From Solirubrobacter pauli (lineage in GTDB: Bacteria; Actinomycetota; Thermoleophilia; Solirubrobacterales; Solirubrobacteraceae): a stretch of DNA of 64,000 bases. The position numbers and the translations under genes were made by a program. Below the pieces are notes generated by a model. The model was given only the letters and a program-made list of their open reading frames with translations, did no database searches and was not told where the DNA came from. This document shows, one piece after another, positions 1 to 64,000 of this stretch (the stretch's first letter is position 1; every line of letters begins with the position of its first letter). The DNA lies in the NCBI RefSeq assembly GCF_003633755.1, contig NZ_RBIL01000002.1:744001-808000 (forward strand), read 5' to 3'.

Positions 1-135
1 GGGGTCGCCCTTCTCGGGCTCACGCAGGTCGATCGACCCGAACCGCCAGCGCTCGCCCACCCCGTGGTCGCGCCGCAGGATCGCCGCCGCGGCGCGCAGC
101 TCGTCGGCCGACAGGGGGTCGAGCGGGTGGGTCAC
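1..135 (-). CDS. Copper-containing primary-amine oxidase, N-terminal fragment (cut by window edge)
   Basis: Only the first 45 codons lie in the window. The translation begins (GTG start) VTHPLDPLSADELRAAAAIL and continues to a WRFGSIDLREPEKGDP stretch, which is the typical N-terminus (N2 domain) of actinobacterial copper/topaquinone amine oxidases. These enzymes oxidise primary amines to aldehydes plus ammonia and hydrogen peroxide. The GTG start overlaps the TGA stop of the upstream aminotransferase gene by 4 nt (GTGA), so the two are translationally coupled. Pairing an amine oxidase with a GABA-type aminotransferase suggests polyamine or GABA breakdown (inference). The active-site Tyr and copper ligands lie outside the window and cannot be checked. 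Confidence 0.8.
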   Translation of the reverse strand, partial: MTHPLDPLSADELRAAAAILRRDHGVGERWRFGSIDLREPEKGDP

Positions 136-1367
136 CGCAAGGCGCGCTCCAGGACCTGGAGACCGCGGGCCAGCTCTTCGTCGGTGATGGTCAGCGGCGG
201 CAGGAGCCGGATGATATTCCCGCGCAGCCCGCACGTGAGCAGCAGCAGGCCCTCCGCGCGCGCCCTGGCGACCGCCTGCGCCGCGCGCGCCGGGTCGGTG
301 AGCTCGAGCGCGAGCATCGGCCCGAGGCCGCGGACCTCGCCGATCACCGGGTTGTCGATCGCCTCCAGCGCGGCGCGGAGCTTGACGCCGAGCGCTTCGG
401 ATCGCGGGCGCAGCTTGACGACCTCGTCGAGCACGACGTTCGCCGCCGCGCACGAGACCGGGTTGCCGCCGAACGTGCCGCCCAGGCCGCCGGGCCCGAC
501 GGCGTCCATGAGCTCCGCGCGGCCGGTCACCGCCGACAGCGGCAGCCCGCCGCCGAGCGACTTGCCCGACACGAGCAGGTCGGGCTGCGCGTCGTAGTGC
601 TCGATCGCCCAGACGGGGCCGGTGCGGCCGACGCCCGCCTGGACCTCGTCGTCGATCCAGAGGATGCCGTGGCGGTCGCAGATCTCCCGCAGCCGGCGCG
701 GGAAGTCCTCCGGGAGCGGGATGAAGCCGCCCTCGCCCTGGACGGGCTCGATGATCACGGCCGCGACCGTCTGCGGGTCCACGTGGGCGAGGAAGAGCTG
801 CTCGAGCGCCGCGATCGCGTCGTCGGAGGAGATGCCGGCGTACGGGTAGGGCGCGGGCGTGCGGTAGATCTCCGGCGCGAACGGGCCGAAGCCCTGCTTG
901 TACGGCTTGACCTTGCTGGTCAGGCTCATCGTGAGCAGCGTGCGGCCGTGGAAGCCGCGGTCGAACGTGACGATCGCGGGGCGGCCGGTGGCGGCGCGCG
1001 CGATCTTGACGGCGTTCTCGACGGCCTCGGCGCCCGAGTTGAGCAGGATCGACTTCTGCTCGCCGCCGCGGCACGGCGACAGCTCGCCGAGCTTGCGGCA
1101 GACGTCCACGTACGGCTCGTAGCCGGCGACCATGAAGCACTGGTGCAGGTACGCGTCGACCTGCGTATGGATGGCCGCGACGACCGCGTCGGGGTTGTGG
1201 CCGAGGTTCTGGCAGCCGATCCCGCCGGCGAAGTCGAGGTACTCGACGCCGTCCACGCCGGTGACCGTCGCGCCCTTGGCGCCGACGGCCTCGATCGCGG
1301 GGGCGCTGACGCCGCGCGCAACCCAGCGCTCGCGGGCGGATGAGGAGGGGATCTGCGTCGCGGTCAT
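132..1367 (-). CDS. gabT: 4-aminobutyrate aminotransferase (class III, PLP-dependent)
   Basis: 411 aa, the usual length for GabT. It transfers the amino group of 4-aminobutyrate to 2-oxoglutarate, giving succinic semialdehyde. Visible class III aminotransferase hallmarks are the SGAEAVENAVKIAR helix (about 111-124), FHGRT (139-143), IIEPVQGEGG (205-214), the PLP-contacting Asp in WIDDEVQAG (237-245), and the Schiff-base lysine in SGKSLGGG (Lys269). The ATG at 1367 was chosen because homologous sequence starts there; the open frame continues upstream only as low-complexity translation of the opposite gene. The next gene downstream is the amine oxidase, with a 4-nt overlap. The regulator at 1435 is divergent across 67 bp and probably controls this operon. 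Beta-alanine or another omega-amino acid could also be a substrate. Confidence 0.9.
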   Translation of the reverse strand: MTATQIPSSSARERWVARGVSAPAIEAVGAKGATVTGVDGVEYLDFAGGIGCQNLGHNPDAVVAAIHTQVDAYLHQCFMVAGYEPYVDVCRKLGELSPCRGGEQKSILLNSGAEAVENAVKIARAATGRPAIVTFDRGFHGRTLLTMSLTSKVKPYKQGFGPFAPEIYRTPAPYPYAGISSDDAIAALEQLFLAHVDPQTVAAVIIEPVQGEGGFIPLPEDFPRRLREICDRHGILWIDDEVQAGVGRTGPVWAIEHYDAQPDLLVSGKSLGGGLPLSAVTGRAELMDAVGPGGLGGTFGGNPVSCAAANVVLDEVVKLRPRSEALGVKLRAALEAIDNPVIGEVRGLGPMLALELTDPARAAQAVARARAEGLLLLTCGLRGNIIRLLPPLTITDEELARGLQVLERALR

Positions 1368-1434
1368 GGCCCGAGTGTCCTCTCCTCGCGCGCGGAGACT
1401 ATTGTGCGATCTCCAAATCTCGAACCCGTGACTT

Positions 1435-2745
1435 GTGCTCGTTCTCGCTGACCTCCTCGCCGCCGAAGAGCTCGGGCTGACGCTCGTGGCCGGCGGCGCG
1501 GACGCGCTCGCGCGCGAGGTCGCCGGCGCCCACTCGATCGACGTCGAGCTCCCGACCCGCTTCCTCGAGCGCCGCTGGCTGATGCTCACCGCGGGCATGC
1601 GGCTCCGCGGGAGCGCCGCGGCCCAGCGCGCGCTGATCGCCGAGCTCGACGAGGCCGGCATCAGCGCGCTCGGCATCGGGCTGGGGCTCGTCTTCCAGCG
1701 GCCGCCCCGCGCGCTGGTCGAGGAGGCGCGAGCGCGCTCCTTCCCGGTGCTGGCCGTGCCGCTGGAGACCGCGTTCCGCGACATCACCGGCTTCGTCGCG
1801 CGCTCCTCGCTGTCCGGCGACCTGCACCGCTACCAGCGCCTGACCGCGATTCAGCGCCACCTCGTCGACGCGTTGCGCGAGCCCGATCCCCGCACGGCGA
1901 TGGTCCAGCGCCTGGCGCGGATGCTCGACGCGGGCGTGCTCGTGCTCGACGGCCCGTCCGCGGGCGCGGTGCCGGACGCGGAGGCGATCCGCCGCCGCGT
2001 CGCCGAGCGCGAGTTCGAGGACGCCGGCTGGCACGTGGTCACCGTGCCGATCGCCGAGGCCGGCTGGCTCGCGGTGACGGCACGCCGCCGGGTCCCGCTC
2101 GCGCGCGCCGCGGCCCAGGCCGCGGTGCCACTGCTCGCCGCCACCGAACGTCTCGCCGAGCTGGCCCGCGACCAGGAACGCGCCGTCCGCGCGGCCCTGC
2201 TGGACGAGCTGCTCGAGCTCACGCCGGGCGGGGAGACGCGCGGCCTGGCGTCGCGCGCGGCGTCGTTCGGCGTGACGTTCCCGGCGCGCGTGGTGGTGTC
2301 CGACGCGCCGATCCCTGGGCTGCTCGTGACCCGGCGGAGAGACCGTTGGGTCGCTCTGACCCATGGTGAGCTGGGAGGGAGGCCGGTCCACGACGTCGCC
2401 GGCGTCCCGCGGTCCTATCGCGACGCCGTGCTCGCCCACGAGCGGGGGCTGGCGTCGTTCGAGGCGTTCGACCTGCCCGCGCTGCTGCTGGCCGAGGTCG
2501 ATCCCGAGCTGGTGCGCCCGCGCGTGGACGCGCTGCTCGACCCGTTGCCGGAGGCGGTGCTGACGGCGCTCGTCGAGTACTTCGCGCGCGATCAGGACGT
2601 CAACGCGGCCGCGGCCGCGCTGCACGTGCATCCGAATACGTTGCGGTACCGGCTCGGGCGCGTGGAGGCGTTGCTCGGGCGGTCGCTGAAGGCGCCCGCC
2701 ACGATCGCCGAGCTCACGCTCGCGCTGTCGACACGAGCCGCTTGA
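1435..2745 (+). CDS. PucR-family transcriptional regulator
   Basis: 436 aa with a GTG start. The N-terminal 120 residues match the PucR purine-catabolism regulatory domain (LADLLAAEELGLTLVAGG, then HSIDVELPTRFLERRWLMLTAG broken by a short turn). The C-terminal about 60 residues form the PucR-type helix-turn-helix (VNAAAAALHVHPNTLRYRLG). The middle is a GGDEF-like/CdaR-type region without recognisable catalytic residues. Members of the family act as activators of nitrogen-compound catabolism (purines, GABA, amines). Divergent orientation from gabT suggests control of the gabT-amine oxidase operon (inference). The 67-bp intergenic region contains TATTGT and TAGTCT hexamers that could serve as -10 elements for the two directions, but I see no clear operator. 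Confidence 0.85.
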   Translation: MLVLADLLAAEELGLTLVAGGADALAREVAGAHSIDVELPTRFLERRWLMLTAGMRLRGSAAAQRALIAELDEAGISALGIGLGLVFQRPPRALVEEARARSFPVLAVPLETAFRDITGFVARSSLSGDLHRYQRLTAIQRHLVDALREPDPRTAMVQRLARMLDAGVLVLDGPSAGAVPDAEAIRRRVAEREFEDAGWHVVTVPIAEAGWLAVTARRRVPLARAAAQAAVPLLAATERLAELARDQERAVRAALLDELLELTPGGETRGLASRAASFGVTFPARVVVSDAPIPGLLVTRRRDRWVALTHGELGGRPVHDVAGVPRSYRDAVLAHERGLASFEAFDLPALLLAEVDPELVRPRVDALLDPLPEAVLTALVEYFARDQDVNAAAAALHVHPNTLRYRLGRVEALLGRSLKAPATIAELTLALSTRAA

Positions 2746-2830
2746 GGTGGGGCGCGGCGACGCCGATCACCACGACGGCCAGCGCGCTGGAGGTGACGAG
2801 GAGATCCCAGTTGCGTCGCATGTGAGTCAT
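2714..2830 (-). CDS. Possible small single-pass membrane protein (38 aa)
   Basis: A 38-residue open frame starts at ATG 2830. It has a charged N-terminus (MTHMRRNWD), one hydrophobic stretch (LLVTSSALAVVVIGVAA, about residues 10-26) and a basic tail, the layout of a small single-pass membrane protein. Its 3' end overlaps the PucR gene by 32 bp in convergent orientation. No clear ribosome binding site is seen. It may be chance, but hydrophobic composition of this kind is unlike the Arg/Pro-rich shadow frames around it. No function can be assigned. Confidence 0.35.
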   Translation of the reverse strand: MTHMRRNWDLLVTSSALAVVVIGVAAPHLKRLVSTARA

Positions 2831-2973
2831 ATCGGCAGCCACGGTGCCAGGCGGTGCTTGGCGGCACCTTGGCTGGACCCAAGGACGATTACTACGGCTG
2901 CCCACACTCCGCTCGCCGGTTCCGCGCCGCGGGCTCACAGGGTGACCGCCACATGGGGGGACCGGGCGGTCCG

Positions 2974-2979
2974 TAGCTT
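2974..2979 (+). promoter_or_regulatory. Putative -10 element (TAGCTT), leaderless start
   Basis: TAGCTT ends 8 nt before the ATG at 2988, with no Shine-Dalgarno between. This spacing would put the transcription start at or next to the start codon. Confidence 0.45.
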
Positions 2980-2987
2980 CCCCGGCC

Positions 2988-5459
2988 ATGCGCCATCGCC
3001 CCCTCCTGACGACGCTCGCCGTTTCGACACTGCTTACATTCGCCGCCGCTCCGGCGGCCGACGCCAACTGGCTGGGCCTCCCGGGCCTGAACGGGTCCAA
3101 CGGGGCCTCGTTCGTCCGTGAGTACGCCACGGGCACGCCTCCGTCCACGATGTACGCCGCCACCGAGGCCGGGGGCGTGATGCGCTCGGTCAACAACGGC
3201 GTGACGTGGACGCCCTACAACACCGGCCTGGAGAACATCCCCGGCGCCAAGGACGTCCGCTCCGTCTTCACGAGCGGCACGACCGTCTACGCCGGCACGT
3301 CCGCCGGGCTCTTCAAGAACACGGGCGGCGGCTTCCAGCCGGTCGCCCAGGGTCCCGAGGCGGACCCGAAGAACCCGACGAAGCTCAACCAGGCCGTGCA
3401 GACCGTCCTCACCGCGGCGCTGCCCGGCAGCCCGATGCTCGCGGGCGTCGCCAGCGGCGGCGTCTACAAGTCCTTCGACGGCGGCGCGACCTGGAAGCCG
3501 CCGGCGCCCGGCAACGGCATGGTCAAGTCCGAGACGGTGTGGAGCCTCGGGTCGTTCAAGGACAACGGCGCGCTCGTCTACGCGGCGACGCAGAGCGGCA
3601 TCTACATCTCCGCCGACTTCGGCTCCACCTGGACGCTGTCCAACGACGGCATCACCGGCGTCACGCTGCGCGCCTGGGCCGACGACACGTACCCGAACAC
3701 CTACTACGCGGCCGGCTCCGGCGGCCTCTTCCGCTCGATCAACGCCGGGCTGACGTGGCACAGCATCAACGGCGAGGCCGGGCCGTACGACATGGAAGGC
3801 GGCACCGTCCGCGCCATCACCCAGTTCACCGGCATCCAGACCAAGCGCATCTACGCCGGCACCGACAACGGCGTCTGGGCCATGCAGACCGACAACTCGC
3901 CGCTGCCGGGCAAGGTCAAGTGGCGCAAGCTGACGACGACCGGCCTCGACAAGCCGATCATCTGGGGCCTGGTCAGCTACATCAACACGCCGGGCACGCT
4001 GATCGCGGGCAGCTCGGGCGGTGGCGGCTACGCGCTCACGCTCGTGCCGCCGATCTTCACCGGCACCAAGCCGACCCTGAAGGCGAGCACGCTCGAAGCC
4101 GGCTCCAAGCTCGAGCTGCTGTCGAACGGCTCCTGGACGGGCACGCCGACGATCGAGTTCAGCTACCAGTGGCAGGACTGCACGGACGGGACGTGCGACG
4201 ACGGCGACATCCCCGGTGCGACGGACCCCACGTTCGTCATCCCCGCCAAGGACCGCAAGTACCGGCTGAAGGTCACCGCCGAGAACGACTTCCCGACGGG
4301 CACCGCGGCTGTCGCCTACACGAACCCGACCGGCCTGACTCTCGGGAACCCCAGCAAGCTGCCGGGTGAGACCCAGTCGAACACGGGGTCGATCACCCCC
4401 GCCGGTGGAACCCCGCAGCCGGGCACGACCCTCACGGCGCAGGGGTGGCTGTTCAACCCGAGCGCGACCTCCACCTCGGTCCAGTGGTTCCGCTGCAACC
4501 TGCAGGGCGCGAGCTGCGTCAGGATCGAAGAGGCGAACGGCAAGACCTACACGCTGACCGACAGCGACGTCGGAACGACGCTGCGTGCCGCCGTGACCGG
4601 CACGAACGCCGACGGCTCCAAGACCCTCGGCCAGATGGGGCAGACGAACGAGGTCGTCGCCCCGAACCCGAAGCAGACGAGCGCGCCGACGATCACGGGC
4701 ACGGCCTACGTCGGCCACACGCTCATCTCCGGCGTCGGCACCTGGGCCTACCCCGGCACGCGCTTCGAACGCCGCTGGCAGCGTTGCGACGCCGACGGCA
4801 GCAGCTGCGAGACGCTCAGCGACAAGACCCCGTCGTACGTGCTCAAGGCCGCCGACCTCGGCAAGCGCATGCGCGTCGAGATCACGGTCGACTCCAACGC
4901 CGCCAACAAGAAGCCGGACGCGATCTACGCGCTCACCCCGCTCAGCGACGTGGTGACGAACGAGCCGATCGTCGAGCAGCAGAACGGCGGCGGCAATGGC
5001 GGCGGCGGCAACGGTGGCGGCGGCAACGGCGGCGGCGGTGGCGGCAACGGCGGCGGCAACGGCGGCGGCAACGGCGGCGGCGGGTCTCAGCCGGGCGACA
5101 CGATCGCCCCGGTGCTCGGCTCGGCCAGCGCGGTCGCGGCGAAGATCAAGACCGGCAAGCCGCTCACGCTGAAGGTCAACCTCTCCGAGGCCGGCTCCCT
5201 GTCCGTCCAGTACGAGCGCCTGAAGGCCGGCCGCAAGTCCGGCAAGAAGTGCAAGGCCGGTGGCAAGAAGGGCAAGAAGTGCACGCTCGTCACCAAGGTG
5301 GCCTCGTTCAAGGTGGCGGTCGGCGCGGGCCCGGGCAAGGTCGCCCTGCCCAAGAAGAAGCTCGCCGCCGGTGACTACCGCGCGATCGTCACCCCGATCG
5401 ACGCCGCCGGCAACAAGGGCGTGGCGAAGACCGTGAAGTTCAAGGTCACGAAGAAGTAG
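2988..5459 (+). CDS. Secreted beta-propeller (Asp-box) protein with Ig-like modules and cationic tail
   Basis: 823 aa. A signal peptide (about residues 1-26, ending AAPAADA) is followed by a sortilin/BNR-like propeller with Asp-box motifs [24 protein letters not shown] and SINAGLTW between about 60 and 260. About three Ig-like modules follow (about 360-660), each with a Tyr/Phe-x-x-x-W-x-x-C pattern such as YQWQDC, VQWFRC and RRWQRC and paired cysteines. Then come a GGGNGG linker (about 665-705) and a Lys-rich final domain of a type common in Thermoleophilia surface proteins. Binding to glycan or protein at the cell surface is inferred; no catalytic motif is visible. The start follows a probable leaderless promoter. 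The 3' end overlaps the convergent sigma factor gene by 14 bp. Confidence 0.8.
4983..5088 (+). repeat. In-frame GGC/AAC low-complexity repeat (Gly-rich linker)
   Basis: About 105 bp of GGCGGCGGCAAC-type units encode GGGNGGGGNGG. It separates the Ig-like modules from the cationic C-terminal domain. Such tracts are prone to slippage, so its length may vary between strains. Confidence 0.8.
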
Positions 5460-6618
5460 CCAGCTCCTCGAGCCGGCGCCGGATCAACGCCTGCTCGGTC
5501 TCGCTCTCCGTCAGGGGAAGCGCGGCCGAGTAGGCGTCTCGTGCCTCCGCACGGCGGCCCAGCCGCCGCAGCAGGTCCGCCCGCACGGCGTGGAAGAGGT
5601 GGTAGGTCTCGAGCTCGAGCTCGTCGACCACCGCCAGCGCCGCGGCCGGCCCCGACACCTCGGCCACCGCCACCGCGCGGTGCAACGCGACGACCGGCGT
5701 CGGCGTGAACCGCAGCAGCTGGTCATACAGCGCGACGACCTGCCGCCAGTCGGTCACCCCCTCGCTGTGCACCGCGTTGATCGCCGCCTGGATCTGGTAG
5801 GGCCCGGGCTGGTTGCGGGCGAGGAGCCGCCGCACCAGCGCCTGGCCCTCGGCGATCATCGCGGCGTCCCACAGCGCACGGTCCTGGTCGCGCAGCAGCA
5901 CGCCGCCGTCGCGGGCCGCCCGCCGCGAGTGCACGAGCAGCATCAGCGCGAGCAGCCCCGCGGGCTCGGGCTCGTCGGGCATCAGCTCCACGAGCGCGCG
6001 GCCGAGCCGGATCGCCTCGTCGCACAGCCCGTGACGCGGCCCGACGTAGCCCTGGTTGAAGACCAGGTAGACCACGGCGAGGACGGCCTTCAGCCGTTCC
6101 GGCAGGTCGGCCTCGCGCGGCACGCGGTACGGGATCCGCGCGTCGCGGATCTTGCCCTTCGCGCGCACGAGCCGCTGGGCCATGGTCCCCTCCGGGACGA
6201 GGAACGCGCGCGCGATCTCCGCGGTGCTCAGCCCGCCCAGCAGCCGCAGGGTGAGCGCCACCCGCGCCGGCATGCCCAGCGACGGGTGGCAGCAGGTGAA
6301 GATCAGGCGCAGCCGGTCGTCCTGCACGGGACCGACCTCCTCGTGAGCACCGGCACGCTGCGCAGCGAGCAGCGCCGCCTGGGCCTGCCGGTCGTCTCGC
6401 GACGCCTCGCGCCGCAGCCGGTCGATCGCCCGCCGGCGCGCCGTGGTGATGATCCAGCCGGCCGGGCTCGGCGGGACGCCGTCGGCCGGCCAGCGCTCGA
6501 GCGCGACGACGAACGCCTCCTGGACCGCTTCCTCGGCGACGTCGATGTCGCCGAAGACGCCGACCAGGACCGCCACCGCGCGCCCGTGCTCGGCGCGGAA
6601 GGCATCTTCGACGTTCAC
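5446..6618 (-). CDS. ECF42-type RNA polymerase sigma factor with C-terminal TPR-like extension
   Basis: 390 aa, GTG start. The N-terminal half carries sigma region 2 ([20 protein letters not shown] through [18 protein letters not shown]) and region 4 ([20 protein letters not shown] followed by [17 protein letters not shown]). The C-terminal 200 residues form a helical, TPR-like extension ([50 protein letters not shown]). This length and layout, with a YCII/DGPF protein directly upstream overlapping by 4 nt (GTGA), define the ECF42 group, which has no classical anti-sigma factor. The extension is thought to be needed for activity in this group (established knowledge). The start at 6618 is fixed by the overlap; the frame upstream is antisense translation. 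Confidence 0.88.
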
Positions 6619-6956
6619 CCCTGGAACGGTCGCACCTCGATCGGCAGGCCGATGATCCGCGCCGACTTGCGCCCCCACTCGAGCGCGGCGTCGAGATCCT
6701 CGGCCTCGATGATCGTCAGCCCGCCGATGTGCTCGTGCCCCTCGGGGTAGGGACCGTCGGTCATCAGCACCTCGCCGTCGGATGCCCGCAGGACGGTCGC
6801 GGTGCTCGCGGGCGCCAGGCCGCCCGCGAACACCCATGCGCCGGCGCTCTCCATCTCCTGCTGGAGCGCGGCGAGCTCGCGGCCCATCGCCTCGAAGTCG
6901 ATGTCGGCGGGCGGCTCTCCGTCGGGCTGGTGGACGATCAACGCGTACTGGGTCAT
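6615..6956 (-). CDS. YCII-related (DGPF) protein, ECF42 partner
   Basis: 113 aa. It starts [20 protein letters not shown] and contains the diagnostic [14 protein letters not shown] stretch (about 66-79), a variant of the DGPF motif, then an [13 protein letters not shown] helix. The fold is the ferredoxin-like YCII domain. DGPF proteins are encoded beside and controlled by ECF42 sigma factors; their biochemical role is unsettled. A strong Shine-Dalgarno (AAGGAGG, ending 7 nt before the ATG) supports the start. It is the first gene of a two-gene operon preceded by a promoter-like sequence at 6991-7017. Confidence 0.88.
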
Positions 6957-6990
6957 GACAAGGCCTCCTTGGGCATCGTTTCACCCACTA

Positions 6991-7017
6991 CACGAACGGG
7001 ATCGGGCCAGATCGACA
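6991..7017 (-). promoter_or_regulatory. Putative ECF42 autoregulated promoter
   Basis: On the minus strand TGTCGA (7017-7012) is followed after 17 nt by CGTG (6994-6991). This resembles, from memory, the TGTCGA / CGA(T/C)-type -35/-10 reported for ECF42 targets. It sits about 20 nt upstream of the ribosome binding site of the YCII gene. Confidence 0.5.
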
Positions 7018-7059
7018 CCGCCGCGAAACTTAAACGTCCTGGACGTTGAGGTTCGCGGG

Positions 7060-7065
7060 TACCCT
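7060..7065 (+). promoter_or_regulatory. Putative -10 element (TACCCT)
   Basis: TACCCT ends 9 nt before the ATG at 7075 and no Shine-Dalgarno lies between, so a leaderless or near-leaderless transcript is plausible. It sits in GGGTACCC, which is palindromic. Confidence 0.35.
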
Positions 7066-7074
7066 TGGCCAGAG

Positions 7075-8019
7075 ATGCCCGACGTGGTGAGCGCTCTGGA
7101 GCGTGCCGTGGCGGGCCTGGTCGAGGCCGTCGCCGGCGTGTCGGCGGGGTGGCTCGTGCTGGGCGTGCTGCTGCACCTCGCCAACCAGGTGGCGCGTGGC
7201 ACCGGCTGGTTCGCGATCGTCAACGGCGCGGCCGAGCGGCCGCCGCGCATGCGGGACGTCGTCACCGCCTGGGTCGCCGGCGCCGGGGCGGGCGGGATCG
7301 TGTCCGCGCGCGGGGGCGACGCCGTGCGCGTCCTGCTGCTCGCGCGCCGGATGGACGGGCGGGGCAACCGCGCGTTCCTCACCGGCACGCTCGTCGCCGA
7401 GACCGCGGGGGAGACGGCGCTGGGGCTGGCCCTGCTCGCGCTGGCGCTCGCGATCGGCGTCGGCCCGGACGCGGCGCCGAGCGCCACGCTCGGCCTCTAC
7501 GCCGCGGCCGCCGTGCTCGCGCTCGTCGGCGCGGCGCTGCTCGCCCGCCGCAGCGCCAAGGTCTGCCGCTTCTTCGCCCGTGCGAAGGCGGGCTGCGAGC
7601 CGCTCAAGCACCCGCGCACCTACGCACGCCACGTGCTGCCCTGGCAGCTGCTCAGCCGCGTCTGCCGGCTCGCCGCGCTGGGCTGCTTCCTCGCCGCCTT
7701 CCACCTGCCGGCGACGTTCGCGGCCGTCCTGCTCGTCACCTTCGCGCAGTGCGGGGGACGGCTCGTGCCGTTCTCGCCCGCGAGCGTCGGCACCGGCGTC
7801 GCGATCCTCGCCGCCACGTTCGGCCCGGTCACGGGCACCTACGTGCCGCCGGCCGAGCTCGCCGCGTTCTTCGTCGGGACGAGCACGGTGCTGACCGTGG
7901 TCGGCACCGCGCTCGCGCTCGTGCTGTGCGCCGCTCAGGCCTCGGCGAACGCCGGGCCGAGGCTGGCGGGCGTCGGCCGCTTGATGCGGATCCGCGCCGC
8001 CATCAGCGCCAAGCCGTAG
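7075..8019 (+). CDS. Lysylphosphatidylglycerol synthase TM-region / flippase-like membrane protein
   Basis: 314 aa, about seven to eight hydrophobic helices. The pattern (GWLVLGVLLHLANQVARGTGW, then AGAGAGGIVSARGGDAVRVL, then LAETAGETALGLALL-like, ending with FSPASVGTGVAILAATFGP) fits the PF03706 family (UPF0104/LPG synthase transmembrane region), which includes flippase-like proteins without the catalytic aminoacyl-transfer domain. Transport or flipping of a lipid-linked substrate is inferred. The ATG at 7075 begins the homologous region, with no Shine-Dalgarno. The last 85 bp overlap the convergent PAP2 gene, and both reading frames look genuine there, so one C-terminus may have drifted. 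Confidence 0.7.
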   Translation: MPDVVSALERAVAGLVEAVAGVSAGWLVLGVLLHLANQVARGTGWFAIVNGAAERPPRMRDVVTAWVAGAGAGGIVSARGGDAVRVLLLARRMDGRGNRAFLTGTLVAETAGETALGLALLALALAIGVGPDAAPSATLGLYAAAAVLALVGAALLARRSAKVCRFFARAKAGCEPLKHPRTYARHVLPWQLLSRVCRLAALGCFLAAFHLPATFAAVLLVTFAQCGGRLVPFSPASVGTGVAILAATFGPVTGTYVPPAELAAFFVGTSTVLTVVGTALALVLCAAQASANAGPRLAGVGRLMRIRAAISAKP

Positions 8020-8717
8020 CCGGCGACCGCGGCCGCGATCCCGGCCACCGCGTCGAACACGAAGTGGTTGCCCGTGGCCACGACGGCCAGCGCGACGACC
8101 GGGCCCCAGAGCAGCGCGAGCGCCCGCAGGATCGGGTTCTTGAGCGCGGCGAAGAGGGCGAAGCCGATCGCGACGGCGAAGCCCACGTGCAGCGACGGCA
8201 CCGCGGCGAGCTCGTTGAAGAAGCTCGTCGAGAAGTTCGACGTCAGGCTCACGCCGGTCTGGGAGCTGATCGTGTCCTGGATCCCGATGCCCGCGAGCCG
8301 CGGCGGCGCGACCGGGAACAGGCCGTAGACCGGCACCGACAGCAGCCACGTCGCCAGGATCGTGTTGCGCAGCGTCGCGTAGATCGCCCACGACCGGTTG
8401 TAGAGGAAGATCAGGACCGCCGGGATCACGCCGAGCTGCGCGAGCAGGTACAGGCGGTTGAGGACCCACAGCACCCACGTGCCGTCGACCGCGTTCTGCA
8501 CCGAGGACTCCACGCCGACGCCGACCGCGTTCTGCAGGGCGACGATCCAGTGCGCGTTCTGCGTCGCGTCCGCGAGGTCGCCGATCGTGAAGAAGCGGGC
8601 GACCGTGTAGACGGCGTACGCGAGCAGGAAGAGCCCGATCTGCAGGCGGGCCCGGCGGGAGAAGGGCAGCCGCAGCGCGCTTGTGGGGCGGAAGGTCGTG
8701 GCGGCGAGCATGCACAT
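7935..8717 (-). CDS. PAP2-superfamily membrane phosphatase (AUR1-like)
   Basis: 260 aa with about six transmembrane helices. PAP2_3/AUR1-like motifs are visible: a PVAPPRL segment (about 129-135) where the first phosphatase signature sits, AAVPSLHVGFAVAIG (PSLHVG, the second signature with catalytic His), and ATGNHFVFDAVAGI (third signature, His and Asp). Members hydrolyse or transfer phosphate-linked headgroups of lipids such as phosphatidate, undecaprenyl-PP or inositol-phospholipids. An alternative ATG lies two codons inside the frame (8711). It is convergent with and overlaps the flippase-like gene, so the two might act on the same lipid (speculative). Confidence 0.75.
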   Translation of the reverse strand: MCMLAATTFRPTSALRLPFSRRARLQIGLFLLAYAVYTVARFFTIGDLADATQNAHWIVALQNAVGVGVESSVQNAVDGTWVLWVLNRLYLLAQLGVIPAVLIFLYNRSWAIYATLRNTILATWLLSVPVYGLFPVAPPRLAGIGIQDTISSQTGVSLTSNFSTSFFNELAAVPSLHVGFAVAIGFALFAALKNPILRALALLWGPVVALAVVATGNHFVFDAVAGIAAAVAGYGLALMAARIRIKRPTPASLGPAFAEA

Positions 8718-8877
8718 GAAATTACGCGCGCCTCCATCCGTTCACAGCCGTGGAGCCACCAGACCGCAGGTAGGGTCGAGAGCCGTCCGACAGGGGGTTA
8801 TCCCCACCCGATGTCCTCTTACCCTTCATCAGTCGCTTACTTTAGAGAAGTCGCTGGGAAATCTCTACAGAACGAGC

Positions 8878-8901
8878 GAGGGCGCCCCGGAGGGCGCCCT
8901 C
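8878..8901 (-). terminator. Hairpin terminator after the first secreted hydrolase gene
   Basis: A perfect 10-bp stem (GAGGGCGCCC / GGGCGCCCTC) with a 4-nt loop lies 26 nt past the stop at 8927. There is no strong U-tract. The rest of 8718-8926 holds no gene; it contains two AGTCGCT copies 19 bp apart and no convincing promoter. Confidence 0.7.
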
Positions 8902-8926
8902 GTCAGGCCGTTTTAGGCGGTGTCGA

Positions 8927-11719
8927 CTACGGCTGCGTCGTCGACAGGGTGAACGTCAGCGACTTGCTGTACGTGCCCGTGCGCAGCGGATCGTTGGCCT
9001 TCACGAGCTGCGAGAACTCGAGGTTGACCTTGTCGTTGGCGACCGGCGCGCTCCAGCTGAGGAGGTTCAGCAGGGAGCCGACGTTGTTGTACGCGGTGCC
9101 GGTGTTGGCGGCGTTGCGCGCGCGGAGCTGCAGCGGCTCCGGCAGGACGAACGCGCCGTTGACCAGGTGACCGGTGCCCACCGTGGACGTGTCGGCCACG
9201 CTCAGGAGCGCGTCGCCGGCCGTCGAGGTGACGGTCGCCTCGGTCGTGCCCAGGTACGTCTGGTTCACGCCGGGCACGAACGAGCCGAGCTGCGCCGGGG
9301 CGCCGAGCGTGAGCGCCAGCGTGGCCGGGACGGAGCCGCCGACCGGGGCGGTGACCGGCACGTCCTGGCGGACGACGACCTTGAAGGTCTTCGGCGCCGA
9401 GGTGTTGCCGTTCGCGTCCTTGGCGACGCAGGTGACCGTGGTCGTGCCGACGGCGAACTTGGAGCCCGAGGCCGGGTCGCACGTGACGACCGGGTTCGGA
9501 TCCTCGTTGTCGGTGGCGGTGGGCAGCGTGTAGCTGACCGTCGTGCCGGTCTTGTCCGTCGTGGCGGTGGCGATGTCGGCCGGGACGGCGCCCAGCGTCG
9601 GGGCCTCCGTCTCGGCGTCCGTCAGGCCCGCCTTGGCGGCGGCGGCGTAGCCACCGACGAGCGGCAGCGTGACCTTCGACGTACGCGTGTCCAGCGTGAC
9701 GGCGACGTTGTTGTTGCCGGTGCCGTTGACGTCGCTGGTGTTGGTGCCGCCGACGATGATCGCGACCTGATGGCCGGCCTTGAAGATGTGCTCGGTGGCC
9801 ATCGTCACGACCGGGACGCGGAACTTCTCGCCGATCGTGACCGGCTTGACGGCCGGGTCGCCGAAGACGAGCGAGTCGCGGTTCGTCGAGTCACGGACGC
9901 CGCGCGTGACGCGCCACTGCGTCCCGTCGGTGAACGTCGGGTCCAGCTCGGCGTAGCAGGCGTTGTCGACCTCACGCGGCTGCAGGGTGCAGGCGGCGCC
10001 GAGGGTCTCGCACGGCGTGCCGGCCTCGCCCGTGACCGCGTTCAGGCCCGCGTCGCCCCAGCAGGAGCGGCGCGTCTGGGTGGCCAGGCCCTCGTCGTTC
10101 GTGCGCGAGACCTGGCGGAACGCCTGGCGCGTGCCGTCGGCGTTCAGGACGCCGTAGTCGCCGACGATGACGCTGAAGTTCGTCTGCGTCGCGCCGATCG
10201 AGGCCGCCAGGTCGGCGATCGCGGTGCCGGAGAGGCGCAGGTCGGCCTTCAACGGGCCCGACAGGAACACGCGGCGGTTGGCCTGCGAGCCCGTCGGGGA
10301 GTTCATCAGCGCGTTCTCGTTCGTGGTGGTCAGCGCGGTGTAGCCGAGCGAGTCGGCGGCGCCGCCGCCGGCCTTGCCGCCGAGCGTGCCGGCCGCGGCC
10401 GGGTCGCTGGTGGCGCGCAGGAACAGGTCCACGTTCTGCGTGCCGGGGATCGGCCAGCTGGCGTAGTCCTTCCAGACCTTGGACTCGTCCTCGATCGAGA
10501 CCGCCGGCTCCTTCTCGATGCCGTTGTCGACGCCGTAGAGGTAGTGGTCGAACCAGCGGTGCAGCGTGTCGACCCACTCCGCGCGACGCGAGTCGAACGG
10601 ATCCTCGTGGCCGGCGCGCAGGAGCCACAGCTTGCGCGGGACGTTGTTCTTGCCGAGCGCGTCCCACCACATCGCCATGTGGTCCATCTTCACGTTGTCG
10701 TCCTGGAAGCCGTGCGTGGCGAAGACGGCGGCCTTGACCTTGCTCGCGTCCTTGACGTAGTCACGGTCGTTCCAGAACTTGTTGATGTCGCCGTGCGAGT
10801 CACCGTCGCCGGTGTCCTCGTTGGCGTCGTTGTTGATCTCCTGGTTGACGTTCCAGCAGGCCGTCGGGGCGGCGGCGGAACCACGGCGGTTGGGCAGGTT
10901 GATGCCGCCGGCGTGGCCGCTCGGAGCGGTGCCCGGGTACGTGATGCCGGGGTTCAGGCTGCCGCCGGGGTAGTTCGAGTTCTGGCGGATGCCGCCGCGG
11001 CGCGAGTAGTTGTACCAAGCGGAGATGGCCGAGATCGGGACGATCGTCTTGAGGCCTTCGACGCCCGTGGCGGCGACGCCGTTGGACAGCGTGCCGTCGT
11101 AGGACTTGCCGATCATCGCGGACGAGCCGTTGTGCCAGTCGGCGACGACGGGCGCGTCGAGGTCGGGCGTCGTGGACGTGCCGGCCTTCGGCTTGTAGGC
11201 GACGACACGGCCGTTGAGCCAATCGACGACGGACTTCTCGCCGGCGATGTCGGTCGGGCCGCCGTGCATCGGGCAGCCTTCCTCGGTGTAGCCCGTGCCG
11301 TTCATCTGCGCGAGCACGTAGGCGTAGCCGCGCGGAAGGAAGTAGTTGTCGTAGAACAGCGGCCAGCGGTCGTTGACGTTGTCGTTGTTCCAGTCCGACA
11401 TGCACTGCGCCTCGTTGCCGCGGCAGCTCGTGACGTAGTACGGGCTCGGATCGATGATCGCCGGCATCTTGTTCGTCGCCGACGACGCGGCCGGGCGGAT
11501 GACGTCCGCCGTCACGTAGTCCATCTTGCCGTTGCGGTCGACGTCGATGCCGGGCTGCGGAATGAGCACGCGCTCGCGGATCGCCGTCTTGTAGTCGTAC
11601 ACGGCCTTGGTCTTGCCGTTCTCCAACTGCGGGGTCTGCGCCTGCGCGGCGCCTGCCCCGAGTGCGAGCATCGCCAGCGTCAAACCACTCGCGGCGAGCC
11701 CTTTCACCCCAATCCTCAT
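8927..11719 (-). CDS. Secreted X-Pro dipeptidyl-peptidase-like (CocE/S15) hydrolase with HYR domain
   Basis: 930 aa. A signal peptide (MRIGVKGLAASGLTLAMLAL, cleaved after AAQAQ) is followed by an S15-type alpha/beta hydrolase domain. The nucleophile is in MIGKSYDG (Ser about 206), the acid in HGFQDDNV (about 340) and the His in RAGHEDPF (about 370). A PepX_C beta-sandwich (LRLSGTAIADLAASIG) comes next, then a HYR-type Ig-like domain (about 710-800; CDPASGSKFAVGTTTVTC with paired Cys) and a C-terminal domain ending YSKSLTFTLSTTQP. Secreted exo-peptidase or esterase activity is inferred. ATG 11719 has a GGAGGG ribosome binding site 3-8 nt upstream. A paralogue lies immediately upstream and lacks the HYR domain. 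Confidence 0.88.
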   Translation of the reverse strand: MRIGVKGLAASGLTLAMLALGAGAAQAQTPQLENGKTKAVYDYKTAIRERVLIPQPGIDVDRNGKMDYVTADVIRPAASSATNKMPAIIDPSPYYVTSCRGNEAQCMSDWNNDNVNDRWPLFYDNYFLPRGYAYVLAQMNGTGYTEEGCPMHGGPTDIAGEKSVVDWLNGRVVAYKPKAGTSTTPDLDAPVVADWHNGSSAMIGKSYDGTLSNGVAATGVEGLKTIVPISAISAWYNYSRRGGIRQNSNYPGGSLNPGITYPGTAPSGHAGGINLPNRRGSAAAPTACWNVNQEINNDANEDTGDGDSHGDINKFWNDRDYVKDASKVKAAVFATHGFQDDNVKMDHMAMWWDALGKNNVPRKLWLLRAGHEDPFDSRRAEWVDTLHRWFDHYLYGVDNGIEKEPAVSIEDESKVWKDYASWPIPGTQNVDLFLRATSDPAAAGTLGGKAGGGAADSLGYTALTTTNENALMNSPTGSQANRRVFLSGPLKADLRLSGTAIADLAASIGATQTNFSVIVGDYGVLNADGTRQAFRQVSRTNDEGLATQTRRSCWGDAGLNAVTGEAGTPCETLGAACTLQPREVDNACYAELDPTFTDGTQWRVTRGVRDSTNRDSLVFGDPAVKPVTIGEKFRVPVVTMATEHIFKAGHQVAIIVGGTNTSDVNGTGNNNVAVTLDTRTSKVTLPLVGGYAAAAKAGLTDAETEAPTLGAVPADIATATTDKTGTTVSYTLPTATDNEDPNPVVTCDPASGSKFAVGTTTVTCVAKDANGNTSAPKTFKVVVRQDVPVTAPVGGSVPATLALTLGAPAQLGSFVPGVNQTYLGTTEATVTSTAGDALLSVADTSTVGTGHLVNGAFVLPEPLQLRARNAANTGTAYNNVGSLLNLLSWSAPVANDKVNLEFSQLVKANDPLRTGTYSKSLTFTLSTTQP

Positions 11720-11837
11720 TTGCCCTCCGGCTGTTAGACCCAGTGCCGTCCTCCGATGACGGCTTGGGGGCAACGTTAAGGGGTCGTAAGCGGATCCGCC
11801 CTAGACATTTTGTCCACAGGGCGTGGGGATCTCTCAA

Positions 11838-11878
11838 CGTCCGCCGGCCGCGAAGCAGCGCTTCGCAACCGGCGGACG
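11838..11878 (-). terminator. Strong two-part hairpin terminator between paralogues
   Basis: Outer arms CGTCCGCCGG (11838-11847) and CCGGCGGACG (11869-11878) enclose an inner perfect stem GCGAAGC/GCTTCGC with a 3-nt loop. It lies 14 nt beyond the stop of the upstream paralogue (11892), so the two hydrolase genes are probably separate transcription units. Confidence 0.75.
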
Positions 11879-11891
11879 AGCGGGAGATGAG

Positions 11892-14300
11892 CTAGGGCTG
11901 AGTGGTGCTCAGCGTGAACGTGACGGTCTTGCTGTAGGAGCCCGTCCGGAGGGGATCCTTGTCCTTGATGAGCTGCTTGAACGTGATGCCCACCTTCTCG
12001 GACGAGGTGGGGCCGTTCCACGTGCTCTTCGCGAACTCGACGCGCAGCGGCTCGGCGAGTGAGAACGCGCCGTTGGTGAGGAAGCCCGGCTCGGACACGG
12101 ACAGCGTCGCGTTGCCGGCCGTGCTGGTCACGGTGGCGTCGGTGGTCGCCGCGTAGTCACGGGTGACGCCCGGCGTGAACGTCGGGAACGCCGCCGGGGC
12201 GCCGAGCGTGAGGCTCAGCGTCGCCGGGACCGTGCCGCCGACCGTGCCCTGCGGGTCGGTGAACGTCCCCGACTCGACCAGGGTCTGCGCGCCGCCGACC
12301 AGCGGAAGCGTGATCTTCGAGCGCCGCGTGTCGATCGTGATCGGCTGCGCCGCGGAGATCGCGGACGGAAGGCCGAGGCTCGCCGACGCGCCCTGGCCGT
12401 ACAGGTTCGCCGTCACGATGATCGAGATCCGGTTGCCGGCCTTGAAGATGTGCTCCGTCGGCTGCAGCGGGATGTCGTAGTCGTTGAACGCGCCCGGGAC
12501 CGCCTCGAAGTTCGGCGTGTACCAGTACGTGTCCTTCTGCCGCGAGTCCAGCGTGCCACGCGTGACGCGCCACTCGTTGATCGGCGCGGCCGGCGGGACG
12601 TTGACGCGCTTGTCGACCTCGAGATAGCACGCGTTGTCGACGCCGATGCCCGCCGTCGTGCACTCGGCACCGAGCGTCGGGCACGCGTTGTTGTCGGTGC
12701 TGGTCGCGCCCCAGCAGGTGCGCTTCGTGCCGTTCTGGACGCCGTCGCCCGTGCGCGAGGTCTGGATCGTCGGACCGATCTCGGCGACGACCGCCGAGAG
12801 GTTGCTCTGCGTGGTGCCGAGGGCGGCGCGCAGGTTCAGGACCGCCGTGCCCGACAGGCGCACGTCCTTCGTGAGCGGCGGTGAGATGAACACGCGGCGG
12901 TTCGTCTGCTGGCCTTCAGGCGAGGCCATCAGCGTGGCCTCGCTGACGTTCGCGCCCGTGTTCTGGAACGTCAGCGTGTCGGCCGTGCCGCCACCGGCGA
13001 CGCCGCCGAGCGTGCCCGCGCCGTCGTGGCTCGAGCCGCCGCGCAGGTACACGTCGGTGGTCTGCGTGCCGGGGATCGGCCACGACGTGTAGTTCTTCCA
13101 CACGTTCGGCTCATCCTCGATCGTGACCGACGGCTCGGCGCCGATGCCGTTGTTGATGCCGTGCAGCTCCTGGTCGAACCAGCGGTGCAGGGTGTCGACC
13201 CACTCGGCGCGACGCTGCTCGAACGGATCGGTGTGCCCCGCGCGCAGCAGCCACATCTTCGTCCGGACGTTGTTGGCCTTCAGCGCCTTGTACCAGAGGC
13301 CGACGTGGTCCATGCGGACGTTGTCGTCCTGGAAGCCGTGGACGATGAAGACCGAGGCCTTGACCTTGTCGGCGTCCTTGTTGTGGTCGCGATCGCGCCA
13401 GAACTCGTTGATGTCGCCGTGCTCGTCGCCGTCGAGCGCGTCCTGCTGGGCGCGGACGGGAGCGCAGAAGACCTGGCGTGTGACCGGTCCGTCCGGCGTC
13501 TGCACCATCGGCGGACGCAGGCCGGTGTCGGCGTTGACGCCGGCGATGCCGCTCGAGAGCCCGCTCGGGTAGTTGTTGTTGTGGCGGATGCCCGCGGTGC
13601 GCGAGTAGTTGTACCAAGCGGAGATCGCGCTGATCGGGACGATCGTCTTGAGGCCTTCGACGCCCGTCGCGGCCGTGCCGTTGGCGAACGTGCCGTCGTA
13701 GGACTTGCCGATCATGGCCGAGGAGCCGTTGTGCCACGTGGCGGTGGAGGGCACGGTGCCGTCGACCGTCGTGTAGCCCGGGACGCGCCCGTTGAGCCAG
13801 TCGACGACGGCCTTGAAGCCGGCGATGTCGGTCGGGCCGCCGTGCCAGACGCAGCCCGTCGAGAACGCGGTGCCGAGCGAGTGCGCCGCGATGAACGCGT
13901 AGCCGCGCGGCACGAAGTAGTTGTCGTAGAAGAGCGGGAAGCGGTCCAGCGTCCCGTTGGCGTTCGTGATGATGCGCTGCGCCTCGTTGCCACGCCCGTT
14001 GGACGTGTAGTACGGGCTCGGGTCGATGATCGCGGGGACCTTGACCGCCGGACCGGACTCCTTCGGGCGGACGATGTCGATCGCGATCCGGTCCGTCACG
14101 CCGTCGCTGTCGGTGTCGGTGCCGGCCACCGGGATGAACACCCGCTCACGCACCGCCTGCGTGTAGTCGAACACCGGTGCCGTCTTGCCGTCGGCGCCCA
14201 CGGTCACCGTCGGCCCCTGCGCCTGAGCCGTGCCGACTCCCAGGCCCAACGTCGCCAGCGTCAACGCGCCCGCGACGAGACCTCGAACCTTCAGTCCCAT
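11892..14300 (-). CDS. Secreted X-Pro dipeptidyl-peptidase-like (CocE/S15) hydrolase, shorter paralogue
   Basis: 802 aa, paralogous along its length to the next gene. Signal peptide (MGLKVRGLVAGALTLATLGL, AQAQ cleavage), nucleophile motif MIGKSYDG (Ser about 200), HGFQDDNVRMDH, RAGHTDPFEQRRAEWVDTLH and the same C-terminal module ending YSKTVTFTLSTTQP. It lacks the HYR domain. The start ATG 14300 has a GGGAGGG ribosome binding site 4-10 nt upstream. The two proteins share long identical stretches around the active site (for example ATGVEGLKTIVPISAISAWY) but differ in surface loops, consistent with duplication followed by substrate divergence. Peptidase versus acyl-esterase activity cannot be told from sequence alone. 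Confidence 0.88.
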   Translation of the reverse strand: MGLKVRGLVAGALTLATLGLGVGTAQAQGPTVTVGADGKTAPVFDYTQAVRERVFIPVAGTDTDSDGVTDRIAIDIVRPKESGPAVKVPAIIDPSPYYTSNGRGNEAQRIITNANGTLDRFPLFYDNYFVPRGYAFIAAHSLGTAFSTGCVWHGGPTDIAGFKAVVDWLNGRVPGYTTVDGTVPSTATWHNGSSAMIGKSYDGTFANGTAATGVEGLKTIVPISAISAWYNYSRTAGIRHNNNYPSGLSSGIAGVNADTGLRPPMVQTPDGPVTRQVFCAPVRAQQDALDGDEHGDINEFWRDRDHNKDADKVKASVFIVHGFQDDNVRMDHVGLWYKALKANNVRTKMWLLRAGHTDPFEQRRAEWVDTLHRWFDQELHGINNGIGAEPSVTIEDEPNVWKNYTSWPIPGTQTTDVYLRGGSSHDGAGTLGGVAGGGTADTLTFQNTGANVSEATLMASPEGQQTNRRVFISPPLTKDVRLSGTAVLNLRAALGTTQSNLSAVVAEIGPTIQTSRTGDGVQNGTKRTCWGATSTDNNACPTLGAECTTAGIGVDNACYLEVDKRVNVPPAAPINEWRVTRGTLDSRQKDTYWYTPNFEAVPGAFNDYDIPLQPTEHIFKAGNRISIIVTANLYGQGASASLGLPSAISAAQPITIDTRRSKITLPLVGGAQTLVESGTFTDPQGTVGGTVPATLSLTLGAPAAFPTFTPGVTRDYAATTDATVTSTAGNATLSVSEPGFLTNGAFSLAEPLRVEFAKSTWNGPTSSEKVGITFKQLIKDKDPLRTGSYSKTVTFTLSTTQP

Positions 14301-14375
14301 CAACCCTCCCTCGGTAAAAGACCTGCTCCTCCAAGTCGTGAGGTTGACGTGAGAGCTGCGTGATGTACACACGGG

Positions 14376-14399
14376 AGGCGTGGAGTTGGCTCCACGCCT
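14376..14399 (-). terminator. Hairpin terminator after the P-loop-like gene
   Basis: A perfect 10-bp stem AGGCGTGGAG / CTCCACGCCT with TTGG loop lies 16 nt after the stop at 14415. Confidence 0.7.
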
Positions 14400-14414
14400 T
14401 TCGTCCAGGTCGGC

Positions 14415-15053
14415 TCAGTCGTCCGCTGGCGGCGGCGCGAAGATGATCTTCTTGAGCTCCTCGACGTTGCGTCCGCCCAGGCGCAGCGAGGTCATGAAGC
14501 CCTCCTGGCCGAGCTCGCCCGCGTCCAGGCGGTTGCGCAGGTCGGTCAGCGGCGCGCGGTCCTCCTCGGCCACGGAGTCCTTGCCGGCCTCGACGAGGAT
14601 GATGTGGCGGGCGCGCCGATGCGCGGCGGCGGCACGGACGTAGCGCTCGCGCTCCTCGGCGCTGAGCCCCTCGACCGGAACGACGACCGAGGCGCCCGCG
14701 GCGAACCGCTTGGCCACGGCGGCGTCGAGCAGCGTCTGCGCCTTGGCGTCGATCTCCTCGGCGGCGACCTTGCCCGCCAGCAGCGCCTTGACCTTGTCGA
14801 GCGAGAAGACGGTGCTCTGCTCCTCGATCACGCGCGCGACGAACTTCGCGCGCAGCGCGGGATCCGCGCAGACGATCACCAGGAGCGAGCCCGGGTTGTA
14901 GCGCATGCGGAACGTGGGGGAGAGCACGCGGCCGCGCACCGACACGTCCTGCTGGCGCGGCGGACGCTCGGCCTCGCCCGCCTTACGCGGACGGTCCGAA
15001 GACCAGCCGCCTCGCTCGTTGTCTCCGATTTTGACGCTGCGCGGCTGGGACAT
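14415..15053 (-). CDS. Degenerate P-loop kinase-like protein (PNK fold suspected)
   Basis: 212 aa. After a polar N-terminus (about 50 residues) a segment NPGSLLVIVCADPALRAKFV occupies the place of a P-loop but lacks the GxxGxGK[ST] residues. Downstream pieces resemble polynucleotide-kinase-type proteins: AAVAKRFAAGASVVVPVEGL where the family has a lid and VDATN-like strand, AAAAHRRARHIILVEAG, and a LTDLRNRLDAGELGQEGF stretch. I infer a PNK-like fold that has lost ATP binding; this rests on pattern only. The ATG at 15053 immediately follows a 7-bp hairpin. It is probably transcribed with the EAL-HDOD gene upstream (31 nt between them). Function unknown. Confidence 0.55.
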   Translation of the reverse strand: MSQPRSVKIGDNERGGWSSDRPRKAGEAERPPRQQDVSVRGRVLSPTFRMRYNPGSLLVIVCADPALRAKFVARVIEEQSTVFSLDKVKALLAGKVAAEEIDAKAQTLLDAAVAKRFAAGASVVVPVEGLSAEERERYVRAAAAHRRARHIILVEAGKDSVAEEDRAPLTDLRNRLDAGELGQEGFMTSLRLGGRNVEELKKIIFAPPPADD

Positions 15054-15072
15054 GGCTCGTATTAAACGAGCC
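15054..15072 (-). promoter_or_regulatory. Hairpin abutting a start codon
   Basis: GGCTCGT-TTAAT-ACGAGCC forms a perfect 7-bp stem whose 3' arm touches the ATG at 15053. No Shine-Dalgarno is present. It could limit translation initiation or end the upstream transcript. Confidence 0.4.
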
Positions 15073-15084
15073 GTCCCGGCGCGT

Positions 15085-16308
15085 TCAGTTAGAAAGCTGG
15101 ACCAGAGCGCCGTCGGTCCAGTCGAGCGCCTCGCCGTACGCGTGCGCGATGTCGACCAGGCTGACGCCGGTGGCGACGCACTTCTCGAACTCGCCGGCCT
15201 CGTATGCGAGCACCCCGGCGAGGACCTTGCCCTCCGGTCCTTCGCGCTCGGCGAGCGCGCGCGTCGTGCGCTCGTCGAACGGCAGCTCGGCCAGCAGGTC
15301 GGGCATCCGCAGGCCCAGGAGCGCGTCCACGACCGAGAACAGGCCGACCGTGAAGCCGCGGTCGGCCTCGGCGCCGGGTGTGCGCGCCGACACCAGCTCG
15401 CAGAGGCGCGCGCGGAGCAGGCCGGTCTCGAGCAGGTGGCTCGGGCGGTCGTTGATGCCGGCGAGAACGAGCAGGGCCGCCCAGCGGCGGACCGTCGTGG
15501 TGCCCAGCGCCATCAGCGCCTGGCGGATGGTGCCGACCGGGGCGCGGCCCCCGTAGAAGGCCGAGTTGGCGAGCTTGACGAGCTTGAGCGAGAGCCCGGG
15601 GTCCTCCGCGATCACACGCTCGAGCTGCTCGAACGTGGCCGACTCGCCCGCGGAGAGCATCGACAACGCGCGCAGGCGATAGGTCGGGACGGACGCGCCC
15701 TGGACCACGACCGGCTCGGCGAAGTACTGGCCCTGGAAGGCGTCGAACCCGAGCCCGCGGCAGAAGCCGTAGACCTGGCGGTCGGGCACGCCGTCGGCGA
15801 TCACGTTCAGCCCGCGCCCGCGGGCGGCGTTCACGTCGCCCTCGATCTCATCCTCGGAGCGGTCGCGGACGTCGATCTTCACGCTCTCGGCGAGGTCGAG
15901 CAGCGCGTCGGAGGCGGTCGCCTCGCGGTAGTCGTCGAGCGCGAGCCGGAAGCCGGCCGCGCGCACGTCCCGCAGGACCGCGAGCAGCTCGTCGTCGACG
16001 TGCTCGTCGGCCGCGAGCTCCAGCACGACCCGCTGCGGGTCCAGCGGCAGCGGGTTGACCAGCAGCAGGAACTCGCGCGTGACGTCGACGTGGGCCGGGC
16101 GGTCCCCGACGAGCTTGTGCAGCCCGATGTCCGCGATCGCCTGCGCGAGCACGATCGCGGTCGCCTCGTGCGGGTGGGCTTCAGGAGGCGTCAGCAGCTC
16201 GAAGCCGACGATGCGCTCGACGTGGTCGAGGATCGGCTGGCGGGCGACGACGACCGCGGCGGCACTCCGCGTGTCCGTCTCCCTGGCAAACCGAGTGCTG
16301 TTGGACAT
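15085..16308 (-). CDS. EAL-HDOD signalling protein (YuxH/CdgJ type)
   Basis: 407 aa. The N-terminal about 200 residues are an EAL-like domain (VARQPILDHVERIVGFELLT; LALDDYREATASDALLDL; VKIDVRD). The catalytic E-[AV]-L and metal-binding residues are replaced: GFELLTPPE where EALLR is expected, so c-di-GMP hydrolysis is unlikely. The C-terminal half is an HDOD domain (EDPGLSLKLVKLANSAFY, VGTIRQALMALGTTTVRRW, GLFSVVDALLGLRMPDLL). Such proteins act as signalling scaffolds in motility and stress pathways. The ATG at 16308 is followed directly by the conserved region; TAGGTG lies 4 nt upstream. Confidence 0.85.
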   Translation of the reverse strand: MSNSTRFARETDTRSAAAVVVARQPILDHVERIVGFELLTPPEAHPHEATAIVLAQAIADIGLHKLVGDRPAHVDVTREFLLLVNPLPLDPQRVVLELAADEHVDDELLAVLRDVRAAGFRLALDDYREATASDALLDLAESVKIDVRDRSEDEIEGDVNAARGRGLNVIADGVPDRQVYGFCRGLGFDAFQGQYFAEPVVVQGASVPTYRLRALSMLSAGESATFEQLERVIAEDPGLSLKLVKLANSAFYGGRAPVGTIRQALMALGTTTVRRWAALLVLAGINDRPSHLLETGLLRARLCELVSARTPGAEADRGFTVGLFSVVDALLGLRMPDLLAELPFDERTTRALAEREGPEGKVLAGVLAYEAGEFEKCVATGVSLVDIAHAYGEALDWTDGALVQLSN

Positions 16309-16376
16309 AGACCACCTATCGACGCGAGGACAACCGCACTTTAGGCGCTGACCGTCGACACGGGCGCGCCGATCCC

Positions 16377-16405
16377 TTGTGTCAGATTGTCAGACAAGTT
16401 AGGCT
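16377..16405 (+). promoter_or_regulatory. Promoter TTGTGT-N17-TAGGCT, leaderless
   Basis: The -35 (16377-16382) and -10 (16400-16405) are 17 nt apart, and the -10 ends 8 nt before ATG 16414. No ribosome binding site is present, so the transcript is predicted to begin at the start codon. Confidence 0.55.
16387..16397 (+). promoter_or_regulatory. FadR/GntR-type operator (TTGTCAGACAA)
   Basis: A perfect 11-bp palindrome that matches the FadR-subfamily consensus TNGTNNNACNA at every fixed position. It sits in the promoter spacer of the operon that encodes a GntR/FCD regulator, so autorepression is the simple reading. An upstream GTCAGA repeat (16381-16386) precedes it. Confidence 0.6.
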
Positions 16406-16413
16406 CCCGCGTC

Positions 16414-16674
16414 ATGGAGGAGAGCTGGGCCCAGGCGGTGGAAGCCGTCGTCTACGAGCTTGCGCGGCACAACGGCGAGAGCCCGATGGATCGTGGCCGT
16501 GCCCTGCGTCGGCGCGTCAGCGACCTCGCGGGTGACCTCGGTTGGGCGCGCGCGTTCGACCAGCTCGCCGCCGAGCGAGGCTGGCGCCGGGAGGAATCCG
16601 GCGCCGAATCCGAGGCCCGCGTGCGGGCACTGGTCCATTGCGCCGCCCGGGTAGGTACGCTCATGGCCGCCTGA
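16414..16674 (+). CDS. Small hypothetical protein (86 aa) co-transcribed with GntR regulator
   Basis: 86 aa, MEESWAQAVEAVVYELARHN at the start, acidic and helical, no membrane segment or known motif. It follows a leaderless promoter and ends one nucleotide into the ATG of the GntR regulator (TGATG), so the two are co-translated. A weaker TTG start at 16387 is possible but would lie upstream of the predicted transcription start. I do not recognise a family; a helper of the regulator is one guess. Confidence 0.7.
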   Translation: MEESWAQAVEAVVYELARHNGESPMDRGRALRRRVSDLAGDLGWARAFDQLAAERGWRREESGAESEARVRALVHCAARVGTLMAA

Positions 16675-17312
16675 TGAGCGGTCTTGCCGTCACCCCGATC
16701 TCGACGACCGAAGCGGTCGTGGTCTCGCTCCGCGAGAAGATCCTTGACGGCGCCATCGAGCCCGGGCAGCCGTTGCCCGAGGCCGATCTGACCCGCGAGT
16801 TCGGCGTCGCGCGTCCCACCGTGCGCGCCGCCATCCAGACGCTGTGCCACGAGGGCCTGCTCAAGCGCGAGCGCAACCGCAGCGCGTTCGTGCCGCTGCT
16901 CTCGCGCGAGGAGGTGCTGGACCTCTTCAGCGTCCGCATCCCGATCGAGCGCCTGATCGTGCGTGAGCTGCTCACGCGCGGAGGGTCGCTGGACGAGGTG
17001 CACGCCGCCCTCGGGCCGCTGACGGAGCTCCGGACGGACTCGCCGTGGAGCGCGGTCGTGGACGCCGACATGGGCTTCCACGGTGCGCTGGCCCGCGCGG
17101 TCGGCAGCCCCCGCCTGGAGCGCCTCTACCTGTCGATGAGCGGCGAGATCCGCCTCTGCATCGCGCAGCTGCGTCCGTCGTGGGCGTCACCCGCGGCGCT
17201 GGGCGCCGAGCACCGGGACCTGCTGGCCGTGATCGAACGCGGCGACGTGGCCGAGGCCGAGGCGCGCATGACCGCGCACCTCGACCGTGCCGTCCACGAC
17301 CTAACCGACTGA
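16674..17312 (+). CDS. GntR-family (FadR/FCD subfamily) transcriptional regulator
   Basis: 212 aa. N-terminal winged helix (REKILDGAIEPGQPLPEADL then REFGVARPTVRAAIQTL), C-terminal FCD all-helical effector domain with the metal-binding pattern Asp/His residues in DADMGFHGAL, AEHRDLLAVI and AHLDRAVH. FCD regulators sense small carboxylates or related metabolites and usually repress the adjoining catabolic genes. The 3' end overlaps the convergent iron alcohol dehydrogenase by 12 bp. An operator-like palindrome in its own promoter (16387-16397) supports autoregulation. Confidence 0.9.
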   Translation: MSGLAVTPISTTEAVVVSLREKILDGAIEPGQPLPEADLTREFGVARPTVRAAIQTLCHEGLLKRERNRSAFVPLLSREEVLDLFSVRIPIERLIVRELLTRGGSLDEVHAALGPLTELRTDSPWSAVVDADMGFHGALARAVGSPRLERLYLSMSGEIRLCIAQLRPSWASPAALGAEHRDLLAVIERGDVAEAEARMTAHLDRAVHDLTD

Positions 17313-18515
17313 GGCCGCTTCCTCGCTCAGGCGCGCGGGCTGGCCATGCCAGGCCGCGTCGAGGATCCGCTCCAGCGCGGGCACGTCCAGCGGCCGCGGG
17401 TTGTTGTCGACCAGGCGCTTGAAGCCGATCGAGGCCTCGGCCATGCCGCGCAGCGCGTCATGCTCGATCCCGATCGCGGCCAGCGAGGCCGGCAGGCCGA
17501 TCCGCTGGCCGAGCGCGTGCACATGCTCGACGACGTCGCCCGGGCTGTCCATCGCGATCGCGAGCGCGCTCAGGTCATCCGGCCGCGCGGGGCGGTTGAA
17601 CTCCATCACGTAGGGGAGGAGCAGGCCGGTGCCGAGGCCGTGCGAGGTGTGGGTGGCGGCGCCGACGGCGAACTGGAGCGCGTGCGCCGTCGAGACCCCG
17701 GAGTTGCCGAACGCGATGCCCGCCAGCAGGCTGCCGTAGAGCATCCCGGAGCGCGCCTCCAGGTCGTCGCCGTTCTGGACGACGCGCTCGAGGTTGGCGG
17801 CGATGTGGCCGGCGGCGCTGAGCGCGAGCGTGTCGCTGAGACCGTTCTTGCCGATCTGCGGGCGGCTCAGCACGAGGTCGGCGGTCGGCTCGTTGGCGGC
17901 GGCCATGTAGCCCTCGATCGCGTGCGAGAGCGCGTCGATGCCGGAGTGCGCCGTGACGGTCGCCGGGGCGCCGAGCGTGAGCATCGGGTCGCAGATCGCG
18001 TCGCGCGGGATCAGGTGCGAGCTCGCGACGCCCATCTTCATCTGGGTGTCGGGATCGGTGATCACGGCGACCGGGGTGGCCTCGGAGCCCGTGCCGGCGG
18101 TGGTCGGAAGCGCGATCAGCGGCAGGATCGGACCCGGCACGGAGTTCACCGTGTAGTAGTCCGACAGCTTGCCGCCGTGGGCGAGCAGCAGCGCCGTGAC
18201 CTTGGCGAGGTCGATCACGCTGCCGCCGCCGACGGCGACCACGACGTCGGGCTGCGTCTCAAGCCCGAGCGCGACGGTCGCGTCGACGGACGTGGACGGC
18301 ACGTCGACCTCGGCGTCCGTCGACACGGCGACGTCCAGCCCCGCGGCGCGCAGCGCCGTCTCGACCGTGCCGAACCCGGGCGTGCCGGCGATGATCGGGT
18401 CGGTGATCAGCAGCACGCGGCGGCCGTAGGTGGCGGCGACCCGGCCGGTGGCCTCGGCCATCCCGGTCCCGAACAGGACCTGGGAGGGCGCGCGCAGAAC
18501 GGCGAAGGGAGTCAT
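17301..18515 (-). CDS. Iron-containing (group III) alcohol dehydrogenase
   Basis: 404 aa. NAD-binding GGGSVIDLAK (about 96-105), PTTAGTGSEATPVAVI, and the metal-binding helices GIDALSHAIEGY and THTSHGLGTGLLLPYVMEFN are all present, as expected for group III dehydrogenases acting on short-chain alcohols, diols, lactaldehyde or hydroxy acids. It is the last gene of the leftward set gabD-like / PfpI / alpha-beta hydrolase / this gene, with 1 nt between it and the hydrolase. Together with the dehydrogenase upstream it could run alcohol to aldehyde to acid. The exact substrate is unknown. Confidence 0.88.
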   Translation of the reverse strand: MTPFAVLRAPSQVLFGTGMAEATGRVAATYGRRVLLITDPIIAGTPGFGTVETALRAAGLDVAVSTDAEVDVPSTSVDATVALGLETQPDVVVAVGGGSVIDLAKVTALLLAHGGKLSDYYTVNSVPGPILPLIALPTTAGTGSEATPVAVITDPDTQMKMGVASSHLIPRDAICDPMLTLGAPATVTAHSGIDALSHAIEGYMAAANEPTADLVLSRPQIGKNGLSDTLALSAAGHIAANLERVVQNGDDLEARSGMLYGSLLAGIAFGNSGVSTAHALQFAVGAATHTSHGLGTGLLLPYVMEFNRPARPDDLSALAIAMDSPGDVVEHVHALGQRIGLPASLAAIGIEHDALRGMAEASIGFKRLVDNNPRPLDVPALERILDAAWHGQPARLSEEAASVG

Positions 18516-18516
18516 T

Positions 18517-19209
18517 TCAGGGCTCCAAGAAGCTGAGGACTAAGCGGTTGAACTCGGCGGTGTGCTCCTGCGGCGAGGCATGGCCGCAGCGGCCGAAGAG
18601 ATGCGCCCGGACGTCGGGCAGGGTGTGCAACAGCGGGACAAGGCTGGTGGCGGGCGGGACGATCTGGTCGTTCGCGCCGTGGATCAGCAGCACCGGGACG
18701 TCGATCCCCGCGAGCTCTCCGGGTGTGAGCGAGAGCGCGTCGACCCAGCGCTGGCGCGGGGCGGGGAACAGATCCAGGTAGTGCGGTTGCGCGCGCATGG
18801 CCTCCAGGCGCGCGGCGACGGCCTCCTCGCCCGGCGGATCGTGGAAGATCAGCCGCAGCAGCGAGCGGGCCTCGGCCTCCGTCGGGCCGGTCGACCACAG
18901 CTGCTCGAGCGCGGGCGGAAGCGGCATCGGAAAGCCCATCGAGCCGACGGCCACCACCTTGGTGGCCAGCCCGCGGGCGGCGAGCTTGAGCGCGATCGCG
19001 CCGCCGGCCGAGTTGCCGATGATCACGCACGGGTTGTCAGGTGCGAGACGATCAGCCCATTCCTCGATCGGCGCCGCGGGCGCGTTCCCGAAGCCGGGAA
19101 GGTCAGGCGCGACGACCTCGAACCGCTCGTCGAGAGCCTCGACGAGCGGCTTCCAGGCCGCGCCTGTGGTCCCCGGCCCGGAGCCGTGCAACAACAGGAC
19201 GGGGACCAT
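18517..19209 (-). CDS. Alpha/beta hydrolase (MhpC-like)
   Basis: 230 aa, compact alpha/beta hydrolase. The oxyanion HGSGPG (8-13), nucleophile elbow GNSAGG (Ser67), acid in LIHGANDQIV (Asp) and His in GRCGHASPQEH are in the expected order. The HGSGPG...W opening resembles C-C bond hydrolases of meta-cleavage pathways and related esterases. It is translated just ahead of the iron alcohol dehydrogenase and follows PfpI by 10 nt, so it belongs to the same catabolic operon. Ester or lactone hydrolysis is an alternative role. Confidence 0.82.
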   Translation of the reverse strand: MVPVLLLHGSGPGTTGAAWKPLVEALDERFEVVAPDLPGFGNAPAAPIEEWADRLAPDNPCVIIGNSAGGAIALKLAARGLATKVVAVGSMGFPMPLPPALEQLWSTGPTEAEARSLLRLIFHDPPGEEAVAARLEAMRAQPHYLDLFPAPRQRWVDALSLTPGELAGIDVPVLLIHGANDQIVPPATSLVPLLHTLPDVRAHLFGRCGHASPQEHTAEFNRLVLSFLEP

Positions 19210-19219
19210 GGTGACGTCG

Positions 19220-19789
19220 CTAGGCCGGGACGGCGGCGTGCTCGAGCACGTTCATGAACGCGCGCGACCACTCGGGCATGTCCGGCCAGCCCCGGCAGGA
19301 GACCATGTTGCCGTCGACGACGTCCGGAGCGTCGACGATCTCGGCGCCGGCGTTGCGCATGTCGCCGTGCAGGGGCGGGAAAGCGGCGGTCTTGCGGCCC
19401 TTGAGCAGGCCGTAGACGGCGGGCACCTGCGGGCCGTGGCAGATCGTGCCGACCGGCAGGTCCTTCTCGAAGAAGTACTCCGTGATCCGACGCACGTCGT
19501 CGTCGAGGCGGATGTACTCGGGCGCGCGACCGCCGGGGATGACGAGGCCGACGTACTCCGTCGGGTCGACGTCCTTGAACGCGATGTCGACGGGCAGCTT
19601 GCGGCCGTCCTTCTCGGTGTACGCGTCCGAGTTCGGGTCGAAGTCGTGGATGACCAGCTGCACCTCACGGGTGGTCAGCGCCGCTACGACCGCGTCGTAG
19701 CCCGCCTCGCGGATGCGGTAGATCGGGTACATGGCGTCGAGCTCCTCGGCGGCGTCACCGACGAGGACCAGGACCTTCTGCTGCGACAC
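19220..19789 (-). CDS. DJ-1/PfpI-family protein
   Basis: 189 aa. The nucleophile elbow GTICHGP (Cys117, His118) and the acidic partner in GDAAEELDAMYP (Glu about 15-16) identify the DJ-1/PfpI class I glutamine amidotransferase-like superfamily. Roles in the family include protein deglycation, glyoxalase and peptidase-like activities and aldehyde stress defence. Location between two dehydrogenases that handle aldehydes fits detoxification of reactive carbonyls (inference). A single TGCAAG hexamer (19817-19822) sits in its leader. Confidence 0.87.
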   Translation of the reverse strand: MSQQKVLVLVGDAAEELDAMYPIYRIREAGYDAVVAALTTREVQLVIHDFDPNSDAYTEKDGRKLPVDIAFKDVDPTEYVGLVIPGGRAPEYIRLDDDVRRITEYFFEKDLPVGTICHGPQVPAVYGLLKGRKTAAFPPLHGDMRNAGAEIVDAPDVVDGNMVSCRGWPDMPEWSRAFMNVLEHAAVPA

Positions 19790-19820
19790 GTTGGCTCTCC
19801 TCTCCCTGTTTGTTGCTGCA

Positions 19821-19837
19821 AGAACCTGAAAGGTTCT
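19821..19837 (-). other. Small intercistronic hairpin
   Basis: AGAACCT-TTC-AGGTTCT (read on the minus strand) makes a perfect 7-bp stem right after the dehydrogenase stop. It may stabilise the upstream message 3' end or attenuate expression of the downstream genes. Confidence 0.4.
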
Positions 19838-21231
19838 CAGTCGAAGGCAAAGTACTTGGGCTCGAGGAACTCGAGCAATCCGTGGTGTCCGCCCTCGCGG
19901 CCGAGGCCGCTCTGCTTGGCGCCACCGAACGGGGCGGCGGGGTCGGAGACCACGCCTCGGTTGAGACCGACCATGCCGGTCTCGATCGCCTCACCCACCG
20001 CCATCGCCCGCCGCAGGTCGCGGCTGCAGACGAAGGCCACGAGCCCGTACTCGGTGTCGTTGGCCAGGCGGATCGCCTCGGCTTCGTCGGCGAACGTCAT
20101 CACGGGCGCGACCGGGCCGAAGATCTCCTCGCGCAGCAGCTCGCTGCCGGGCTGGACCCGGTCGAGCACCGTCGGCGGGTAGAAGTAGCCGGGCCCGGGG
20201 AGGCGCTCGCCGCCGCAGCGCACGCGCGCGCCACGGTCGACGGCCTCGGCCACCAGGCGCTCGACCTTCTCGCGCGCGGCCGCGTTGATCAGCGGGCCGA
20301 GCTCCGCGCCGGGCTCGAAGCCCTGCCCGACCTTGACCGCCTGCATCGCCGCGGTGAGCCGCTCCGTGAACGGCTCGGCGACGGACTCGTGCACGAGAAA
20401 CCGATTCGCGGCCGTGCAGGCCTCGCCGCCGTTGCGCATCTTGGCGGCCATCGCCTGCGCCACCGCGACCTCCAGGTCAGCGTCCTCGAGCACGAGGAAC
20501 GGCGCGTTGCCGCCCAGCTCCATCGACGTGCTGATCACGTTCTCGGACGCGACGGCGAGCAGGTGGCGGCCGACGGCGGTGGAGCCGGTGAAACTCAGCT
20601 TGCGCACACGCGGGTCCGCGAGGATGGCCTGGGTGAGCGGGCCGGGCTCGTCCGTCGTGACAACGTTCACGACGCCCTCGGGCACGCCGGCCTCGCGCAG
20701 GATCTCGGCGACCAGGATCGCCGTCAGCGGCGTCTCCTCGGCGGGCTTGAGCACGACTGTGCAGCCGGCGGCCAGAGCGGGGCCGATCTTGCGCGTGGCC
20801 ATCGCCGCCGGGAAGTTCCAGGGCGTGATCAGCAGCGACACGCCGATCGGCGCGTGCTGCACGAGCATCCGGTTCGTGCCCGCGGGGGCGGTCCCGAAGT
20901 CGCCGTTGAGGCGCACCGCCTCTTCCGAGAACCAGCGCAGGAACTCGGCGGCGTAGGCGGCTTCGCCGCGGGCCTCCGCGAACGGCTTGCCCATCTCGCG
21001 CACGATCAGGTGCGCCACGTCGTCGAGGCGCTCGGTCATGTGGTCGAACGCGCGGCGCAGGATCTCGGCGCGCTCGCGCGGTGCGCGCGCGGCCCAACCG
21101 GCCGCGGCGGCGGCCGCCGCGTCGACTGCGGCGAGGCCGTCCTCGGGAGTGGCCGCGTGGACGGTCTCGATCACGGACCCGTCGGCCGGATCGAGCACGG
21201 GGAACTGGGACCGTTCAGGGGCCAAGACCAT
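19837..21231 (-). CDS. gabD: NAD(P)-dependent aldehyde dehydrogenase, succinate-semialdehyde dehydrogenase type
   Basis: 464 aa. Motifs in order: TPWNFPAAMATRKIGPALAA, VVLKPAEETPL, SFTGSTAVGRHL, MELGGNAPFLV (general base Glu about 238), GGEACTAANRF (nucleophile Cys about 272), EIFGPVAPVM, GLNRGVVSDPAAPFGG and KQSGLGREGG. The length and the GGEACTAANR / GMVGLNRG pattern fit the succinate-semialdehyde/glutarate-semialdehyde group. ATG 21231 was selected because the homologous region begins there; upstream translation is intergenic. A -10 ends 6 nt before this ATG, so the transcript may be leaderless. Divergent from the ABC operon; the true substrate may be the aldehyde derived from the imported compound rather than succinic semialdehyde. 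Confidence 0.85.
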   Translation of the reverse strand: MVLAPERSQFPVLDPADGSVIETVHAATPEDGLAAVDAAAAAAAGWAARAPRERAEILRRAFDHMTERLDDVAHLIVREMGKPFAEARGEAAYAAEFLRWFSEEAVRLNGDFGTAPAGTNRMLVQHAPIGVSLLITPWNFPAAMATRKIGPALAAGCTVVLKPAEETPLTAILVAEILREAGVPEGVVNVVTTDEPGPLTQAILADPRVRKLSFTGSTAVGRHLLAVASENVISTSMELGGNAPFLVLEDADLEVAVAQAMAAKMRNGGEACTAANRFLVHESVAEPFTERLTAAMQAVKVGQGFEPGAELGPLINAAAREKVERLVAEAVDRGARVRCGGERLPGPGYFYPPTVLDRVQPGSELLREEIFGPVAPVMTFADEAEAIRLANDTEYGLVAFVCSRDLRRAMAVGEAIETGMVGLNRGVVSDPAAPFGGAKQSGLGREGGHHGLLEFLEPKYFAFD

Positions 21232-21237
21232 GGTCTG

Positions 21238-21266
21238 ACTGTATGACACTTCACAGGCCGATGCAA
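21238..21266 (-). promoter_or_regulatory. Promoter TTGCAT-N17-TACAGT for the gabD-type operon, leaderless
   Basis: On the minus strand the -35 (21266-21261) and -10 (21243-21238) are 17 nt apart and the -10 ends 6 nt before the ATG. The -35 overlaps the first TGCAAG repeat. Confidence 0.6.
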
Positions 21267-21331
21267 GAAATTGCGAATACAGTTGACAACGAATGCAAGA
21301 ACCGCGTAGGTTTTTGCAAGCCTCGTGCAAG
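21262..21331 (+). repeat. Four TGCAAG direct repeats, helically phased (candidate operator array)
   Basis: TGCAAG occurs at 21262, 21294, 21315 and 21326. The spacings of 32, 21 and 11 bp are near-integral turns of DNA (3, 2 and 1), so all copies face the same side. They cover the -35 of the leftward promoter, and the spacer and start region of the rightward one. The DeoR-family regulator at 26839 or the GntR regulator at 16674 is a candidate ligand. Confidence 0.65.
21283..21312 (+). promoter_or_regulatory. Promoter TTGACA-N18-TAGGTT for the ABC transporter operon
   Basis: A consensus -35 (21283-21288) and a -10-like TAGGTT (21307-21312) lie upstream of the binding-protein gene. A leader of about 75 nt follows, with a GGAGGAG ribosome binding site just before ATG 21395. 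Confidence 0.6.
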
Positions 21332-21394
21332 GTTCGTAGTGCCCGCCGTTTATTCGGAGCAGGTTGAAGGACCAACCCTCGTGGAGGAGGAGCA

Positions 21395-22780
21395 ATGAAG
21401 GGGAGATTTGCGGTCTCGGCATCGCTGACCGCGATGGCCGCGGCCGTCACGCTTGCCGCGTGCGGCGGCGATGATGGTGGTTCCGGCGGTGACGCCGACA
21501 AGGCGCCCGCCAAGCAGGCAGCGTCGGCGCTGTCCGACAAGCCGATGGACCTGACGTTCATCTGGTTTGACTGGCCGCCCGCCAAGGCGCTCGAAGAGCT
21601 GGGCAAGGAGTACACGAAGACCCGTCCGAACGTGACGGTCAAGGTCAACACCGTGCCCAACCCGCAGTGGCACGACGCGATCTTCACCCAGTTCGCGGCA
21701 CGCAAGACGAACTTCGACCTGCCGATCCTGGACTCCCAGAACATCGGTGAGGCCGTCGACAACGGCTCGATCCTCGACTTGACGGACTTCGTCAAGGAGA
21801 ACATCGACACGTCGCAGTACGACCCGTACTTCCTCGCGGCGTACGGCCAGTACCCGCAGAACACCACGGGCAAGGCCGACCCGGACGCCAAGACCTACGG
21901 TCTTCCGCTCCTGGGCGACACGTGGTCGATGATCTGGCGCAAGGACCTCATGGGCGACACGCCTCCCGCCACGTGGGAGGACATGATCGCCGCGGCCAAG
22001 AAGTGCCAGGACGAGAACAAGGGCATGAGCGGCCTCGCGTTCCACCAGGCCGGCACCGGCGACGCCGCGGCCGTGACGTACAACGTCATGAACGCGCTCT
22101 ACGGCGGCGAGCTGTGGAACCAGCAGGACAAGAAGATCGACGGCGTCATCAACGACGCCGCCGGCAAGAAGGCGATGGACGTCCTCGTCAACCAGATGGT
22201 CCCGCTGACGCCCAAGGGCTCCAGCAACTGGTTCATCGACGAGGTCAACGCCGCCATCTCGCAGGGCAAGGTGTGCGTCGGCTTCCAGTGGATCGCCGCC
22301 ATGGGCGGCCTCCTCGACCCGGCCTCCTCGGAGCTGGGCAAGACGAAGGAGGAGATCCTCGACAAGCTGGCCTTCGCGCCGCTGCCCAAGCAGGTCACGG
22401 ACAAGAAGCCGCTCGGCGGCATGGGCCTGCACGTCTCGAAGTACATCCCGGCCGAGAAGCAGGCCGAGGCGCTGAACTTCATCAAGTGGTTCCAGACGCC
22501 TGAGGCCCAGAAGAAGTGGGCGCAGCTCGGCGGCGTCCCGGCCCGCAACGACGTCCTCAACTCGCCCGACTTCCTCGAGGCGACGCCGTACAACAAGGTG
22601 TTCACGGACTCGGTCTCCCAGCTGAAGGACTTCTGGAACCTGCCCGAGTACGCGAAGCTCCTCAACGTCCATTCGACGCAGGTCAACGCCGCCATCTCCG
22701 GCACCCAGCAGCCCGAGGCGGCGCTGGACAAGTTGGCCAAGGACGAGCAGAAGATCCTCGACGAGAGCGGCGGTCTCTAG
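21395..22780 (+). CDS. ABC transporter substrate-binding lipoprotein (family 1, sugar/polyol type)
   Basis: 461 aa. Type II signal peptide with lipobox LAAC (TLAACGGDDGG) anchors it to the membrane outer face. The mature part has the family 1 solute-binding layout: an early strand DLTFIWFDWPPAKALEELG, a hinge around TYGLPLLGDTWSMIWRKDLM and a C-terminal WFQTPEAQKKWAQLGGVPAR. It would capture a sugar, polyol or glycerol-like compound for the permeases that follow. Good Shine-Dalgarno (GGAGGAG). A GC-rich hairpin after the stop separates it from the rest of the operon and may raise its dosage relative to the permeases. Ligand unknown. Confidence 0.9.
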   Translation: MKGRFAVSASLTAMAAAVTLAACGGDDGGSGGDADKAPAKQAASALSDKPMDLTFIWFDWPPAKALEELGKEYTKTRPNVTVKVNTVPNPQWHDAIFTQFAARKTNFDLPILDSQNIGEAVDNGSILDLTDFVKENIDTSQYDPYFLAAYGQYPQNTTGKADPDAKTYGLPLLGDTWSMIWRKDLMGDTPPATWEDMIAAAKKCQDENKGMSGLAFHQAGTGDAAAVTYNVMNALYGGELWNQQDKKIDGVINDAAGKKAMDVLVNQMVPLTPKGSSNWFIDEVNAAISQGKVCVGFQWIAAMGGLLDPASSELGKTKEEILDKLAFAPLPKQVTDKKPLGGMGLHVSKYIPAEKQAEALNFIKWFQTPEAQKKWAQLGGVPARNDVLNSPDFLEATPYNKVFTDSVSQLKDFWNLPEYAKLLNVHSTQVNAAISGTQQPEAALDKLAKDEQKILDESGGL

Positions 22781-22798
22781 CCGCCACTAGCGAATTCC

Positions 22799-22826
22799 AG
22801 GCCGGCCGCCTCCGGGCGGCCGGCCT
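22799..22826 (+). terminator. Intercistronic hairpin between binding protein and permeases
   Basis: A perfect 12-bp stem (AGGCCGGCCGCC / GGCGGCCGGCCT) with a TCCG tetraloop, 18 nt after the stop. No U-tract follows, so partial termination or mRNA 3' protection is likely. Confidence 0.65.
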
Positions 22827-22848
22827 GCCTCGCGCCGGACCCTAAGCA

Positions 22849-23802
22849 ATGGCCAACACGCTTCAAACACCGCCCCAGACCTCCGCCAAGGCGGAGCGCC
22901 TGGAGGCGCCACCCGCGGCGAAGCGCTTCGCGTTCCTCACGGACCGCAAGCTCAGCTTCCTGTTCATCTCGCCCGCGCTGGCGCTGCTCGTGTTCCTCTC
23001 GATCTGGCCGCTGCTCTGGTTGCTCGGCCTGTCGTTCACGGACTACTCAGCCACACGCGACACGGGCTGGGGCTTCATCGGCGTCGACAACTACGTCGAG
23101 GTCCTGACGTCCCCGGTCGTCCACGCCCGCGCGCTCACGACTCTCATCTTCGTGCTCGGCGCCGTCGGCTTGCAGACCATCCTCGGGTTCACGATCGCCT
23201 TCCTCATCTCGCGGCGTGTCAAGGGCCGCGGAGCGATCACCACGCTGTTCCTGATCCCGATGATGCTCTCGCCGATCGTCGTCGGCCTGTTCTGGAAGTT
23301 CATGCTCGACGTGCAGTTCGGCGTCGTCAACTCGTTCCTCGACAGCCTCGGCTTCGGCCGCGTCGAGTGGCTCACCCAGCAGCGGCTCGCGCTGTTCTCG
23401 CTGGTCATCGTCGACACCTGGCAGTGGACCCCGTTCATCATGCTGATCGCCCTCGCGGGCCTGACGGCGGTCCCGAAGTACCTCTACGAGGCGGCCGAGA
23501 TCGATCGTGCCTCCGAGTGGTTCAAGTTCCGTCGGATCACCTTCCCGCTGGTCTGGCCGCTGCTGCTGATCGCGATCATGTTCCGCGCGATCGAGGCCTT
23601 CCGGCTCTTCGACCTGGTCTACATCCTCACGGGCGGCGGCCCGGGCGGCACCACGGAGACGCTGTCGTTCAACGTCTACAAGGTCGCGTTCTTCGGCTTC
23701 GACACCGGCCTCGCGTCCGCCTACGGCATCTTGATGGTGATCGTGGTCACGATCGCCGCGCAGTTCTACCTGCGCTACCTCAACCGCCTGCAGGAGGGCT
23801 AG
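22849..23802 (+). CDS. ABC transporter permease (MalF/UgpA type)
   Basis: 317 aa, six predicted membrane helices beginning LSFLFISPALALLVFLSIWP. The cytoplasmic EAA loop is EAAEIDRASEWFKFRRITFP (about 223-242), the docking site for the ATPase. The N-terminal about 35 residues are polar and cytoplasmic. It pairs with the MalG-type permease three nucleotides downstream to form the membrane channel of the importer. No Shine-Dalgarno is obvious; the ATG lies 22 nt after the intercistronic hairpin. Confidence 0.9.
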   Translation: MANTLQTPPQTSAKAERLEAPPAAKRFAFLTDRKLSFLFISPALALLVFLSIWPLLWLLGLSFTDYSATRDTGWGFIGVDNYVEVLTSPVVHARALTTLIFVLGAVGLQTILGFTIAFLISRRVKGRGAITTLFLIPMMLSPIVVGLFWKFMLDVQFGVVNSFLDSLGFGRVEWLTQQRLALFSLVIVDTWQWTPFIMLIALAGLTAVPKYLYEAAEIDRASEWFKFRRITFPLVWPLLLIAIMFRAIEAFRLFDLVYILTGGGPGGTTETLSFNVYKVAFFGFDTGLASAYGILMVIVVTIAAQFYLRYLNRLQEG

Positions 23803-23805
23803 GCG

Positions 23806-24714
23806 ATGGCGACCCACATCCAACCTGAAGGCCTGGCCGACAAGGGCATCGCCGGCGAGACCGAGGCTCCGCCCGTCCGCAGTGGCGAGCGCAAGTTCGG
23901 CTCCGGCATCGAGATCGTCCTGCTCGCGCTGTTCATGATCGTGATGCTGTTCCCGGTCATCTGGATGCTCGAGACGGCGCTCAAGGAGACGAAGGACATC
24001 TACGCCGTCCCGGCCAAGGTGTTCTCCTTCAGCCCGACGCTGGACCACTTCAAGAACGTCTTCGGCGCCGACTCACCCGTGCTCAAGGGCTTCTTGAACT
24101 CGGTGATCGTGGCGGGGTCCTCGACGGTGATCGCCACCGTGCTGGGCGTGCCGGCGGCGTGGGCGTACTCGCGCTTCACGCTGAAGGCGAAGAAGGACCA
24201 GCTGTTCTTCATCCTCTCGACGCGCTTCATGCCGCCCGTCGTGGTCGTGATCCCCGTCTTCCTGATGTTCCGCGACCTGAGCCTGCTGGACACGCGGCTC
24301 GGCCTGATCCTGGTCTACTCGGCGTTCAACCTGCCGTTCACGATCTGGATGATGAAGGGCTTCATCGACGAGGTCCCGGCCGAGTACGAGGAAGCCTCGA
24401 TGCTCGACGGCTACTCGCGCTTCGAGTCCTTCTGGCGCGTGACGATGCCGCTGTTGATCCCGGGCATCGCCGCCACGGCCGTGTTCGCGCTGATCTTCAG
24501 CTGGAACGAGTTCGTGTTCTCGATCTTCCTGATCACCGATCCGGAGACGCGCACGGCGCCGTCCGCGATCGCGGGCCTGATCGGCGGCACGACGATCGAC
24601 TGGGGCCTCGTCGCCGCATCCGCGATGACGTTCGCGGTCCCGGTGCTGGTGTTCGCGTTCCTCGTGCGCAAGCACCTGGTCGCGGGCGTGACCCTCGGGG
24701 CGGTGCGTAGGTAA
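23806..24714 (+). CDS. ABC transporter permease (MalG/UgpE type)
   Basis: 302 aa, six membrane helices (first: GIEIVLLALFMIVMLFPVIW). EAA-loop EEASMLDGYSRFESFWRVTM at about 190-210. The sequence pattern of helix 3-5 (LSTRFMPPVVVVIPVFLMFR) is typical of carbohydrate/polyol permeases of the MalG group. Its stop overlaps the ATG of the first ATPase by one nucleotide (TAATG). Acts with the preceding permease. Confidence 0.9.
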   Translation: MATHIQPEGLADKGIAGETEAPPVRSGERKFGSGIEIVLLALFMIVMLFPVIWMLETALKETKDIYAVPAKVFSFSPTLDHFKNVFGADSPVLKGFLNSVIVAGSSTVIATVLGVPAAWAYSRFTLKAKKDQLFFILSTRFMPPVVVVIPVFLMFRDLSLLDTRLGLILVYSAFNLPFTIWMMKGFIDEVPAEYEEASMLDGYSRFESFWRVTMPLLIPGIAATAVFALIFSWNEFVFSIFLITDPETRTAPSAIAGLIGGTTIDWGLVAASAMTFAVPVLVFAFLVRKHLVAGVTLGAVRR

Positions 24715-25778
24715 TGGCTGAAGTTCTCGTCAAGAAGCTCCACAAGGCGTTCCCCGACGGGACCGTCGCGGTCGAGGAGCTCAACCTCGAGATCAAGGAC
24801 GGCGAGCTGTTCGTCATGCTCGGCCCCTCGGGCTGCGGCAAGACGACCACGCTGCGCTGCATCGCGGGTCTCGAGGAGGAGACCTCGGGTGAGATCCGGA
24901 TCGGCGACGAGGTCGTCTCCGGCCTGCGCCCGTCGCAGCGCGACATCGCGATGGTCTTCCAGTTCTACGCGCTGTACCCGCACCTGAGCGTCAAGGAGAA
25001 CATGGCCTTCCCGCTGCGGGCGGCCAACCGGCCCGAGTCCGAGGTCGAGGAGCGCGTCGCCGAGGCGGCGCGGATGCTCCAGCTCGAGCCGTACCTGACG
25101 CGCCGCCCGAGCAAGCTCTCCGGCGGCGAGCAGCAGCGCGTGGCCCTGGGCCGCGCGATGGTGCGCCACCCGAAGGCGTTCCTGATGGACGAGCCGCTGA
25201 CGAACCTGGACGCCGAGCTGCGCGCCGACATGCGCGCCGAGGTCAAGCACCTCCAGCAGCGGCTGGGGGCGACGATGGTCTACGTGACGCACGATCAGAC
25301 CGAGGCGATGGCGCTCGGCGACCGGATCGCGATCATGAACAAGGGCAACCTCGAGCAGCTCGGCGCGCCGATGGAGGTCTACAACCGGCCGGCGTCGCTG
25401 TTCGCGGCGCGGTTCATCGGCTCGCCGCCGATGAACCTGATCGACGCCGAGGTCACCAACGGTCACCTCACGGCCGCCGGCGACCTGAAGATCAAGGCGC
25501 CCGAGGGGCTCACCCGCGGTCAGAAGGTCATCGCGGGCGTGCGTCCGGAGGGCCTGACGGTCAGCGATGGCGGCGAGGGCGTTCGCGGTCGCGTGGTGTC
25601 GAAGGAGGCGCTGGGCGACGAGACGATCTACGTCGTCGATTGCGAGGCCGGGCTCTTCCACGTGCGGATGCCGGCGACGGCGCGGTTCGAAGAGGAGCAG
25701 GTCGTGGCCGTGCGCCACGTGGGTGCCGCGCCGCCCGCGTACGACCCGACGAGCGAGAAGGTGGTGAGCGCGCCGTGA
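24714..25778 (+). CDS. ABC transporter ATPase (MalK/UgpC type), canonical
   Basis: 354 aa. Walker A GPSGCGKTT (about 38-46), Q-loop MVFQFYALYPHLSV, signature LSGGEQQRVALGRAMV, Walker B AFLMDEPLTNLD, and switch histidine His193 in YVTHDQTEAM. The C-terminal 120 residues form the regulatory TOBE/OB domain typical of MalK. All catalytic elements are intact. A second ATPase follows with a 4-nt GTGA overlap, as in rhizobial glycerol (GlpST) and some polyol importers. Confidence 0.93.
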   Translation: MAEVLVKKLHKAFPDGTVAVEELNLEIKDGELFVMLGPSGCGKTTTLRCIAGLEEETSGEIRIGDEVVSGLRPSQRDIAMVFQFYALYPHLSVKENMAFPLRAANRPESEVEERVAEAARMLQLEPYLTRRPSKLSGGEQQRVALGRAMVRHPKAFLMDEPLTNLDAELRADMRAEVKHLQQRLGATMVYVTHDQTEAMALGDRIAIMNKGNLEQLGAPMEVYNRPASLFAARFIGSPPMNLIDAEVTNGHLTAAGDLKIKAPEGLTRGQKVIAGVRPEGLTVSDGGEGVRGRVVSKEALGDETIYVVDCEAGLFHVRMPATARFEEEQVVAVRHVGAAPPAYDPTSEKVVSAP

Positions 25779-26842
25779 CCAGCGCAATCCAGGCGGAAGG
25801 CGTCTCCAAGTCCTTCGGCGACGTCGACGCGCTCAAGGGCCTCGAGCTGGACATCCCCGAGGGGTCGTTCTTCGTGCTGCTCGGCCCGTCGGGCGCGGGC
25901 AAGACGACGACCCTGCGGGTGATCGCCGGGCTCGAGAAGCCGGACACCGGCAAGGTGCTCCTGAACGGGATCGACGCGACGACGGCCAGCCCGGCCGAGC
26001 GCGACCTCGCGATGGTGTTCCAGAGCTACGCGCTCTACCCGAAGCAGACGGCGGCCGAGAACATCACGTCGCCGCTGCGGGCGCGCAAGCTGCCCAAGAG
26101 CGAGATCGACGCGCAGCTCAAGCGCGTCTCCGAGCTCCTGCACATCGAGGAGCTGCTGAACCGCTACCCGGCGCAGATGTCCGGTGGCCAGATGCAGCGC
26201 ATCGCCCTCGGGCGCGCGCTCGTGCGCGACCCGCGCGCGTTCCTGATGGACGAGCCGCTGACGAACCTCGACCTGAAGCTGCGGGTCGAGATGCGCACGG
26301 AGCTCACCCGCATCCATCGCTCGCTGGGCAGCACGTTCCTGTACGTCACCAACGACCAGGTGGAGGCCATGTCGATGGCCGACCAGGTCGCGGTGCTGCG
26401 GGAGGGCACGGTCCAGCAGGTGGGCAAGCCGGTCGAGATCTACGACCGGCCGGCGAACCGCTGGGTGGCGTCGTTCGTGGGCTCGCCGCGGATGAACCTG
26501 CTGCACTGCACCGCCAACGGGAAGATCGAGGGCGAGGGTTGGGCGCTGCCGAACCCCGGCTTCGGCGTCGAAGGCGATCACAAGGCGCTGTTCGGCGTCC
26601 GGCCCGAGGACCTGTCGCTCGACGTGCGCGACGAGGCGGTGACGCTCGCCGGCAAGGTCTACGCGGTCGAGCCGCTGGGTGACCGCACGCTGGTCGACGT
26701 CGAGGTCGGCGGCGAGCGGGTCATCATCAAGGCGCCGCCGACGGCCAGGTACGAGATCGGCGAGCAGGTCCGCGCAGCGGTGGACATGGAGCGCGTCCAC
26801 CTGTTCGATGCCGAGTCCGAGCAGGCGATCGCGAGACGATGA
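25775..26842 (+). CDS. ABC transporter ATPase, second subunit with Asn in the switch-His position
   Basis: 355 aa, GTG start fixed by the GTGA overlap. Walker A GPSGAGKTT, Q-loop MVFQSYALYP, signature MSGGQMQRIALGRALV, Walker B AFLMDEPLTNLD and a C-terminal TOBE domain are intact. However the H-loop reads YVTNDQVEAM: Asn193 replaces the switch histidine that is essential for hydrolysis in most MalK-type proteins. The first ATPase keeps His at the same position (193). The importer therefore looks like a heterodimer with one normal and one weakened site. Overlaps the DeoR regulator by 4 nt (ATGA). Confidence 0.92.
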   Translation: MTSAIQAEGVSKSFGDVDALKGLELDIPEGSFFVLLGPSGAGKTTTLRVIAGLEKPDTGKVLLNGIDATTASPAERDLAMVFQSYALYPKQTAAENITSPLRARKLPKSEIDAQLKRVSELLHIEELLNRYPAQMSGGQMQRIALGRALVRDPRAFLMDEPLTNLDLKLRVEMRTELTRIHRSLGSTFLYVTNDQVEAMSMADQVAVLREGTVQQVGKPVEIYDRPANRWVASFVGSPRMNLLHCTANGKIEGEGWALPNPGFGVEGDHKALFGVRPEDLSLDVRDEAVTLAGKVYAVEPLGDRTLVDVEVGGERVIIKAPPTARYEIGEQVRAAVDMERVHLFDAESEQAIARR

Positions 26843-27654
26843 CCGAAGGCCCGCTCCCTCCTGTCCTGAGGCGAGCGAAGATCCTCGAGCGCGTCTCGCG
26901 TGATGGCGGGGCGTCGCTCGCGGAGCTGGCGTCCGAGCATGCGGTGTCGCCGGTCACCGTCCACCGTGATCTCGAGCTGCTCTCGGGGGAAGGGTTGATC
27001 GAGCGCGTGCGTGGGGGCGCGCGCTCGGTCCCCGAGACCCGTCCGCGGCAGATCGAGACCGCCTGGAACGCGCGTGTGCGCGAGGCCGGGCGGGAGAAGG
27101 ACGCGATCGCGCTGCGTGCCCGGGAGCTCGTGGAGGACGGCTCGACGATCTTCGTCGACGCGTCCTCGACGGGGCTCGCGCTCGCGCACGTGCTCGAGCT
27201 GCGCCCGCCGACCGAGCTGACGCTGGTGACGAACTCGCCCGCGATCGCGCTCGGCCTCACGGCCGACTCGATCCACGTGATCGTGCCGCCGGGTGAGCTC
27301 AACCAGCACATGCGCGTCCTGACCGGGCGCTGGACGGTGGACTTCCTCGAGGAGCTCAACATCGCGGTGGCGTTCATCTCCGCCGCGGGGGTGACGCTCG
27401 AGCACGGGCTGACGACGTCGCGCAGCGCGCTGGCGGACACGCTCAACGCGGCGGCCGCGGCCGCCGCGAAGACGGTCGGCCTGCTGGACTCGTCGAAGTT
27501 CGGGCGCGCTTCGCTGCTGTCGATCCGGCCCGCCACGGCGCTGGACCTGCTGATCACCGACGACGGCGTGGACCCGATCACCGCCGATGAGTACCGTCGG
27601 GCGGGCGTGAAGCTGCTGATCGCCGAGCGGCCCGCGCTCGTCGAGGAGCTGTAG
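26839..27654 (+). CDS. DeoR-family transcriptional regulator
   Basis: 271 aa. The N-terminal winged helix (RAKILERVSRDGGASLAELA, then VSPVTVHRDLELLSGEGLIERVRGGA) is the DeoR signature. The C-terminal domain (DGSTIFVDASSTGLALAHVL; TNSPAIALGL; FISAAGVTLEHGLTTS; DSSKFGRASLLSI; LLITDDGVD) is the ribose-5-phosphate-isomerase-like sugar-phosphate sensor. Position at the end of the transporter operon suggests local control in response to a phosphorylated sugar or polyol. The TGCAAG array at 21262-21331 is a candidate binding site. Its stop codon directly abuts that of the convergent STAS gene. Confidence 0.93.
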   Translation: MTEGPLPPVLRRAKILERVSRDGGASLAELASEHAVSPVTVHRDLELLSGEGLIERVRGGARSVPETRPRQIETAWNARVREAGREKDAIALRARELVEDGSTIFVDASSTGLALAHVLELRPPTELTLVTNSPAIALGLTADSIHVIVPPGELNQHMRVLTGRWTVDFLEELNIAVAFISAAGVTLEHGLTTSRSALADTLNAAAAAAAKTVGLLDSSKFGRASLLSIRPATALDLLITDDGVDPITADEYRRAGVKLLIAERPALVEEL

Positions 27655-27981
27655 CTACTCGAACGGGAGGATCGTGTTCGTCTGCGTGAGCTCGAGCAGC
27701 CGCTGAACGGACGGCCGCAGCGGGCCACGCAGCTTCAGGTCGGTCTGCTCGCGCATCGCGGTCAGCAGCGCGCGCAGACCGGTCGAGTCCATGAACCCCA
27801 GCTCCGACAGGTCGATCCGCAGCGGGCGACCCTGGGCCTTGGCCAGCTCGACGGCGAGCACCGGCTCGCTCACGAGATCCAGCTCCCCGTGGAGGCGGAG
27901 CAGCACGGCACCGTCTTCGTCCTCGACCTTGACCTCGAACCGCGGCGCGCGGTAGCTGGCCGCTTCGGGGGCGGAGCTCAT
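27655..27981 (-). CDS. STAS-domain anti-sigma factor antagonist
   Basis: 108 aa single STAS domain. The phosphorylatable serine lies in the conserved MDSTGLRALL segment (Ser66), preceded by LHGELDLVSEP and LRIDLSELGF as in SpoIIAA/RsbV. Such proteins sequester an anti-sigma kinase when unphosphorylated. Start ATG 27981 was chosen; a TTG three codons upstream is possible. No partner kinase or sigma factor is adjacent, so the switch partner must be encoded elsewhere. Confidence 0.88.
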   Translation of the reverse strand: MSSAPEAASYRAPRFEVKVEDEDGAVLLRLHGELDLVSEPVLAVELAKAQGRPLRIDLSELGFMDSTGLRALLTAMREQTDLKLRGPLRPSVQRLLELTQTNTILPFE

Positions 27982-28124
27982 CGCGTCCAATCATCGCATC
28001 TTGCGGGGACGTGCGCGCTCGTGGAGGGGATTCGAGACGCCCGCGTCCGGCGAGACGTCGTCAGTCGGGCTTGACGGTTAGGCTGTGGCGTCTCCCCACT
28101 CCCCGGTTGCTCTCGGAGGCGTTT

Positions 28125-30362
28125 GTGTCATTGCTCCTCGCGCGGATCGCGCGCAGTCTGTCCCATCACTGGATACGCGGCCTCGTGGGCGCGTTCGTCG
28201 TCCTGATCGCGCTCGGCGCGGTCTCGCAGGTGGGCGGTGAAGCCGTCGACGACTTCTCCACGCCCGGCACCGAGAGCCAGAAGGCGATCGACCTGTTCCA
28301 GGAGCACACGCCGGCGCTGGCGGGTGTGGAGGCGACGATCGTCTTCCACACCGACGAAGGCAAGATCACCGACCCGGAGCAGAAGGCCGCGGTCCAGGAG
28401 ACCCTCGCGAAGATCAAGGCGCTGCCGGAGAAGAAGATCATCTCCGATCCGTTCGCCGAGGGCGGCACGATCTCGCCGGACGGCAAGCTCGCCGCCGCGG
28501 ACGTGCGCTGGACGATGGATCCGAGCCTGGTCAAGGCCGAGGACGGCCGGCCGGTGGTCGAGGCGGTCGAGGCGCAGGACGGGAAGGCCGGGGTCGAGGT
28601 CTCCGCGCGCGGCGCGATGATCGACATCGGCTCCGAGCAGGAGCTGCCGGTCGGCGAGCTCGTCGGCATCGGCATCGCGATCATCCTGCTCTGGGTCCTG
28701 TTCCGCTCCAAGGTCGCGATGCTCGTGACGCTGCTGGGCGCGCTGCTCGGCGTGTTCCTCGGGCAGATGTTGCTGGCGGCGCTGTCCAAGCCGCTCGGCC
28801 TGCCGTCGTTCGCGGCGTTCATCGCCACGATGCTCGGCCTCGGCGCGGGCATCGACTACGCGCTGCTGATCGTCGGGCGCTATCGCGAGCAGGTGGCCAA
28901 GGGCGATTCGCCGCGCGACGCCGCGGCCAAGTCCGCGGCGACCTCCGGCGCGTCCGTGGTGGCCGCCGGCCTGATCGTGATGCTCGCCATCGCCGGCCTG
29001 CTCGTCATCGGCATCCCGTTCATCGGCAAGCTCGGCGTGGGCGCGGCGATCGCCGTCGGCGGCGTGGTGCTGTCGGCGCTGACGGTCCTGATGGCCCTGA
29101 TCGGCGCGTTCAAGAAGTGGCTGACGCCCAAGAACCCGGAGTCGGTCAAGCCGTCCGCGGCGTTCGAGCGCTGGGGCGAGCGGGTCACGGCGCGGCCGTG
29201 GCTGTCGATCGGCGCGGGCGTCCTGATCATGCTGATCTTCGCGGCGCCGGTCACGCAGCTGCGGCTCGGGCAGCCCGACGACGGCAACCAGCCCGAGGGC
29301 AAGCTCCAGCGCGTCGCCTACGACCGGCTGAGCGCGGCCTTCGGCCCGGGCTCGAACGGCACCTTCATCATCGCGGCCGACACCCAGGGTGGGGCGCAGG
29401 CGGTCCAGGCCGACCTCGACAAGCTGCAGAAGGCGATCGCCGGCACGGCGGGCGTCGCCCAGGCCGCACCGCCCACGCCGAGCGAGGACGGGGAGATGGC
29501 GACGATCTTCGCCATCCCGAAGTCCGCTCCGCAGGACGAAGCCACCAGCCAGCTGCTCGAGCGGCTGCGCGAGGACACGATCCCGGCCGCGACGCAGGGG
29601 ACGCCGCTCGCGGGCAAGGTGTTCATCGGCGGCGCCGTGCCGGTGTTCGAGGACCTCTCGGCCAAGGTCGCCTCGCGCCTGCCGGTGTTCATCCTCACGG
29701 TGATCGGGCTGTCGGTGCTGCTGCTGATCATGGCCTTCCGGTCGCTGTGGATCCCGCTGGTCAGCGCGCTCTTCAACCTGTTGAGCGTCCTGGCGGCCTA
29801 CGGCGTGGTCGTCGCCGTCTTCCAGATGGGGATCGGGGCGAGCCTCGTGGGCTCGGACTCGGATGTGCCCATCGTCTCGTTCATCCCGGTCATGCTGTTC
29901 GCGATCCTGTTCGGCTTGAGCATGGACTACAACGTCTTCCTGCTCTCGCGCGTGCACGAGGCGTACAACGAGGGCGACCGTCCGCGTGAGTCCGTCATCC
30001 ACGGCATGTCGCGGATCGGCAAGGTCATCCTGTTCGCCGGCCTGATCATGGCCGCCGTGTTCCTGGCCTTCGTCACCCAGCCGGACGTGGTCGGCAAGAT
30101 GATGGGCCTCGGCCTCGGCCTGGCGATCCTGATCGACGTGCTGTTCGTGCGCCTGGTCATCGCCCCGGCGGTGGTCACGCTGCTCGGCGACAAGGCCTGG
30201 TGGCTGCCGGGCTGGCTCGACCGGATCCTCCCGAACGTCTCGCTCGAGGGGCACCTCGTGGAGGGCCTCGACAAGCAGCTCACGTCCGAGCACGACGCGG
30301 TCGACTCCACCAACGGCCATGGTGGCGCGCCCGAGCGCGAGACGACCAGCAGCCGCCAGTAG
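28125..30362 (+). CDS. MMPL/RND-family transporter
   Basis: 745 aa. Twelve hydrophobic segments arranged as two repeats, each with a large external loop after the first helix. The conserved membrane Asp-Tyr pairs of the MmpL/HpnN-type superfamily are present (GAGIDYALLIVGRYRE and GLSMDYNVFLLSRVHEAY), indicating proton-driven export, probably of lipids or hydrophobic metabolites. GTG 28125 is chosen because GGAGG lies 5 nt upstream and the sequence then reads SLLLARIARSLSHHWIRG; the frame remains open further upstream but without homology. A TAGGCT hexamer at 28079-28084 could be its -10. Followed by a strong terminator. Confidence 0.88.
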   Translation: MSLLLARIARSLSHHWIRGLVGAFVVLIALGAVSQVGGEAVDDFSTPGTESQKAIDLFQEHTPALAGVEATIVFHTDEGKITDPEQKAAVQETLAKIKALPEKKIISDPFAEGGTISPDGKLAAADVRWTMDPSLVKAEDGRPVVEAVEAQDGKAGVEVSARGAMIDIGSEQELPVGELVGIGIAIILLWVLFRSKVAMLVTLLGALLGVFLGQMLLAALSKPLGLPSFAAFIATMLGLGAGIDYALLIVGRYREQVAKGDSPRDAAAKSAATSGASVVAAGLIVMLAIAGLLVIGIPFIGKLGVGAAIAVGGVVLSALTVLMALIGAFKKWLTPKNPESVKPSAAFERWGERVTARPWLSIGAGVLIMLIFAAPVTQLRLGQPDDGNQPEGKLQRVAYDRLSAAFGPGSNGTFIIAADTQGGAQAVQADLDKLQKAIAGTAGVAQAAPPTPSEDGEMATIFAIPKSAPQDEATSQLLERLREDTIPAATQGTPLAGKVFIGGAVPVFEDLSAKVASRLPVFILTVIGLSVLLLIMAFRSLWIPLVSALFNLLSVLAAYGVVVAVFQMGIGASLVGSDSDVPIVSFIPVMLFAILFGLSMDYNVFLLSRVHEAYNEGDRPRESVIHGMSRIGKVILFAGLIMAAVFLAFVTQPDVVGKMMGLGLGLAILIDVLFVRLVIAPAVVTLLGDKAWWLPGWLDRILPNVSLEGHLVEGLDKQLTSEHDAVDSTNGHGGAPERETTSSRQ

Positions 30363-30366
30363 CCTG

Positions 30367-30398
30367 TTCGCGCGCCCGTTCCTGCGCGGGCGCGCGAA
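30367..30398 (+). terminator. Hairpin terminator after the MMPL gene
   Basis: A perfect 12-bp stem (TTCGCGCGCCCG / CGGGCGCGCGAA) with an 8-nt loop begins 4 nt after the MMPL stop and ends 3 nt before the ATG of the next gene. Confidence 0.75.
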
Positions 30399-30401
30399 TC
30401 G

Positions 30402-31298
30402 ATGACCGCCGTCCTGACACGCACCGGCCCGAGCCGCCAACGGGCCTACCGCGAGATGGCGCTCGCCGCGCTGCTGTGGGGCACGATCGGGCCGGCGGCC
30501 GCGTTCGTCACCGACCACACGTCGCTGAGCCCGATCCAGACGTCGCTGTGGCGGTTGCTCGTGGCGGTGGTCCCGCTGTCCGCGATCGCGCTCGTGGTCG
30601 GCCGTGCGGCCGCGCGGCCGACACGCGGGCTCGTGCTCGGGGCGCTCGCCGTCGGGGCGGTCACCGGCATGTCGCAGCTGGCGTACTTCGCCGCGGTCGT
30701 CGAGTCCGGCATCGCGATCCCGACGCTGATCGCCTGCGGCCTGGGGCCGATCCTGACGGCGGTCGGCCAGACCGTGCTGTTCGGCGACCGGCCGGACGCG
30801 CGCACGCTGATCGCGCTCGCGGTGGCGCTCGGCGGGCTGGTGCTGCTGATGCTCGACAGCCCGCACACGGTCACGGCGCTCGGGATCGTCCTGTCCGTGC
30901 TGTCGGCGGTCACCTACGCGGCGTACGCGCTCTCGGTCGGTCCGGTCAGCCGGGGCATGAGCACGCTCAACCTGACCGCGATCGCGAGCCTCGGCGGCGC
31001 GCTCGCCATCCTGCCGTTCACCTTCGCGGACGGCGGGCCGGGCGTCCCGGGCACGGTCGCGGGCTGGGCCGGCATCCTGCACCTGGGCGTGATCGTCTCG
31101 TGCGTCGCCTACGGGCTGTACTACAGCTCCGCCCGCACGCTCCCGTCGACGCACATCACGATCCTGATCCTGCTCGAGCCGCTGGTCGCGGCGCTGCTCG
31201 CCGTGGTCTTCTTCGGCGAGCACCTGACCGCCGGCACGATCGCCGGCGGCGTGCTGATGCTGGCCGCCGTGGCCGCGTTGCGCGACCACGACGGCTGA
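30402..31298 (+). CDS. EamA/DMT-family transporter
   Basis: 298 aa with ten hydrophobic segments in two EamA repeats (first: MALAALLWGTIGPAAAFVTD; second begins TALGIVLSVLSAVTYAAYAL). Motifs LEPLVAALLAVVFFGEHLTA at the end of the second repeat are typical of drug/metabolite exporters such as RhaT/YdcZ relatives. Substrate unknown. The ATG directly follows the terminator hairpin, so it needs a promoter inside or beyond the hairpin. The 3' 143 bp are overlapped by the read-through frame of the convergent symporter gene, which I take to be artefactual. Confidence 0.87.
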   Translation: MTAVLTRTGPSRQRAYREMALAALLWGTIGPAAAFVTDHTSLSPIQTSLWRLLVAVVPLSAIALVVGRAAARPTRGLVLGALAVGAVTGMSQLAYFAAVVESGIAIPTLIACGLGPILTAVGQTVLFGDRPDARTLIALAVALGGLVLLMLDSPHTVTALGIVLSVLSAVTYAAYALSVGPVSRGMSTLNLTAIASLGGALAILPFTFADGGPGVPGTVAGWAGILHLGVIVSCVAYGLYYSSARTLPSTHITILILLEPLVAALLAVVFFGEHLTAGTIAGGVLMLAAVAALRDHDG

Positions 31299-32631
31299 GC
31301 GCACTCAGCGGAGCGCGGGCGCGGGCTCCTCGCGGCCGGGGGGCGCCGAAGCGGCCGGTCGGCGCGAACGCCGGCTCGGCCTCCAGACCACGGGCCGGGC
31401 CGTTGTACACGGTCTCGTCGAGGAGACCCTCGCGGCGCGCGACGAGCACCGGCACGAGCGCCTGGCCGGTGACGTTGGTGGCCGTGCGCATCATGTCGAG
31501 GATCGGGTCGATCGCGAGCAGCAGGCCGACGCCCTCGAGCGGCAGGCCGAGCGTCGAGAGGACCAGCGTGAGCATCACGGTCGCGCCGGTCAGGCCGGCC
31601 GTGGCCGCCGAGCCGACGACGGACACGAACGCGATCAGCAGGTAGTCCTCGACGCCGAGCGAGAGGCCGAACACCTGGGCGACGAAGATCGCGGCGAGCG
31701 CGGGGTAGACGGCCGCGCAGCCGTCCATCTTGGTGGTCGCGCCGAAGGGCACGGCGAACGACGCGTAGTCGGCCGGGACGCCGAGGCGCTCGGTCACGAC
31801 GCGCTGCGTCACCGGCATGGTGCCGACGGACGAGCGCGAGACGAACGCGAGCTCGATCGCCGGCCAGGCGCCCTTGAAGAACCGCAGCGGGTTCAGGCCG
31901 CGGCCCGCGAGCACGAGCAGCAGTGGGTAGACGCCGAACATCACCAGCGCGCAGCCGACGTAGACGTCGACGGCGAACGTCGCCAGCGGCGACAGCAGGT
32001 CCCAGCCGTACTGGGCGACCGCGTTGCCGATCAGGCCGAGCGTGCCGATCGGCGCGAGGCGGATGACCCACCACAGCGCCTTCTGGACGAGGGCCAGCAC
32101 GGCGCGGTTGAGCTCGATGAAGCCCGCGGCCGGCTTGCCGACGGCCAACGCGGCGGCGGCCGCGGCGACGGCGAGGAACACGATCTGCAGCACGTTGATC
32201 TCGACGAACGGCGTGATCGGGTCCTCGGGCACGATGCCGGTGAGGAAGTCGGTCCAGCCGCCCTGCGTCTCCGGCGGCTTGGCCGCGCCGAGGTCGATGT
32301 TCGCTCCGGCGCCCGGGTCGGTGATCAGGCCGAGCACGATGCCGATCGTCACCGCGATCAGCGAGGTCGCCATGAACCACAGCAGCGTGCGGCCCGCCAG
32401 CCGCGCCGCGTTGGTCAGGCCACTCAGGTTGGCGAGGCTCACCACGACCGCCGTGAACACGAGCGGCGGCACGGCGAGGAACAGCAGCTGCACGAAGAGG
32501 TCGCCGACCTCCTCGAGCGTGTCGGCGAGCCAGCCCACCTCGGCCTCCCGGGCCACGTAGCCCAGCAGCAGGCCGAGCACCAGGCCCGCCAGGATCTGCG
32601 CGCCGAACGGCACGCGAGCGATGCGTCTCAT
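31156..32631 (-). CDS. Dicarboxylate/amino-acid:cation symporter (DAACS family), probable 3' frameshift
   Basis: 491 aa as read. Residues 1-410 match GltP/DctA-type symporters: hairpin region VSRSSVGTMPVTQRVV (Ser-rich HP1), FAVPFGATTKMDGCAAVYPA (TM7 NMDGTA-like site reading TKMDGCA), and AIDPILDMMRTATNVTGQAL (TM8). After ...FAPTGRFGAP the translation turns into an Arg/Pro-rich shadow of the opposite EamA gene. Removing one base from the G6 run at 31338-31343 gives a short tail ending in REEPAPALR and a stop at 31305-31307 with no antisense overlap. Start ATG 32631 has GGGGGGA 7 nt upstream. Imports C4-dicarboxylates or acidic amino acids with Na+/H+. Confidence 0.85.
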   Translation of the reverse strand: MRRIARVPFGAQILAGLVLGLLLGYVAREAEVGWLADTLEEVGDLFVQLLFLAVPPLVFTAVVVSLANLSGLTNAARLAGRTLLWFMATSLIAVTIGIVLGLITDPGAGANIDLGAAKPPETQGGWTDFLTGIVPEDPITPFVEINVLQIVFLAVAAAAAALAVGKPAAGFIELNRAVLALVQKALWWVIRLAPIGTLGLIGNAVAQYGWDLLSPLATFAVDVYVGCALVMFGVYPLLLVLAGRGLNPLRFFKGAWPAIELAFVSRSSVGTMPVTQRVVTERLGVPADYASFAVPFGATTKMDGCAAVYPALAAIFVAQVFGLSLGVEDYLLIAFVSVVGSAATAGLTGATVMLTLVLSTLGLPLEGVGLLLAIDPILDMMRTATNVTGQALVPVLVARREGLLDETVYNGPARGLEAEPAFAPTGRFGAPRPRGARARAPLSALSRRGRATRPRRPASARRRRSCRRSGARRRRPRRAAPRPAARAGSGS

Positions 32632-32770
32632 GGACAAGTCCCCCCTGCAGGAACGTTGATTCTGCCAACAGTGGTAGCAAAATCCGACCGGCTATCAGGT
32701 ATTTGATCCGACACCCCCGTCAGCGGATGTTCGATTGCCCGTAGATCCGGCAACTAGTTGATTGCGCGCG

Positions 32771-34945
32771 ATGCGCGGAACCCCGTGGCGTTCGATCGTG
32801 GCTGTGACCCTCACCGCGGGGATGCTGCTCGGTGCGCCCGCGCACGCGGCCCCGCCCGGTGGTGGCGAGCGCGCGGCGGCCCCCGACACGCGCGTCCCGC
32901 CGAGCCCGGGTACGGACGCGGCTCCGCGCACGCACGCCGTCCCGCGCCCGAGCACGGGGGAGGCGCGTCGCGCGTCGCGCACCGCGTACACCGACCTCAG
33001 CCGCTCCCAGGCCGTGAGCCTCGCCCAGCGGCACTTCCCCGAGCTGAGCCGGCGCGGCTACAAGGCGCTCGACCTCGAGCCCGGCCAACGCGTGGACGCG
33101 TGGCTCGGCGCGCGCGCGGCCCGGATCACGCGCCCGGGGGAGGCCGACCTGCTGCTGGAGAGCCAGCTGCCGCTGCGCACGCTGTCGGAGACCGGGGCGC
33201 CGACGCCGGTCGACCTCAGCCTCCGCGACGGCGAGGACGGCTTCGCGCCGCTCGCGCCGATCGTCGCGCTCGAAGTCGGCGACCGTGCGCACGAAGGGAT
33301 CGCGCTCGACGACATCGGCGTCTCCGTCGCGCCGGTCGGCGTCGCCGAGGCGACCGGTGTCGCCCGCCAGGACAAGGCGTTCTTCACCGACACCGCGCCG
33401 GACACCGACCACATCGTCACCCCGCTGCCGACCGGCGTGGACCTCGGCGCGCAGCTGCGCTCGCCCGCGAGCCCGGAGCGCTTCCGCTGGCGGTTGGACC
33501 TGCCCGCGGGCGCGCGCCTCCAGCTCTCCGCCGACGCTCCCGGCGCGGAGATCGTCGGCGTGGGCGGCATCAAGCTCGCCCACATCACGGCTCCGGTCGC
33601 GTGGGACGCGGACGACCGTCAGGTCAAGAGCGCGCTGGCCGTCAGCGGCGACGAGCTCGTCGTCGACGTCGCCCACCGCGAGACGCGCGTCCGCTACCCG
33701 GTGATGCTGGATCCGACGATCCTCGAGGACGCGGCGCACTGGTACGCGAACGCGGCCGTGCCCGTCGACCTGTCGGGCTGGATGTGGACCGACCCGGGCA
33801 AGCGCTTCGGCTACTTCTACGGCGCCGCCTACCTCGGGAACGGCCTCTACACGTACAACCGCGGCAGCACGGTGTTCGAGGCGGGCGACTACGCGAACTG
33901 GTACTTCAACGCGCCCGGCACGTCGCGCATCGTCCGCGCCGACTTCGGCTACGTCAAGCACGAGCCGCAGACCGCGGGCACGTGGGCGGCGCCCTACAAC
34001 GACGACCGCAGCTACCAGGGCGTCTGGAGCTACCAGCAGGGCCGCTACGAGTCCGGCCGCTGGTGCGACCTCGGCGAGGGTGGCGCCTGCGGCACGTCGC
34101 CGTTCACGACCTACGGCGCGCTGCACTACGCGAGCAAGACGCACTTCGCCCTGGAGGCCACGCCCGGCAACGCGGCGATCTTCGGCACGTCGGTCTTCTA
34201 CGCCGGCGCGCACGCGCCGTTCACCAACTTCCTCGGCAGCGCGAGCGTGTGGATCGAGGACGTGGACGCGCCGGCCGTGACCGAGGACACCGGCCTCTCG
34301 GACCAGCGCTGGACGTCCGACCGCGGCTTCCAGGCCCGCGCCACCGACACCGGCCTCGGCCTGCGCAAGCTCGTCGTCGACTCGCCGGGCAACCCGGGCT
34401 GGCGCGGCGCCTACACCTACGACGCCAGCTGCACGGGCGACCGCCGCAACCGCTGCCCGCAGGTCGGCTACGTGCACTCGGACACGACCGGCCTGCCGGA
34501 GGGGCTCGTGCCGATCCGCTACACCGCCACGGACGCGGTCGGCAACGTCTCGTCGCGCACGTGGACGATCCCGATCGATCGCACGAGCCCGTCCGTGCTG
34601 CCGGACCGGCACGCGTCGCCGGGCGCGACGGCGCCGCTCGAGCAGGACGACGACAGCGTGCTCGTGTTCGAGGCCGAGGCCGAGGACGCCGGGGCGGGCG
34701 TCCGCTCGATCGACTTCGAGCTGGTCGCCGAGTGGGGGAGCGTCGTCGACGAGTCGGCCGACCCCGAGCCCCAGAGCTGCCCTCAGCACGGCTGCCGCAA
34801 GCACCGCGAGTGGAGCGTGTCCGCGTACCTCTTGATGAGCGGTCAGTACACGCTGCGCACGATCGCCACGGACCAGCTCGGAAACCGCAGCGTCGACGAG
34901 CGCGTGGTGGACGTCGTGCGCGGCATCCCGCCAGCTCTGCGCTGA
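32771..34945 (+). CDS. Secreted protein resembling the N-terminal head of RHS/polymorphic-toxin proteins, no RHS repeats
   Basis: 724 aa. Signal peptide (MRGTPWRSIVAVTLTAGMLL, cleavage near AHA-AP). The region about 160-320 (VTPLPTGVDLGAQLRSPASP; YPVMLDPTI) has the pattern found ahead of the repeats in large actinobacterial RHS/YD proteins. No YD repeats, core or toxin domain follow; instead there is a beta-rich middle (WYFNAPGTSRIVRADFGY, CDLGEGGACG) and two Ig-like/Big modules with RYTATDAVGNVSSRTWTIPIDRTS-type ends written in part. Role at the cell surface unknown. Start ATG 32771; a TTG three codons upstream is possible. Confidence 0.7.
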   Translation: MRGTPWRSIVAVTLTAGMLLGAPAHAAPPGGGERAAAPDTRVPPSPGTDAAPRTHAVPRPSTGEARRASRTAYTDLSRSQAVSLAQRHFPELSRRGYKALDLEPGQRVDAWLGARAARITRPGEADLLLESQLPLRTLSETGAPTPVDLSLRDGEDGFAPLAPIVALEVGDRAHEGIALDDIGVSVAPVGVAEATGVARQDKAFFTDTAPDTDHIVTPLPTGVDLGAQLRSPASPERFRWRLDLPAGARLQLSADAPGAEIVGVGGIKLAHITAPVAWDADDRQVKSALAVSGDELVVDVAHRETRVRYPVMLDPTILEDAAHWYANAAVPVDLSGWMWTDPGKRFGYFYGAAYLGNGLYTYNRGSTVFEAGDYANWYFNAPGTSRIVRADFGYVKHEPQTAGTWAAPYNDDRSYQGVWSYQQGRYESGRWCDLGEGGACGTSPFTTYGALHYASKTHFALEATPGNAAIFGTSVFYAGAHAPFTNFLGSASVWIEDVDAPAVTEDTGLSDQRWTSDRGFQARATDTGLGLRKLVVDSPGNPGWRGAYTYDASCTGDRRNRCPQVGYVHSDTTGLPEGLVPIRYTATDAVGNVSSRTWTIPIDRTSPSVLPDRHASPGATAPLEQDDDSVLVFEAEAEDAGAGVRSIDFELVAEWGSVVDESADPEPQSCPQHGCRKHREWSVSAYLLMSGQYTLRTIATDQLGNRSVDERVVDVVRGIPPALR

Positions 34946-35027
34946 GATCTCGGCCGGACGCTCAAGTCCGGGTGCGCGCGGTCGAGTACCGGGAGGCAGC
35001 AAAGCTCACGCCGCCTTCCGAAACTTC

Positions 35028-36299
35028 ATGACACGCCGCCCGGAGATCGACATGGACCCCGCCACCAACGGCTGCCCTTGGGTGGCCAACCTCGCCAGCG
35101 AGGCACCCGTGGCTCCGGTCGCACCAGCCCCGCGCTCCGGCGGTCCGGACCCCCGTGAGGTCCGCGAGTTCTTCGAGCAGTACCAGGCGTACACGGGCAT
35201 GGACGACGCCGCGCTGGCCGCGCGCGTCGCGCAGGTCGCGGCGGAGATCCAGGCCACGGGCACCTACACGCACGCCACCGACGAGCTGACCGTCGGCGCG
35301 AAGCTCGCCTGGTACAACCACAGCCGCTGCGTCGGCAAGCTCTACTGGCGGTCGCTGACCGTCCGCGACTGCCGTGACGTCACGACCCCCGAGGGCATGC
35401 GCGACGAGTGCTTCGAGCACCAGCGCGTGGTCCACAACGGCGGCCGGATCAAGCCGACCATCACGGTCTTCGCGCCGGACGCGCCCGGCAAGCCCAGCGC
35501 GCGCATCCGCAACGGCCAGATCGTCGCGTACGCCGGCTACCGCAACGCCGACGGCACGGTCCTCGGCGACGGCGGCGCGACCGAGCTCACCGACCTGGCG
35601 CTCAGCCTCGGCTGGGAGCCGGAGGAGCGGACGCCGTTCGACGTGCTGCCGCTGATCGTCGAGACGCCGGACGGCGAGCTGAGCGCGCACCCGGTGCCGG
35701 ACGAGATCCTGTGGGAGATCGACATCGAGCATCCGACGCTTCCGGGCCTCGCCGACCTCGGGCTCAAGTGGTACGGCTTCCCGAGCATCGCGGCCAAGGG
35801 GATGACGATCGGCGGCATCACGTACCCGACGTCGCCCTTCACCGGGTGGTACCTCGCGCCCGAGATCAGCGCCCGCGACTTCAGCGACGAGTACCGGTAC
35901 AACCTGCTGCCCGAGATCGCCGACGCGTTCGGGATCGACCGCAGCGACCGCCGCTCGCTGTGGCAGGACAAGACGGTCATCGAGCTCACCCAGGCCGTGC
36001 TGCACTCCTACGACAAGGCCGGCATGCGGATGGACGACCACTACACGGCCACGGAGAAGTTCCAGAAGTGGGTCGAGGCGGAGGCCCGTCGCGGCCGGAC
36101 CGTCGACGCCGAGTGGTCCTGGATGATCCCGCCGATCTCGGCCTCGCTGACGCCGGTGTTCCACACCGAGTACCAGAACGAGTACAAGCTGCCGAACTTC
36201 GTCCAGGTGCCGCTTGCGGCGGTCGTGGGCGAGGCCGACGCGGCCGAGCCCGCCGCCGCCGCGGTGTGCCCGTTCACCGGCGCGACCGCCTCCGTGTAG
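35028..36299 (+). CDS. Nitric oxide synthase oxygenase (stand-alone bacterial type)
   Basis: 423 aa. NOS oxygenase domain makes nitric oxide from L-arginine using haem and a pterin. Heme-thiolate Cys101 lies in LAWYNHSRCVGKLYW (family: AWRNxxRCIGRxxW; note Tyr96 for the usual Arg). The arginine-binding Glu279 is in GWYLAPEISARDF, and the pterin-stacking Trp region is WSWMIPPISASLTPVFH (about 363-379). There is no reductase domain, as in Bacillus/Deinococcus NOS, so electrons must come from a separate reductase. Both termini carry Cys-Pro pairs (C16-P17, C414-P415) outside the conserved core, reminiscent of haem-regulatory motifs. A second ATG (35052) is an alternative start. No pterin or reductase gene is adjacent. 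Confidence 0.9.
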   Translation: MTRRPEIDMDPATNGCPWVANLASEAPVAPVAPAPRSGGPDPREVREFFEQYQAYTGMDDAALAARVAQVAAEIQATGTYTHATDELTVGAKLAWYNHSRCVGKLYWRSLTVRDCRDVTTPEGMRDECFEHQRVVHNGGRIKPTITVFAPDAPGKPSARIRNGQIVAYAGYRNADGTVLGDGGATELTDLALSLGWEPEERTPFDVLPLIVETPDGELSAHPVPDEILWEIDIEHPTLPGLADLGLKWYGFPSIAAKGMTIGGITYPTSPFTGWYLAPEISARDFSDEYRYNLLPEIADAFGIDRSDRRSLWQDKTVIELTQAVLHSYDKAGMRMDDHYTATEKFQKWVEAEARRGRTVDAEWSWMIPPISASLTPVFHTEYQNEYKLPNFVQVPLAAVVGEADAAEPAAAAVCPFTGATASV

Positions 36300-36343
36300 C
36301 GCGCTCAACGTCCGTTCGGTTGCACGTGCGCCGGGCGCGCCTG

Positions 36344-36349
36344 TAGATT
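36344..36349 (+). promoter_or_regulatory. Putative -10 element (TAGATT)
   Basis: TAGATT ends 10 nt before ATG 36360 with no Shine-Dalgarno between. Confidence 0.35.
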
Positions 36350-36359
36350 GCCGCGGTCG

Positions 36360-36680
36360 ATGTTGTCCTCTCGCCGCGTGCTCATCTCCGCCGGTGCCGC
36401 CTTCATGGCCGCGTTGTCGGTGGCGAACGTGGTCGCGGGCAACGCGAGCGCCATGGAGATGGCGCTCTACGCGGCGCCGTTCCTCGCGATCGTCGGCCTG
36501 CTCGCCAGCGGCCGCTACGTCGCCGAGGACCGCATCCTCGCGATCTACCGGTCGCGGCCACGGCCGCGGCGCCGGAGCGCGTCCCGCCGCTGGCCGAGCA
36601 TCGCCGAGCTGCCCTTCAGCGCCGGTGTCGAGCGCGCGCCGTGGTCCCTGCGCGGACCACCCGCCGCCTGCGCCGCCTGA
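36360..36680 (+). CDS. Small two-helix membrane protein
   Basis: 106 aa. Two hydrophobic segments (VLISAGAAFMAALSVANVVA and MEMALYAAPFLAIVGLLAS) are followed by a strongly basic, Pro-rich cytoplasmic tail (RSRPRPRRRSASRRW). No family recognised. The basic tail may be partly non-conserved. It stands alone between the NOS gene and the next secreted-protein pair. Confidence 0.6.
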   Translation: MLSSRRVLISAGAAFMAALSVANVVAGNASAMEMALYAAPFLAIVGLLASGRYVAEDRILAIYRSRPRPRRRSASRRWPSIAELPFSAGVERAPWSLRGPPAACAA

Positions 36681-36767
36681 CGTAGCTCGCCGTTCCGCGT
36701 CCGCGCACGTCCGTGCGCGTCGACGCCCATCTCCCATCTCGAATACTGACCGGAGGACGTCGCAACG

Positions 36768-37904
36768 ATGTTCCGCTCCGGGGCCCTCGCGGCCGGCGCG
36801 TCCGTAGCGCTGGCGGCGTCCGTGGCCCTTTCCGCATCCACGGCCGTGGCGGCTCCGCCACCGCCGTGCAACAACGCACCCCAGATCACCGACGCCACGG
36901 CCGACGGGCATCACCCGCCCACGGACGTGCTCGCGGCGTGGTGGACCGAAGGCGCCGGCCGGCTGCAGGCCGTGATCCGCGTCTACGCCGGCACGCCGGC
37001 GGCCGAGCACGACGAGGCCGAGACCCCCGGTGCGGGCTACGCCTTCGTGTTCACCGTCGCCGGGCAGACGCGGTACGTCCGCGCGACGCTCCCGGTCAAC
37101 GGCGCCGCCACGTTCGACCACGGCACCTACACGCCGGTCGGTGGGTTCGCCAGCCAGGGCGCGACGACCGGGGTGGTCGAGAGCGGCGTCAACGGCACGG
37201 TCACGATCGACGTCCCCGGCGTGGCCGCGGGCGCGTCGCTCACGGGCACGTACGTCATCACCTACGACGGCATCAACGGCGCCGAGACGACCTGGGTCGA
37301 CCACGCGCCGGGCGGTGCGCTGCCGACCGACCCGGCCGTCGGGGCCGACTACGTCGTCGGCTCGTGCGGCGCCGCGGCGCCGAGCGCGACCACCACCGCC
37401 GTCCAGCTCATCGCGCCGAGCCGCGTCACGGGCCGCAAGACCGTGACGGTCACGGGCAAGGTCGTGCCCGCACGGGCCGGCGTGCCCGTGGCGATCACCC
37501 GGACCGCGAACCGGCGGGCCACGGTCACGCGCGTCACGAGCGCGGCCGACGGCTCGTTCTCCGCCCGGATCGCGATCTCCGAGACCTCCGACCTGCGCGC
37601 CGTCGCCGAGACGATCGGCTCCCCCGAGCTGACCGTCACGGCCCGCAGCACGGTGAAGATCAAGGTCCGCAACCGCAAGGACGGGTCGGCCGTCGTGACC
37701 GGCACCGTCAACCCGAAGCTCCCCGGCCGGATCCAGTGGCTGCGCTCGAACGCGGTCACCCCCTCCGCCCGCACCACTACCCGCGCCGGCGGGACGTTCA
37801 CGTTGCGCCTCAAGAAGCCGAAGCGCGGCCGCTACCAGGCCGTGTTCATCCCGTCGAACGGGCGCGCCGAGCGCTCGACGTCCAACACAGGAGTCATCCG
37901 ATGA
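36768..37904 (+). CDS. Secreted beta-rich protein, function unknown (first of a pair)
   Basis: 378 aa. Signal peptide ends AVAA-PPPP. Residues about 36-205 form a beta-rich domain with one internal disulphide candidate (Cys39 and a Cys in YVVGSCGAAAP). The C-terminal about 170 residues are two fibronectin/carboxypeptidase-regulatory-like beta modules (VTGKVVPARAGVPVAITRTA; VTGTVNPKLPGRIQWLRSNA), ending with a Lys/Arg-rich strand. ATG overlap (ATGA) couples it to the next gene, so the two secreted proteins are made together. No catalytic motif seen. GGAGG lies 11 nt before the start. Confidence 0.65.
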   Translation: MFRSGALAAGASVALAASVALSASTAVAAPPPPCNNAPQITDATADGHHPPTDVLAAWWTEGAGRLQAVIRVYAGTPAAEHDEAETPGAGYAFVFTVAGQTRYVRATLPVNGAATFDHGTYTPVGGFASQGATTGVVESGVNGTVTIDVPGVAAGASLTGTYVITYDGINGAETTWVDHAPGGALPTDPAVGADYVVGSCGAAAPSATTTAVQLIAPSRVTGRKTVTVTGKVVPARAGVPVAITRTANRRATVTRVTSAADGSFSARIAISETSDLRAVAETIGSPELTVTARSTVKIKVRNRKDGSAVVTGTVNPKLPGRIQWLRSNAVTPSARTTTRAGGTFTLRLKKPKRGRYQAVFIPSNGRAERSTSNTGVIR

Positions 37905-38992
37905 AGCTGTCCCGTTCCGTCGCGCTCGGCGTGCTCACCGCCCTTGCGGTCCCGGCCATCGCCGCCGCGCACCCGGCCGTGTACACGAGCCAGCAGTACG
38001 TCCTCCGTCCCGGGGACACGTGCCGCATCACGGACGCCGTGGCCAACGACGCGTGCATCACGGACAACCAGCGCACGACTTACGCGGTCGGCAACGACGG
38101 GTTCGCCATGGCCTTCACCGAGGGCACGATCGCCAACCCCGTCGGCGCGACGTCGGAGACCAACGGGGCGCCCGCCGGCCGCGGCATGATCAACTACCGC
38201 TTCCTCCCGGGCACCTGGCGGGGGACGGCCACGCCGGCCAACCGCGAGCTCTGGCTCGCCTACGGCCCGGCGCAGACCGAGCTGCAGCCGCACGCCACCT
38301 GCCTGGAGGCCGCCTGGGACACCCCGGCGAACATCCTCGCCTGGCAGGAGGACCCGTTCTACGACTACATCCCGTGGCAGAAGACCGCGGTCGGCATCGG
38401 CGACGAGCCCGCGAAGTGGATCGCGGTCGTCAAGAACGTCACCGGCGTGGACCTCACGACGCTGAACACGGCGGCCGAGTTCGAGGCGGCGTGCGAGGCG
38501 CCGGCCGTCGGGGGCACGTACTACGCAGCCGACGCGTCCTCGAAGATCACCAGCGCGCTCGAGAAGCAGATCACCGACCCGCTCCAGAGCCAGATCACCA
38601 CGCTGCAGACCAGCCTCACGACGCTGCAGGGCCAGAAGGCGGCGGTCGACGCGCAGCTCGCCGCGGCGCTCGCGCCCAAGCCGCGCGCGCTCGCGCTCAC
38701 GCTGTCGGCCAAGAAGTTCGACCAGGGCGTCGCGATGGTCACCGGCAACCCCGGCACGACCGTCACGGTCCGCGCGCGGCTCTCCGCGGCCACCGCGAAG
38801 AAGCTGAAGATCGCCCGCACGATCTCCAGCAAGAAGGCGACGATCAACGCGGACGGCGCCGCGCTCGTGAACCTGGGCCTGACCGCCAAGGCGGCCAAGG
38901 CCATCGACAAGCACCGCCCCTCGTTGAAGGTGACGATCGACGCCGTCGGCGGCGGCGTCACGAAGACCGCCACGGGCACGCTCACCCGCTAG
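37901..38992 (+). CDS. Secreted protein with coiled coil and cationic beta tail (second of a pair)
   Basis: 363 aa. Signal peptide (MKLSRSVALGVLTALAVPAI, AAA-H). The N-terminal 200 residues include cysteines in RPGDTCRITDAVANDACITD and aromatic-rich LPGTWRGTATPANRELWLAY. A short coiled coil (about 215-255: KITSALEKQITDPLQSQITT continuing LQTSLTTLQGQ) leads to a final domain with Lys-rich strands (LSAKKFDQGVAMVTG, AATAKKLKIARTISSKKATI), of a kind repeated in surface proteins of this lineage. The coiled coil suggests oligomerisation. Followed by a strong terminator. Unknown function. Confidence 0.65.
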   Translation: MKLSRSVALGVLTALAVPAIAAAHPAVYTSQQYVLRPGDTCRITDAVANDACITDNQRTTYAVGNDGFAMAFTEGTIANPVGATSETNGAPAGRGMINYRFLPGTWRGTATPANRELWLAYGPAQTELQPHATCLEAAWDTPANILAWQEDPFYDYIPWQKTAVGIGDEPAKWIAVVKNVTGVDLTTLNTAAEFEAACEAPAVGGTYYAADASSKITSALEKQITDPLQSQITTLQTSLTTLQGQKAAVDAQLAAALAPKPRALALTLSAKKFDQGVAMVTGNPGTTVTVRARLSAATAKKLKIARTISSKKATINADGAALVNLGLTAKAAKAIDKHRPSLKVTIDAVGGGVTKTATGTLTR

Positions 38993-39004
38993 TCATCGCG
39001 CTTA

Positions 39005-39032
39005 CGGCGGCGCCCGCAGCCGGGCGCCGCCG
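39005..39032 (+). terminator. Hairpin terminator
   Basis: A perfect 12-bp stem CGGCGGCGCCCG / CGGGCGCCGCCG with a CAGC loop, 12 nt after the stop of the secreted pair. Confidence 0.75.
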
Positions 39033-39035
39033 GGG

Positions 39036-39041
39036 TAGCGA
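39036..39041 (+). promoter_or_regulatory. Putative -10 (GGGGTAGCGA), leaderless start
   Basis: TAGCGA ends 6 nt before ATG 39048, right after the terminator. The 11-mer CCGGGGTAGCG (39030-39040) recurs identically at 56811-56821 upstream of another start codon at a similar distance. Confidence 0.45.
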
Positions 39042-39047
39042 CCGCGC

Positions 39048-39512
39048 ATGGTCAAGACGCCGAGCGTGCTCCTCGGAATCGGGCTGGGCGGCTTCGTGGA
39101 CGGGATCGTCCTCCACCAGCTGCTCCAGTGGCATCACCTGCTGAGCGACGCGGGTGAGCCGATGACGACCGTCGCCGGCCTCGAGGCCAACACCCTCGCC
39201 GACGGCGTCTTCCACGTCGCCACCTGGATCTGCGTGGCGGTCGGGTCGTGGCTGATGTTCCGCGCCTGGCAGGACGGCAGGATCGCGCCGCCGTGGCGCG
39301 CGCACGTCGGCCTGCTCCTCGTCGGCTGGGGCGCCTTCAACCTGGTCGAGGGCCTGGTCGACCACCAGATCCTCGGCGTCCACCACGTGCGCGACGACAT
39401 CGGCGCGCCGCTCGGGTGGGACCTCGCGTTCCTGGGCTTCGGCGCGCTGCTCGTGCTCGCGGGCCTCGCGCTGATGCGGACGCCGCAGGCGGTGACCGCG
39501 CGCGCCCGTTAG
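39048..39512 (+). CDS. DUF2243 membrane protein
   Basis: 154 aa, four hydrophobic helices. It shows the DUF2243 hallmark GGFVDGIVLHQLLQWHHLLS (about 14-33) and a second GWGAFNLVEGLVDHQILGVH block. Histidine-rich membrane segments suggest metal or haem coordination, but no function is established for the family. Its TAG stop forms part of the TAGGCT hexamer that precedes the next gene. Confidence 0.88.
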   Translation: MVKTPSVLLGIGLGGFVDGIVLHQLLQWHHLLSDAGEPMTTVAGLEANTLADGVFHVATWICVAVGSWLMFRAWQDGRIAPPWRAHVGLLLVGWGAFNLVEGLVDHQILGVHHVRDDIGAPLGWDLAFLGFGALLVLAGLALMRTPQAVTARAR

Positions 39513-39515
39513 GCT
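39510..39515 (+). promoter_or_regulatory. Putative -10 (TAGGCT) overlapping a stop codon, leaderless start
   Basis: TAGGCT ends 8 nt before GTG 39524. The surrounding sequence GTTAGGCTCNCGCGTC then (A/G)TGGAG is nearly identical to that at 16398-16418. Confidence 0.5.
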
Positions 39516-39523
39516 CGCGCGTC

Positions 39524-40267
39524 GTGGAGATCGCGAAGGGCGTCCATCGGATCGGGCCGACCCGCAAGGGCTGGAAGCTCGGCGGCTACGCGCAGTGCTA
39601 CCTGATCGACGACGAGAGCGGCGGGCTCGTCCTGGTCGACGCCGGGTACGAGCACGACGGGCACCGGATCCTCGAGTACCTGTGGCGGATCGGGCGCACG
39701 CCGGCCGACATCACCGACCTCGCGCTCACGCACGCGCACCGGTCGCACCTGGGCGCGGTGGCGGCGCTCAAGCGGCTCAACCCGCGGATGACCATCCACG
39801 CGCACGCGTGGGAGGCGGACATCGTCGCCGGCCACCGGATGGCGCAGCCGATGCCGTTCCGCCCACTGCGGCCGCTGACGATCTACCCGATGCGGATCGG
39901 GTCGCTGATCAACTACGACGCGCACCGCGGCTGCCCGGTCGACGCGCTGCTGCATGACGTCGACGGCCAGCGGATCGGCCCGCTCGAGGTGATCCAGACG
40001 CAGGGCCACACGCCCGGCAGCGTCTCCTTCCTCTGGCGCGAGCGCGGCGTGCTGGCCGTGGGCGACGCCGTCGCGACCTGGCCGAAGCTCGACGCCGGCT
40101 GGCCGGGGTTCAACCTCGATGAGGCGCGCTACCAGCGGTCACTGCAGAAGATCGTGTCGCTCGAGCCGAAGATCGTGCTCACCGGCCACGGGCTGCCCGT
40201 GACCGAGAACACCACGCAGAAGCTCGAGTCGCTGCTCAAGGGCCCGTACTGGCCGGCCAGGTCTTGA
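39524..40267 (+). CDS. MBL-fold metallohydrolase with altered metal motif
   Basis: 247 aa, GTG start. Metallo-beta-lactamase fold: LVDAGYEHDG, then THAHRSHLG (residues 69-77) where HxHxDH is expected, GHTPGSVSF, VGDAVATW and TGHGLPV. The Asp of HxHxDH is Ser74, so one of the two metal sites probably lacks its ligand; other His/Asp ligands are present. Members hydrolyse thioesters, lactones or act as redox enzymes. The C-terminus overlaps the convergent haem-dioxygenase-like gene by 32 bp. Could be a single-metal enzyme. Confidence 0.8.
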   Translation: MEIAKGVHRIGPTRKGWKLGGYAQCYLIDDESGGLVLVDAGYEHDGHRILEYLWRIGRTPADITDLALTHAHRSHLGAVAALKRLNPRMTIHAHAWEADIVAGHRMAQPMPFRPLRPLTIYPMRIGSLINYDAHRGCPVDALLHDVDGQRIGPLEVIQTQGHTPGSVSFLWRERGVLAVGDAVATWPKLDAGWPGFNLDEARYQRSLQKIVSLEPKIVLTGHGLPVTENTTQKLESLLKGPYWPARS

Positions 40268-41939
40268 ACGGGTTCGCGGCCGGCGCCAGCTCCGGGTAGT
40301 GGCGGCGCAGCACGTCGCCCATCGTCGTCTCCTCGATCCAGCGCAGCCCGACCGGCGTGTAGGTCTCCGGGGTGTACGCGTCGGTGAAGAACCGGTCGCT
40401 CTGCAGCCGGCGTGAGGCCATCAGCAGGAAGATGCGGAACGCGGTCTCGCTGAACGCGAAGCCGCGCGGCTTGGGCTCGGCGTAGAGCCCGACGACGGCG
40501 TCGACGGCATCGAGGTCGCCGCCGTACAGGTCGCGGATGGCGGCGGCGGTCTTCGCGTCGCCGCCCGCGAGCTCCTCGAACGTCGTCGGGACCGGCATCC
40601 GCAGCAGCTGGCGGAACGCCGTGTACCGCGGGACGCCCGTCTCACGCGCGCGCACGATGTCGGCGGCCGCGAGGTCGATCGGGGGCAGGCCGCCGATCCG
40701 CTCCCACCGGCGCATCGTCTCCGGGTAGTTGAACAGCTCGATCTGCCCGGGCGGCTGGGTGCCGAGCGCTCGAAGGGCGCTCGCGACGCCGCCGACCTCG
40801 TTGATGCGGTCCCGCGGCTGGCTGATCCGGCCGGGCTGGAGCGCCAGCTCGCGGAGGTTGAAGGTGTGCGGCCCGAACGTGTAGTCGTCCGGCATCAGCG
40901 GGTGCAGCCGGTAGACGGTCACGAACTCCTCGGTGAGCGCGTAGGGCACGCCGTGGTGGTCCGTGCGCGAACCCGGGATGCCGGACAGCACCTCGCTGGC
41001 GCCGATCCGGCCGTGGCGACGACGGGCGTTCGCACCGAGCAGCCCCCACCACGTGGCCTTGATCGCGCGCTCGGTCGTGGGGTGGCCGATGATCGCGGGC
41101 GTCCACTCGACGGTGTGGATCTTCGCCATCAGCGCGCTGTTGATCAGCCGGGCCTTCGCGTAGAGGCGGTCCGTGCGCCAGTGCGGGTACACCTCGCGCA
41201 ACCGGCCGACGATCGCGTTGTGCTCGCGCGCGAAGAGGATCTGCAGCAGCGCCAGGCCGACCCAGAGGCTCGCCTCGGGCGCGTTGAACGTCTTGGCCTC
41301 CTCCTCGATCTGGATCAGCAGCGCGTCGTCGACGAGGATGCCGCCGTCACCGGTCTGGATGTCGGACATGTACGGCTCGCGCGCGCCGTACAGCTGCGAC
41401 GCGTCCCACCAGTGCGTCTCGCGGGAGAGGAAGCTCGTGGGGGCGCTGTCCGGCACCGGGATCGCCTTGGGCAGCGGCATGTCCTCCTCGAGCATCCAGT
41501 CGCCGATCGAGGGCTCCTTCGCGTGGCTGAGCCAGTCGTGGACCTCGAACTGCAGCCAGGCGGCGGCGAGCACGTTGAGGTGGCTCGCGGGCAAGAAGGC
41601 GCGGCGGACCATCAGCGCGTCGCTGACCTCCCGCGGGTGCGGCGCGCCGAGCGGTTCCGGGTCCGGAAGCGCCGGGCCGTTGCGCCCGAACGGGGCGCGG
41701 ATGCTGCCCATGCCCGGCTCGCCGCGGTCGTTGTACGTGCCGTCGGGGAGCCGCTCCTCCCGCGCGACGGCGGGCTCCGGCTCGGTGACGGCCGGCACGC
41801 CGGTGTCGTAGAGGTTGCGCTCACGCAGCCGCTCCCGCAGCCCGACCAGCGTCGCGAGCCCGAGCGGGTACGGAAGCCGCTGCCACCCGAAGCGGCGCTG
41901 CAGTCGTTCGGCGATCGGCATCAGTGCCTTGACGAGCAT
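40236..41939 (-). CDS. Haem-dependent alpha-dioxygenase-like (animal peroxidase superfamily)
   Basis: 567 aa. The distal haem His134 lies in LQFEVHDWLSHAKEP and the proximal His346 in EEFVTVYRLHPLMPDDYTF. Tyr343, three residues before the proximal His, matches the catalytic tyrosyl-radical residue of plant fatty-acid alpha-dioxygenases (Tyr379/His382 spacing in PIOX/DOX). PRYTAFRQLLRMP further on is also a DOX-type segment. A fatty-acid 2-hydroperoxidation role is therefore more likely than generic peroxidase. ATG 41939 is preceded by GGAAGG at 9 nt; ATG 41948 is an alternative. The start lies only 20 bp from the divergent kinase gene. Confidence 0.82.
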   Translation of the reverse strand: MLVKALMPIAERLQRRFGWQRLPYPLGLATLVGLRERLRERNLYDTGVPAVTEPEPAVAREERLPDGTYNDRGEPGMGSIRAPFGRNGPALPDPEPLGAPHPREVSDALMVRRAFLPASHLNVLAAAWLQFEVHDWLSHAKEPSIGDWMLEEDMPLPKAIPVPDSAPTSFLSRETHWWDASQLYGAREPYMSDIQTGDGGILVDDALLIQIEEEAKTFNAPEASLWVGLALLQILFAREHNAIVGRLREVYPHWRTDRLYAKARLINSALMAKIHTVEWTPAIIGHPTTERAIKATWWGLLGANARRRHGRIGASEVLSGIPGSRTDHHGVPYALTEEFVTVYRLHPLMPDDYTFGPHTFNLRELALQPGRISQPRDRINEVGGVASALRALGTQPPGQIELFNYPETMRRWERIGGLPPIDLAAADIVRARETGVPRYTAFRQLLRMPVPTTFEELAGGDAKTAAAIRDLYGGDLDAVDAVVGLYAEPKPRGFAFSETAFRIFLLMASRRLQSDRFFTDAYTPETYTPVGLRWIEETTMGDVLRRHYPELAPAANPFKTWPASTGP

Positions 41940-41959
41940 GGGTGCCATCCTTCCACTCA

Positions 41960-44900
41960 ATGCCCGAGCTCGCCGTCGGCTCGACGTTCGCCGATCACAT
42001 CATCCGGGGGGTCGCCGGGCGTGGAGGCATGGGCGTGGTCTACCGCGCCGTGCATCTGGCGCTCAAGCGCGAGGTCGCGTTGAAGGTGATCGGCGGCGAG
42101 CTGTCGGCCTCGCCCGAGTTCCGGACGCGCTTCCAGCGCGAGTGCGAGACGGCCGCGTCGCTGCAGCACCCGCGCGTGGTCCCGATCTACCACGCGGGCG
42201 AGGAGGACGGGCAGCTGTACGTGACGATGCGCTTCGTCGAGGGCACGGACCTCTCACGGGCGCTGATGGCCCGCGGGCGGCTGCCGGTCGACGACGCGCT
42301 GCGGATCGTCAAGCACGTCGCGGACGGGCTGCAGGCCGCGCACGCCGCCGGCCTCGTCCACCGGGACGTCAAGCCCGCGAACATCCTGCTGGACACGGAC
42401 GGCTCCGCGCTGCTGGGCGACTTCGGGCTCACCAAGCACGTCGGCGACGAGCCGTTGACGCGCGAGGGCGTGTTCGTCGGCACGCTCGACTACGCGGCCC
42501 CCGAGCAGTTCGACGCGGGCACGGTCGACGCGCGCACGGACGTCTACGCGCTCGGCTGCGTGCTCTATCAGGCGCTCAGCGGCCGCGTCCCGTACCCGGC
42601 GGAGTCGGACGCGGCCAAGATGTACGCGCACCTGCAGGCGCCGCCGCCGCGCCTGGACGTGCTCACCGACGACGTCGGGCCGGTGCTGTCGGAGATCGTC
42701 GCCCGCGCGATGGCCAAGGATCCCGCGAACCGCTTCCAGGACGCGGGTGAGCTGGCGGCGGCGATCCGCGGCGTGTCCGCGCGGCCGACGCTGCCCGGCG
42801 ACCTCACGGTCGTGAGCGAGGACACCCGCAGCGGCGACCGCGTGACCGCGATCCCGCTTCCGCCGGCGCTCTCGAGCGAGGTCGGCGGCGGCAGCTTCGT
42901 CGGCCGCGCGGAGCCGATGGCGCGGTTGCGAGCGCGCTACACGGCCGCCTCGGAGGGCACGCGCCAGTTCGTGCTCATCTCCGGCGAGCCGGGGATCGGC
43001 AAGACGCGGCTCGCATCCGAGCTCGCACGCGAGGCGCACGCGGGCGGCGCGACCGTCCTCTTCGGGCGCTCGGACGCGGAGTCGCTCGTGCCCTACCAGC
43101 CGTTCATCACGGCCATCCAGCACCGGGTCGCGCACCGCCAGACGCTGTACTTCCCGCCTGAGCTGATGCCGGACCTGGCCGAGCTCGGCCGCTTCATCCC
43201 GGCGCTGCGCCGCCACGCGCCGGAGCGCGCGCCGATCGAGGACGAGCCGGAGGTGGACCGGTACCGGCTGTTCGCGGCGGTCACGCGGCTGCTGGCGTTC
43301 GTCGCCCGCGAGCACCCGGTGGTGCTGATCCTCGACGACGTCCAGTGGGCCGACGCGTCGACCGTGCTCCTGCTCGCGCACATGCTCCAGGACCCGGAGC
43401 CGGTGCAGCTGCTCGTCGTCGCGACGATGCGCGACTCGGAGGAGCTGGGCAACGAGCTCCTGGACCTGCTCGCGCGCCTGCGGCGCACGCCGTCGATGGA
43501 GCAGATCGCGCTGGGCGGGCTGGACGAGGCGGAGACGTTCGCGCTGGTGATGGCGCGCGAGGGCGGCGACGTCAGCGACGACGTCATCGCCCGCCTGCAC
43601 GCGGACACCGACGGCAACCCGTTCTTCATCGAGGAGCTGCTGCGCGGTGGTGACCTCGGCGTTCCCGAAGGCGTGAAGGCGATGATCGCGCGGCGCCTCG
43701 CGCGGCTGGACGAGCTGACCGGGCGCGTGGTCACGGTCGCGTCCGTCGTGGGGCGCGAGTTCCGCCTGGAGGTGCTCGAAGCGCTGGTCGACGAGCCAGT
43801 CGAGCGGCTCATCTCGGCGCTCGAGGCCGCGATCGGCGCGGGGCTGATCCGCGAGGTCGAGGACGACGTCGACCGCTTCGTGTTCGCGCACGCGCTGATC
43901 CGCGAGGCGCTCTACGAGGAGCAGAGCGCGTCGCGCCGGGTGCGGGCGCACTACGCGATCGCGCAGGCGCTCGAGGTGCTCGGGCCGCGGTTCGCCGCGC
44001 CGCCCGCCGAGCTCGCCCATCACTACCTCGAGAGCCGGCACCTGGACCGGGAGGGCCGCGCGAGCGACTACGCGGTCGCGGCCGCCGAGCAGGCGGCGGC
44101 GATGCTCTCGTGGGAGCAGGCCGCGGCGCACTACCGGCGCGCGCTGGACGGCGACCTGCCGGCGGAGCGGCGGTGCGAGCTGCTGCTGGCGCTGGGGAGC
44201 GCCGAGGCGCGCAGTGGGCACGGCTCCGCGCGGGACACGTTCGCGCGCGCGGCGATGCTGGCCCGGCGTTCCGTCGGGCCGGACGCGCTCGCGCGGGCCG
44301 CGCTGGGCTTCGCCGGCCGCCACGCGGAGGCGGGGATCGTCGACCGCGACGGGATCGCGCTGCTCGAGGAGGCGCTCGAGGCGCTGGGGGAGGGCGACTC
44401 GCCGCTCGGCGTCCGCGTGCGCGCGCGGCTGGCGGACTCCCTGCACTTCGCGGACGCGTCCGAGCGGACGTTCGCGCTGAGCCTGGCCGCGCTGGAGATG
44501 GCACGCCGGATCTCCGACCCGGAGGCGCAGGTGGCGGCGCTGCAGAGTCGGCACGCGGCGCTGCTGCACGTGTCGCACCTGGACGAGCGGCTGCGCCTGG
44601 ACGAGGAGATCCTCGCGCTGGCCGAGCGGATCGGCGTGCGCGAGCTGGAGGCGCTCGGCCGCCACTGGTCCATCTACGACCTGCTCGAGGCCGGCTCGAC
44701 CGCGGCCGCGCTGGCCGAGCACGAGGCGCTGACCAAGCTCGCGGTGGCGCTCCGCCAGCCGCTCTACCGGCACTTCGCGGGCGGCTGGGAGGTCGTCTGG
44801 GCGCAGATGAGCGGGCGCGTGACCGAGGCCGAGCGGCTCGCACGGGAGGCGCACGAGCTGGGCCAGCGCGCCGGCGCGCGCGACGCGGACACGATCTACG

Positions 44901-45547
44901 CCGCGCAGCTGTTGACGCTGCGCCGCCGCGAGGACCGCCTGGCCGAGTACGTGTCGACGGTCGAGACGTTCGTCGAACGCCATCCCGCGTTGGTGGCGTG
45001 GCGCGCCGTGCTGCCCTTGGCGCACCTGCTCAACGGTGAGCGCGAGGAGGGCATGGCCGCGTTCGAGGAGCTCGCCGAGGACGGGTTCGCGGCCGTCCCG
45101 CGCGACATGTTCTGGTTCACCGCCATGTGCGTGCTGGGCGAGGCGTGCTCGCACATCGGGGACGTCGAGCGCGCGCGCGAGCTGCACGCGGCGCTCCTGC
45201 CCTACCGCGACCGGATGGTGCAGGTCACCCAGGCCGCATGCTTCGGCAGCGCCGAGCGGTTCCTCGGCCTGCTCGCGGCGACGTTCGGCGACGTCGACGC
45301 GGCCGCCGAGCACTTCGAGGCCGCGCTGGCCCTGAACGCGGACCGCGGCGTGCTGCCACTGATCCCGTTCATCCGGGTCGAATACGCGCAGCGACTGCTC
45401 GCCCGCGGGACGCCGGCCGACGCCGAGCGGGCCCGCGAGCTGGTCGGCACCGCCTACCGCGAGGCCGAGGCCGCGGGCATCGCGATGCTGGTCGCGCGCC
45501 TGAAGCCGCTCCTCGATGCCTTAGAGTCACCGACATCGACCCATTGA
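41960..45547 (+). CDS. Serine/threonine kinase fused to AAA ATPase and TPR array
   Basis: 1195 aa. Residues about 10-270: Hanks-type kinase with glycine loop GRGGMGVVYRA, catalytic HRDVKPANIL (about 133-142), DFG (about 153) and TLDYAAPEQF. Residues about 315-560: AAA_16-type ATPase with Walker A GEPGIGKTRLA (about 341) and Walker B LILDDVQWAD (about 456). From about 680: helical repeats of TPR/MalT type. No membrane segment or DNA-binding domain is seen. It resembles PknK-like regulators that gate a large ATPase by phosphorylation. ATG 41960 gives MPELAVGSTFADHI; an in-frame GTG lies six codons upstream. Couples by TTGA overlap to a second kinase. Confidence 0.9.
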   Translation: MPELAVGSTFADHIIRGVAGRGGMGVVYRAVHLALKREVALKVIGGELSASPEFRTRFQRECETAASLQHPRVVPIYHAGEEDGQLYVTMRFVEGTDLSRALMARGRLPVDDALRIVKHVADGLQAAHAAGLVHRDVKPANILLDTDGSALLGDFGLTKHVGDEPLTREGVFVGTLDYAAPEQFDAGTVDARTDVYALGCVLYQALSGRVPYPAESDAAKMYAHLQAPPPRLDVLTDDVGPVLSEIVARAMAKDPANRFQDAGELAAAIRGVSARPTLPGDLTVVSEDTRSGDRVTAIPLPPALSSEVGGGSFVGRAEPMARLRARYTAASEGTRQFVLISGEPGIGKTRLASELAREAHAGGATVLFGRSDAESLVPYQPFITAIQHRVAHRQTLYFPPELMPDLAELGRFIPALRRHAPERAPIEDEPEVDRYRLFAAVTRLLAFVAREHPVVLILDDVQWADASTVLLLAHMLQDPEPVQLLVVATMRDSEELGNELLDLLARLRRTPSMEQIALGGLDEAETFALVMAREGGDVSDDVIARLHADTDGNPFFIEELLRGGDLGVPEGVKAMIARRLARLDELTGRVVTVASVVGREFRLEVLEALVDEPVERLISALEAAIGAGLIREVEDDVDRFVFAHALIREALYEEQSASRRVRAHYAIAQALEVLGPRFAAPPAELAHHYLESRHLDREGRASDYAVAAAEQAAAMLSWEQAAAHYRRALDGDLPAERRCELLLALGSAEARSGHGSARDTFARAAMLARRSVGPDALARAALGFAGRHAEAGIVDRDGIALLEEALEALGEGDSPLGVRVRARLADSLHFADASERTFALSLAALEMARRISDPEAQVAALQSRHAALLHVSHLDERLRLDEEILALAERIGVRELEALGRHWSIYDLLEAGSTAAALAEHEALTKLAVALRQPLYRHFAGGWEVVWAQMSGRVTEAERLAREAHELGQRAGARDADTIYAAQLLTLRRREDRLAEYVSTVETFVERHPALVAWRAVLPLAHLLNGEREEGMAAFEELAEDGFAAVPRDMFWFTAMCVLGEACSHIGDVERARELHAALLPYRDRMVQVTQAACFGSAERFLGLLAATFGDVDAAAEHFEAALALNADRGVLPLIPFIRVEYAQRLLARGTPADAERARELVGTAYREAEAAGIAMLVARLKPLLDALESPTSTH

Positions 45548-46359
45548 TCGAGCACGCGCCGGGCACGCGCATCGGGCCGTACCAGGTTCGCGGCACGATC
45601 GCCCATGGCGGCATGGGCACCGTCTACCTCGCGCTTGGCCCGCACGGCGAGGCGGTCGCGCTGAAGCTCCTCAAGGCCGACCTCGCTCGCGACGACCTCA
45701 CCCGCAAGCGCTTCGAGCGCGAGGCCCGCATGGCCCAGCGGATCGACCACCCCAACGTCGTCCCGGTCCTCGACGTCGGCGAGCATGAGGGCGCGCCCTT
45801 CCTCGCCCAGGCGTTCGTCCGCGGCGGCTCGCTGCAGGACCGCCTCGACGCGACCGGCCCACTGACCCCCGCGGAGACCGCGCGCATGGCCGTCGAGGTC
45901 GGCGGCGCCTTGCACGCCATCCACGCGGTCGGCCTGGTCCACCGCGACGTCAAGCCCGGCAACATCCTCCTCGACGAGGAAGACGTCGCCCATGTCATCG
46001 ACTTCGGCCTCGCCAAGGACTCCCAGGCCAGCGCCTTGACACGACCGGGCCAGGCCGTCGGCTCGCTCGACTACATGGCTCCCGAGCAGATCCGCGCCGA
46101 GGAGGTCGGCCCGCAGACCGACGTCTACGGGTTGGCCTGCGTGCTGTACACGGCGCTTTCCGGGTCGGCCCCGTTCGCCGCCAAGACCGGCATGGGCGTC
46201 CTGTGGGCCCACATCCAGGAAGAGCCGCCGCCGCTCCCGGCCTCGGTGCCGGCGCCGATGGCGTGGGCGGTGCTGGCCGGCCTGGCCAAGGAGCCGGGCG
46301 AGCGGCCACCGACGACGGTGGAGTACGCGGCGGGGATCGCCGCAGCCGTGCCGGGCTGA
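45544..46359 (+). CDS. Minimal soluble serine/threonine protein kinase
   Basis: 271 aa, essentially the catalytic domain alone: YQVRGTIAHGGMGTVYLA (glycine loop), AVALKLL (Lys), HRDVKPGNIL (about 133), DFGLAK, SLDYMAPEQI and the C-lobe DVYGLACVLYTALSG. No transmembrane helix or PASTA domain. The start is inferred as TTG 45544 because it overlaps the preceding stop (TTGA) and places the kinase core in the correct frame; no ATG or GTG fits. The arrangement suggests it phosphorylates or is controlled by the AAA-TPR kinase upstream (inference). Downstream lies a large inverted-repeat region. Confidence 0.85.
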   Translation: MIEHAPGTRIGPYQVRGTIAHGGMGTVYLALGPHGEAVALKLLKADLARDDLTRKRFEREARMAQRIDHPNVVPVLDVGEHEGAPFLAQAFVRGGSLQDRLDATGPLTPAETARMAVEVGGALHAIHAVGLVHRDVKPGNILLDEEDVAHVIDFGLAKDSQASALTRPGQAVGSLDYMAPEQIRAEEVGPQTDVYGLACVLYTALSGSAPFAAKTGMGVLWAHIQEEPPPLPASVPAPMAWAVLAGLAKEPGERPPTTVEYAAGIAAAVPG

Positions 46360-46367
46360 CGGCTGGC

Positions 46368-46817
46368 GCGTGGAGCTCAGCTCGGGTGGCGCGCGGCGGG
46401 CCTTCGTCGCGTCGGGGAGCACACCGTCGGGCGTCGCGTCAAGCGACTCGGTCGCTTCGCGGGCGAGTCGCTTGACCCGCCGCGGCGGGAGCGCTCTTGT
46501 GCGGGTGAGCGGCTGCGCCGGATTGCGCCCGGGCGCGGGCCGCGCGCCCGTCCGTGCCACGCGAGCGTTCAGTTGGACCACCAGAGGTTGACTAAGGCAT
46601 CGCTCGCGTGGTGTGCGCTCTGGGCCCGCGCGGGGCTCGCCGGCCCCAGCCGGCCTGACCAGCCCAGAGCACGCCGGCCGCGGCGGGCCAAGAAGCCCGT
46701 GACCACCGCCCCGCGGCGCCGCCACCGCTCGCGCACGGGGTTCTTGACGCGACGCCCGACGGTGTGCTCCCCGGACGTAGCAGCGCACCGGAGTGCGTCG
46801 CGCGCTGAGCTCCACGC
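46368..46817. repeat. 450-bp concentric imperfect palindrome
   Basis: Three pairs of arms share nearly one centre: 14-bp outer arms (46368-46381 / 46804-46817), perfect 30-bp arms (46414-46443 / 46743-46772) and 11-bp inner arms (46557-46567 / 46601-46611). Their midpoints are 46592.5, 46593 and 46584. Sequence between outer and 30-bp arms is similar in length but diverged, so two inverted copies of a longer unit are likely. A mobile-element relic, a dispersed repeat or a structured RNA are all possible. Confidence 0.7.
46438..46476. other. 13-bp hairpin inside the palindromic region
   Basis: GTCAAGCGACTCG and CGAGTCGCTTGAC form a perfect 13-bp stem with a 13-nt loop, directly joined to the left 30-bp arm. 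It may terminate the kinase transcript. Confidence 0.55.
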
Positions 46818-46890
46818 CGCCGGTGCGCCCCCGATGCGACGAGAGTCCACCCGCGCGACTCGCGCTGAGCTCCCTCGCCGCCGCGCCCGG

Positions 46891-47571
46891 TCACCCCGCG
46901 CGCACGAGCCGCCCGAGCCACTCGTCCAGCAACGCGCGCTCACCCGCGCTCAGTGCCTCGGCCTCACCGAGCACCGCGCGCAGCGCGTTCGCCGCCGCCG
47001 CGGGCCCCGGGGCCGCGACGGCCGGCGCGTCCGTCGTGATCGCCGCGAGCGCCGCGTCGCGCGTGATCGCCGCGGCCACGAGGTCGCGCTCGTCTTCCGG
47101 CTGCTCGAGCAGGGCGAAGACGGTGCCCGAGCCGGTCGCGTGGATCACGTGCACGGCGTAGTCCTCGGCCACGCGCAGGCGGCCGGCGGCGGCGATCGCG
47201 CGCACGTGGGCGGACAGGATCGAGCGGGCCTTGGCCGCGGCGGCGGACGCGGCAGGGCGGGGGTTGCCGTACATCAGCGCGTAGAGGTCCGGGTTCGAGA
47301 GGCCGAACTCGACGTGGAGGTCCCAGCCCGCGCGGAGGTTCTCGACGGGGTCGGTGCTGGCAACGTGCCAGCCCTTGCCGCTCAGGTGGGTGGCGAAGCC
47401 GTGCTCGGCGACCGCGTCGAGCAGGCCACGCATGTCGCCGAAGTGGCGGTAGATCGTCGGCGCCTGCACGCCCGCGGCCGCGCCGACCGCACGGGTGGTC
47501 ACCGCGTCACGACCGCCCGTCGCGAGCAGGTCGGCCGCCGCGGCCACGATCCGGTCGCGGATGTCGTCCAT
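46891..47571 (-). CDS. TetR-family transcriptional repressor
   Basis: 226 aa. N-terminal TetR helix-turn-helix (RIVAAAADLLATGGRDAVTT, then RAVGAAAGVQAPTIYRHFGD), with a C-terminal ligand domain rich in Ala. Divergent from the NAD(P)-binding oxidoreductase across 72 bp containing a palindrome (47596-47612). The arrangement is the common one where a TetR repressor controls an adjacent quinone/NADPH reductase in response to an electrophile or quinone (inference). Confidence 0.9.
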   Translation of the reverse strand: MDDIRDRIVAAAADLLATGGRDAVTTRAVGAAAGVQAPTIYRHFGDMRGLLDAVAEHGFATHLSGKGWHVASTDPVENLRAGWDLHVEFGLSNPDLYALMYGNPRPAASAAAAKARSILSAHVRAIAAAGRLRVAEDYAVHVIHATGSGTVFALLEQPEDERDLVAAAITRDAALAAITTDAPAVAAPGPAAAANALRAVLGEAEALSAGERALLDEWLGRLVRAG

Positions 47572-47595
47572 GGGGGAGATGTTAGCGGCGCTACT

Positions 47596-47612
47596 ATCGT
47601 TGATAACACGAT
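47596..47612. promoter_or_regulatory. Candidate TetR operator
   Basis: ATCGT-N7-ACGAT, a 17-bp palindrome in an AT-rich stretch between the divergent TetR and NmrA-type genes. Confidence 0.5.
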
Positions 47613-47643
47613 TACCGTATCGCCGATATCAAGGGAGCAACGA

Positions 47644-48489
47644 ATGATCGTCATCACCGGAGCCAACGGCCAGCTCGGCCGCGCGATCGCCGACCGCCTG
47701 CCGGCCGACCAGCTCGCCGTGAGCGTCCGCGACCCCGCGGCCGCCGAGGACCTTGCCGCCCGCGGCGTGCGGGTCCGCCGCGGCGACTTCACCGAGCCCG
47801 ACACGCTGCTCGACGCGTTCGCGGGCGCCGACCAGGTCCTGATCATCTCGGCGGCGGCAGTCGGGGACGAGGCGGAACGCCGGCACCGGGCGGCCATCGA
47901 CGCCGCCGTGCGGGCCGGGGCGCGGCGCATCCTGTACACGAGCCACATGGGCGCCAACCCGGCGTCGCCGTTCCCGCCGATGCCGAGCCACGCCACCTCC
48001 GAGCGGCTGCTCGAAGCGTCCGGCGTGCCGTTCACGGCCCTCCGCAACGGCTTCTACGCGGCCTCCGCCCCCCTGTTCATGGGCAACGCGGTCGAGACCG
48101 GGCGGCTCGTCGCGCCCGCGGACGGTCCGGTGTCCTGGACCGCGCACGCCGACCTCGCCGCGGCGGCCGCGCGCATCCTCACCGACGGCGGCTTCGACGG
48201 CTCGACGCCACCGCTGACCGCCACCGAGGCGCTCGACTTCGCCGACCTGGCGGAGCTCGCCTCGGACATCCACGGCACGCCGATCGAGCGCGTCGTCGTC
48301 AGCGACGAGGCGTACGCCGCGAGCATGCGCGAGCGGGGCGTGCCCGACTGGCGGGTGGAGATCGCCATCGGCATGTTCCGGGCGAGCCGCAACGGCGAGT
48401 TCGCGGCGACCGACCCGACGCTCGAACGCCTGCTCGGCCGCCCGCCGATCACGATGCGCGAGGTGCTTTCACCCCCCGATGCGGGGTAA
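47644..48489 (+). CDS. NmrA-like NAD(P)-binding oxidoreductase (QOR2-type)
   Basis: 281 aa. Rossmann motif GANGQLG (6-12), followed by RDPAAAEDLAARGVRVRRGD and ILYTSHMGANPASPF typical of the NmrA/QOR2 (ytfG-like) atypical SDR group, which reduces quinones or senses NADP redox state. There is no YxxxK catalytic pair. Shine-Dalgarno GGGAG lies 5-7 nt before the ATG. Divergently paired with a TetR repressor. Confidence 0.87.
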   Translation: MIVITGANGQLGRAIADRLPADQLAVSVRDPAAAEDLAARGVRVRRGDFTEPDTLLDAFAGADQVLIISAAAVGDEAERRHRAAIDAAVRAGARRILYTSHMGANPASPFPPMPSHATSERLLEASGVPFTALRNGFYAASAPLFMGNAVETGRLVAPADGPVSWTAHADLAAAAARILTDGGFDGSTPPLTATEALDFADLAELASDIHGTPIERVVVSDEAYAASMRERGVPDWRVEIAIGMFRASRNGEFAATDPTLERLLGRPPITMREVLSPPDAG

Positions 48490-48540
48490 TCGCCACGCAC
48501 GGCACCCCGCACCGGACGATTCCGCGCAAGACTCGCCCGC

Positions 48541-49464
48541 ATGGGAAAGCTTGTGTTCTTGCTGCCTGGCCAGGGCTCTCAGAAGGTCGGCATGGGCAGC
48601 GACCTGCTCCAGGAGCGGCCGGACCTGCTCGAACCGTACTTCGAGGCGGCTGAGGCGGCGTCCGGCAAGCCGATCCGGAAGCTGTGCCTGGAAGGGCCGA
48701 TCGAGGAGCTGACCGCGACGGACGTGGCGCAGCCCGCGCTATTCTGCGTCGCGCTGGCGATGGCCGACCTCGCGCGCGAGTCGGGCATCACGCCCGACTA
48801 CGCCGCCGGCCACTCCCTCGGCGAGTACACGGCGGCGGTGGTGGCCGGGGCGCTCAGCCCGGAGGACGGGATCAAGCTCGTGTCCGCGCGCGGCGCGTTG
48901 ATGGCGAAGGCCCAGAGCGAGGTTCCCGGCGGCATGGCCGCGGTGCTCGGCCTCGAGGCGGACAAGGTCGCGGAGCTGTGCGACTCGATCGACGGCCGCG
49001 TCGCGCCCGCGAACTTCAACACGCCCGCGCAGATCGTCGTCTCCGGCGACCTGGACGCGATCGACAAGCTCGTCGAAGCCGCGCCCGAGGCGGGCGCGCA
49101 GCGCGCCGTCAAGCTGCAGGTCGGCGCTGCGTTCCACAGCGAGGCGATGGTCCCCGTGCGCGAGCAGATGGCGGCCAAGATGGCTGAGGTGACCTTCTCC
49201 GACCCGTCGGTCCCGATCGTGTCGAACGCGACCGGTGAGCTCGTCACCACCGCCGACGGCATCAAGGACGCCCTGCTCGCCCAGATCTCGAGCCCGGTCC
49301 GCTGGGTCGACTGCGTCAACACGCTCGCCGACGAGGGGGTCGACACCTACCTCGAGCTCGGCCCCGGCAAGGTGCTGATCGGCTTGGTGCGGCAGATCCG
49401 CGACGGCATGGACATCACCGCCGCGGACTCGCCGAAGAAGCTGGGGAAGTTCGCCGCCCGCTAG
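48541..49464 (+). CDS. fabD: Malonyl-CoA:ACP transacylase
   Basis: 307 aa, full length. Motifs GQGSQ (10-14), nucleophile GHSLGEY (Ser92), the arginine in SARGALM and the catalytic His in AAFHSEAMV (about 199). Transfers malonyl groups from CoA to acyl carrier protein for fatty-acid synthesis. Here it is isolated from other fab genes. Its TAG stop is directly adjacent to the stop of the convergent alcohol dehydrogenase (TAGCTA). No Shine-Dalgarno is apparent. Confidence 0.93.
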   Translation: MGKLVFLLPGQGSQKVGMGSDLLQERPDLLEPYFEAAEAASGKPIRKLCLEGPIEELTATDVAQPALFCVALAMADLARESGITPDYAAGHSLGEYTAAVVAGALSPEDGIKLVSARGALMAKAQSEVPGGMAAVLGLEADKVAELCDSIDGRVAPANFNTPAQIVVSGDLDAIDKLVEAAPEAGAQRAVKLQVGAAFHSEAMVPVREQMAAKMAEVTFSDPSVPIVSNATGELVTTADGIKDALLAQISSPVRWVDCVNTLADEGVDTYLELGPGKVLIGLVRQIRDGMDITAADSPKKLGKFAAR

Positions 49465-50661
49465 CTAGGCGGCGTGCGGGTTCAGCACGACCTTGAACGC
49501 TCCGTCCTGCTTCTTCTGGAAGATCTCGTAGCCGTGCGGGGCGTCCTCGAGCTTCATGTGATGGGTGGCGTAGGTGTCGACGCCGAGCGGGTCCTCGTCG
49601 CCGGTCAGCAGCGGCAGGATGTCGTCGATCCACCGCTTCACGTTGGCCTGGCCCATCCGCATCGTGATCTGCTTGTCGAACATCTGCAGCATCGGCATCG
49701 GGTCGGCCGCGCCGCCGTAGACGCCTGAGAGCGAGATCGTGCCGCCGCGGCGGACGAGCGCGATCGCCAGGTGCAGCGCCGCGAGCCGGTCGATGCCGGC
49801 GGTCTCCATCACCTTGCGGGCGGCGAAGTCCGGCAGCAGGCCGACCATGCGGTGCGCGAGCTTGCCGATCGGCGCGCCGTGCGCCTCCATGCCGACCGCG
49901 TCGATCACGGCGTCCGGCCCGCGGCCGCCGGTGAGCTCGCGGACGAAGCCGGGCACGTCATCGTGGTCCTCGATCGAGATCGCCTCGACGCCGTGCGCGC
50001 GCGCCCGCGTGATCCGCTCGGGCACGAGGTCCAGGCCGATCACGGTCTCCGCGCCCAGGTGCTGGGCGATCCGGGTGCACATCTCGCCGATCGGCCCGAG
50101 GCCGAGCACCAGCACGGTCTTGTTCTTCTCCGGCACGTCGGCGTACTTGACGGCCTGCCAGGCGGTCGGCAGCACGTCCGAGAGGTAGACGAAGCGGTCG
50201 TCGGACGGGCCCTCGGGCACGACGATCGGTCCGTACTGGGCCTGCGGCACGCGCAGGTACTCGGCCTGGCCGCCGGGCACCTGGCCGTAGAGCTTCGTGT
50301 AGCCGAGCAGCGCGGCGCCCGTGTCGTACTCGCGCACCTGCGTCGTCTCGCACTGCGACTGCAGGCCGGTGCCACACATGAAGCAGTGCCCGCACGAGAT
50401 GTTGAAGGGGATCACGACGCGGTCGCCGGGCTTGATGTGCGTGACCTCGGCGCCCACCTCCTCGACGATCCCCATCGGCTCGTGGCCGAGGATGTCACCG
50501 GCGTCGAGGTAGGGCCCGAGCACCTCGTACAGGTGGAGGTCGGAGCCGCAGATGCCGGTCGACGTGACCTTGATGATCGCGTCGGTCGGGTGCTCGATGG
50601 TCGGGTCGGGAACGGTGTCGACGCGCACGTCGTGCACGCCGTGCCAAGTCAATGCCTTCAT
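49465..50661 (-). CDS. Zinc-dependent alcohol dehydrogenase (formaldehyde dehydrogenase-like)
   Basis: 398 aa. GroES-like zinc domain with GICGSDLHLY, GHEPMGIVEEVG, and the structural zinc cysteines in CGHCFMCGTGLQSQC; Rossmann motif LGLGPIGEMC. The length and the segment GPDAVIDAVGMEAHG fit the formaldehyde dehydrogenase/threonine-dehydrogenase-like class (FdhA type, glutathione independent). The ATG at 50661 is 8 nt downstream of TAGCCG within a palindrome shared with the divergent epimerase gene. Could oxidise other small alcohols or aldehydes. Confidence 0.88.
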   Translation of the reverse strand: MKALTWHGVHDVRVDTVPDPTIEHPTDAIIKVTSTGICGSDLHLYEVLGPYLDAGDILGHEPMGIVEEVGAEVTHIKPGDRVVIPFNISCGHCFMCGTGLQSQCETTQVREYDTGAALLGYTKLYGQVPGGQAEYLRVPQAQYGPIVVPEGPSDDRFVYLSDVLPTAWQAVKYADVPEKNKTVLVLGLGPIGEMCTRIAQHLGAETVIGLDLVPERITRARAHGVEAISIEDHDDVPGFVRELTGGRGPDAVIDAVGMEAHGAPIGKLAHRMVGLLPDFAARKVMETAGIDRLAALHLAIALVRRGGTISLSGVYGGAADPMPMLQMFDKQITMRMGQANVKRWIDDILPLLTGDEDPLGVDTYATHHMKLEDAPHGYEIFQKKQDGAFKVVLNPHAA

Positions 50662-50669
50662 TGATGGTT

Positions 50670-50692
50670 CGGCTACCCAGGCTGGGTAGGGC
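50670..50692. promoter_or_regulatory. Shared divergent promoter palindrome CTACCCAG-G-CTGGGTAG
   Basis: The 17-bp palindrome (50673-50689) gives TAGCCG on the minus strand, ending 8 nt before the ATG of the dehydrogenase, and TAGGGC on the plus strand, ending 6 nt before the ATG of the epimerase. Neither gene has a Shine-Dalgarno. Compare 56804-56822. Confidence 0.6.
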
Positions 50693-50698
50693 CTACAG

Positions 50699-51751
50699 AT
50701 GAGCCGCAGAGTGGTGGTCACGGGCGCGACTGGAAACGTCGGGACCAGCGTCCTCGAGGCGCTGGGCAAGGACGAGCGGGTGGGGGAGATCGTCGGCATC
50801 GCGCGGCGGATCCCGAACTGGACGCCGCCGAAGGTGCGCTGGGTGTCCGCCGACGTGGCCGCCGACGACCTGCGTTCGGCCTTCGAGGGCGCGCACGCGG
50901 TCATCCACCTCGCGTGGCTCATCCAGCCGAGCCGTGACGGGGCCGAGCTCGAGCGGGTGAACGTGCGCGGCTCACGGCGCGTGTTCGACGCCGCGCTCGC
51001 GGCCGGCGTCGAGGTGCTCGTGCACGCGTCCTCGATCGGCGTCTACTCGCCCGGCCCGAAGGACGTCCCGGTGGACGAGACCTATCCGCGCGAGGGCGTC
51101 GACTCGCTCTTCTACGCCCGCCACAAGGCCGCCTGCGAGCACGCGCTGGACGCGCTGGAAGGCCGCGGCACGCGGATCGTCCGGCTGCGCCCCGGGCTGA
51201 TCTTCAAGCGCGAGGCGGGACCCGAGATCCGGCGGCTGTTCGCCGGCCCGCTCGTGCCGACCGCGCTGCTCAAGCCGGGCCGCATCCCGGTGCTGCCGCT
51301 GCCCGACAGGCTGGTCGTGCAGGCCGTGCACTCGCGGGACGTCGGCGACGCCTACCGGCTCGCCGCGCTCGAACCGCAGGCCGAGGGCGCCTACAACGTC
51401 GCCGCCGACCCCGTGCTCACCCCGGACCGGATCGCCAAGGTGCTCGGCGCGCGCCGGATCCGCGTGCCCGAGCGGCCGCTGCGCACGCTCGCCGGGCTGG
51501 CCTGGCAGGCGCGCCTGCAGCCCTCACCGCCGGGCTGGGTGGACATGGGGCTCGCGGTGCCGATCATGGACACCACGCGCGCCCGGACCCACCTCGGATG
51601 GACGCCGACCGTGGACTCCGAGGACGCGCTGCGCGAGGTGCTCGCGGGCATGCGCGAGACGAGCGGGCTCGACACGCCGCCGCTGAAGCCCCACGCCGGC
51701 GGCCCGCTGCGCGTGAAGGAGCTCCTCACCGGCGTCGGGAGGCGCCTCTAG
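50699..51751 (+). CDS. NAD-dependent epimerase/dehydratase (extended SDR)
   Basis: 350 aa. TGATGNVG (8-15) nucleotide-binding motif, HLAW, SSIGVY and the catalytic YARHK (Tyr-x3-Lys). C-terminal half diverges from sugar epimerases and has a reductase-like character (LGWTPTVDSEDALREVL typical of extended SDR ends). Substrate unknown. Two nucleotides separate its stop from the next ATG, so it is co-transcribed with the following SDR and P450 genes. Confidence 0.88.
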   Translation: MSRRVVVTGATGNVGTSVLEALGKDERVGEIVGIARRIPNWTPPKVRWVSADVAADDLRSAFEGAHAVIHLAWLIQPSRDGAELERVNVRGSRRVFDAALAAGVEVLVHASSIGVYSPGPKDVPVDETYPREGVDSLFYARHKAACEHALDALEGRGTRIVRLRPGLIFKREAGPEIRRLFAGPLVPTALLKPGRIPVLPLPDRLVVQAVHSRDVGDAYRLAALEPQAEGAYNVAADPVLTPDRIAKVLGARRIRVPERPLRTLAGLAWQARLQPSPPGWVDMGLAVPIMDTTRARTHLGWTPTVDSEDALREVLAGMRETSGLDTPPLKPHAGGPLRVKELLTGVGRRL

Positions 51752-51753
51752 CT

Positions 51754-52536
51754 ATGGCCACGACCACACAACGTCCGCTCGCCGTCGTCACCGGCGCGTC
51801 GAGCGGCATCGGATACGAGCTCGCGAAGCAGTTCGCCAACCACGGCTTCGACCTGATCGTCGCGGCGGAGGACGACGCCATCAACCGCGTCGGGACCGAG
51901 CTCGCCGCCGAGGCGGTGCAGGTCGACCTCGCGACCGACGAGGGCGTCGACGAGCTCTACGGGCGGCTCGCCGGCCGCAAGGTCGACGCGATCGCGCTCA
52001 ACGCGGGCATCGGCGCGGGCGGCGCGTTCGCCACCGACACCGACCTGCAGGACGAGCTCAAGCTGATCGACCTCAACGTGCGCTCGACCGTGCACCTGGC
52101 CAAGCACGTCGTCAAGGACATGGTCGCGCGAGACGAGGGGCGGATCCTGTTCACGTCCTCGATCGCCTCGACCATGCCGGGCGCGTTCCAGGCCGTCTAC
52201 AACGCCTCCAAGTCGTTCGTGCAGTCGTTCGCGATCGCGCTGCGCAACGAGCTCAAGGACACCAACGTCAGCGTCACGTCGTTGATGCCGGGGCCGACCG
52301 ACACCGAGTTCTTCGAACGGGCCGACATGCTCGACACGAAGGTCGGCTCGGGGGACAAGGACGACCCGGCGGATGTCGCCAAGGACGGGTTCGAGGCGCT
52401 GATGGCGGGCAAGGAGCGCGTCGAGTCCGCGTCCCTGTCCACGAAGCTGCAAGGCCGCGGCTCGCGCCTGCTGCCCGACAGCGCCAAGGCCGAGCTGCAC
52501 CGCAAGATGGCGGAGCCGGGGTCCGGCGAAGGATGA
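51754..52536 (+). CDS. Short-chain dehydrogenase/reductase
   Basis: 260 aa, classical SDR. TGASSGIG (14-21), NAGIG, catalytic Ser in FTSSIAS and YNASK (Tyr-x3-Lys). The C-terminal tail after about 215 is charged and lacks the usual substrate-binding end. Overlaps the P450 start by 4 nt (ATGA). With the epimerase-like and P450 genes it may form a small modification pathway for a lipid or terpenoid (inference). Confidence 0.9.
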   Translation: MATTTQRPLAVVTGASSGIGYELAKQFANHGFDLIVAAEDDAINRVGTELAAEAVQVDLATDEGVDELYGRLAGRKVDAIALNAGIGAGGAFATDTDLQDELKLIDLNVRSTVHLAKHVVKDMVARDEGRILFTSSIASTMPGAFQAVYNASKSFVQSFAIALRNELKDTNVSVTSLMPGPTDTEFFERADMLDTKVGSGDKDDPADVAKDGFEALMAGKERVESASLSTKLQGRGSRLLPDSAKAELHRKMAEPGSGEG

Positions 52537-53546
52537 CGCTGCCGCCAGGGCCGGAGCTGCCTGCCCTGGCGCAGGCCGTCGCCTACCACCGTGACCCGCT
52601 GGGCGTGCTGCTGCGCGCCCGTGCCCGCTACGGCCCGCGGTTCACCCTCCGCATCACCAAGCCAATCGTGTTCGTGTCCGACGCTTCGCTCATGGCGGAC
52701 GCGAACGCCGGTGCGGCCAGGCGAGCCGTGCTCCCGCTTGCCTCCCACCGCTCGCTGTTCGGCGCCGACGGCGCCGAGCACCGCAGCGAGCGCGCCTGGT
52801 GGGAGCCGCGCTTCCGCGACCTCTCCGAGGACGCGATCGCGGCGATCGCCGAGCGCCACATCGCCGGCTGGCCGCGCGGGCGGCCGTTCCGGCTGCTGGA
52901 GAAGATGCGCGACATCGCGACCGACGTCTTCGGTCGGCTGATCCTCGGCCTCGACGACCCGGACTTCGTCGGCGCGGTGCGGCGGATGCTGCGCACGCCG
53001 GGCAACCCGCCGCTGCCCGTCCCGGCGTCGCTGGATCCCGTCTTCCATTGGCGCGCCGCACCGTTGCGCGCGGTGCTGGAGCGCCACGGGCTGGACGCCG
53101 ACCGGGCGATCGTGGTGGTGGCGGCCGGCCAGGAGCCGCCGGCGATCGCGCTGGCCAACGTCGGCTACGAGTGGGCGCGGCGCGGGGGAGCGATCGACGG
53201 CGCGTTCGTCGACGAGACGCTGCGGCTGCGCCCCTCGGCGTCAGCCGCCCTACGCGAGGTCGACGGAGAGACGCGCGCGCTGTCGTCGCTGCTCGCCCAC
53301 CGCGACCCGGACGCGTTCCCGGACCCGCACGCCTTCCGCCTCGACCGCGACTACGAGCACCCGCTCTACATGCCGTTCGGCGGCGGCGTCCGCCGCTGCG
53401 TGGGGGAGCCGCTGGCCCGCGCCCAGCTGCGCGCGATCCCGCCGCTCCTCCCGCGCCTGAAGGCCGTGCACCCGCGCCCGGAACGCATGGTCGTCCGCGG
53501 CACGGTGCTCGTCCCGCACCGCAGCGCGCTCGTCATCGCAACCTAA
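52533..53546 (+). CDS. Compact cytochrome P450
   Basis: 337 aa, about 60-100 residues shorter than usual. Haem-binding FGGGVRRCVG (282-291, Cys289) and K-helix ETLR (Glu228-Arg231) are intact, and the C-helix HRSER is present. The I-helix reads AGQEPP (198-203), so the conserved acid is followed by Pro instead of Thr, which removes the usual proton-delivery alcohol. Shortening falls between about 150 and 195 (F/G region). Catalytic competence is uncertain but the haem core is complete. The TAA stop lies inside the extra AACCTAAAG copy that precedes the 29-bp palindrome at 53550-53578. Confidence 0.85.
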   Translation: MTLPPGPELPALAQAVAYHRDPLGVLLRARARYGPRFTLRITKPIVFVSDASLMADANAGAARRAVLPLASHRSLFGADGAEHRSERAWWEPRFRDLSEDAIAAIAERHIAGWPRGRPFRLLEKMRDIATDVFGRLILGLDDPDFVGAVRRMLRTPGNPPLPVPASLDPVFHWRAAPLRAVLERHGLDADRAIVVVAAGQEPPAIALANVGYEWARRGGAIDGAFVDETLRLRPSASAALREVDGETRALSSLLAHRDPDAFPDPHAFRLDRDYEHPLYMPFGGGVRRCVGEPLARAQLRAIPPLLPRLKAVHPRPERMVVRGTVLVPHRSALVIAT

Positions 53547-53549
53547 AGC

Positions 53550-53578
53550 AACCTAAAGGGGTCTGACCCCTTTAGGTT
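53550..53578. repeat. 29-bp palindromic element, copy 1 (bidirectional stop and terminator)
   Basis: Arms AACCTAAAGGGGTC and GACCCCTTTAGGTT around one T form a perfect 14-bp stem. An extra partial AACCTAAAG copy lies at 53540-53548. The P450 stop (TAA at 53544-53546) lies in that partial copy and the convergent sulfite-oxidase-like gene stop (TAA on the minus strand, 53574-53572) in the right arm. Confidence 0.85.
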
Positions 53579-54621
53579 GGTCGAGGTACGTCGAGGGTGA
53601 GGCGCGGGCGGGCGTTGTTGACGTAGCCCTTCGGGTTCCAGAGGCCCGCCTCGTCCTCCGGTTGGGTCGCGGCGGACGAGTCCCAGGCGCGGACGATGAG
53701 CTCGTGCTCTCCCGGCGGGAGGTCCAGCGGGAGGCGCCAGTGGCGCCAGGCCCAGGGGCCGAGGTCGTCGAGCAGCTCGGCCTGCGTCCAGGTGGTGCCG
53801 CCGTCGACGGACACGTCCACGCGGGTGACGAAGCGCTCGCCGCCGGCGAACGCGTAGCCGCGGACCTCGGTCGGCGTCGCCGACAGGATGTCCGCGTTCA
53901 AGGCGACGAGCCCGAGGGGGAGGCCGCGGCCCGGGGCGGGCGTGTCGTCCTCCGGAAGCAGCCGGTAGACGACGTCCTGGAAGTAGCCCTTCCACGGCGT
54001 GCTCCGCAGCTCGATCCGGTTGAGCCACTTGACGCTCCGTGCGCCGATGTAGCCCGGCACGACCACGCGCAGCGGCGCGCCGTGCACCGGCTCGAGCGGC
54101 TCGCCGTTCATCGCCCAGGCCAGCAGCACCTCGGGGCGGGTGGCCTTCTCGAGCGGGATCGAGCCGCCGAAGGGCTGCGGCGGCTTGGCCTCCGGGCTCA
54201 GGTCGGCGCCCTCGAAGCCGACGTGGCGGGCGCCCGGGAGCGGCCGGGCGAGGGCGAGCACGTCCGCGAGACGCACGCCGGTCCAGGTGGCCGTGCCGGT
54301 CGCGCCCGGGCCCCAGGGCGCCTCGCCCGGGATGTCGCGGATCGCGATCAGGCCGGCGCGCCGGTTGCCCGCGCACTGGAGCGTGGCGGTCACGGTGTGC
54401 TCGGGGAGCGCCTCGCGCAGCGTCGCGAGCGACAGGTCCAGCGGGCGCTCGAGCTGGCCGTCGACGCGCAGTCGCCAATCCGCCGGCTCGGGCACGTCGC
54501 CGTGGTTGCGCACGTAGAACGCCGACGTGGCCGTGAGCGGCCCGGCCGCCAGCGCGTCGCGCTCGGTCTCCGCGTTGTACGGGTCGGTCCCGTGGACGAT
54601 CACGTCGCGTTTGCCGTGCAT
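53572..54621 (-). CDS. Sulfite oxidase-like molybdopterin enzyme
   Basis: 349 aa. Mo-cofactor domain with ligand Cys83 in TATLQCAGNRR, WTGVRLADVL and VVVPGYIGARSVKWL, followed by the Mo-co dimerisation domain (VDVSVDGGTTWTQAELL, HEL...VRAWDSS). No signal peptide or haem domain, so it is a cytoplasmic or separately targeted member such as plant-type SO or a sulfoxide reductase catalytic subunit. ATG 54621 is 8 nt after TAGGCT on the minus strand, a leaderless arrangement. The stop is supplied by the palindromic element. Divergent from the VOC gene with less than 20 bp between starts. Confidence 0.88.
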   Translation of the reverse strand: MHGKRDVIVHGTDPYNAETERDALAAGPLTATSAFYVRNHGDVPEPADWRLRVDGQLERPLDLSLATLREALPEHTVTATLQCAGNRRAGLIAIRDIPGEAPWGPGATGTATWTGVRLADVLALARPLPGARHVGFEGADLSPEAKPPQPFGGSIPLEKATRPEVLLAWAMNGEPLEPVHGAPLRVVVPGYIGARSVKWLNRIELRSTPWKGYFQDVVYRLLPEDDTPAPGRGLPLGLVALNADILSATPTEVRGYAFAGGERFVTRVDVSVDGGTTWTQAELLDDLGPWAWRHWRLPLDLPPGEHELIVRAWDSSAATQPEDEAGLWNPKGYVNNARPRLTLDVPRPT

Positions 54622-54629
54622 CGGCTGAA

Positions 54630-54635
54630 AGCCTA
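54630..54635 (-). promoter_or_regulatory. Putative -10 (TAGGCT), leaderless start
   Basis: TAGGCT on the minus strand ends 8 nt before the ATG of the sulfite oxidase-like gene. It overlaps the start region of the divergent VOC gene. Confidence 0.5.
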
Positions 54636-54640
54636 TGCGC

Positions 54641-55039
54641 ATGATCCGGCTCGACCACTGCGTCATCCACATCTCCGACTGGGAGACCTCGAACGCCTTC
54701 TACCGCGACGTCCTCGGCGCGGAGGTCGTGGAAGGTGGCTCCGGCCGTGTCGCGTACCGGTTCGGCGACACGCAGCTGAACGTGCACGGACCGGGCGTGG
54801 ACGTCGGCACGCTCGTCGCCCGGCTGCCGGTGATGCCGGGCAACAGCGACCTCTGCTTCGTCTGGGACGGCGCGCCGGAGGACGCCGTCGCCCACCTCGA
54901 GCGTCACGGCGTGGCCATCGAGGACGGCCCGGTCACCCGCCACGGCGCCCGCGGCGAGGGCACGAGCGTCTACTTCCGCGACCCCGACGGCTCGCTGCTG
55001 GAGCTCATCTCGTACATAAAGGAACCTAAAGGGGTCTGA
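54641..55039 (+). CDS. VOC-family (glyoxalase/dioxygenase fold) protein ending in a repeat element
   Basis: 132 aa. VOC fold: MIRLDHCVIHISDWETSNAF, then VAYRFGDTQLNVHGPG, LCFVWDGAPEDAV and SVYFRDPDGSLLELISY. Metal ligands His6 and the Glu in LLELI fit, the others are less clear. The last residues (KEPKGV) and the TGA stop are encoded by the 29-bp palindrome at 55023-55051, so its C-terminus was remodelled by the element. ATG 54635 is an alternative start. Function unknown; extradiol-type or lyase activity is possible. Confidence 0.8.
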   Translation: MIRLDHCVIHISDWETSNAFYRDVLGAEVVEGGSGRVAYRFGDTQLNVHGPGVDVGTLVARLPVMPGNSDLCFVWDGAPEDAVAHLERHGVAIEDGPVTRHGARGEGTSVYFRDPDGSLLELISYIKEPKGV

Positions 55040-55051
55040 CCCCTTTAGGTT
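55023..55051. repeat. 29-bp palindromic element, copy 2
   Basis: Identical to copy 1 (53550-53578). It supplies the VOC stop codon (TGA 55037-55039) and, through TAGGTT (55046-55051), a -10-like hexamer 7 nt before GTG 55059 of the cyclase gene. Confidence 0.85.
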
Positions 55052-55058
55052 GGCGCCC

Positions 55059-56399
55059 GTGCCCGTCCGCATCGTCACCGCGCTGGCGCTGCCGATCGCG
55101 TTGATCGTGCTGCTCCGCGCCGCCCCGTCGGTGGACGCGCGCTGGGAGGACCAGCCCGCGCACTTCTGGATCGTGCTGGTCGCGGGCGTGGTGAACGCGG
55201 GGCTCGCGATCGCGGTCAGCGAGGCCGGGCGGCGCCGCAAGGATGCGCGGCTGCTGCTGATCGGGCTCGCGTTCCTGGCCAGCGCCGGCTTCCTCGGGCT
55301 GCACGCGCTGGCGACGCCCGGGGTGCTGCTGGAGAAGGGCAACGCGGGGTTCGTGCTGGCGACGCCGGTGGGGCTCGTGGTCGCGGGGCTGCTGGCGGCG
55401 GCCAGCGCGGTCGAGTACCCGCTGCGCACGGCGCTGGCGATCGTCCGGCACGCGCGGGCGCTCCTCGCCGCGGTGCTGGGGCTGCTGGCGCTGTGGGCGC
55501 TGCTGTCGCTCGCGGACCTGCCCCCGCTGCGGTCCACGGTCACGCCCGAGGACGCGGAGGCTGCGCTCGGGGTGTTCGCGCTGCTCGGCGTGGCCAGCTA
55601 CGGATTCGCGGCGGTGCAGTACTTCCGGATCGCGACGCGCCGCGGCTCCGGGCTGGCGTTCGCGATCGCGTTCGCGTTCGCGCTGCTGGCCGAGGCACTC
55701 GTGATCGTCCTGCTCTCGCTGACCACGAGCTGGCAGCTCAGCTGGTGGGAGTGGCACCTGCTGATGGCGATCAGCTTCTTCACGATCGCCGCCGCGGCGC
55801 AGCGCGAGTGGTTCGAGGAGCGCTTCAGCGCGCTCTACCTCGACGAGACGCTCGCCGGACACCGCGAGGTCACCGTCCTGTTCGCGGACCTGAGCGGCTT
55901 CACGCCGTTCTCCGAGGCCAACGGCCCGGAAGCCGTCCACGCGATGCTGGTCGCCTACTTCGGCGAGCTCGCCCCGATGCTCGTCGACGACTTCGACGGC
56001 GAGGTCCAGGACTTCGTCGGCGACCAGATCTTCGCGATCTTCAACAAGCGCGGCGACCACCCGGACCACGCGTTGCGCGGCGCCCGCGCCGCGCTGGAGC
56101 TGCAACGCCGCGCCGAGGCGATCCGGCGGCCCGGCTGGCCGCGCTTCCGCTGCGGCGTGAACACCGGCCCGGTGCTCGCCGGCGTCGTCGGCGACCGCGG
56201 GCACCGGATCCACGGCGTCTTCGGCGACACCGTCAACCTGGGCTCACGGCTAGAGGGGCAGGCGCGCCCGGGCGAGGTCGTGATCGCCGGGACGACCCGG
56301 GACCACCTCCCGGACGCGGCGGACGTCGAGCCGCTGCCGCCGCTCGCGATCAAGGGCAAGGCCGAGCCGGTGCAGGCGTTCATCCTCCGCGCGCTCTAG
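55059..56399 (+). CDS. Membrane-bound class III adenylate/guanylate cyclase
   Basis: 446 aa. About eight N-terminal membrane helices (residues 1-245) precede a class III cyclase domain: first metal Asp in VLFADLSGFTPF (about 277), second in VQDFVGDQIFAIF (about 321), and the adenine/transition-state segment VFGDTVNLGSRLEGQ with Asn and Arg (about 391-405). All catalytic residues are in place. GTG 55059 is preceded by TAGGTT; a TTG lies at 55050. It overlaps the convergent ChaB gene by 20 bp. Makes cAMP (or cGMP) in response to a membrane signal; no sensor is recognisable. Confidence 0.88.
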   Translation: MPVRIVTALALPIALIVLLRAAPSVDARWEDQPAHFWIVLVAGVVNAGLAIAVSEAGRRRKDARLLLIGLAFLASAGFLGLHALATPGVLLEKGNAGFVLATPVGLVVAGLLAAASAVEYPLRTALAIVRHARALLAAVLGLLALWALLSLADLPPLRSTVTPEDAEAALGVFALLGVASYGFAAVQYFRIATRRGSGLAFAIAFAFALLAEALVIVLLSLTTSWQLSWWEWHLLMAISFFTIAAAAQREWFEERFSALYLDETLAGHREVTVLFADLSGFTPFSEANGPEAVHAMLVAYFGELAPMLVDDFDGEVQDFVGDQIFAIFNKRGDHPDHALRGARAALELQRRAEAIRRPGWPRFRCGVNTGPVLAGVVGDRGHRIHGVFGDTVNLGSRLEGQARPGEVVIAGTTRDHLPDAADVEPLPPLAIKGKAEPVQAFILRAL

Positions 56400-56796
56400 C
56401 CGACTCGCGATCGTTGTAGCGCTGGAGCGCGTCGACCAGCTCGTCCTTGGTCATCTTCGACCGGCCGGGGATGTCCGCCTCACGCGCGTCCTGCTCGAGC
56501 TCGGCCTTCGTCTTGTTGGCGTCCACGCCTCCGGCCGTCTCCCGCGGGCGGTCACGCGCCGCGGCGCCGCCCCGCGCGGCCTGCGGGTCCGACGGCCCGT
56601 ACTCGTCCTTGAGCTCCCAGTGGTCGCCCTTCTTCTCGGCGATGTGCTTGACCGCCGCCCACGCCGTCCGGTGCGCCCGCTCCTCGTCGCCGTCGTACTG
56701 CTCCTCGGCGCTGTCGAGCGTCTCGCTGTAGGCCTTCTGCACCTTCTCCGGGGAGCGCTGCAGCGTCCCCGGGAGGTCCTTCTTGCTCAGGGGCAT
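56380..56796 (-). CDS. ChaB-family protein with Rho_N/SAP-like C-terminus
   Basis: 138 aa. N-terminal 60 residues are a ChaB domain (PLSKKDLPGTLQRSPEKVQK, RTAWAAVKHIAEKKGDHW). A charged linker then leads to a Rho_N-like element (TKAELEQDAREADIPGRSKM, TKDELVDALQRY). The combination occurs in actinobacterial proteins of unknown role; a nucleic-acid or protein-tethering function is inferred. ATG 56796 lies 7 nt after TAGGCC on the minus strand and pairs with the divergent gene through the CTACCC-G-GGGTAG palindrome. Confidence 0.85.
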   Translation of the reverse strand: MPLSKKDLPGTLQRSPEKVQKAYSETLDSAEEQYDGDEERAHRTAWAAVKHIAEKKGDHWELKDEYGPSDPQAARGGAAARDRPRETAGGVDANKTKAELEQDAREADIPGRSKMTKDELVDALQRYNDRESARARGG

Positions 56797-56803
56797 GACT
56801 GCG

Positions 56804-56822
56804 GGCCTACCCGGGGTAGCGC
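56804..56822. promoter_or_regulatory. Shared divergent promoter palindrome CTACCC-G-GGGTAG
   Basis: Palindrome 56807-56819. TAGGCC (minus strand) ends 7 nt before the ChaB start and TAGCGC (plus strand) 6 nt before ATG 56829. This is the same design as 50670-50692. Confidence 0.6.
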
Positions 56823-56828
56823 CTGGTG

Positions 56829-57854
56829 ATGAGCCAGCCCGAGATCGTCTTCGAGTTCCACGACCAGATGCCGACCGGGGTGACCGTGGCCGACGACGGG
56901 CGGATCTTCGTCTGCTATCCGCGCTGGGGCGACAAGGTCGACTTCACGGTCGCCGAGCTGCGCGACGGGAAGGAGGTCCCGTTCCCGGACGCGGAGGTCA
57001 ACGTCTTCGACCCGGACCGCCCGCGTGAGACGCTCGTGTCCGTCCAGAGCGTCGTGATCGACCCCGCCGGGAAGCTGTGGCTGCTCGACACGGGCTCGAT
57101 CGAGCTGCAGCCCCGCGTCGAGGGCGGCGCGAAGCTCGTGCGGGTCGACCTCGAGACCAACGCGATCGACCACACGATCGTCGTCCCGCCCGACGTCGCG
57201 CTCGAGACGACGTACCTGAACGACATCCGCTTCGACCTGCGGCGCGGCGACGCCGGCTACGCGTTCATCACCGACTCCTCGATCGGCGAAGGGCCGGGCG
57301 GGATCATCGTCGTCGACCTGGGCAGCGGCCGCTGCCACCGCGCCCTGCACGACCACCCCAGCACGCGGATCACCGACGGCTACCTCGCGGTGATCGAAGG
57401 GCAGCCGCTGCCCGAGCTGGCGATGGCGAGCGACGGCATCGCGATCTCCCACGACGGCGAGCGCCTCTACTACTGCCCGCTCGCGGGCCGCCGCCTGTAC
57501 AGCGCGTCGGTCGAGGCGCTGATCGCCGGCGACGCCTCCAACACGGTCGAGGACCACGGGGAGAAGGGCGCCTCGGACGGCCTCGAGTCGGGCGCCGACG
57601 GCTCGCTCTTCGCCACCAACTACGAGCAGGGCGCGATCCTCCGCCGCACGCCCGGCGGCGACTGGGAGGCCGTCGTGCGCGACGCGGGCCTCCGCTTCGT
57701 CGACACGCTCGCGGTGGCCGCCGACGGCTTCATCTACTTCACCGTCAATCAGCTCCACCTGCAGGACGACTACCAGGGCGGGGAGGACCGCCGCGAGCGC
57801 CCGTTCCACGTCATGCGCGCTGAGGTCGGCGTGTCGCCGGTCCGGCTGCGGTAA
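56829..57854 (+). CDS. Yellow/major royal jelly (SMP-30-like) beta-propeller protein
   Basis: 341 aa. Six-bladed propeller: TGVTVADDGRIFVCYPRWGD, VQSVVIDPAGKLWLLDTGSI (the Yellow/MRJP signature), AMASDGIAISHDGERLYYCP and GLESGADGSLFATNYEQGAI. No signal peptide. Relatives include dopachrome-conversion and lactonase-like proteins; a lactonase or ligand-binding role is inferred. ATG 56829 lies 6 nt after the -10-like TAGCGC; a GTG one codon upstream is also possible. Confidence 0.82.
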   Translation: MSQPEIVFEFHDQMPTGVTVADDGRIFVCYPRWGDKVDFTVAELRDGKEVPFPDAEVNVFDPDRPRETLVSVQSVVIDPAGKLWLLDTGSIELQPRVEGGAKLVRVDLETNAIDHTIVVPPDVALETTYLNDIRFDLRRGDAGYAFITDSSIGEGPGGIIVVDLGSGRCHRALHDHPSTRITDGYLAVIEGQPLPELAMASDGIAISHDGERLYYCPLAGRRLYSASVEALIAGDASNTVEDHGEKGASDGLESGADGSLFATNYEQGAILRRTPGGDWEAVVRDAGLRFVDTLAVAADGFIYFTVNQLHLQDDYQGGEDRRERPFHVMRAEVGVSPVRLR

Positions 57855-58081
57855 CTGGTCGAAGCGCTGCGCTCGTCGAGCAAGGACCGCTTCGACGGCC
57901 CGACGGCCGTCACCGAAGCACTGAGCTGAGCGTCTCCCGCACGCGGTACGGACGCACCGGCAGCTCGCGGAAGCATGGATGATCGACCTAGACGATCGAC
58001 GGTTTGTGGAGACGTCGCATATGCGTAGGCTTTCTATAGCGATCGAGATAGGCCGATCGATGGTCATGGGGAGGAACTCGT
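57855..58081 (+). promoter_or_regulatory. Intergenic region with hairpin and GATCGA repeats ahead of the collagen-like gene
   Basis: 227 bp. An 8-bp stem (TCGAAGCG 57859-57866 / CGCTTCGA 57888-57895) may terminate the preceding gene. GATCGA occurs at 57981, 57994, 58041 and 58055, in two pairs 13 and 14 bp apart, flanking AT-rich TAGGCT (58026) and TATAGC. A GGGGAGGA ribosome binding site precedes ATG 58082. Confidence 0.5.
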
Positions 58082-58678
58082 ATGCAGGCTCTCAAACGTC
58101 CTGGCGTCTGGCTGGGAACGATCGCCGTCGTGTTGGGGATGGGAGGCAGTGCGATCGCCGCGTCGCAGATCACGAGCGCGCAGATCAAGGACGGGACGAT
58201 TCAGGCAAAGGACATAAAGCGTGGAGCGATCGGGACGGCCCAGCTCAGCTCCGCCGTGAAGGACAACCTCACAGGCGGCGACGGCTTCACGGGCGCCACC
58301 GGCCCCGCGGGGCCGGCTGGGCCGGCCGGTCCTCCCGGCGCTCCCGGTCTCGCCGGGGTCGAGCGCGTCGAGTCCATCCACTTCTCGCTCGCGCCCGGCC
58401 AGTTCTCGCCGAACGTGACGGCAAACTGCTCGCCCGGCAAGGTGGTCGTCGGCACGGGCTACTACGGCTCTGTGGCCGAGACGAACTTCGTGAAGGCCTA
58501 TACGACGTTCGTGGGCGGCTTCATGGTCAACGACACCAACATCACGGTGAGCGACCTGCACTTCCAGGCGATCTGCGCGTCGGCGGGCGGCGCTGTCGCT
58601 GCGTCGGCTGCGCGCAGCGCCACCAGTGCCGCCTACGCAGCAGATCGCAAGCAGATCCTCACTGCCCGTTCGCGCTGA
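58082..58678 (+). CDS. Secreted collagen-like protein
   Basis: 198 aa. Signal peptide or anchor (LGTIAVVLGMGGSAIAA) is followed by repeating units SQITSAQIKDGTIQAKDIKR-type (xxIxxxxI stutter), then a short collagen-like GXY run (GFTGATGPAGPAGPAGPPGA, about residues 68-91) and a beta-rich C-terminal domain with two cysteines (VTANCSPGKVVVG; FQAICASAGG). Such modules form trimeric surface fibres. The stop overlaps the next ATG (TGATG), so a small membrane protein is co-translated. Adhesion or surface display is inferred. Confidence 0.82.
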   Translation: MQALKRPGVWLGTIAVVLGMGGSAIAASQITSAQIKDGTIQAKDIKRGAIGTAQLSSAVKDNLTGGDGFTGATGPAGPAGPAGPPGAPGLAGVERVESIHFSLAPGQFSPNVTANCSPGKVVVGTGYYGSVAETNFVKAYTTFVGGFMVNDTNITVSDLHFQAICASAGGAVAASAARSATSAAYAADRKQILTARSR

Positions 58679-59085
58679 TGTCGGCCTACTCGCCTGCTCC
58701 CGCACCCCCGGTTCGGCCTCCGTCCGAAGGCGTTCCGGTGAGCGTCAACCTCACTGACACCGTCTCGGTGTGGTGGTATGTGGCCGCGGTGTTCCTGCCG
58801 ATCGTGGGCTTCATCGCCGGCATCGTCTTCATGGCCAGATCCAAGATCGGCCCCGCCATCGCACTCTGGGCGACGTGCTTCATCGCCGCCACGTTCTGGG
58901 CCGGCATCTACGCCGCCATCGAGTACGACCGGCTGACGGGCGACGAACAAGTGACCCTCGAGGACTACGTCGCGCCCGCCGCCGAGGACGAGACGTCCAG
59001 CGCCGGCGGCACAAGCACCGACTGGGACGCGTACAGCGACTGCCTGGACGCGGCGCAAACCCCAGACGAGATCGCCGCCTGCTGA
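58678..59085 (+). CDS. Small membrane protein co-translated with the collagen-like protein
   Basis: 135 aa. Pro-rich N-terminus (SPAPAPPVRPP), two hydrophobic helices (VWWYVAAVFLPIVGFIAGIV and IGPAIALWATCFIAATFWAG), then an acidic C-terminal tail with two cysteines (SDCLDAAQTPDEIAAC). Unknown family. Tight coupling (one-nucleotide overlap) to the secreted collagen-like protein suggests a joint role, for example anchoring or export. Confidence 0.7.
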   Translation: MSAYSPAPAPPVRPPSEGVPVSVNLTDTVSVWWYVAAVFLPIVGFIAGIVFMARSKIGPAIALWATCFIAATFWAGIYAAIEYDRLTGDEQVTLEDYVAPAAEDETSSAGGTSTDWDAYSDCLDAAQTPDEIAAC

Positions 59086-59153
59086 TCTGAGGGGTCAGCT
59101 GCGTACCCGCTCGACGAAGCCCATCATCCCCACCTGCAACGCTGTGGGGACGC

Positions 59154-61418
59154 ATGCCTGACCGGATCACGTTCTCGCCCAAGGTCTTCATCCCGCTCAC
59201 GCAGCTCTGCCGCGACGGGTGCTGGTACTGCACGTTCGCCCAGCCGCCGAAGAACCTGGCCGCGCCGTACATGTCGCCCGAGCAGGTCGTGGAGGTGGCG
59301 CTGCGGGGTGCCGAGGCCGGCTGCCACGAGGCGCTGTTCACGTTGGGGGAGGCGCCCGAGGCGCAGTACGCGGTCGCGCGCGAGTGGCTGGCGGAGCACG
59401 GGTACGCGAGCACGGTCGAGTACCTGGCGGCGATGTGCAAGCTCGTCGTGGAGGAGACCGGGCTGCTGCCGCACGCCAACGCGGGGGCGATCAGCCGTGA
59501 GGAGCTGGAGCTCCTGAAGGGCGTCAGCGTCAGCCAGGGCATGATGATCGAGTCGCTGCGCGAGGACCTGGCGTGCCATCGGGGCGCGCCGGACAAGGTC
59601 CCGGCCCGGCGGCTGGCGACGCTGGAGTGGGCGGGCGAGCTGCAGGTCCCGTTCACCACCGGCATCCTGGTCGGGATCGGCGAGGACCGGCAGGACCGGA
59701 TCGACGCGCTGCAGGCGATCGCCGACAGCCACGCGCGGCACGGCCACGTGCAGGAGGTGATCGTGCAGAACTTCCTGCCCAAGCCCGGCACGGCGATGCG
59801 CCACCACCCGCCCTGCCCGGAGGAGGACCACCTGGACGCGATCCGCCTCGCGCGCGAGATCCTCCCGGCGGACGTGCACGTGCAGGCCCCGCCGAACCTG
59901 GCGAGCGACCTGCAGGGCCTGGTGGACGCGGGGATCGACGACTGGGGCGGCGTGTCCCCGGTCACCGCCGACTTCGTGAACCCGGAGCGCCCGTGGCCGA
60001 GCCTCGCGCGGCTGCGCGAGGCGACCGAGGCCGCCGGCAAGCAGCTCGCGCCGCGCCTCGCCGTCTACCCGGAGTTCATCGACCGGGTGCACCCGGACCT
60101 GCGCTTCGCGACGCTCGACCGCGCCGACGCCGAGGGCCTCGGCCGGGACGACCCGGGCGCGGTGCTGCCGCAGCGCTTCGAGGACGTCGCCAACGTCGCC
60201 GACGGCGCGGAGGTCCAGCTCGTCGGCCGCCGCTCGACCGCCTGGTACTCCGGCGCCGACGCGCAGCCGATGGAGCTGCCGCTCACGGGCGAGCCGCGCG
60301 GCGCGATCAAGGAGGTGCTGGACGGCGTCCGCGCCGGGCAGGAGGTCGGCCTGGAGGAGATCGTCACGCTGTTCTCGGCGCGCGGGACCGACGTCGGCGC
60401 GGTCGCGCAGGCGGCCGACGAGCTGCGCCGCGAGGTGTCCGGCGACACCGTCACGTTCGTCCGCACGCGCAACATCAACTACACGAACCTGTGCACGTTC
60501 AAGTGCCGGTTCTGCGCGTTCGCCAAGGGCCCGCTGTCGCTGAACCTGCGCGGCAAGCCGTACCTGCTCACGCACGACGAGATCGCCGCCCGCGCCCGCG
60601 AGGCCTGGGAGGCCGGCGCGACCGAGGTGTGCCTGCAGGGCGGCATCCACCCGACGTTCGACGGCGACTTCTACTGGCAGGTCGCGAAGGCCGTCAAGCA
60701 CGAGGTGCCGGACATCCACGTGCACGGGTTCACCGCGCTCGAGGTGACCGAGGGCGCCCGCCGCCTGCGCGAGCCGCTCGAGGCCTACCTGCGCCGGATG
60801 AAGGATGCGGGGCTGTCGTCGCTGCCCGGGACCGCCGCCGAGATCCTCGACGACCCCATCCGGGAGATCCTCTGCCCGGACAAGATCGACACCGGCCAGT
60901 GGCTGGAGGCGCACCGCATCGCGCACTCGGTCGGCCTGCGCTCGAACGTGACGATCATGTTCGGCGCGGTCGAGTCGCCGGTCAGCTGGGCGCGCCACAT
61001 GCTGCGCACGCGCGACCTGCAGAAGGAGACGGGCGGCTTCACCGAGTTCGTGCCGCTCCCGTTCGTGCACATGGCGTCACCGATCTACCTCAAGCGCAGC
61101 GCGCGCCGCGGCCCGACCTTCCGCGAGACGCTGCTCATGCACGCGGTCGGCCGGATCGCCTACCACGGGCAGATCGACAACATCCAGGCCTCCTGGGTGA
61201 AGATCGGCATGGGCGGACTGCGCCAGCTCCTGCAGGCCGGCGTCAACGACGCGGGTGGCACGCTGATGAACGAGAACATCTCGCGGGCCGCGGGCGCCTC
61301 GCACGGGCAGTCGCTGGACGAGGTCGCGCTGGCGCAGCTCACGACCACGCTCGGCCGGCCGCTCGCGCAGCGCACGACGCTCTACGGGCGCGTCGAGGAG
61401 GAGCTCGCCGCCGCGTAG
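59154..61418 (+). CDS. fbiC: FO synthase (fused CofG-CofH), coenzyme F420 biosynthesis
   Basis: 754 aa. Two radical-SAM halves: N-terminal CofG-type with CRDGCWYC (Cys19, 23, 26) and C-terminal CofH-type with CTFKCRFC (Cys447, 451, 454). Together they build 7,8-didemethyl-8-hydroxy-5-deazariboflavin from tyrosine and the flavin precursor. CofH-type segments CLQGGIHPTFDG and EFVPLPFVHMASPIY are conserved. It is shorter than mycobacterial FbiC at the N-terminus. No other F420 gene (fbiA/B/D) is in the window. Indicates an F420-using organism. Confidence 0.95.
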   Translation: MPDRITFSPKVFIPLTQLCRDGCWYCTFAQPPKNLAAPYMSPEQVVEVALRGAEAGCHEALFTLGEAPEAQYAVAREWLAEHGYASTVEYLAAMCKLVVEETGLLPHANAGAISREELELLKGVSVSQGMMIESLREDLACHRGAPDKVPARRLATLEWAGELQVPFTTGILVGIGEDRQDRIDALQAIADSHARHGHVQEVIVQNFLPKPGTAMRHHPPCPEEDHLDAIRLAREILPADVHVQAPPNLASDLQGLVDAGIDDWGGVSPVTADFVNPERPWPSLARLREATEAAGKQLAPRLAVYPEFIDRVHPDLRFATLDRADAEGLGRDDPGAVLPQRFEDVANVADGAEVQLVGRRSTAWYSGADAQPMELPLTGEPRGAIKEVLDGVRAGQEVGLEEIVTLFSARGTDVGAVAQAADELRREVSGDTVTFVRTRNINYTNLCTFKCRFCAFAKGPLSLNLRGKPYLLTHDEIAARAREAWEAGATEVCLQGGIHPTFDGDFYWQVAKAVKHEVPDIHVHGFTALEVTEGARRLREPLEAYLRRMKDAGLSSLPGTAAEILDDPIREILCPDKIDTGQWLEAHRIAHSVGLRSNVTIMFGAVESPVSWARHMLRTRDLQKETGGFTEFVPLPFVHMASPIYLKRSARRGPTFRETLLMHAVGRIAYHGQIDNIQASWVKIGMGGLRQLLQAGVNDAGGTLMNENISRAAGASHGQSLDEVALAQLTTTLGRPLAQRTTLYGRVEEELAAA

Positions 61419-61445
61419 CTCCTCCGCGCCCGGCCGCCACCCGGA

Positions 61446-61451
61446 TAGGCT
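61446..61451 (+). promoter_or_regulatory. Putative -10 (TAGGCT)
   Basis: TAGGCT ends 13 nt before ATG 61465, giving a leader of only a few nucleotides. Confidence 0.4.
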
Positions 61452-61464
61452 GAGGGCGGCGCCC

Positions 61465-63003
61465 ATGGAAGACACGCCCACGCCGGAGGAGCTCGAGCTC
61501 GGTGACTCCTTCGCGCGGATCCTCACCGAGACCACGCAATCCCTCGTCTGCGTCCTTGACCGCGAGGGCCGGATCCTGCTGTTCAACGAGGCGTGCGAGC
61601 GGGCGACGGGCTACAGCCGCAACGAGGTGCTGGGGCAGCTCGCGCAGGACTTCGTGATCCCGTCGGAGGAGCGCGAGGCGTTCAGCGACTTCCTCGACTT
61701 CGTGTGGCGGACGGGCACGTCGAGCCCGCAGGTCGGCCACTGGAAGACCAAGGACGGCGCGCGGCGGCTGATCGCGTGGTCGAACCGGCCGCTGGACGGC
61801 ACCGGGCTCGTCACGACCGGGATCGACATCACCGACCGCGAGTCCAACCGCGACGGCGCGCTCGAGGGCGACCCGGAGGCCAAGCTCGTCGAGGTCTCGC
61901 GCGTCGCGAACGAGCACAAGGCGCTGCGCCGCGTCGCGACGCTCGTGGCGTCCGAGGCCTCGCCGGAGCGGATCTTCACGTCGGTCTCGGCGGAGGTCGC
62001 CCGCGTGCTGCAGGTCAACGCGACCGCGGTCGTGCGCTACGTCGGCGACGGCACGGCGGAGATGGTCGGCCGGCACAACCGCGACAGCTCCGCGGTGCTG
62101 CCCCTCGGCACGCGCCTGCCGCTCGACGACGGCTCCGCGCTCGCGCAGGTGGCGCGCACGGCCGCGCCCGCCCGGATCGACGACTGGGGCGGGAGCACCG
62201 CCGCGGAGCGCTTCCGCTACGGCTACCGGTCCACCGCCGCGGCGCCGATCGTGGTCGGCGGCGCGCTCTGGGGCGCGGTCGCGATCGCGAGCGAGGAGGC
62301 CCTGCCCGCCGAGGCCGAGAGCCGCCTGGGCGAGTTCGCCGAGCTCGTGTCGCTCGCCGTGGCCTCGGCGCAGGCCCGCACCGACCTGATCGCCTCGCGC
62401 GCACGCCTGGTGAAGGCCGGCGACGACCAGCGCCGCCGGCTCGAGCGCAACCTGCACGACGGCGCGCAGGCCCGGCTCGTCTCGGTCGCGCTGCAGCTGC
62501 GCGTCGCCCGCGCGTCGCTCCAGCGCAACCCGGACGCGGTGCCGAAGCTGCTGGAGGACGCGGCCCGCGAGCTGGACGCCGGCCTCGCCGAGCTGCGGGA
62601 GATCGCCCGCGGCCTGCACCCGGCGCTGCTCGTCGACCACGGGCTGCGTCGCGCGCTCGAGGTGCTCGCCGAGCGCCTCCCGCTGCCGATCGCGCTGAGC
62701 GTGATCGAGGAGCGCCTGCCGGAGCTGCTCGAGGCCACCGTCTACTACATCGTCGCCGAGGCGCTCACCAACGCCGCCAAGCACGCCGACGCCGACGGTG
62801 CGTCCGTGACCATCGCGCGGGACGGCGCCGTCTTGCGCTGCACGATCGCCGACGACGGCATCGGCGGGGCCGACCCGGCCGGCGGCACCGGCCTGCTCGG
62901 CCTGCGCGACCGCGCGGAGGCGGTCGGCGGCACCCTGTCGTTCACCAGCCCGCCCGGCCAGGGCACGACGATCGTCGCCGCGCTCCCGCTCGACGTGACA
63001 TGA
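61465..63003 (+). CDS. PAS-GAF sensor histidine kinase (NarL/DesK type)
   Basis: 512 aa. PAS domain (about 20-130; VCVLDREGRILLFNEACERA), GAF domain (about 150-300; EASPERIFTSVSAEVARVLQ), then HisKA_3 with phospho-accepting His331 in RRRLERNLHDGAQARL, and an HATPase (EALTNAAKHADADG; DDGIGGADPAGGTGLLGLRD). No membrane helix, so it senses a cytosolic signal (light, redox or ligand). No response regulator is adjacent. Placed directly upstream of haem oxygenase and bacteriophytochrome genes, a light-signalling link is plausible. Confidence 0.92.
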   Translation: MEDTPTPEELELGDSFARILTETTQSLVCVLDREGRILLFNEACERATGYSRNEVLGQLAQDFVIPSEEREAFSDFLDFVWRTGTSSPQVGHWKTKDGARRLIAWSNRPLDGTGLVTTGIDITDRESNRDGALEGDPEAKLVEVSRVANEHKALRRVATLVASEASPERIFTSVSAEVARVLQVNATAVVRYVGDGTAEMVGRHNRDSSAVLPLGTRLPLDDGSALAQVARTAAPARIDDWGGSTAAERFRYGYRSTAAAPIVVGGALWGAVAIASEEALPAEAESRLGEFAELVSLAVASAQARTDLIASRARLVKAGDDQRRRLERNLHDGAQARLVSVALQLRVARASLQRNPDAVPKLLEDAARELDAGLAELREIARGLHPALLVDHGLRRALEVLAERLPLPIALSVIEERLPELLEATVYYIVAEALTNAAKHADADGASVTIARDGAVLRCTIADDGIGGADPAGGTGLLGLRDRAEAVGGTLSFTSPPGQGTTIVAALPLDVT

Positions 63004-63044
63004 ATCGAACACGCCAAGGCGGGGTCACGGCGGTCAGAACTCGC

Positions 63045-63050
63045 TAGGGT
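63045..63050 (+). promoter_or_regulatory. Putative -10 (TAGGGT) for the haem oxygenase gene
   Basis: TAGGGT ends 10 nt before ATG 63061, with no Shine-Dalgarno. Confidence 0.45.
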
Positions 63051-63060
63051 CGCGCGGGTC

Positions 63061-63579
63061 ATGACCTCCGCCATGGGCGCCCTCAAGGCCGCGACGGCCG
63101 CCCACCACGAGCGGCTGGAGCGGCGCGTGGACATCGAGCACGCGCTCGGCTCGCGCGAGCGGTACCGCACGCTGCTCGAGCGCTTCTACGGCTTCTACCG
63201 CCCGCTCGAGGACGTGCTCGCGCCGATCACCATCCCGGGGCTCGACTACACCCGCAAGCTGCCCCTGATCGAGGCCGACCTGCAGGCGCTGCGCAGCCGG
63301 CCGGACGCGCTGCCGCTGGCCCCGCAGGTGCCGGACGTCGCCACGGTCGGCGAGGCACTCGGGGTCGCGTACGTGATCGAGGGCTCCGCGCTCGGCGGCG
63401 CGCTGATCGGCACCCTCGTCCGCCGCCGGCTCGGCCTCGACAGCGCGTTCTTCGCGGGTGGGCCGGGCATCGCGCCGCGCTGGCGCGCGTTCGGCGAGGT
63501 CGTCGAGCGTCATGCGCCCGTCAGCACCTCCGCGGCGATCGCGACCTTCGAGGACATGGAACGCTGGTTATGTCGGTAG
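63061..63579 (+). CDS. Biliverdin-producing haem oxygenase (BphO type)
   Basis: 172 aa, helical haem oxygenase fold. Proximal haem His in KAATAAHHERLERR (His15 or His16), distal helix AYVIEGSALGGALIG with the flexible Gly-rich bend. It converts haem to biliverdin IX-alpha, the chromophore of bacteriophytochromes. It overlaps the following bacteriophytochrome gene by 10 nt, so enzyme and photoreceptor are co-produced. Confidence 0.9.
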   Translation: MTSAMGALKAATAAHHERLERRVDIEHALGSRERYRTLLERFYGFYRPLEDVLAPITIPGLDYTRKLPLIEADLQALRSRPDALPLAPQVPDVATVGEALGVAYVIEGSALGGALIGTLVRRRLGLDSAFFAGGPGIAPRWRAFGEVVERHAPVSTSAAIATFEDMERWLCR

Positions 63580-64000
63580 AGCCGCTGCTGGAGCCGGGCA
63601 CGCCGGTCGACCTGACCAACTGCCATCGCGAGCCGATCCGCACGCCCGGTGGCATCCAGGCCCACGGCGCGCTGCTCGCCGCCGACGAGACGACGCTCGA
63701 GGTCGTCCAGGCGTCGGCCAACGCCGACCAGGTCTTCGACCGCGCGGTGCTGGGCGCCACGCTGCCGGAGCTGCTGGGCGCCGACATCGTGGAGCAGCTG
63801 CGCGCCGGCGCGGCCGAGGCCACGCCCAACCTGCGCCCGCTGCGCACCCGCGGCCTGGACGCCTACGCGTACCGCGCCGCGGACCGCGTGCTCGTGATCG
63901 AGCTCGAGCCGGTCGGCAGCGGCCCCGCGAGCCTCACGCGCTATCAGGACGAGATCGCCCGCGCGCTCGGCCTGCTGCAGGACGCGCCGACGATCCAGGA
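63570..64000 (+). CDS. bphP: Bacteriophytochrome, N-terminal part (cut by window end)
   Basis: 143 codons in the window, ATG 63570. The N-terminal extension carries the bilin-attachment cysteine (Cys18, in LTNCHREPIRTPGGIQAHGA), followed by the phytochrome PAS domain; the pattern matches DrBphP/Agp-type receptors. GAF, PHY and output domains lie beyond the window. Overlap with haem oxygenase (10 nt) ties chromophore supply to apoprotein. Absorbs red/far-red light (established for the family). Confidence 0.92.
   Translation, partial: MSVEPLLEPGTPVDLTNCHREPIRTPGGIQAHGALLAADETTLEVVQASANADQVFDRAVLGATLPELLGADIVEQLRAGAAEATPNLRPLRTRGLDAYAYRAADRVLVIELEPVGSGPASLTRYQDEIARALGLLQDAPTIQ

What the first reader, a model, noticed from the sequence alone, without database searches (positions are those of the whole stretch)
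53540..55051. Mobile-looking 29-bp palindrome that provides stop codons and a -10 element
Two identical copies of AACCTAAAGGGGTC-T-GACCCCTTTAGGTT lie 1.5 kb apart. At copy 1 the two convergent genes end in it: the sulfite-oxidase-like stop is in the right arm, and the P450 stop is in a partial extra repeat of the left arm. In copy 2 the element encodes the last residues and stop of the VOC gene and gives a TAGGTT 7 nt before the cyclase GTG. The core GGGGTC...GACCCC resembles REP-like sequences associated with Y1 (RAYT) transposases, from memory.
Basis: partly seen in the sequence, partly recalled or inferred. Interest (0 to 1): 0.65.

Follow-up and report, generated by a model that had tools for sequence, protein, structure and literature searches.

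The report
Transposase-linked mobile palindromes at gene boundaries
The two identical 29-base palindromes are copies of a small mobile DNA family, apparently spread by single-strand-cutting (Y1/HUH) enzymes in Solirubrobacter; copies sit in the tiny gaps between genes and often supply the stop codon of one gene and, apparently, the promoter box of the next.

Summary
Observation confirmed exactly. The window's genome (Solirubrobacter, 7.1 Mb) holds 19 exact GGGGTC-W-GACCCC cores and several decayed ones (reversed control 0). Congeners carry a Y1/HUH transposase gene flanked on both sides by this element. The window's genome has no such gene: its single Y1 gene sits at the same locus but is flanked by a different palindrome, TTAAACGTCC-A-GGACGTTTAA, with its own dispersed copies. 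Such palindromes occur in many phyla and match the GGGGWSAS repeats flanking 'TIRYT' Y1 transposases (Di Nocera 2013), not GTAG-tagged REPs. Mobility is supported by orthologous sites without the element, including copy 2. At other sites congeners hold a palindrome with a different core. In the window's genome 52 of 71 genes running into an element end inside it, 30 at the TAA of its inner arm. Start codons cluster 13-16 nt past the core (11 of 30 outgoing genes, p about 4e-5), placing the arm's TANNNT 6-7 nt upstream, as in leaderless actinobacterial promoters; element-free cyclase orthologues have TATCGT or TATTGT there. Mobility and Y1 association are well supported by comparison; promoter function and in-place core exchange are inferred.

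The parts
53540..53549 (+). extra upstream half-repeat AACCTAAAGC of copy 1; holds the P450 stop TAA (53544-53546)
   Evidence: an upstream TAAAG at this spacing recurs in many genus copies
53550..53578 (.). copy 1, perfect palindrome AACCTAAAGGGGTC-T-GACCCCTTTAGGTT; right arm holds the stop of the minus-strand sulfite-oxidase-like gene (53574-53572)
55016..55022 (+). extra upstream half-repeat ATAAAGG of copy 2, directly after the VOC codon TAC where the G147 orthologue has its stop TGA
55023..55051 (.). copy 2, identical palindrome; encodes the last VOC residues and stop TGA (55037-55039)
   Evidence: absent at the orthologous site in G147, present in G185
55046..55051 (+). TAGGTT, candidate -10 (TANNNT) 7 nt before the cyclase GTG at 55059-55061
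   Evidence: promoter activity not tested
52533..53546 (+). P450-like gene ending in copy 1
53572..54672 (-). sulfite-oxidase-like molybdopterin gene ending in copy 1
54635..55039 (+). VOC (glyoxalase) gene ending in copy 2
55059..56399 (+). guanylate cyclase-type gene starting 7 nt after copy 2

Best explanation
The two palindromes are non-autonomous copies of a short hairpin element spread by Y1/HUH single-strand transposases of the RAYT/TIRYT kind. Inferred mechanism: the element folds as a hairpin on single-stranded DNA (for instance on the lagging-strand template), the cognate enzyme recognises the core GGGGTC-W-GACCCC and cuts near the conserved TAAAG foot, and the piece is copied or moved to a new site. 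Each enzyme type has its own core inside a common TAAA...TTTA frame. Copies persist mainly at 3' ends of genes, where the arms give stop codons in most frames, and just upstream of start codons, where the right arm TANNTT stands in the position of a leaderless -10 box. In the window, copy 2 does both: it ends the VOC gene and puts TAGGTT 7 nt before the cyclase start. Shown by comparison: the dispersed family, presence/absence between species, flanking of Y1 genes, stop and start placement. Inferred: the chemistry, and promoter use.
For: Copies: 19 exact cores, control 0. Cognate gene: Y1 genes in G117/G182 and G185 flanked on both sides by this element. Abundance follows the gene for two other cores: CGTCC/GGCCC cores 40 and 35 in the two genomes with such Y1 genes, 0 in five others; GAGGGAC 41-43 in G117, G182 and G185 and 17 in G147, which have such genes, 7 in G000 and 0 in G183 and G184, in which none was seen. 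The congener without any Y1 gene (G183) has 1 GGGGTC copy. Other phyla: Y1 genes flanked by GGGGTC or GGGGAC palindromes in Planctomycetota, Olsenella, Acidimicrobiales, Nomurabacteria, Bacteroidaceae and Gammaproteobacteria records. Orthologous sites: copy 2 absent in G147, where VOC ends TAC-TGA; s1 empty in three congeners; s10 and s18 empty in others. Stops: 52 of 71 genes end inside an element; 30 of the 42 that reach the inner arm open stop at its TAA (p 5e-7 against one third). Starts: 11 of 30 outgoing genes in the window's genome have an in-frame ATG/GTG 13-16 nt past the core, p 3.6e-5. Of sites with both sides assigned, 49 are convergent or co-directional, 2 divergent.
Against: The window's genome lacks a GGGGTC-type Y1 gene (one Y1 gene, CGTCC type) yet has more GGGGTC copies (19) than the genomes that have the gene (10 each), so for this core abundance does not follow the gene. 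No GT[AG]G foot, and the copies flanking a Y1 gene are often direct rather than inverted by their central base. The Y1 proteins score below the NCBIfam RAYT cut-off (60.9 and 66.3 against 80). No transposition was observed; polarity of gain and loss was not resolved on a robust species tree. The start-codon enrichment is not significant in G147 alone (3 of 14, p 0.19), and the any-frame ATG test is modest (p 0.018). The stop-at-TAA excess can come from selection as well as from targeting.
Confidence: 0.83

Rival explanations
1. Ancestral bidirectional intrinsic terminators: hairpins that terminate both convergent genes, conserved by function and not mobile.
For: Strong hairpin; many sites are at gene 3' ends, 22 of 51 convergent; arms end in a short TTT.
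Against: Orthologous sites empty in close relatives; near-identical sequence between unrelated genes; flank Y1 genes; no long T run; copies directly upstream of start codons.
Confidence: 0.07
2. Operator sites of a dispersed transcription regulator that recognises GGGGTCTGACCCC.
For: Perfect palindrome, fixed core, some copies next to start codons.
Against: About half of the arms face gene ends; orthologous sites carry quite different cores; flanking genes are functionally unrelated; the same palindromes bracket Y1 genes in other phyla.
Confidence: 0.03
3. Insertion is ordinary RAYT-type spread, and the stop and -10 placements are only what selection leaves: AT-rich arms are harmless there. 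No promoter function.
For: Stop supply by GTAG REPs is known (PMC3733652); TANNNT is short and common; the enrichment rests on 11 genes.
Against: Sharp spacing peak at 14-15 nt; at the cyclase the element replaces a TANNNT conserved in element-free orthologues; at s5 and s6b the spacing is kept while the core differs.
Confidence: 0.4

Closest known systems
TIRYT / TIRtron repeats (Di Nocera et al. 2013, PMC3733652); Quentin et al. 2018 (PMC6006769) suggest these are mostly TnpAY1 subclass 2.1
   Same: Y1/HUH genes flanked by repeats with the motif GGGGWSAS, which GGGGTCAG and GGGGACAG fit; some such repeats form moderately abundant dispersed families, single, dimeric or clustered.
   Different: Here the flanking repeats are themselves perfect hairpins in a TAAA...TTTA frame, with several cores in one genus; Quentin et al. 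found no REP-like sequences near subclass 2.1 genes.
GTAG REPs and RAYT/TnpAREP (E. coli, Pseudomonas, Stenotrophomonas)
   Same: Y1/HUH gene flanked by its own palindrome; dispersed copies mainly downstream of genes; stop codons supplied by the repeat; each enzyme with its own repeat; mosaic clusters.
   Different: No GT[AG]G foot (TAAAG instead), often direct rather than inverted flanking copies, low copy number (tens per core), and start-codon-proximal placement.
IS200/IS605 ends (IS608, ISDra2)
   Same: Same enzyme superfamily (PF01797); hairpin with a short guide-like tetranucleotide at its 5' foot.
   Different: No tnpB seen beside the gene, no multiple full-length element copies; cleavage site unknown.

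Membership tests
RAYT-associated REP (GTAG type) | GT[AG]G tetranucleotide at the 5' foot of the hairpin | tested here: not met
   the foot is mostly CCTAAAG or a variant in 33 aligned genus copies
RAYT-associated REP (GTAG type) | Y1 gene flanked by two copies in inverted orientation | tested here: inconclusive
   flanked on both sides, but by central base direct in G000 and G117, inverted in L206, L217 and L290
RAYT / TnpAREP enzyme (Y1, class 2) | HUH motif and Y---NP motif, PF01797 domain | tested here: met
   NH[MVI]H and Y-[IL]-x-x-NP in the printed proteins; PF01797 39 and 36.9 bits over cut-off 23; NCBIfam NF047646 is the only hit but below its curated cut-off
TIRYT / TIRtron | flanking repeats with GGGGWSAS | tested here: met
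   GGGGTCAG / GGGGACAG flank Y1 genes in several phyla; motif as given in PMC3733652
TIRYT / TIRtron | dispersed copies of the flanking repeat in the genome | tested here: met
   10 to 43 copies in congeners that carry a Y1 gene flanked by that core
TnpAY1 subclass 2.1 | C-terminal HTH-like domain | tested here: not met
   the G117 and G000 proteins show only PF01797 at E<=0.001; longer ones such as L207 and L187 were not scanned
Mobile element | orthologous empty sites | tested here: met
   copy 2 and sites s1, s10, s18
Mobile element | transposition or cleavage activity | not testable with these tools
   needs experiments

The most novel reading that the evidence does not exclude
The elements are portable gene-boundary modules: about 30-40 nt that end one gene in frame and start the next from a leaderless -10, and whose hairpin core is exchanged in place by whichever Y1 enzyme the lineage currently carries (core replacement at occupied sites, perhaps by insertion of one palindrome into the core of another), so that a palindrome persists at a site while its core turns over.
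Probability: 0.22. Interest if true: 0.8.

Novelty: new variant of a known kind. Interest (0 to 1): 0.6.

Why it matters
How REP-like palindromes spread, and whether they do anything for the host, has stayed open. This genus offers several palindrome cores, each flanking its own group of Y1 enzymes, with filled, empty and core-swapped versions of the same site in close relatives, which makes enzyme-repeat specificity and in-place exchange directly testable. If the -10 role is real, these repeats move or replace promoters of leaderless genes in compact high-GC actinobacterial genomes, an effect not found in the REP papers read here.

Tried and rejected
Rfam: no match in the window. Literature search for the literal 13-mers: no paper; for Solirubrobacter with REP: none. 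Own-genome Y1 gene as the present source of the GGGGTC copies: its flanking palindrome is a different one, so rejected as the cognate. PDB sequence search with the G185 Y1: no match. Tree of 53 Y1 cores: the GGGGTC label is scattered (10 changes, at least 8 forced), so the core does not mark one clade; the genomes were chosen for carrying the 19-mer, which biases this. A first start-codon test that demanded a frame closed between core and start was too strict, because the arm itself is often open in that frame; it gave 2 of 6 (p 0.07) and was replaced by the in-frame test; the choice of 13-16 nt came from looking at the data, so the p-value is optimistic. Genus tree from the cyclase alone is too weakly resolved to polarise gains and losses.

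Full report
Observation. The 29-nt palindrome is present twice without mismatch at 53550-53578 and 55023-55051, with no chance expectation. Both copies have a further TAAAG upstream (53544-53548 and 55017-55021), a recurrent feature of the family. As single-stranded DNA both fold into a long hairpin.

Genome census. The window lies in a 7.1 Mb genome. Its congeners include Solirubrobacter phytolaccae and Solirubrobacter sp. CPCC 204708: loci L028 and L068, fetched with record titles, fall in genomes G152 and G164, whose Y1 gene coordinates equal those of congener G147 and correspond to those of G182. The genome has 19 exact GGGGTC-W-GACCCC cores, reversed-pattern control 0, and a few decayed ones. 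In 151 genomes of the order, 19 hold the core, most once or twice; G005 holds 88.

Link to Y1/HUH transposases. The window's genome has one Y1_Tnp gene. It sits between two direct copies of another palindrome, TTAAACGTCC-A-GGACGTTTAAGTT. In congeners G117/G182 and G185 a Y1 gene at the same locus, between a sensor histidine kinase and a glycerate kinase, is flanked on both sides by the window's own element; the G185 gene ends in the element, reading ...PKGV-stop in the DNA, as the VOC gene does. In G147 the gene at this locus has the core GGCCC. Other Y1 genes in the genus carry GAGGGAC palindromes. On a tree the genus' Y1 proteins group by core. Core abundance follows the gene for CGTCC/GGCCC (40 and 35 against 0 in five genomes) and GAGGGAC (43, 43, 41 and 17 against 7, 0 and 0). 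For GGGGTC it does not: 10 each with the gene, 19 in G000 and G147 and 28 in G184 without an exact one, 1 in G183 which has no Y1 gene at all. The likeliest reading is that G000 lost or replaced its GGGGTC enzyme and that its copies are relics; mobilisation by another enzyme is not excluded. Of 31 genomes picked because they hold the 19-mer, 28 have a Y1 gene, and in about ten of them the gene is flanked by GGGGTC or GGGGAC palindromes, in records labelled Planctomycetota, Olsenella, Acidimicrobiales, Nomurabacteria, Bacteroidaceae, Clostridiales and Gammaproteobacteria among others.

Mobility. Copy 2 is absent in G147, where the VOC gene ends TAC-TGA, and present in G185. Copy 1 is decayed in G117/G182, present beside a different upstream gene in G185, and replaced in G147 by TTAAAGGCCC-T-GGGCCTTTAA, the core that flanks G147's own Y1 gene. 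Of 15 further sites aligned, s1 is empty in G117, G185 and G184; s10 in G147 and G185; s18 in G147. At s3, s5, s6b, s8, s13, s14 and s17 a congener has an element with another core at the same place. At s14 the arms are identical (AACCTAAAG...CTTTAGGTT) and only GGGGTC/GACCCC versus GGGGAC/GTCCCC differs. Some elements look nested, a GGGGTC palindrome inside the arms of an older one (s3 in G000, s10 in G184). Recurrent insertion into old elements, compensatory change, and enzymatic replacement of the hairpin could each give this pattern. G184's Y1 gene is flanked by GGGGTC-A-GGCCCC, with a T-G wobble, which looks like a step between two cores.

Stops and starts. A codon-usage model trained on six window genes assigned the flanking genes. 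In the window's genome 71 genes run into an element; 52 end inside it, and 30 of the 42 that reach the inner arm open stop at its TAA. That repeats can give stop codons is known for GTAG REPs (PMC3733652). Of 51 sites with both sides assigned, 22 are convergent, 27 co-directional and 2 divergent. Of 30 arms with an outgoing gene, 11 have an in-frame ATG or GTG 13-16 nt past the core, nine of them at 14-15 (background 9% per four-base window, p 3.6e-5; the interval was chosen after seeing the data, so the true significance is lower). This puts the arm's TANNTT 6-7 nt before the start codon. In M. tuberculosis the TANNNT -10 motif is centred 7-12 nt upstream of transcription starts and no -35 motif was found (PMC3898074). 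Many of the genes so started look real by their N-termini: response regulator, flavoprotein, luciferase-like enzyme, P450, glycerate kinase, Tat-signal protein (names by eye, not searched). Cyclase orthologues without the element have TATCGT-N6-GTG (G117) or TATTGT-N6-GTG (G147); the two with the element have TAGGTT-N7-GTG. At s5 the spacing is 7 nt both for the GGGGTC element of G000 and for the CGTCC element of G147. At s6b in G147 one palindrome stands 6 nt from start codons on both sides of a divergent pair. Transcription itself was not tested, and G147 alone does not show a significant excess (3 of 14).

Comparison with the known. The closest described systems are the TIRYT genes of Di Nocera et al., flanked by repeats with GGGGWSAS, which Quentin et al. 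mostly place in TnpAY1 subclass 2.1 and for which they found no REPs. The classic GTAG foot is absent. The proteins are Y1/HUH enzymes by PF01797, and RAYT-like but below NCBI's RAYT cut-off. Hence: a new variant of a known kind, in Actinobacteria, with several cores, orthologous core turnover and start-codon-proximal placement as the unusual parts.

Noticed in passing
L008:1500-1560, L010:1500-1550, L017:1440-1540, L018:1440-1513, L019:1500-1560: A third palindrome, GCGACA-NN-TGTCGC, recurs in composites together with GGGGTC and GAGGGAC elements at near-fixed spacing, like a mosaic repeat.
   Followed up: partly
L333, L412, L429, L430, L435 (near the middle): Elements whose frame stays open inside apparent genes; in the read-through frame they would encode short peptides such as ELKRPGRLS (CGTCC core) or NLKGSDPFR (GGGGTC core).
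   Followed up: no
L274:1990-2060 (G117; likewise G182, L275): The GGGGTC-type Y1 gene appears to have changed reading frame after the catalytic part, ending ...SLHNLKGSDPFRLLG inside the element; the G185 gene (L321) looks intact there.
   Followed up: partly
G000, G147, G117, G182, G185: histidine kinase - Y1 - glycerate kinase locus (L020, L407, L274, L275, L321): One locus holds Y1 genes with three different cores in five congeners, 53-75% identical to the G000 protein; looks like allele replacement or fast co-evolution.
   Followed up: partly
L269:3545-4395 (G147): Where copy 2 is absent, G147 has about 860 nt between VOC and cyclase that are absent from the window.
   Followed up: no
window 52533-53546: The P450 gene is short (337 aa) and only its C-terminal heme region matches PF00067; the region is missing in G147 and G185.
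   Followed up: no
window 46431-46483: Another inverted repeat, 25-nt arms 84% complementary with 3 nt between.
   Followed up: no
L170-L178 (IMG/VR contigs): Nine stretches from five viral-collection contigs carry the 19-mer, one contig several times; could be proviral or misassigned bacterial DNA.
   Followed up: no
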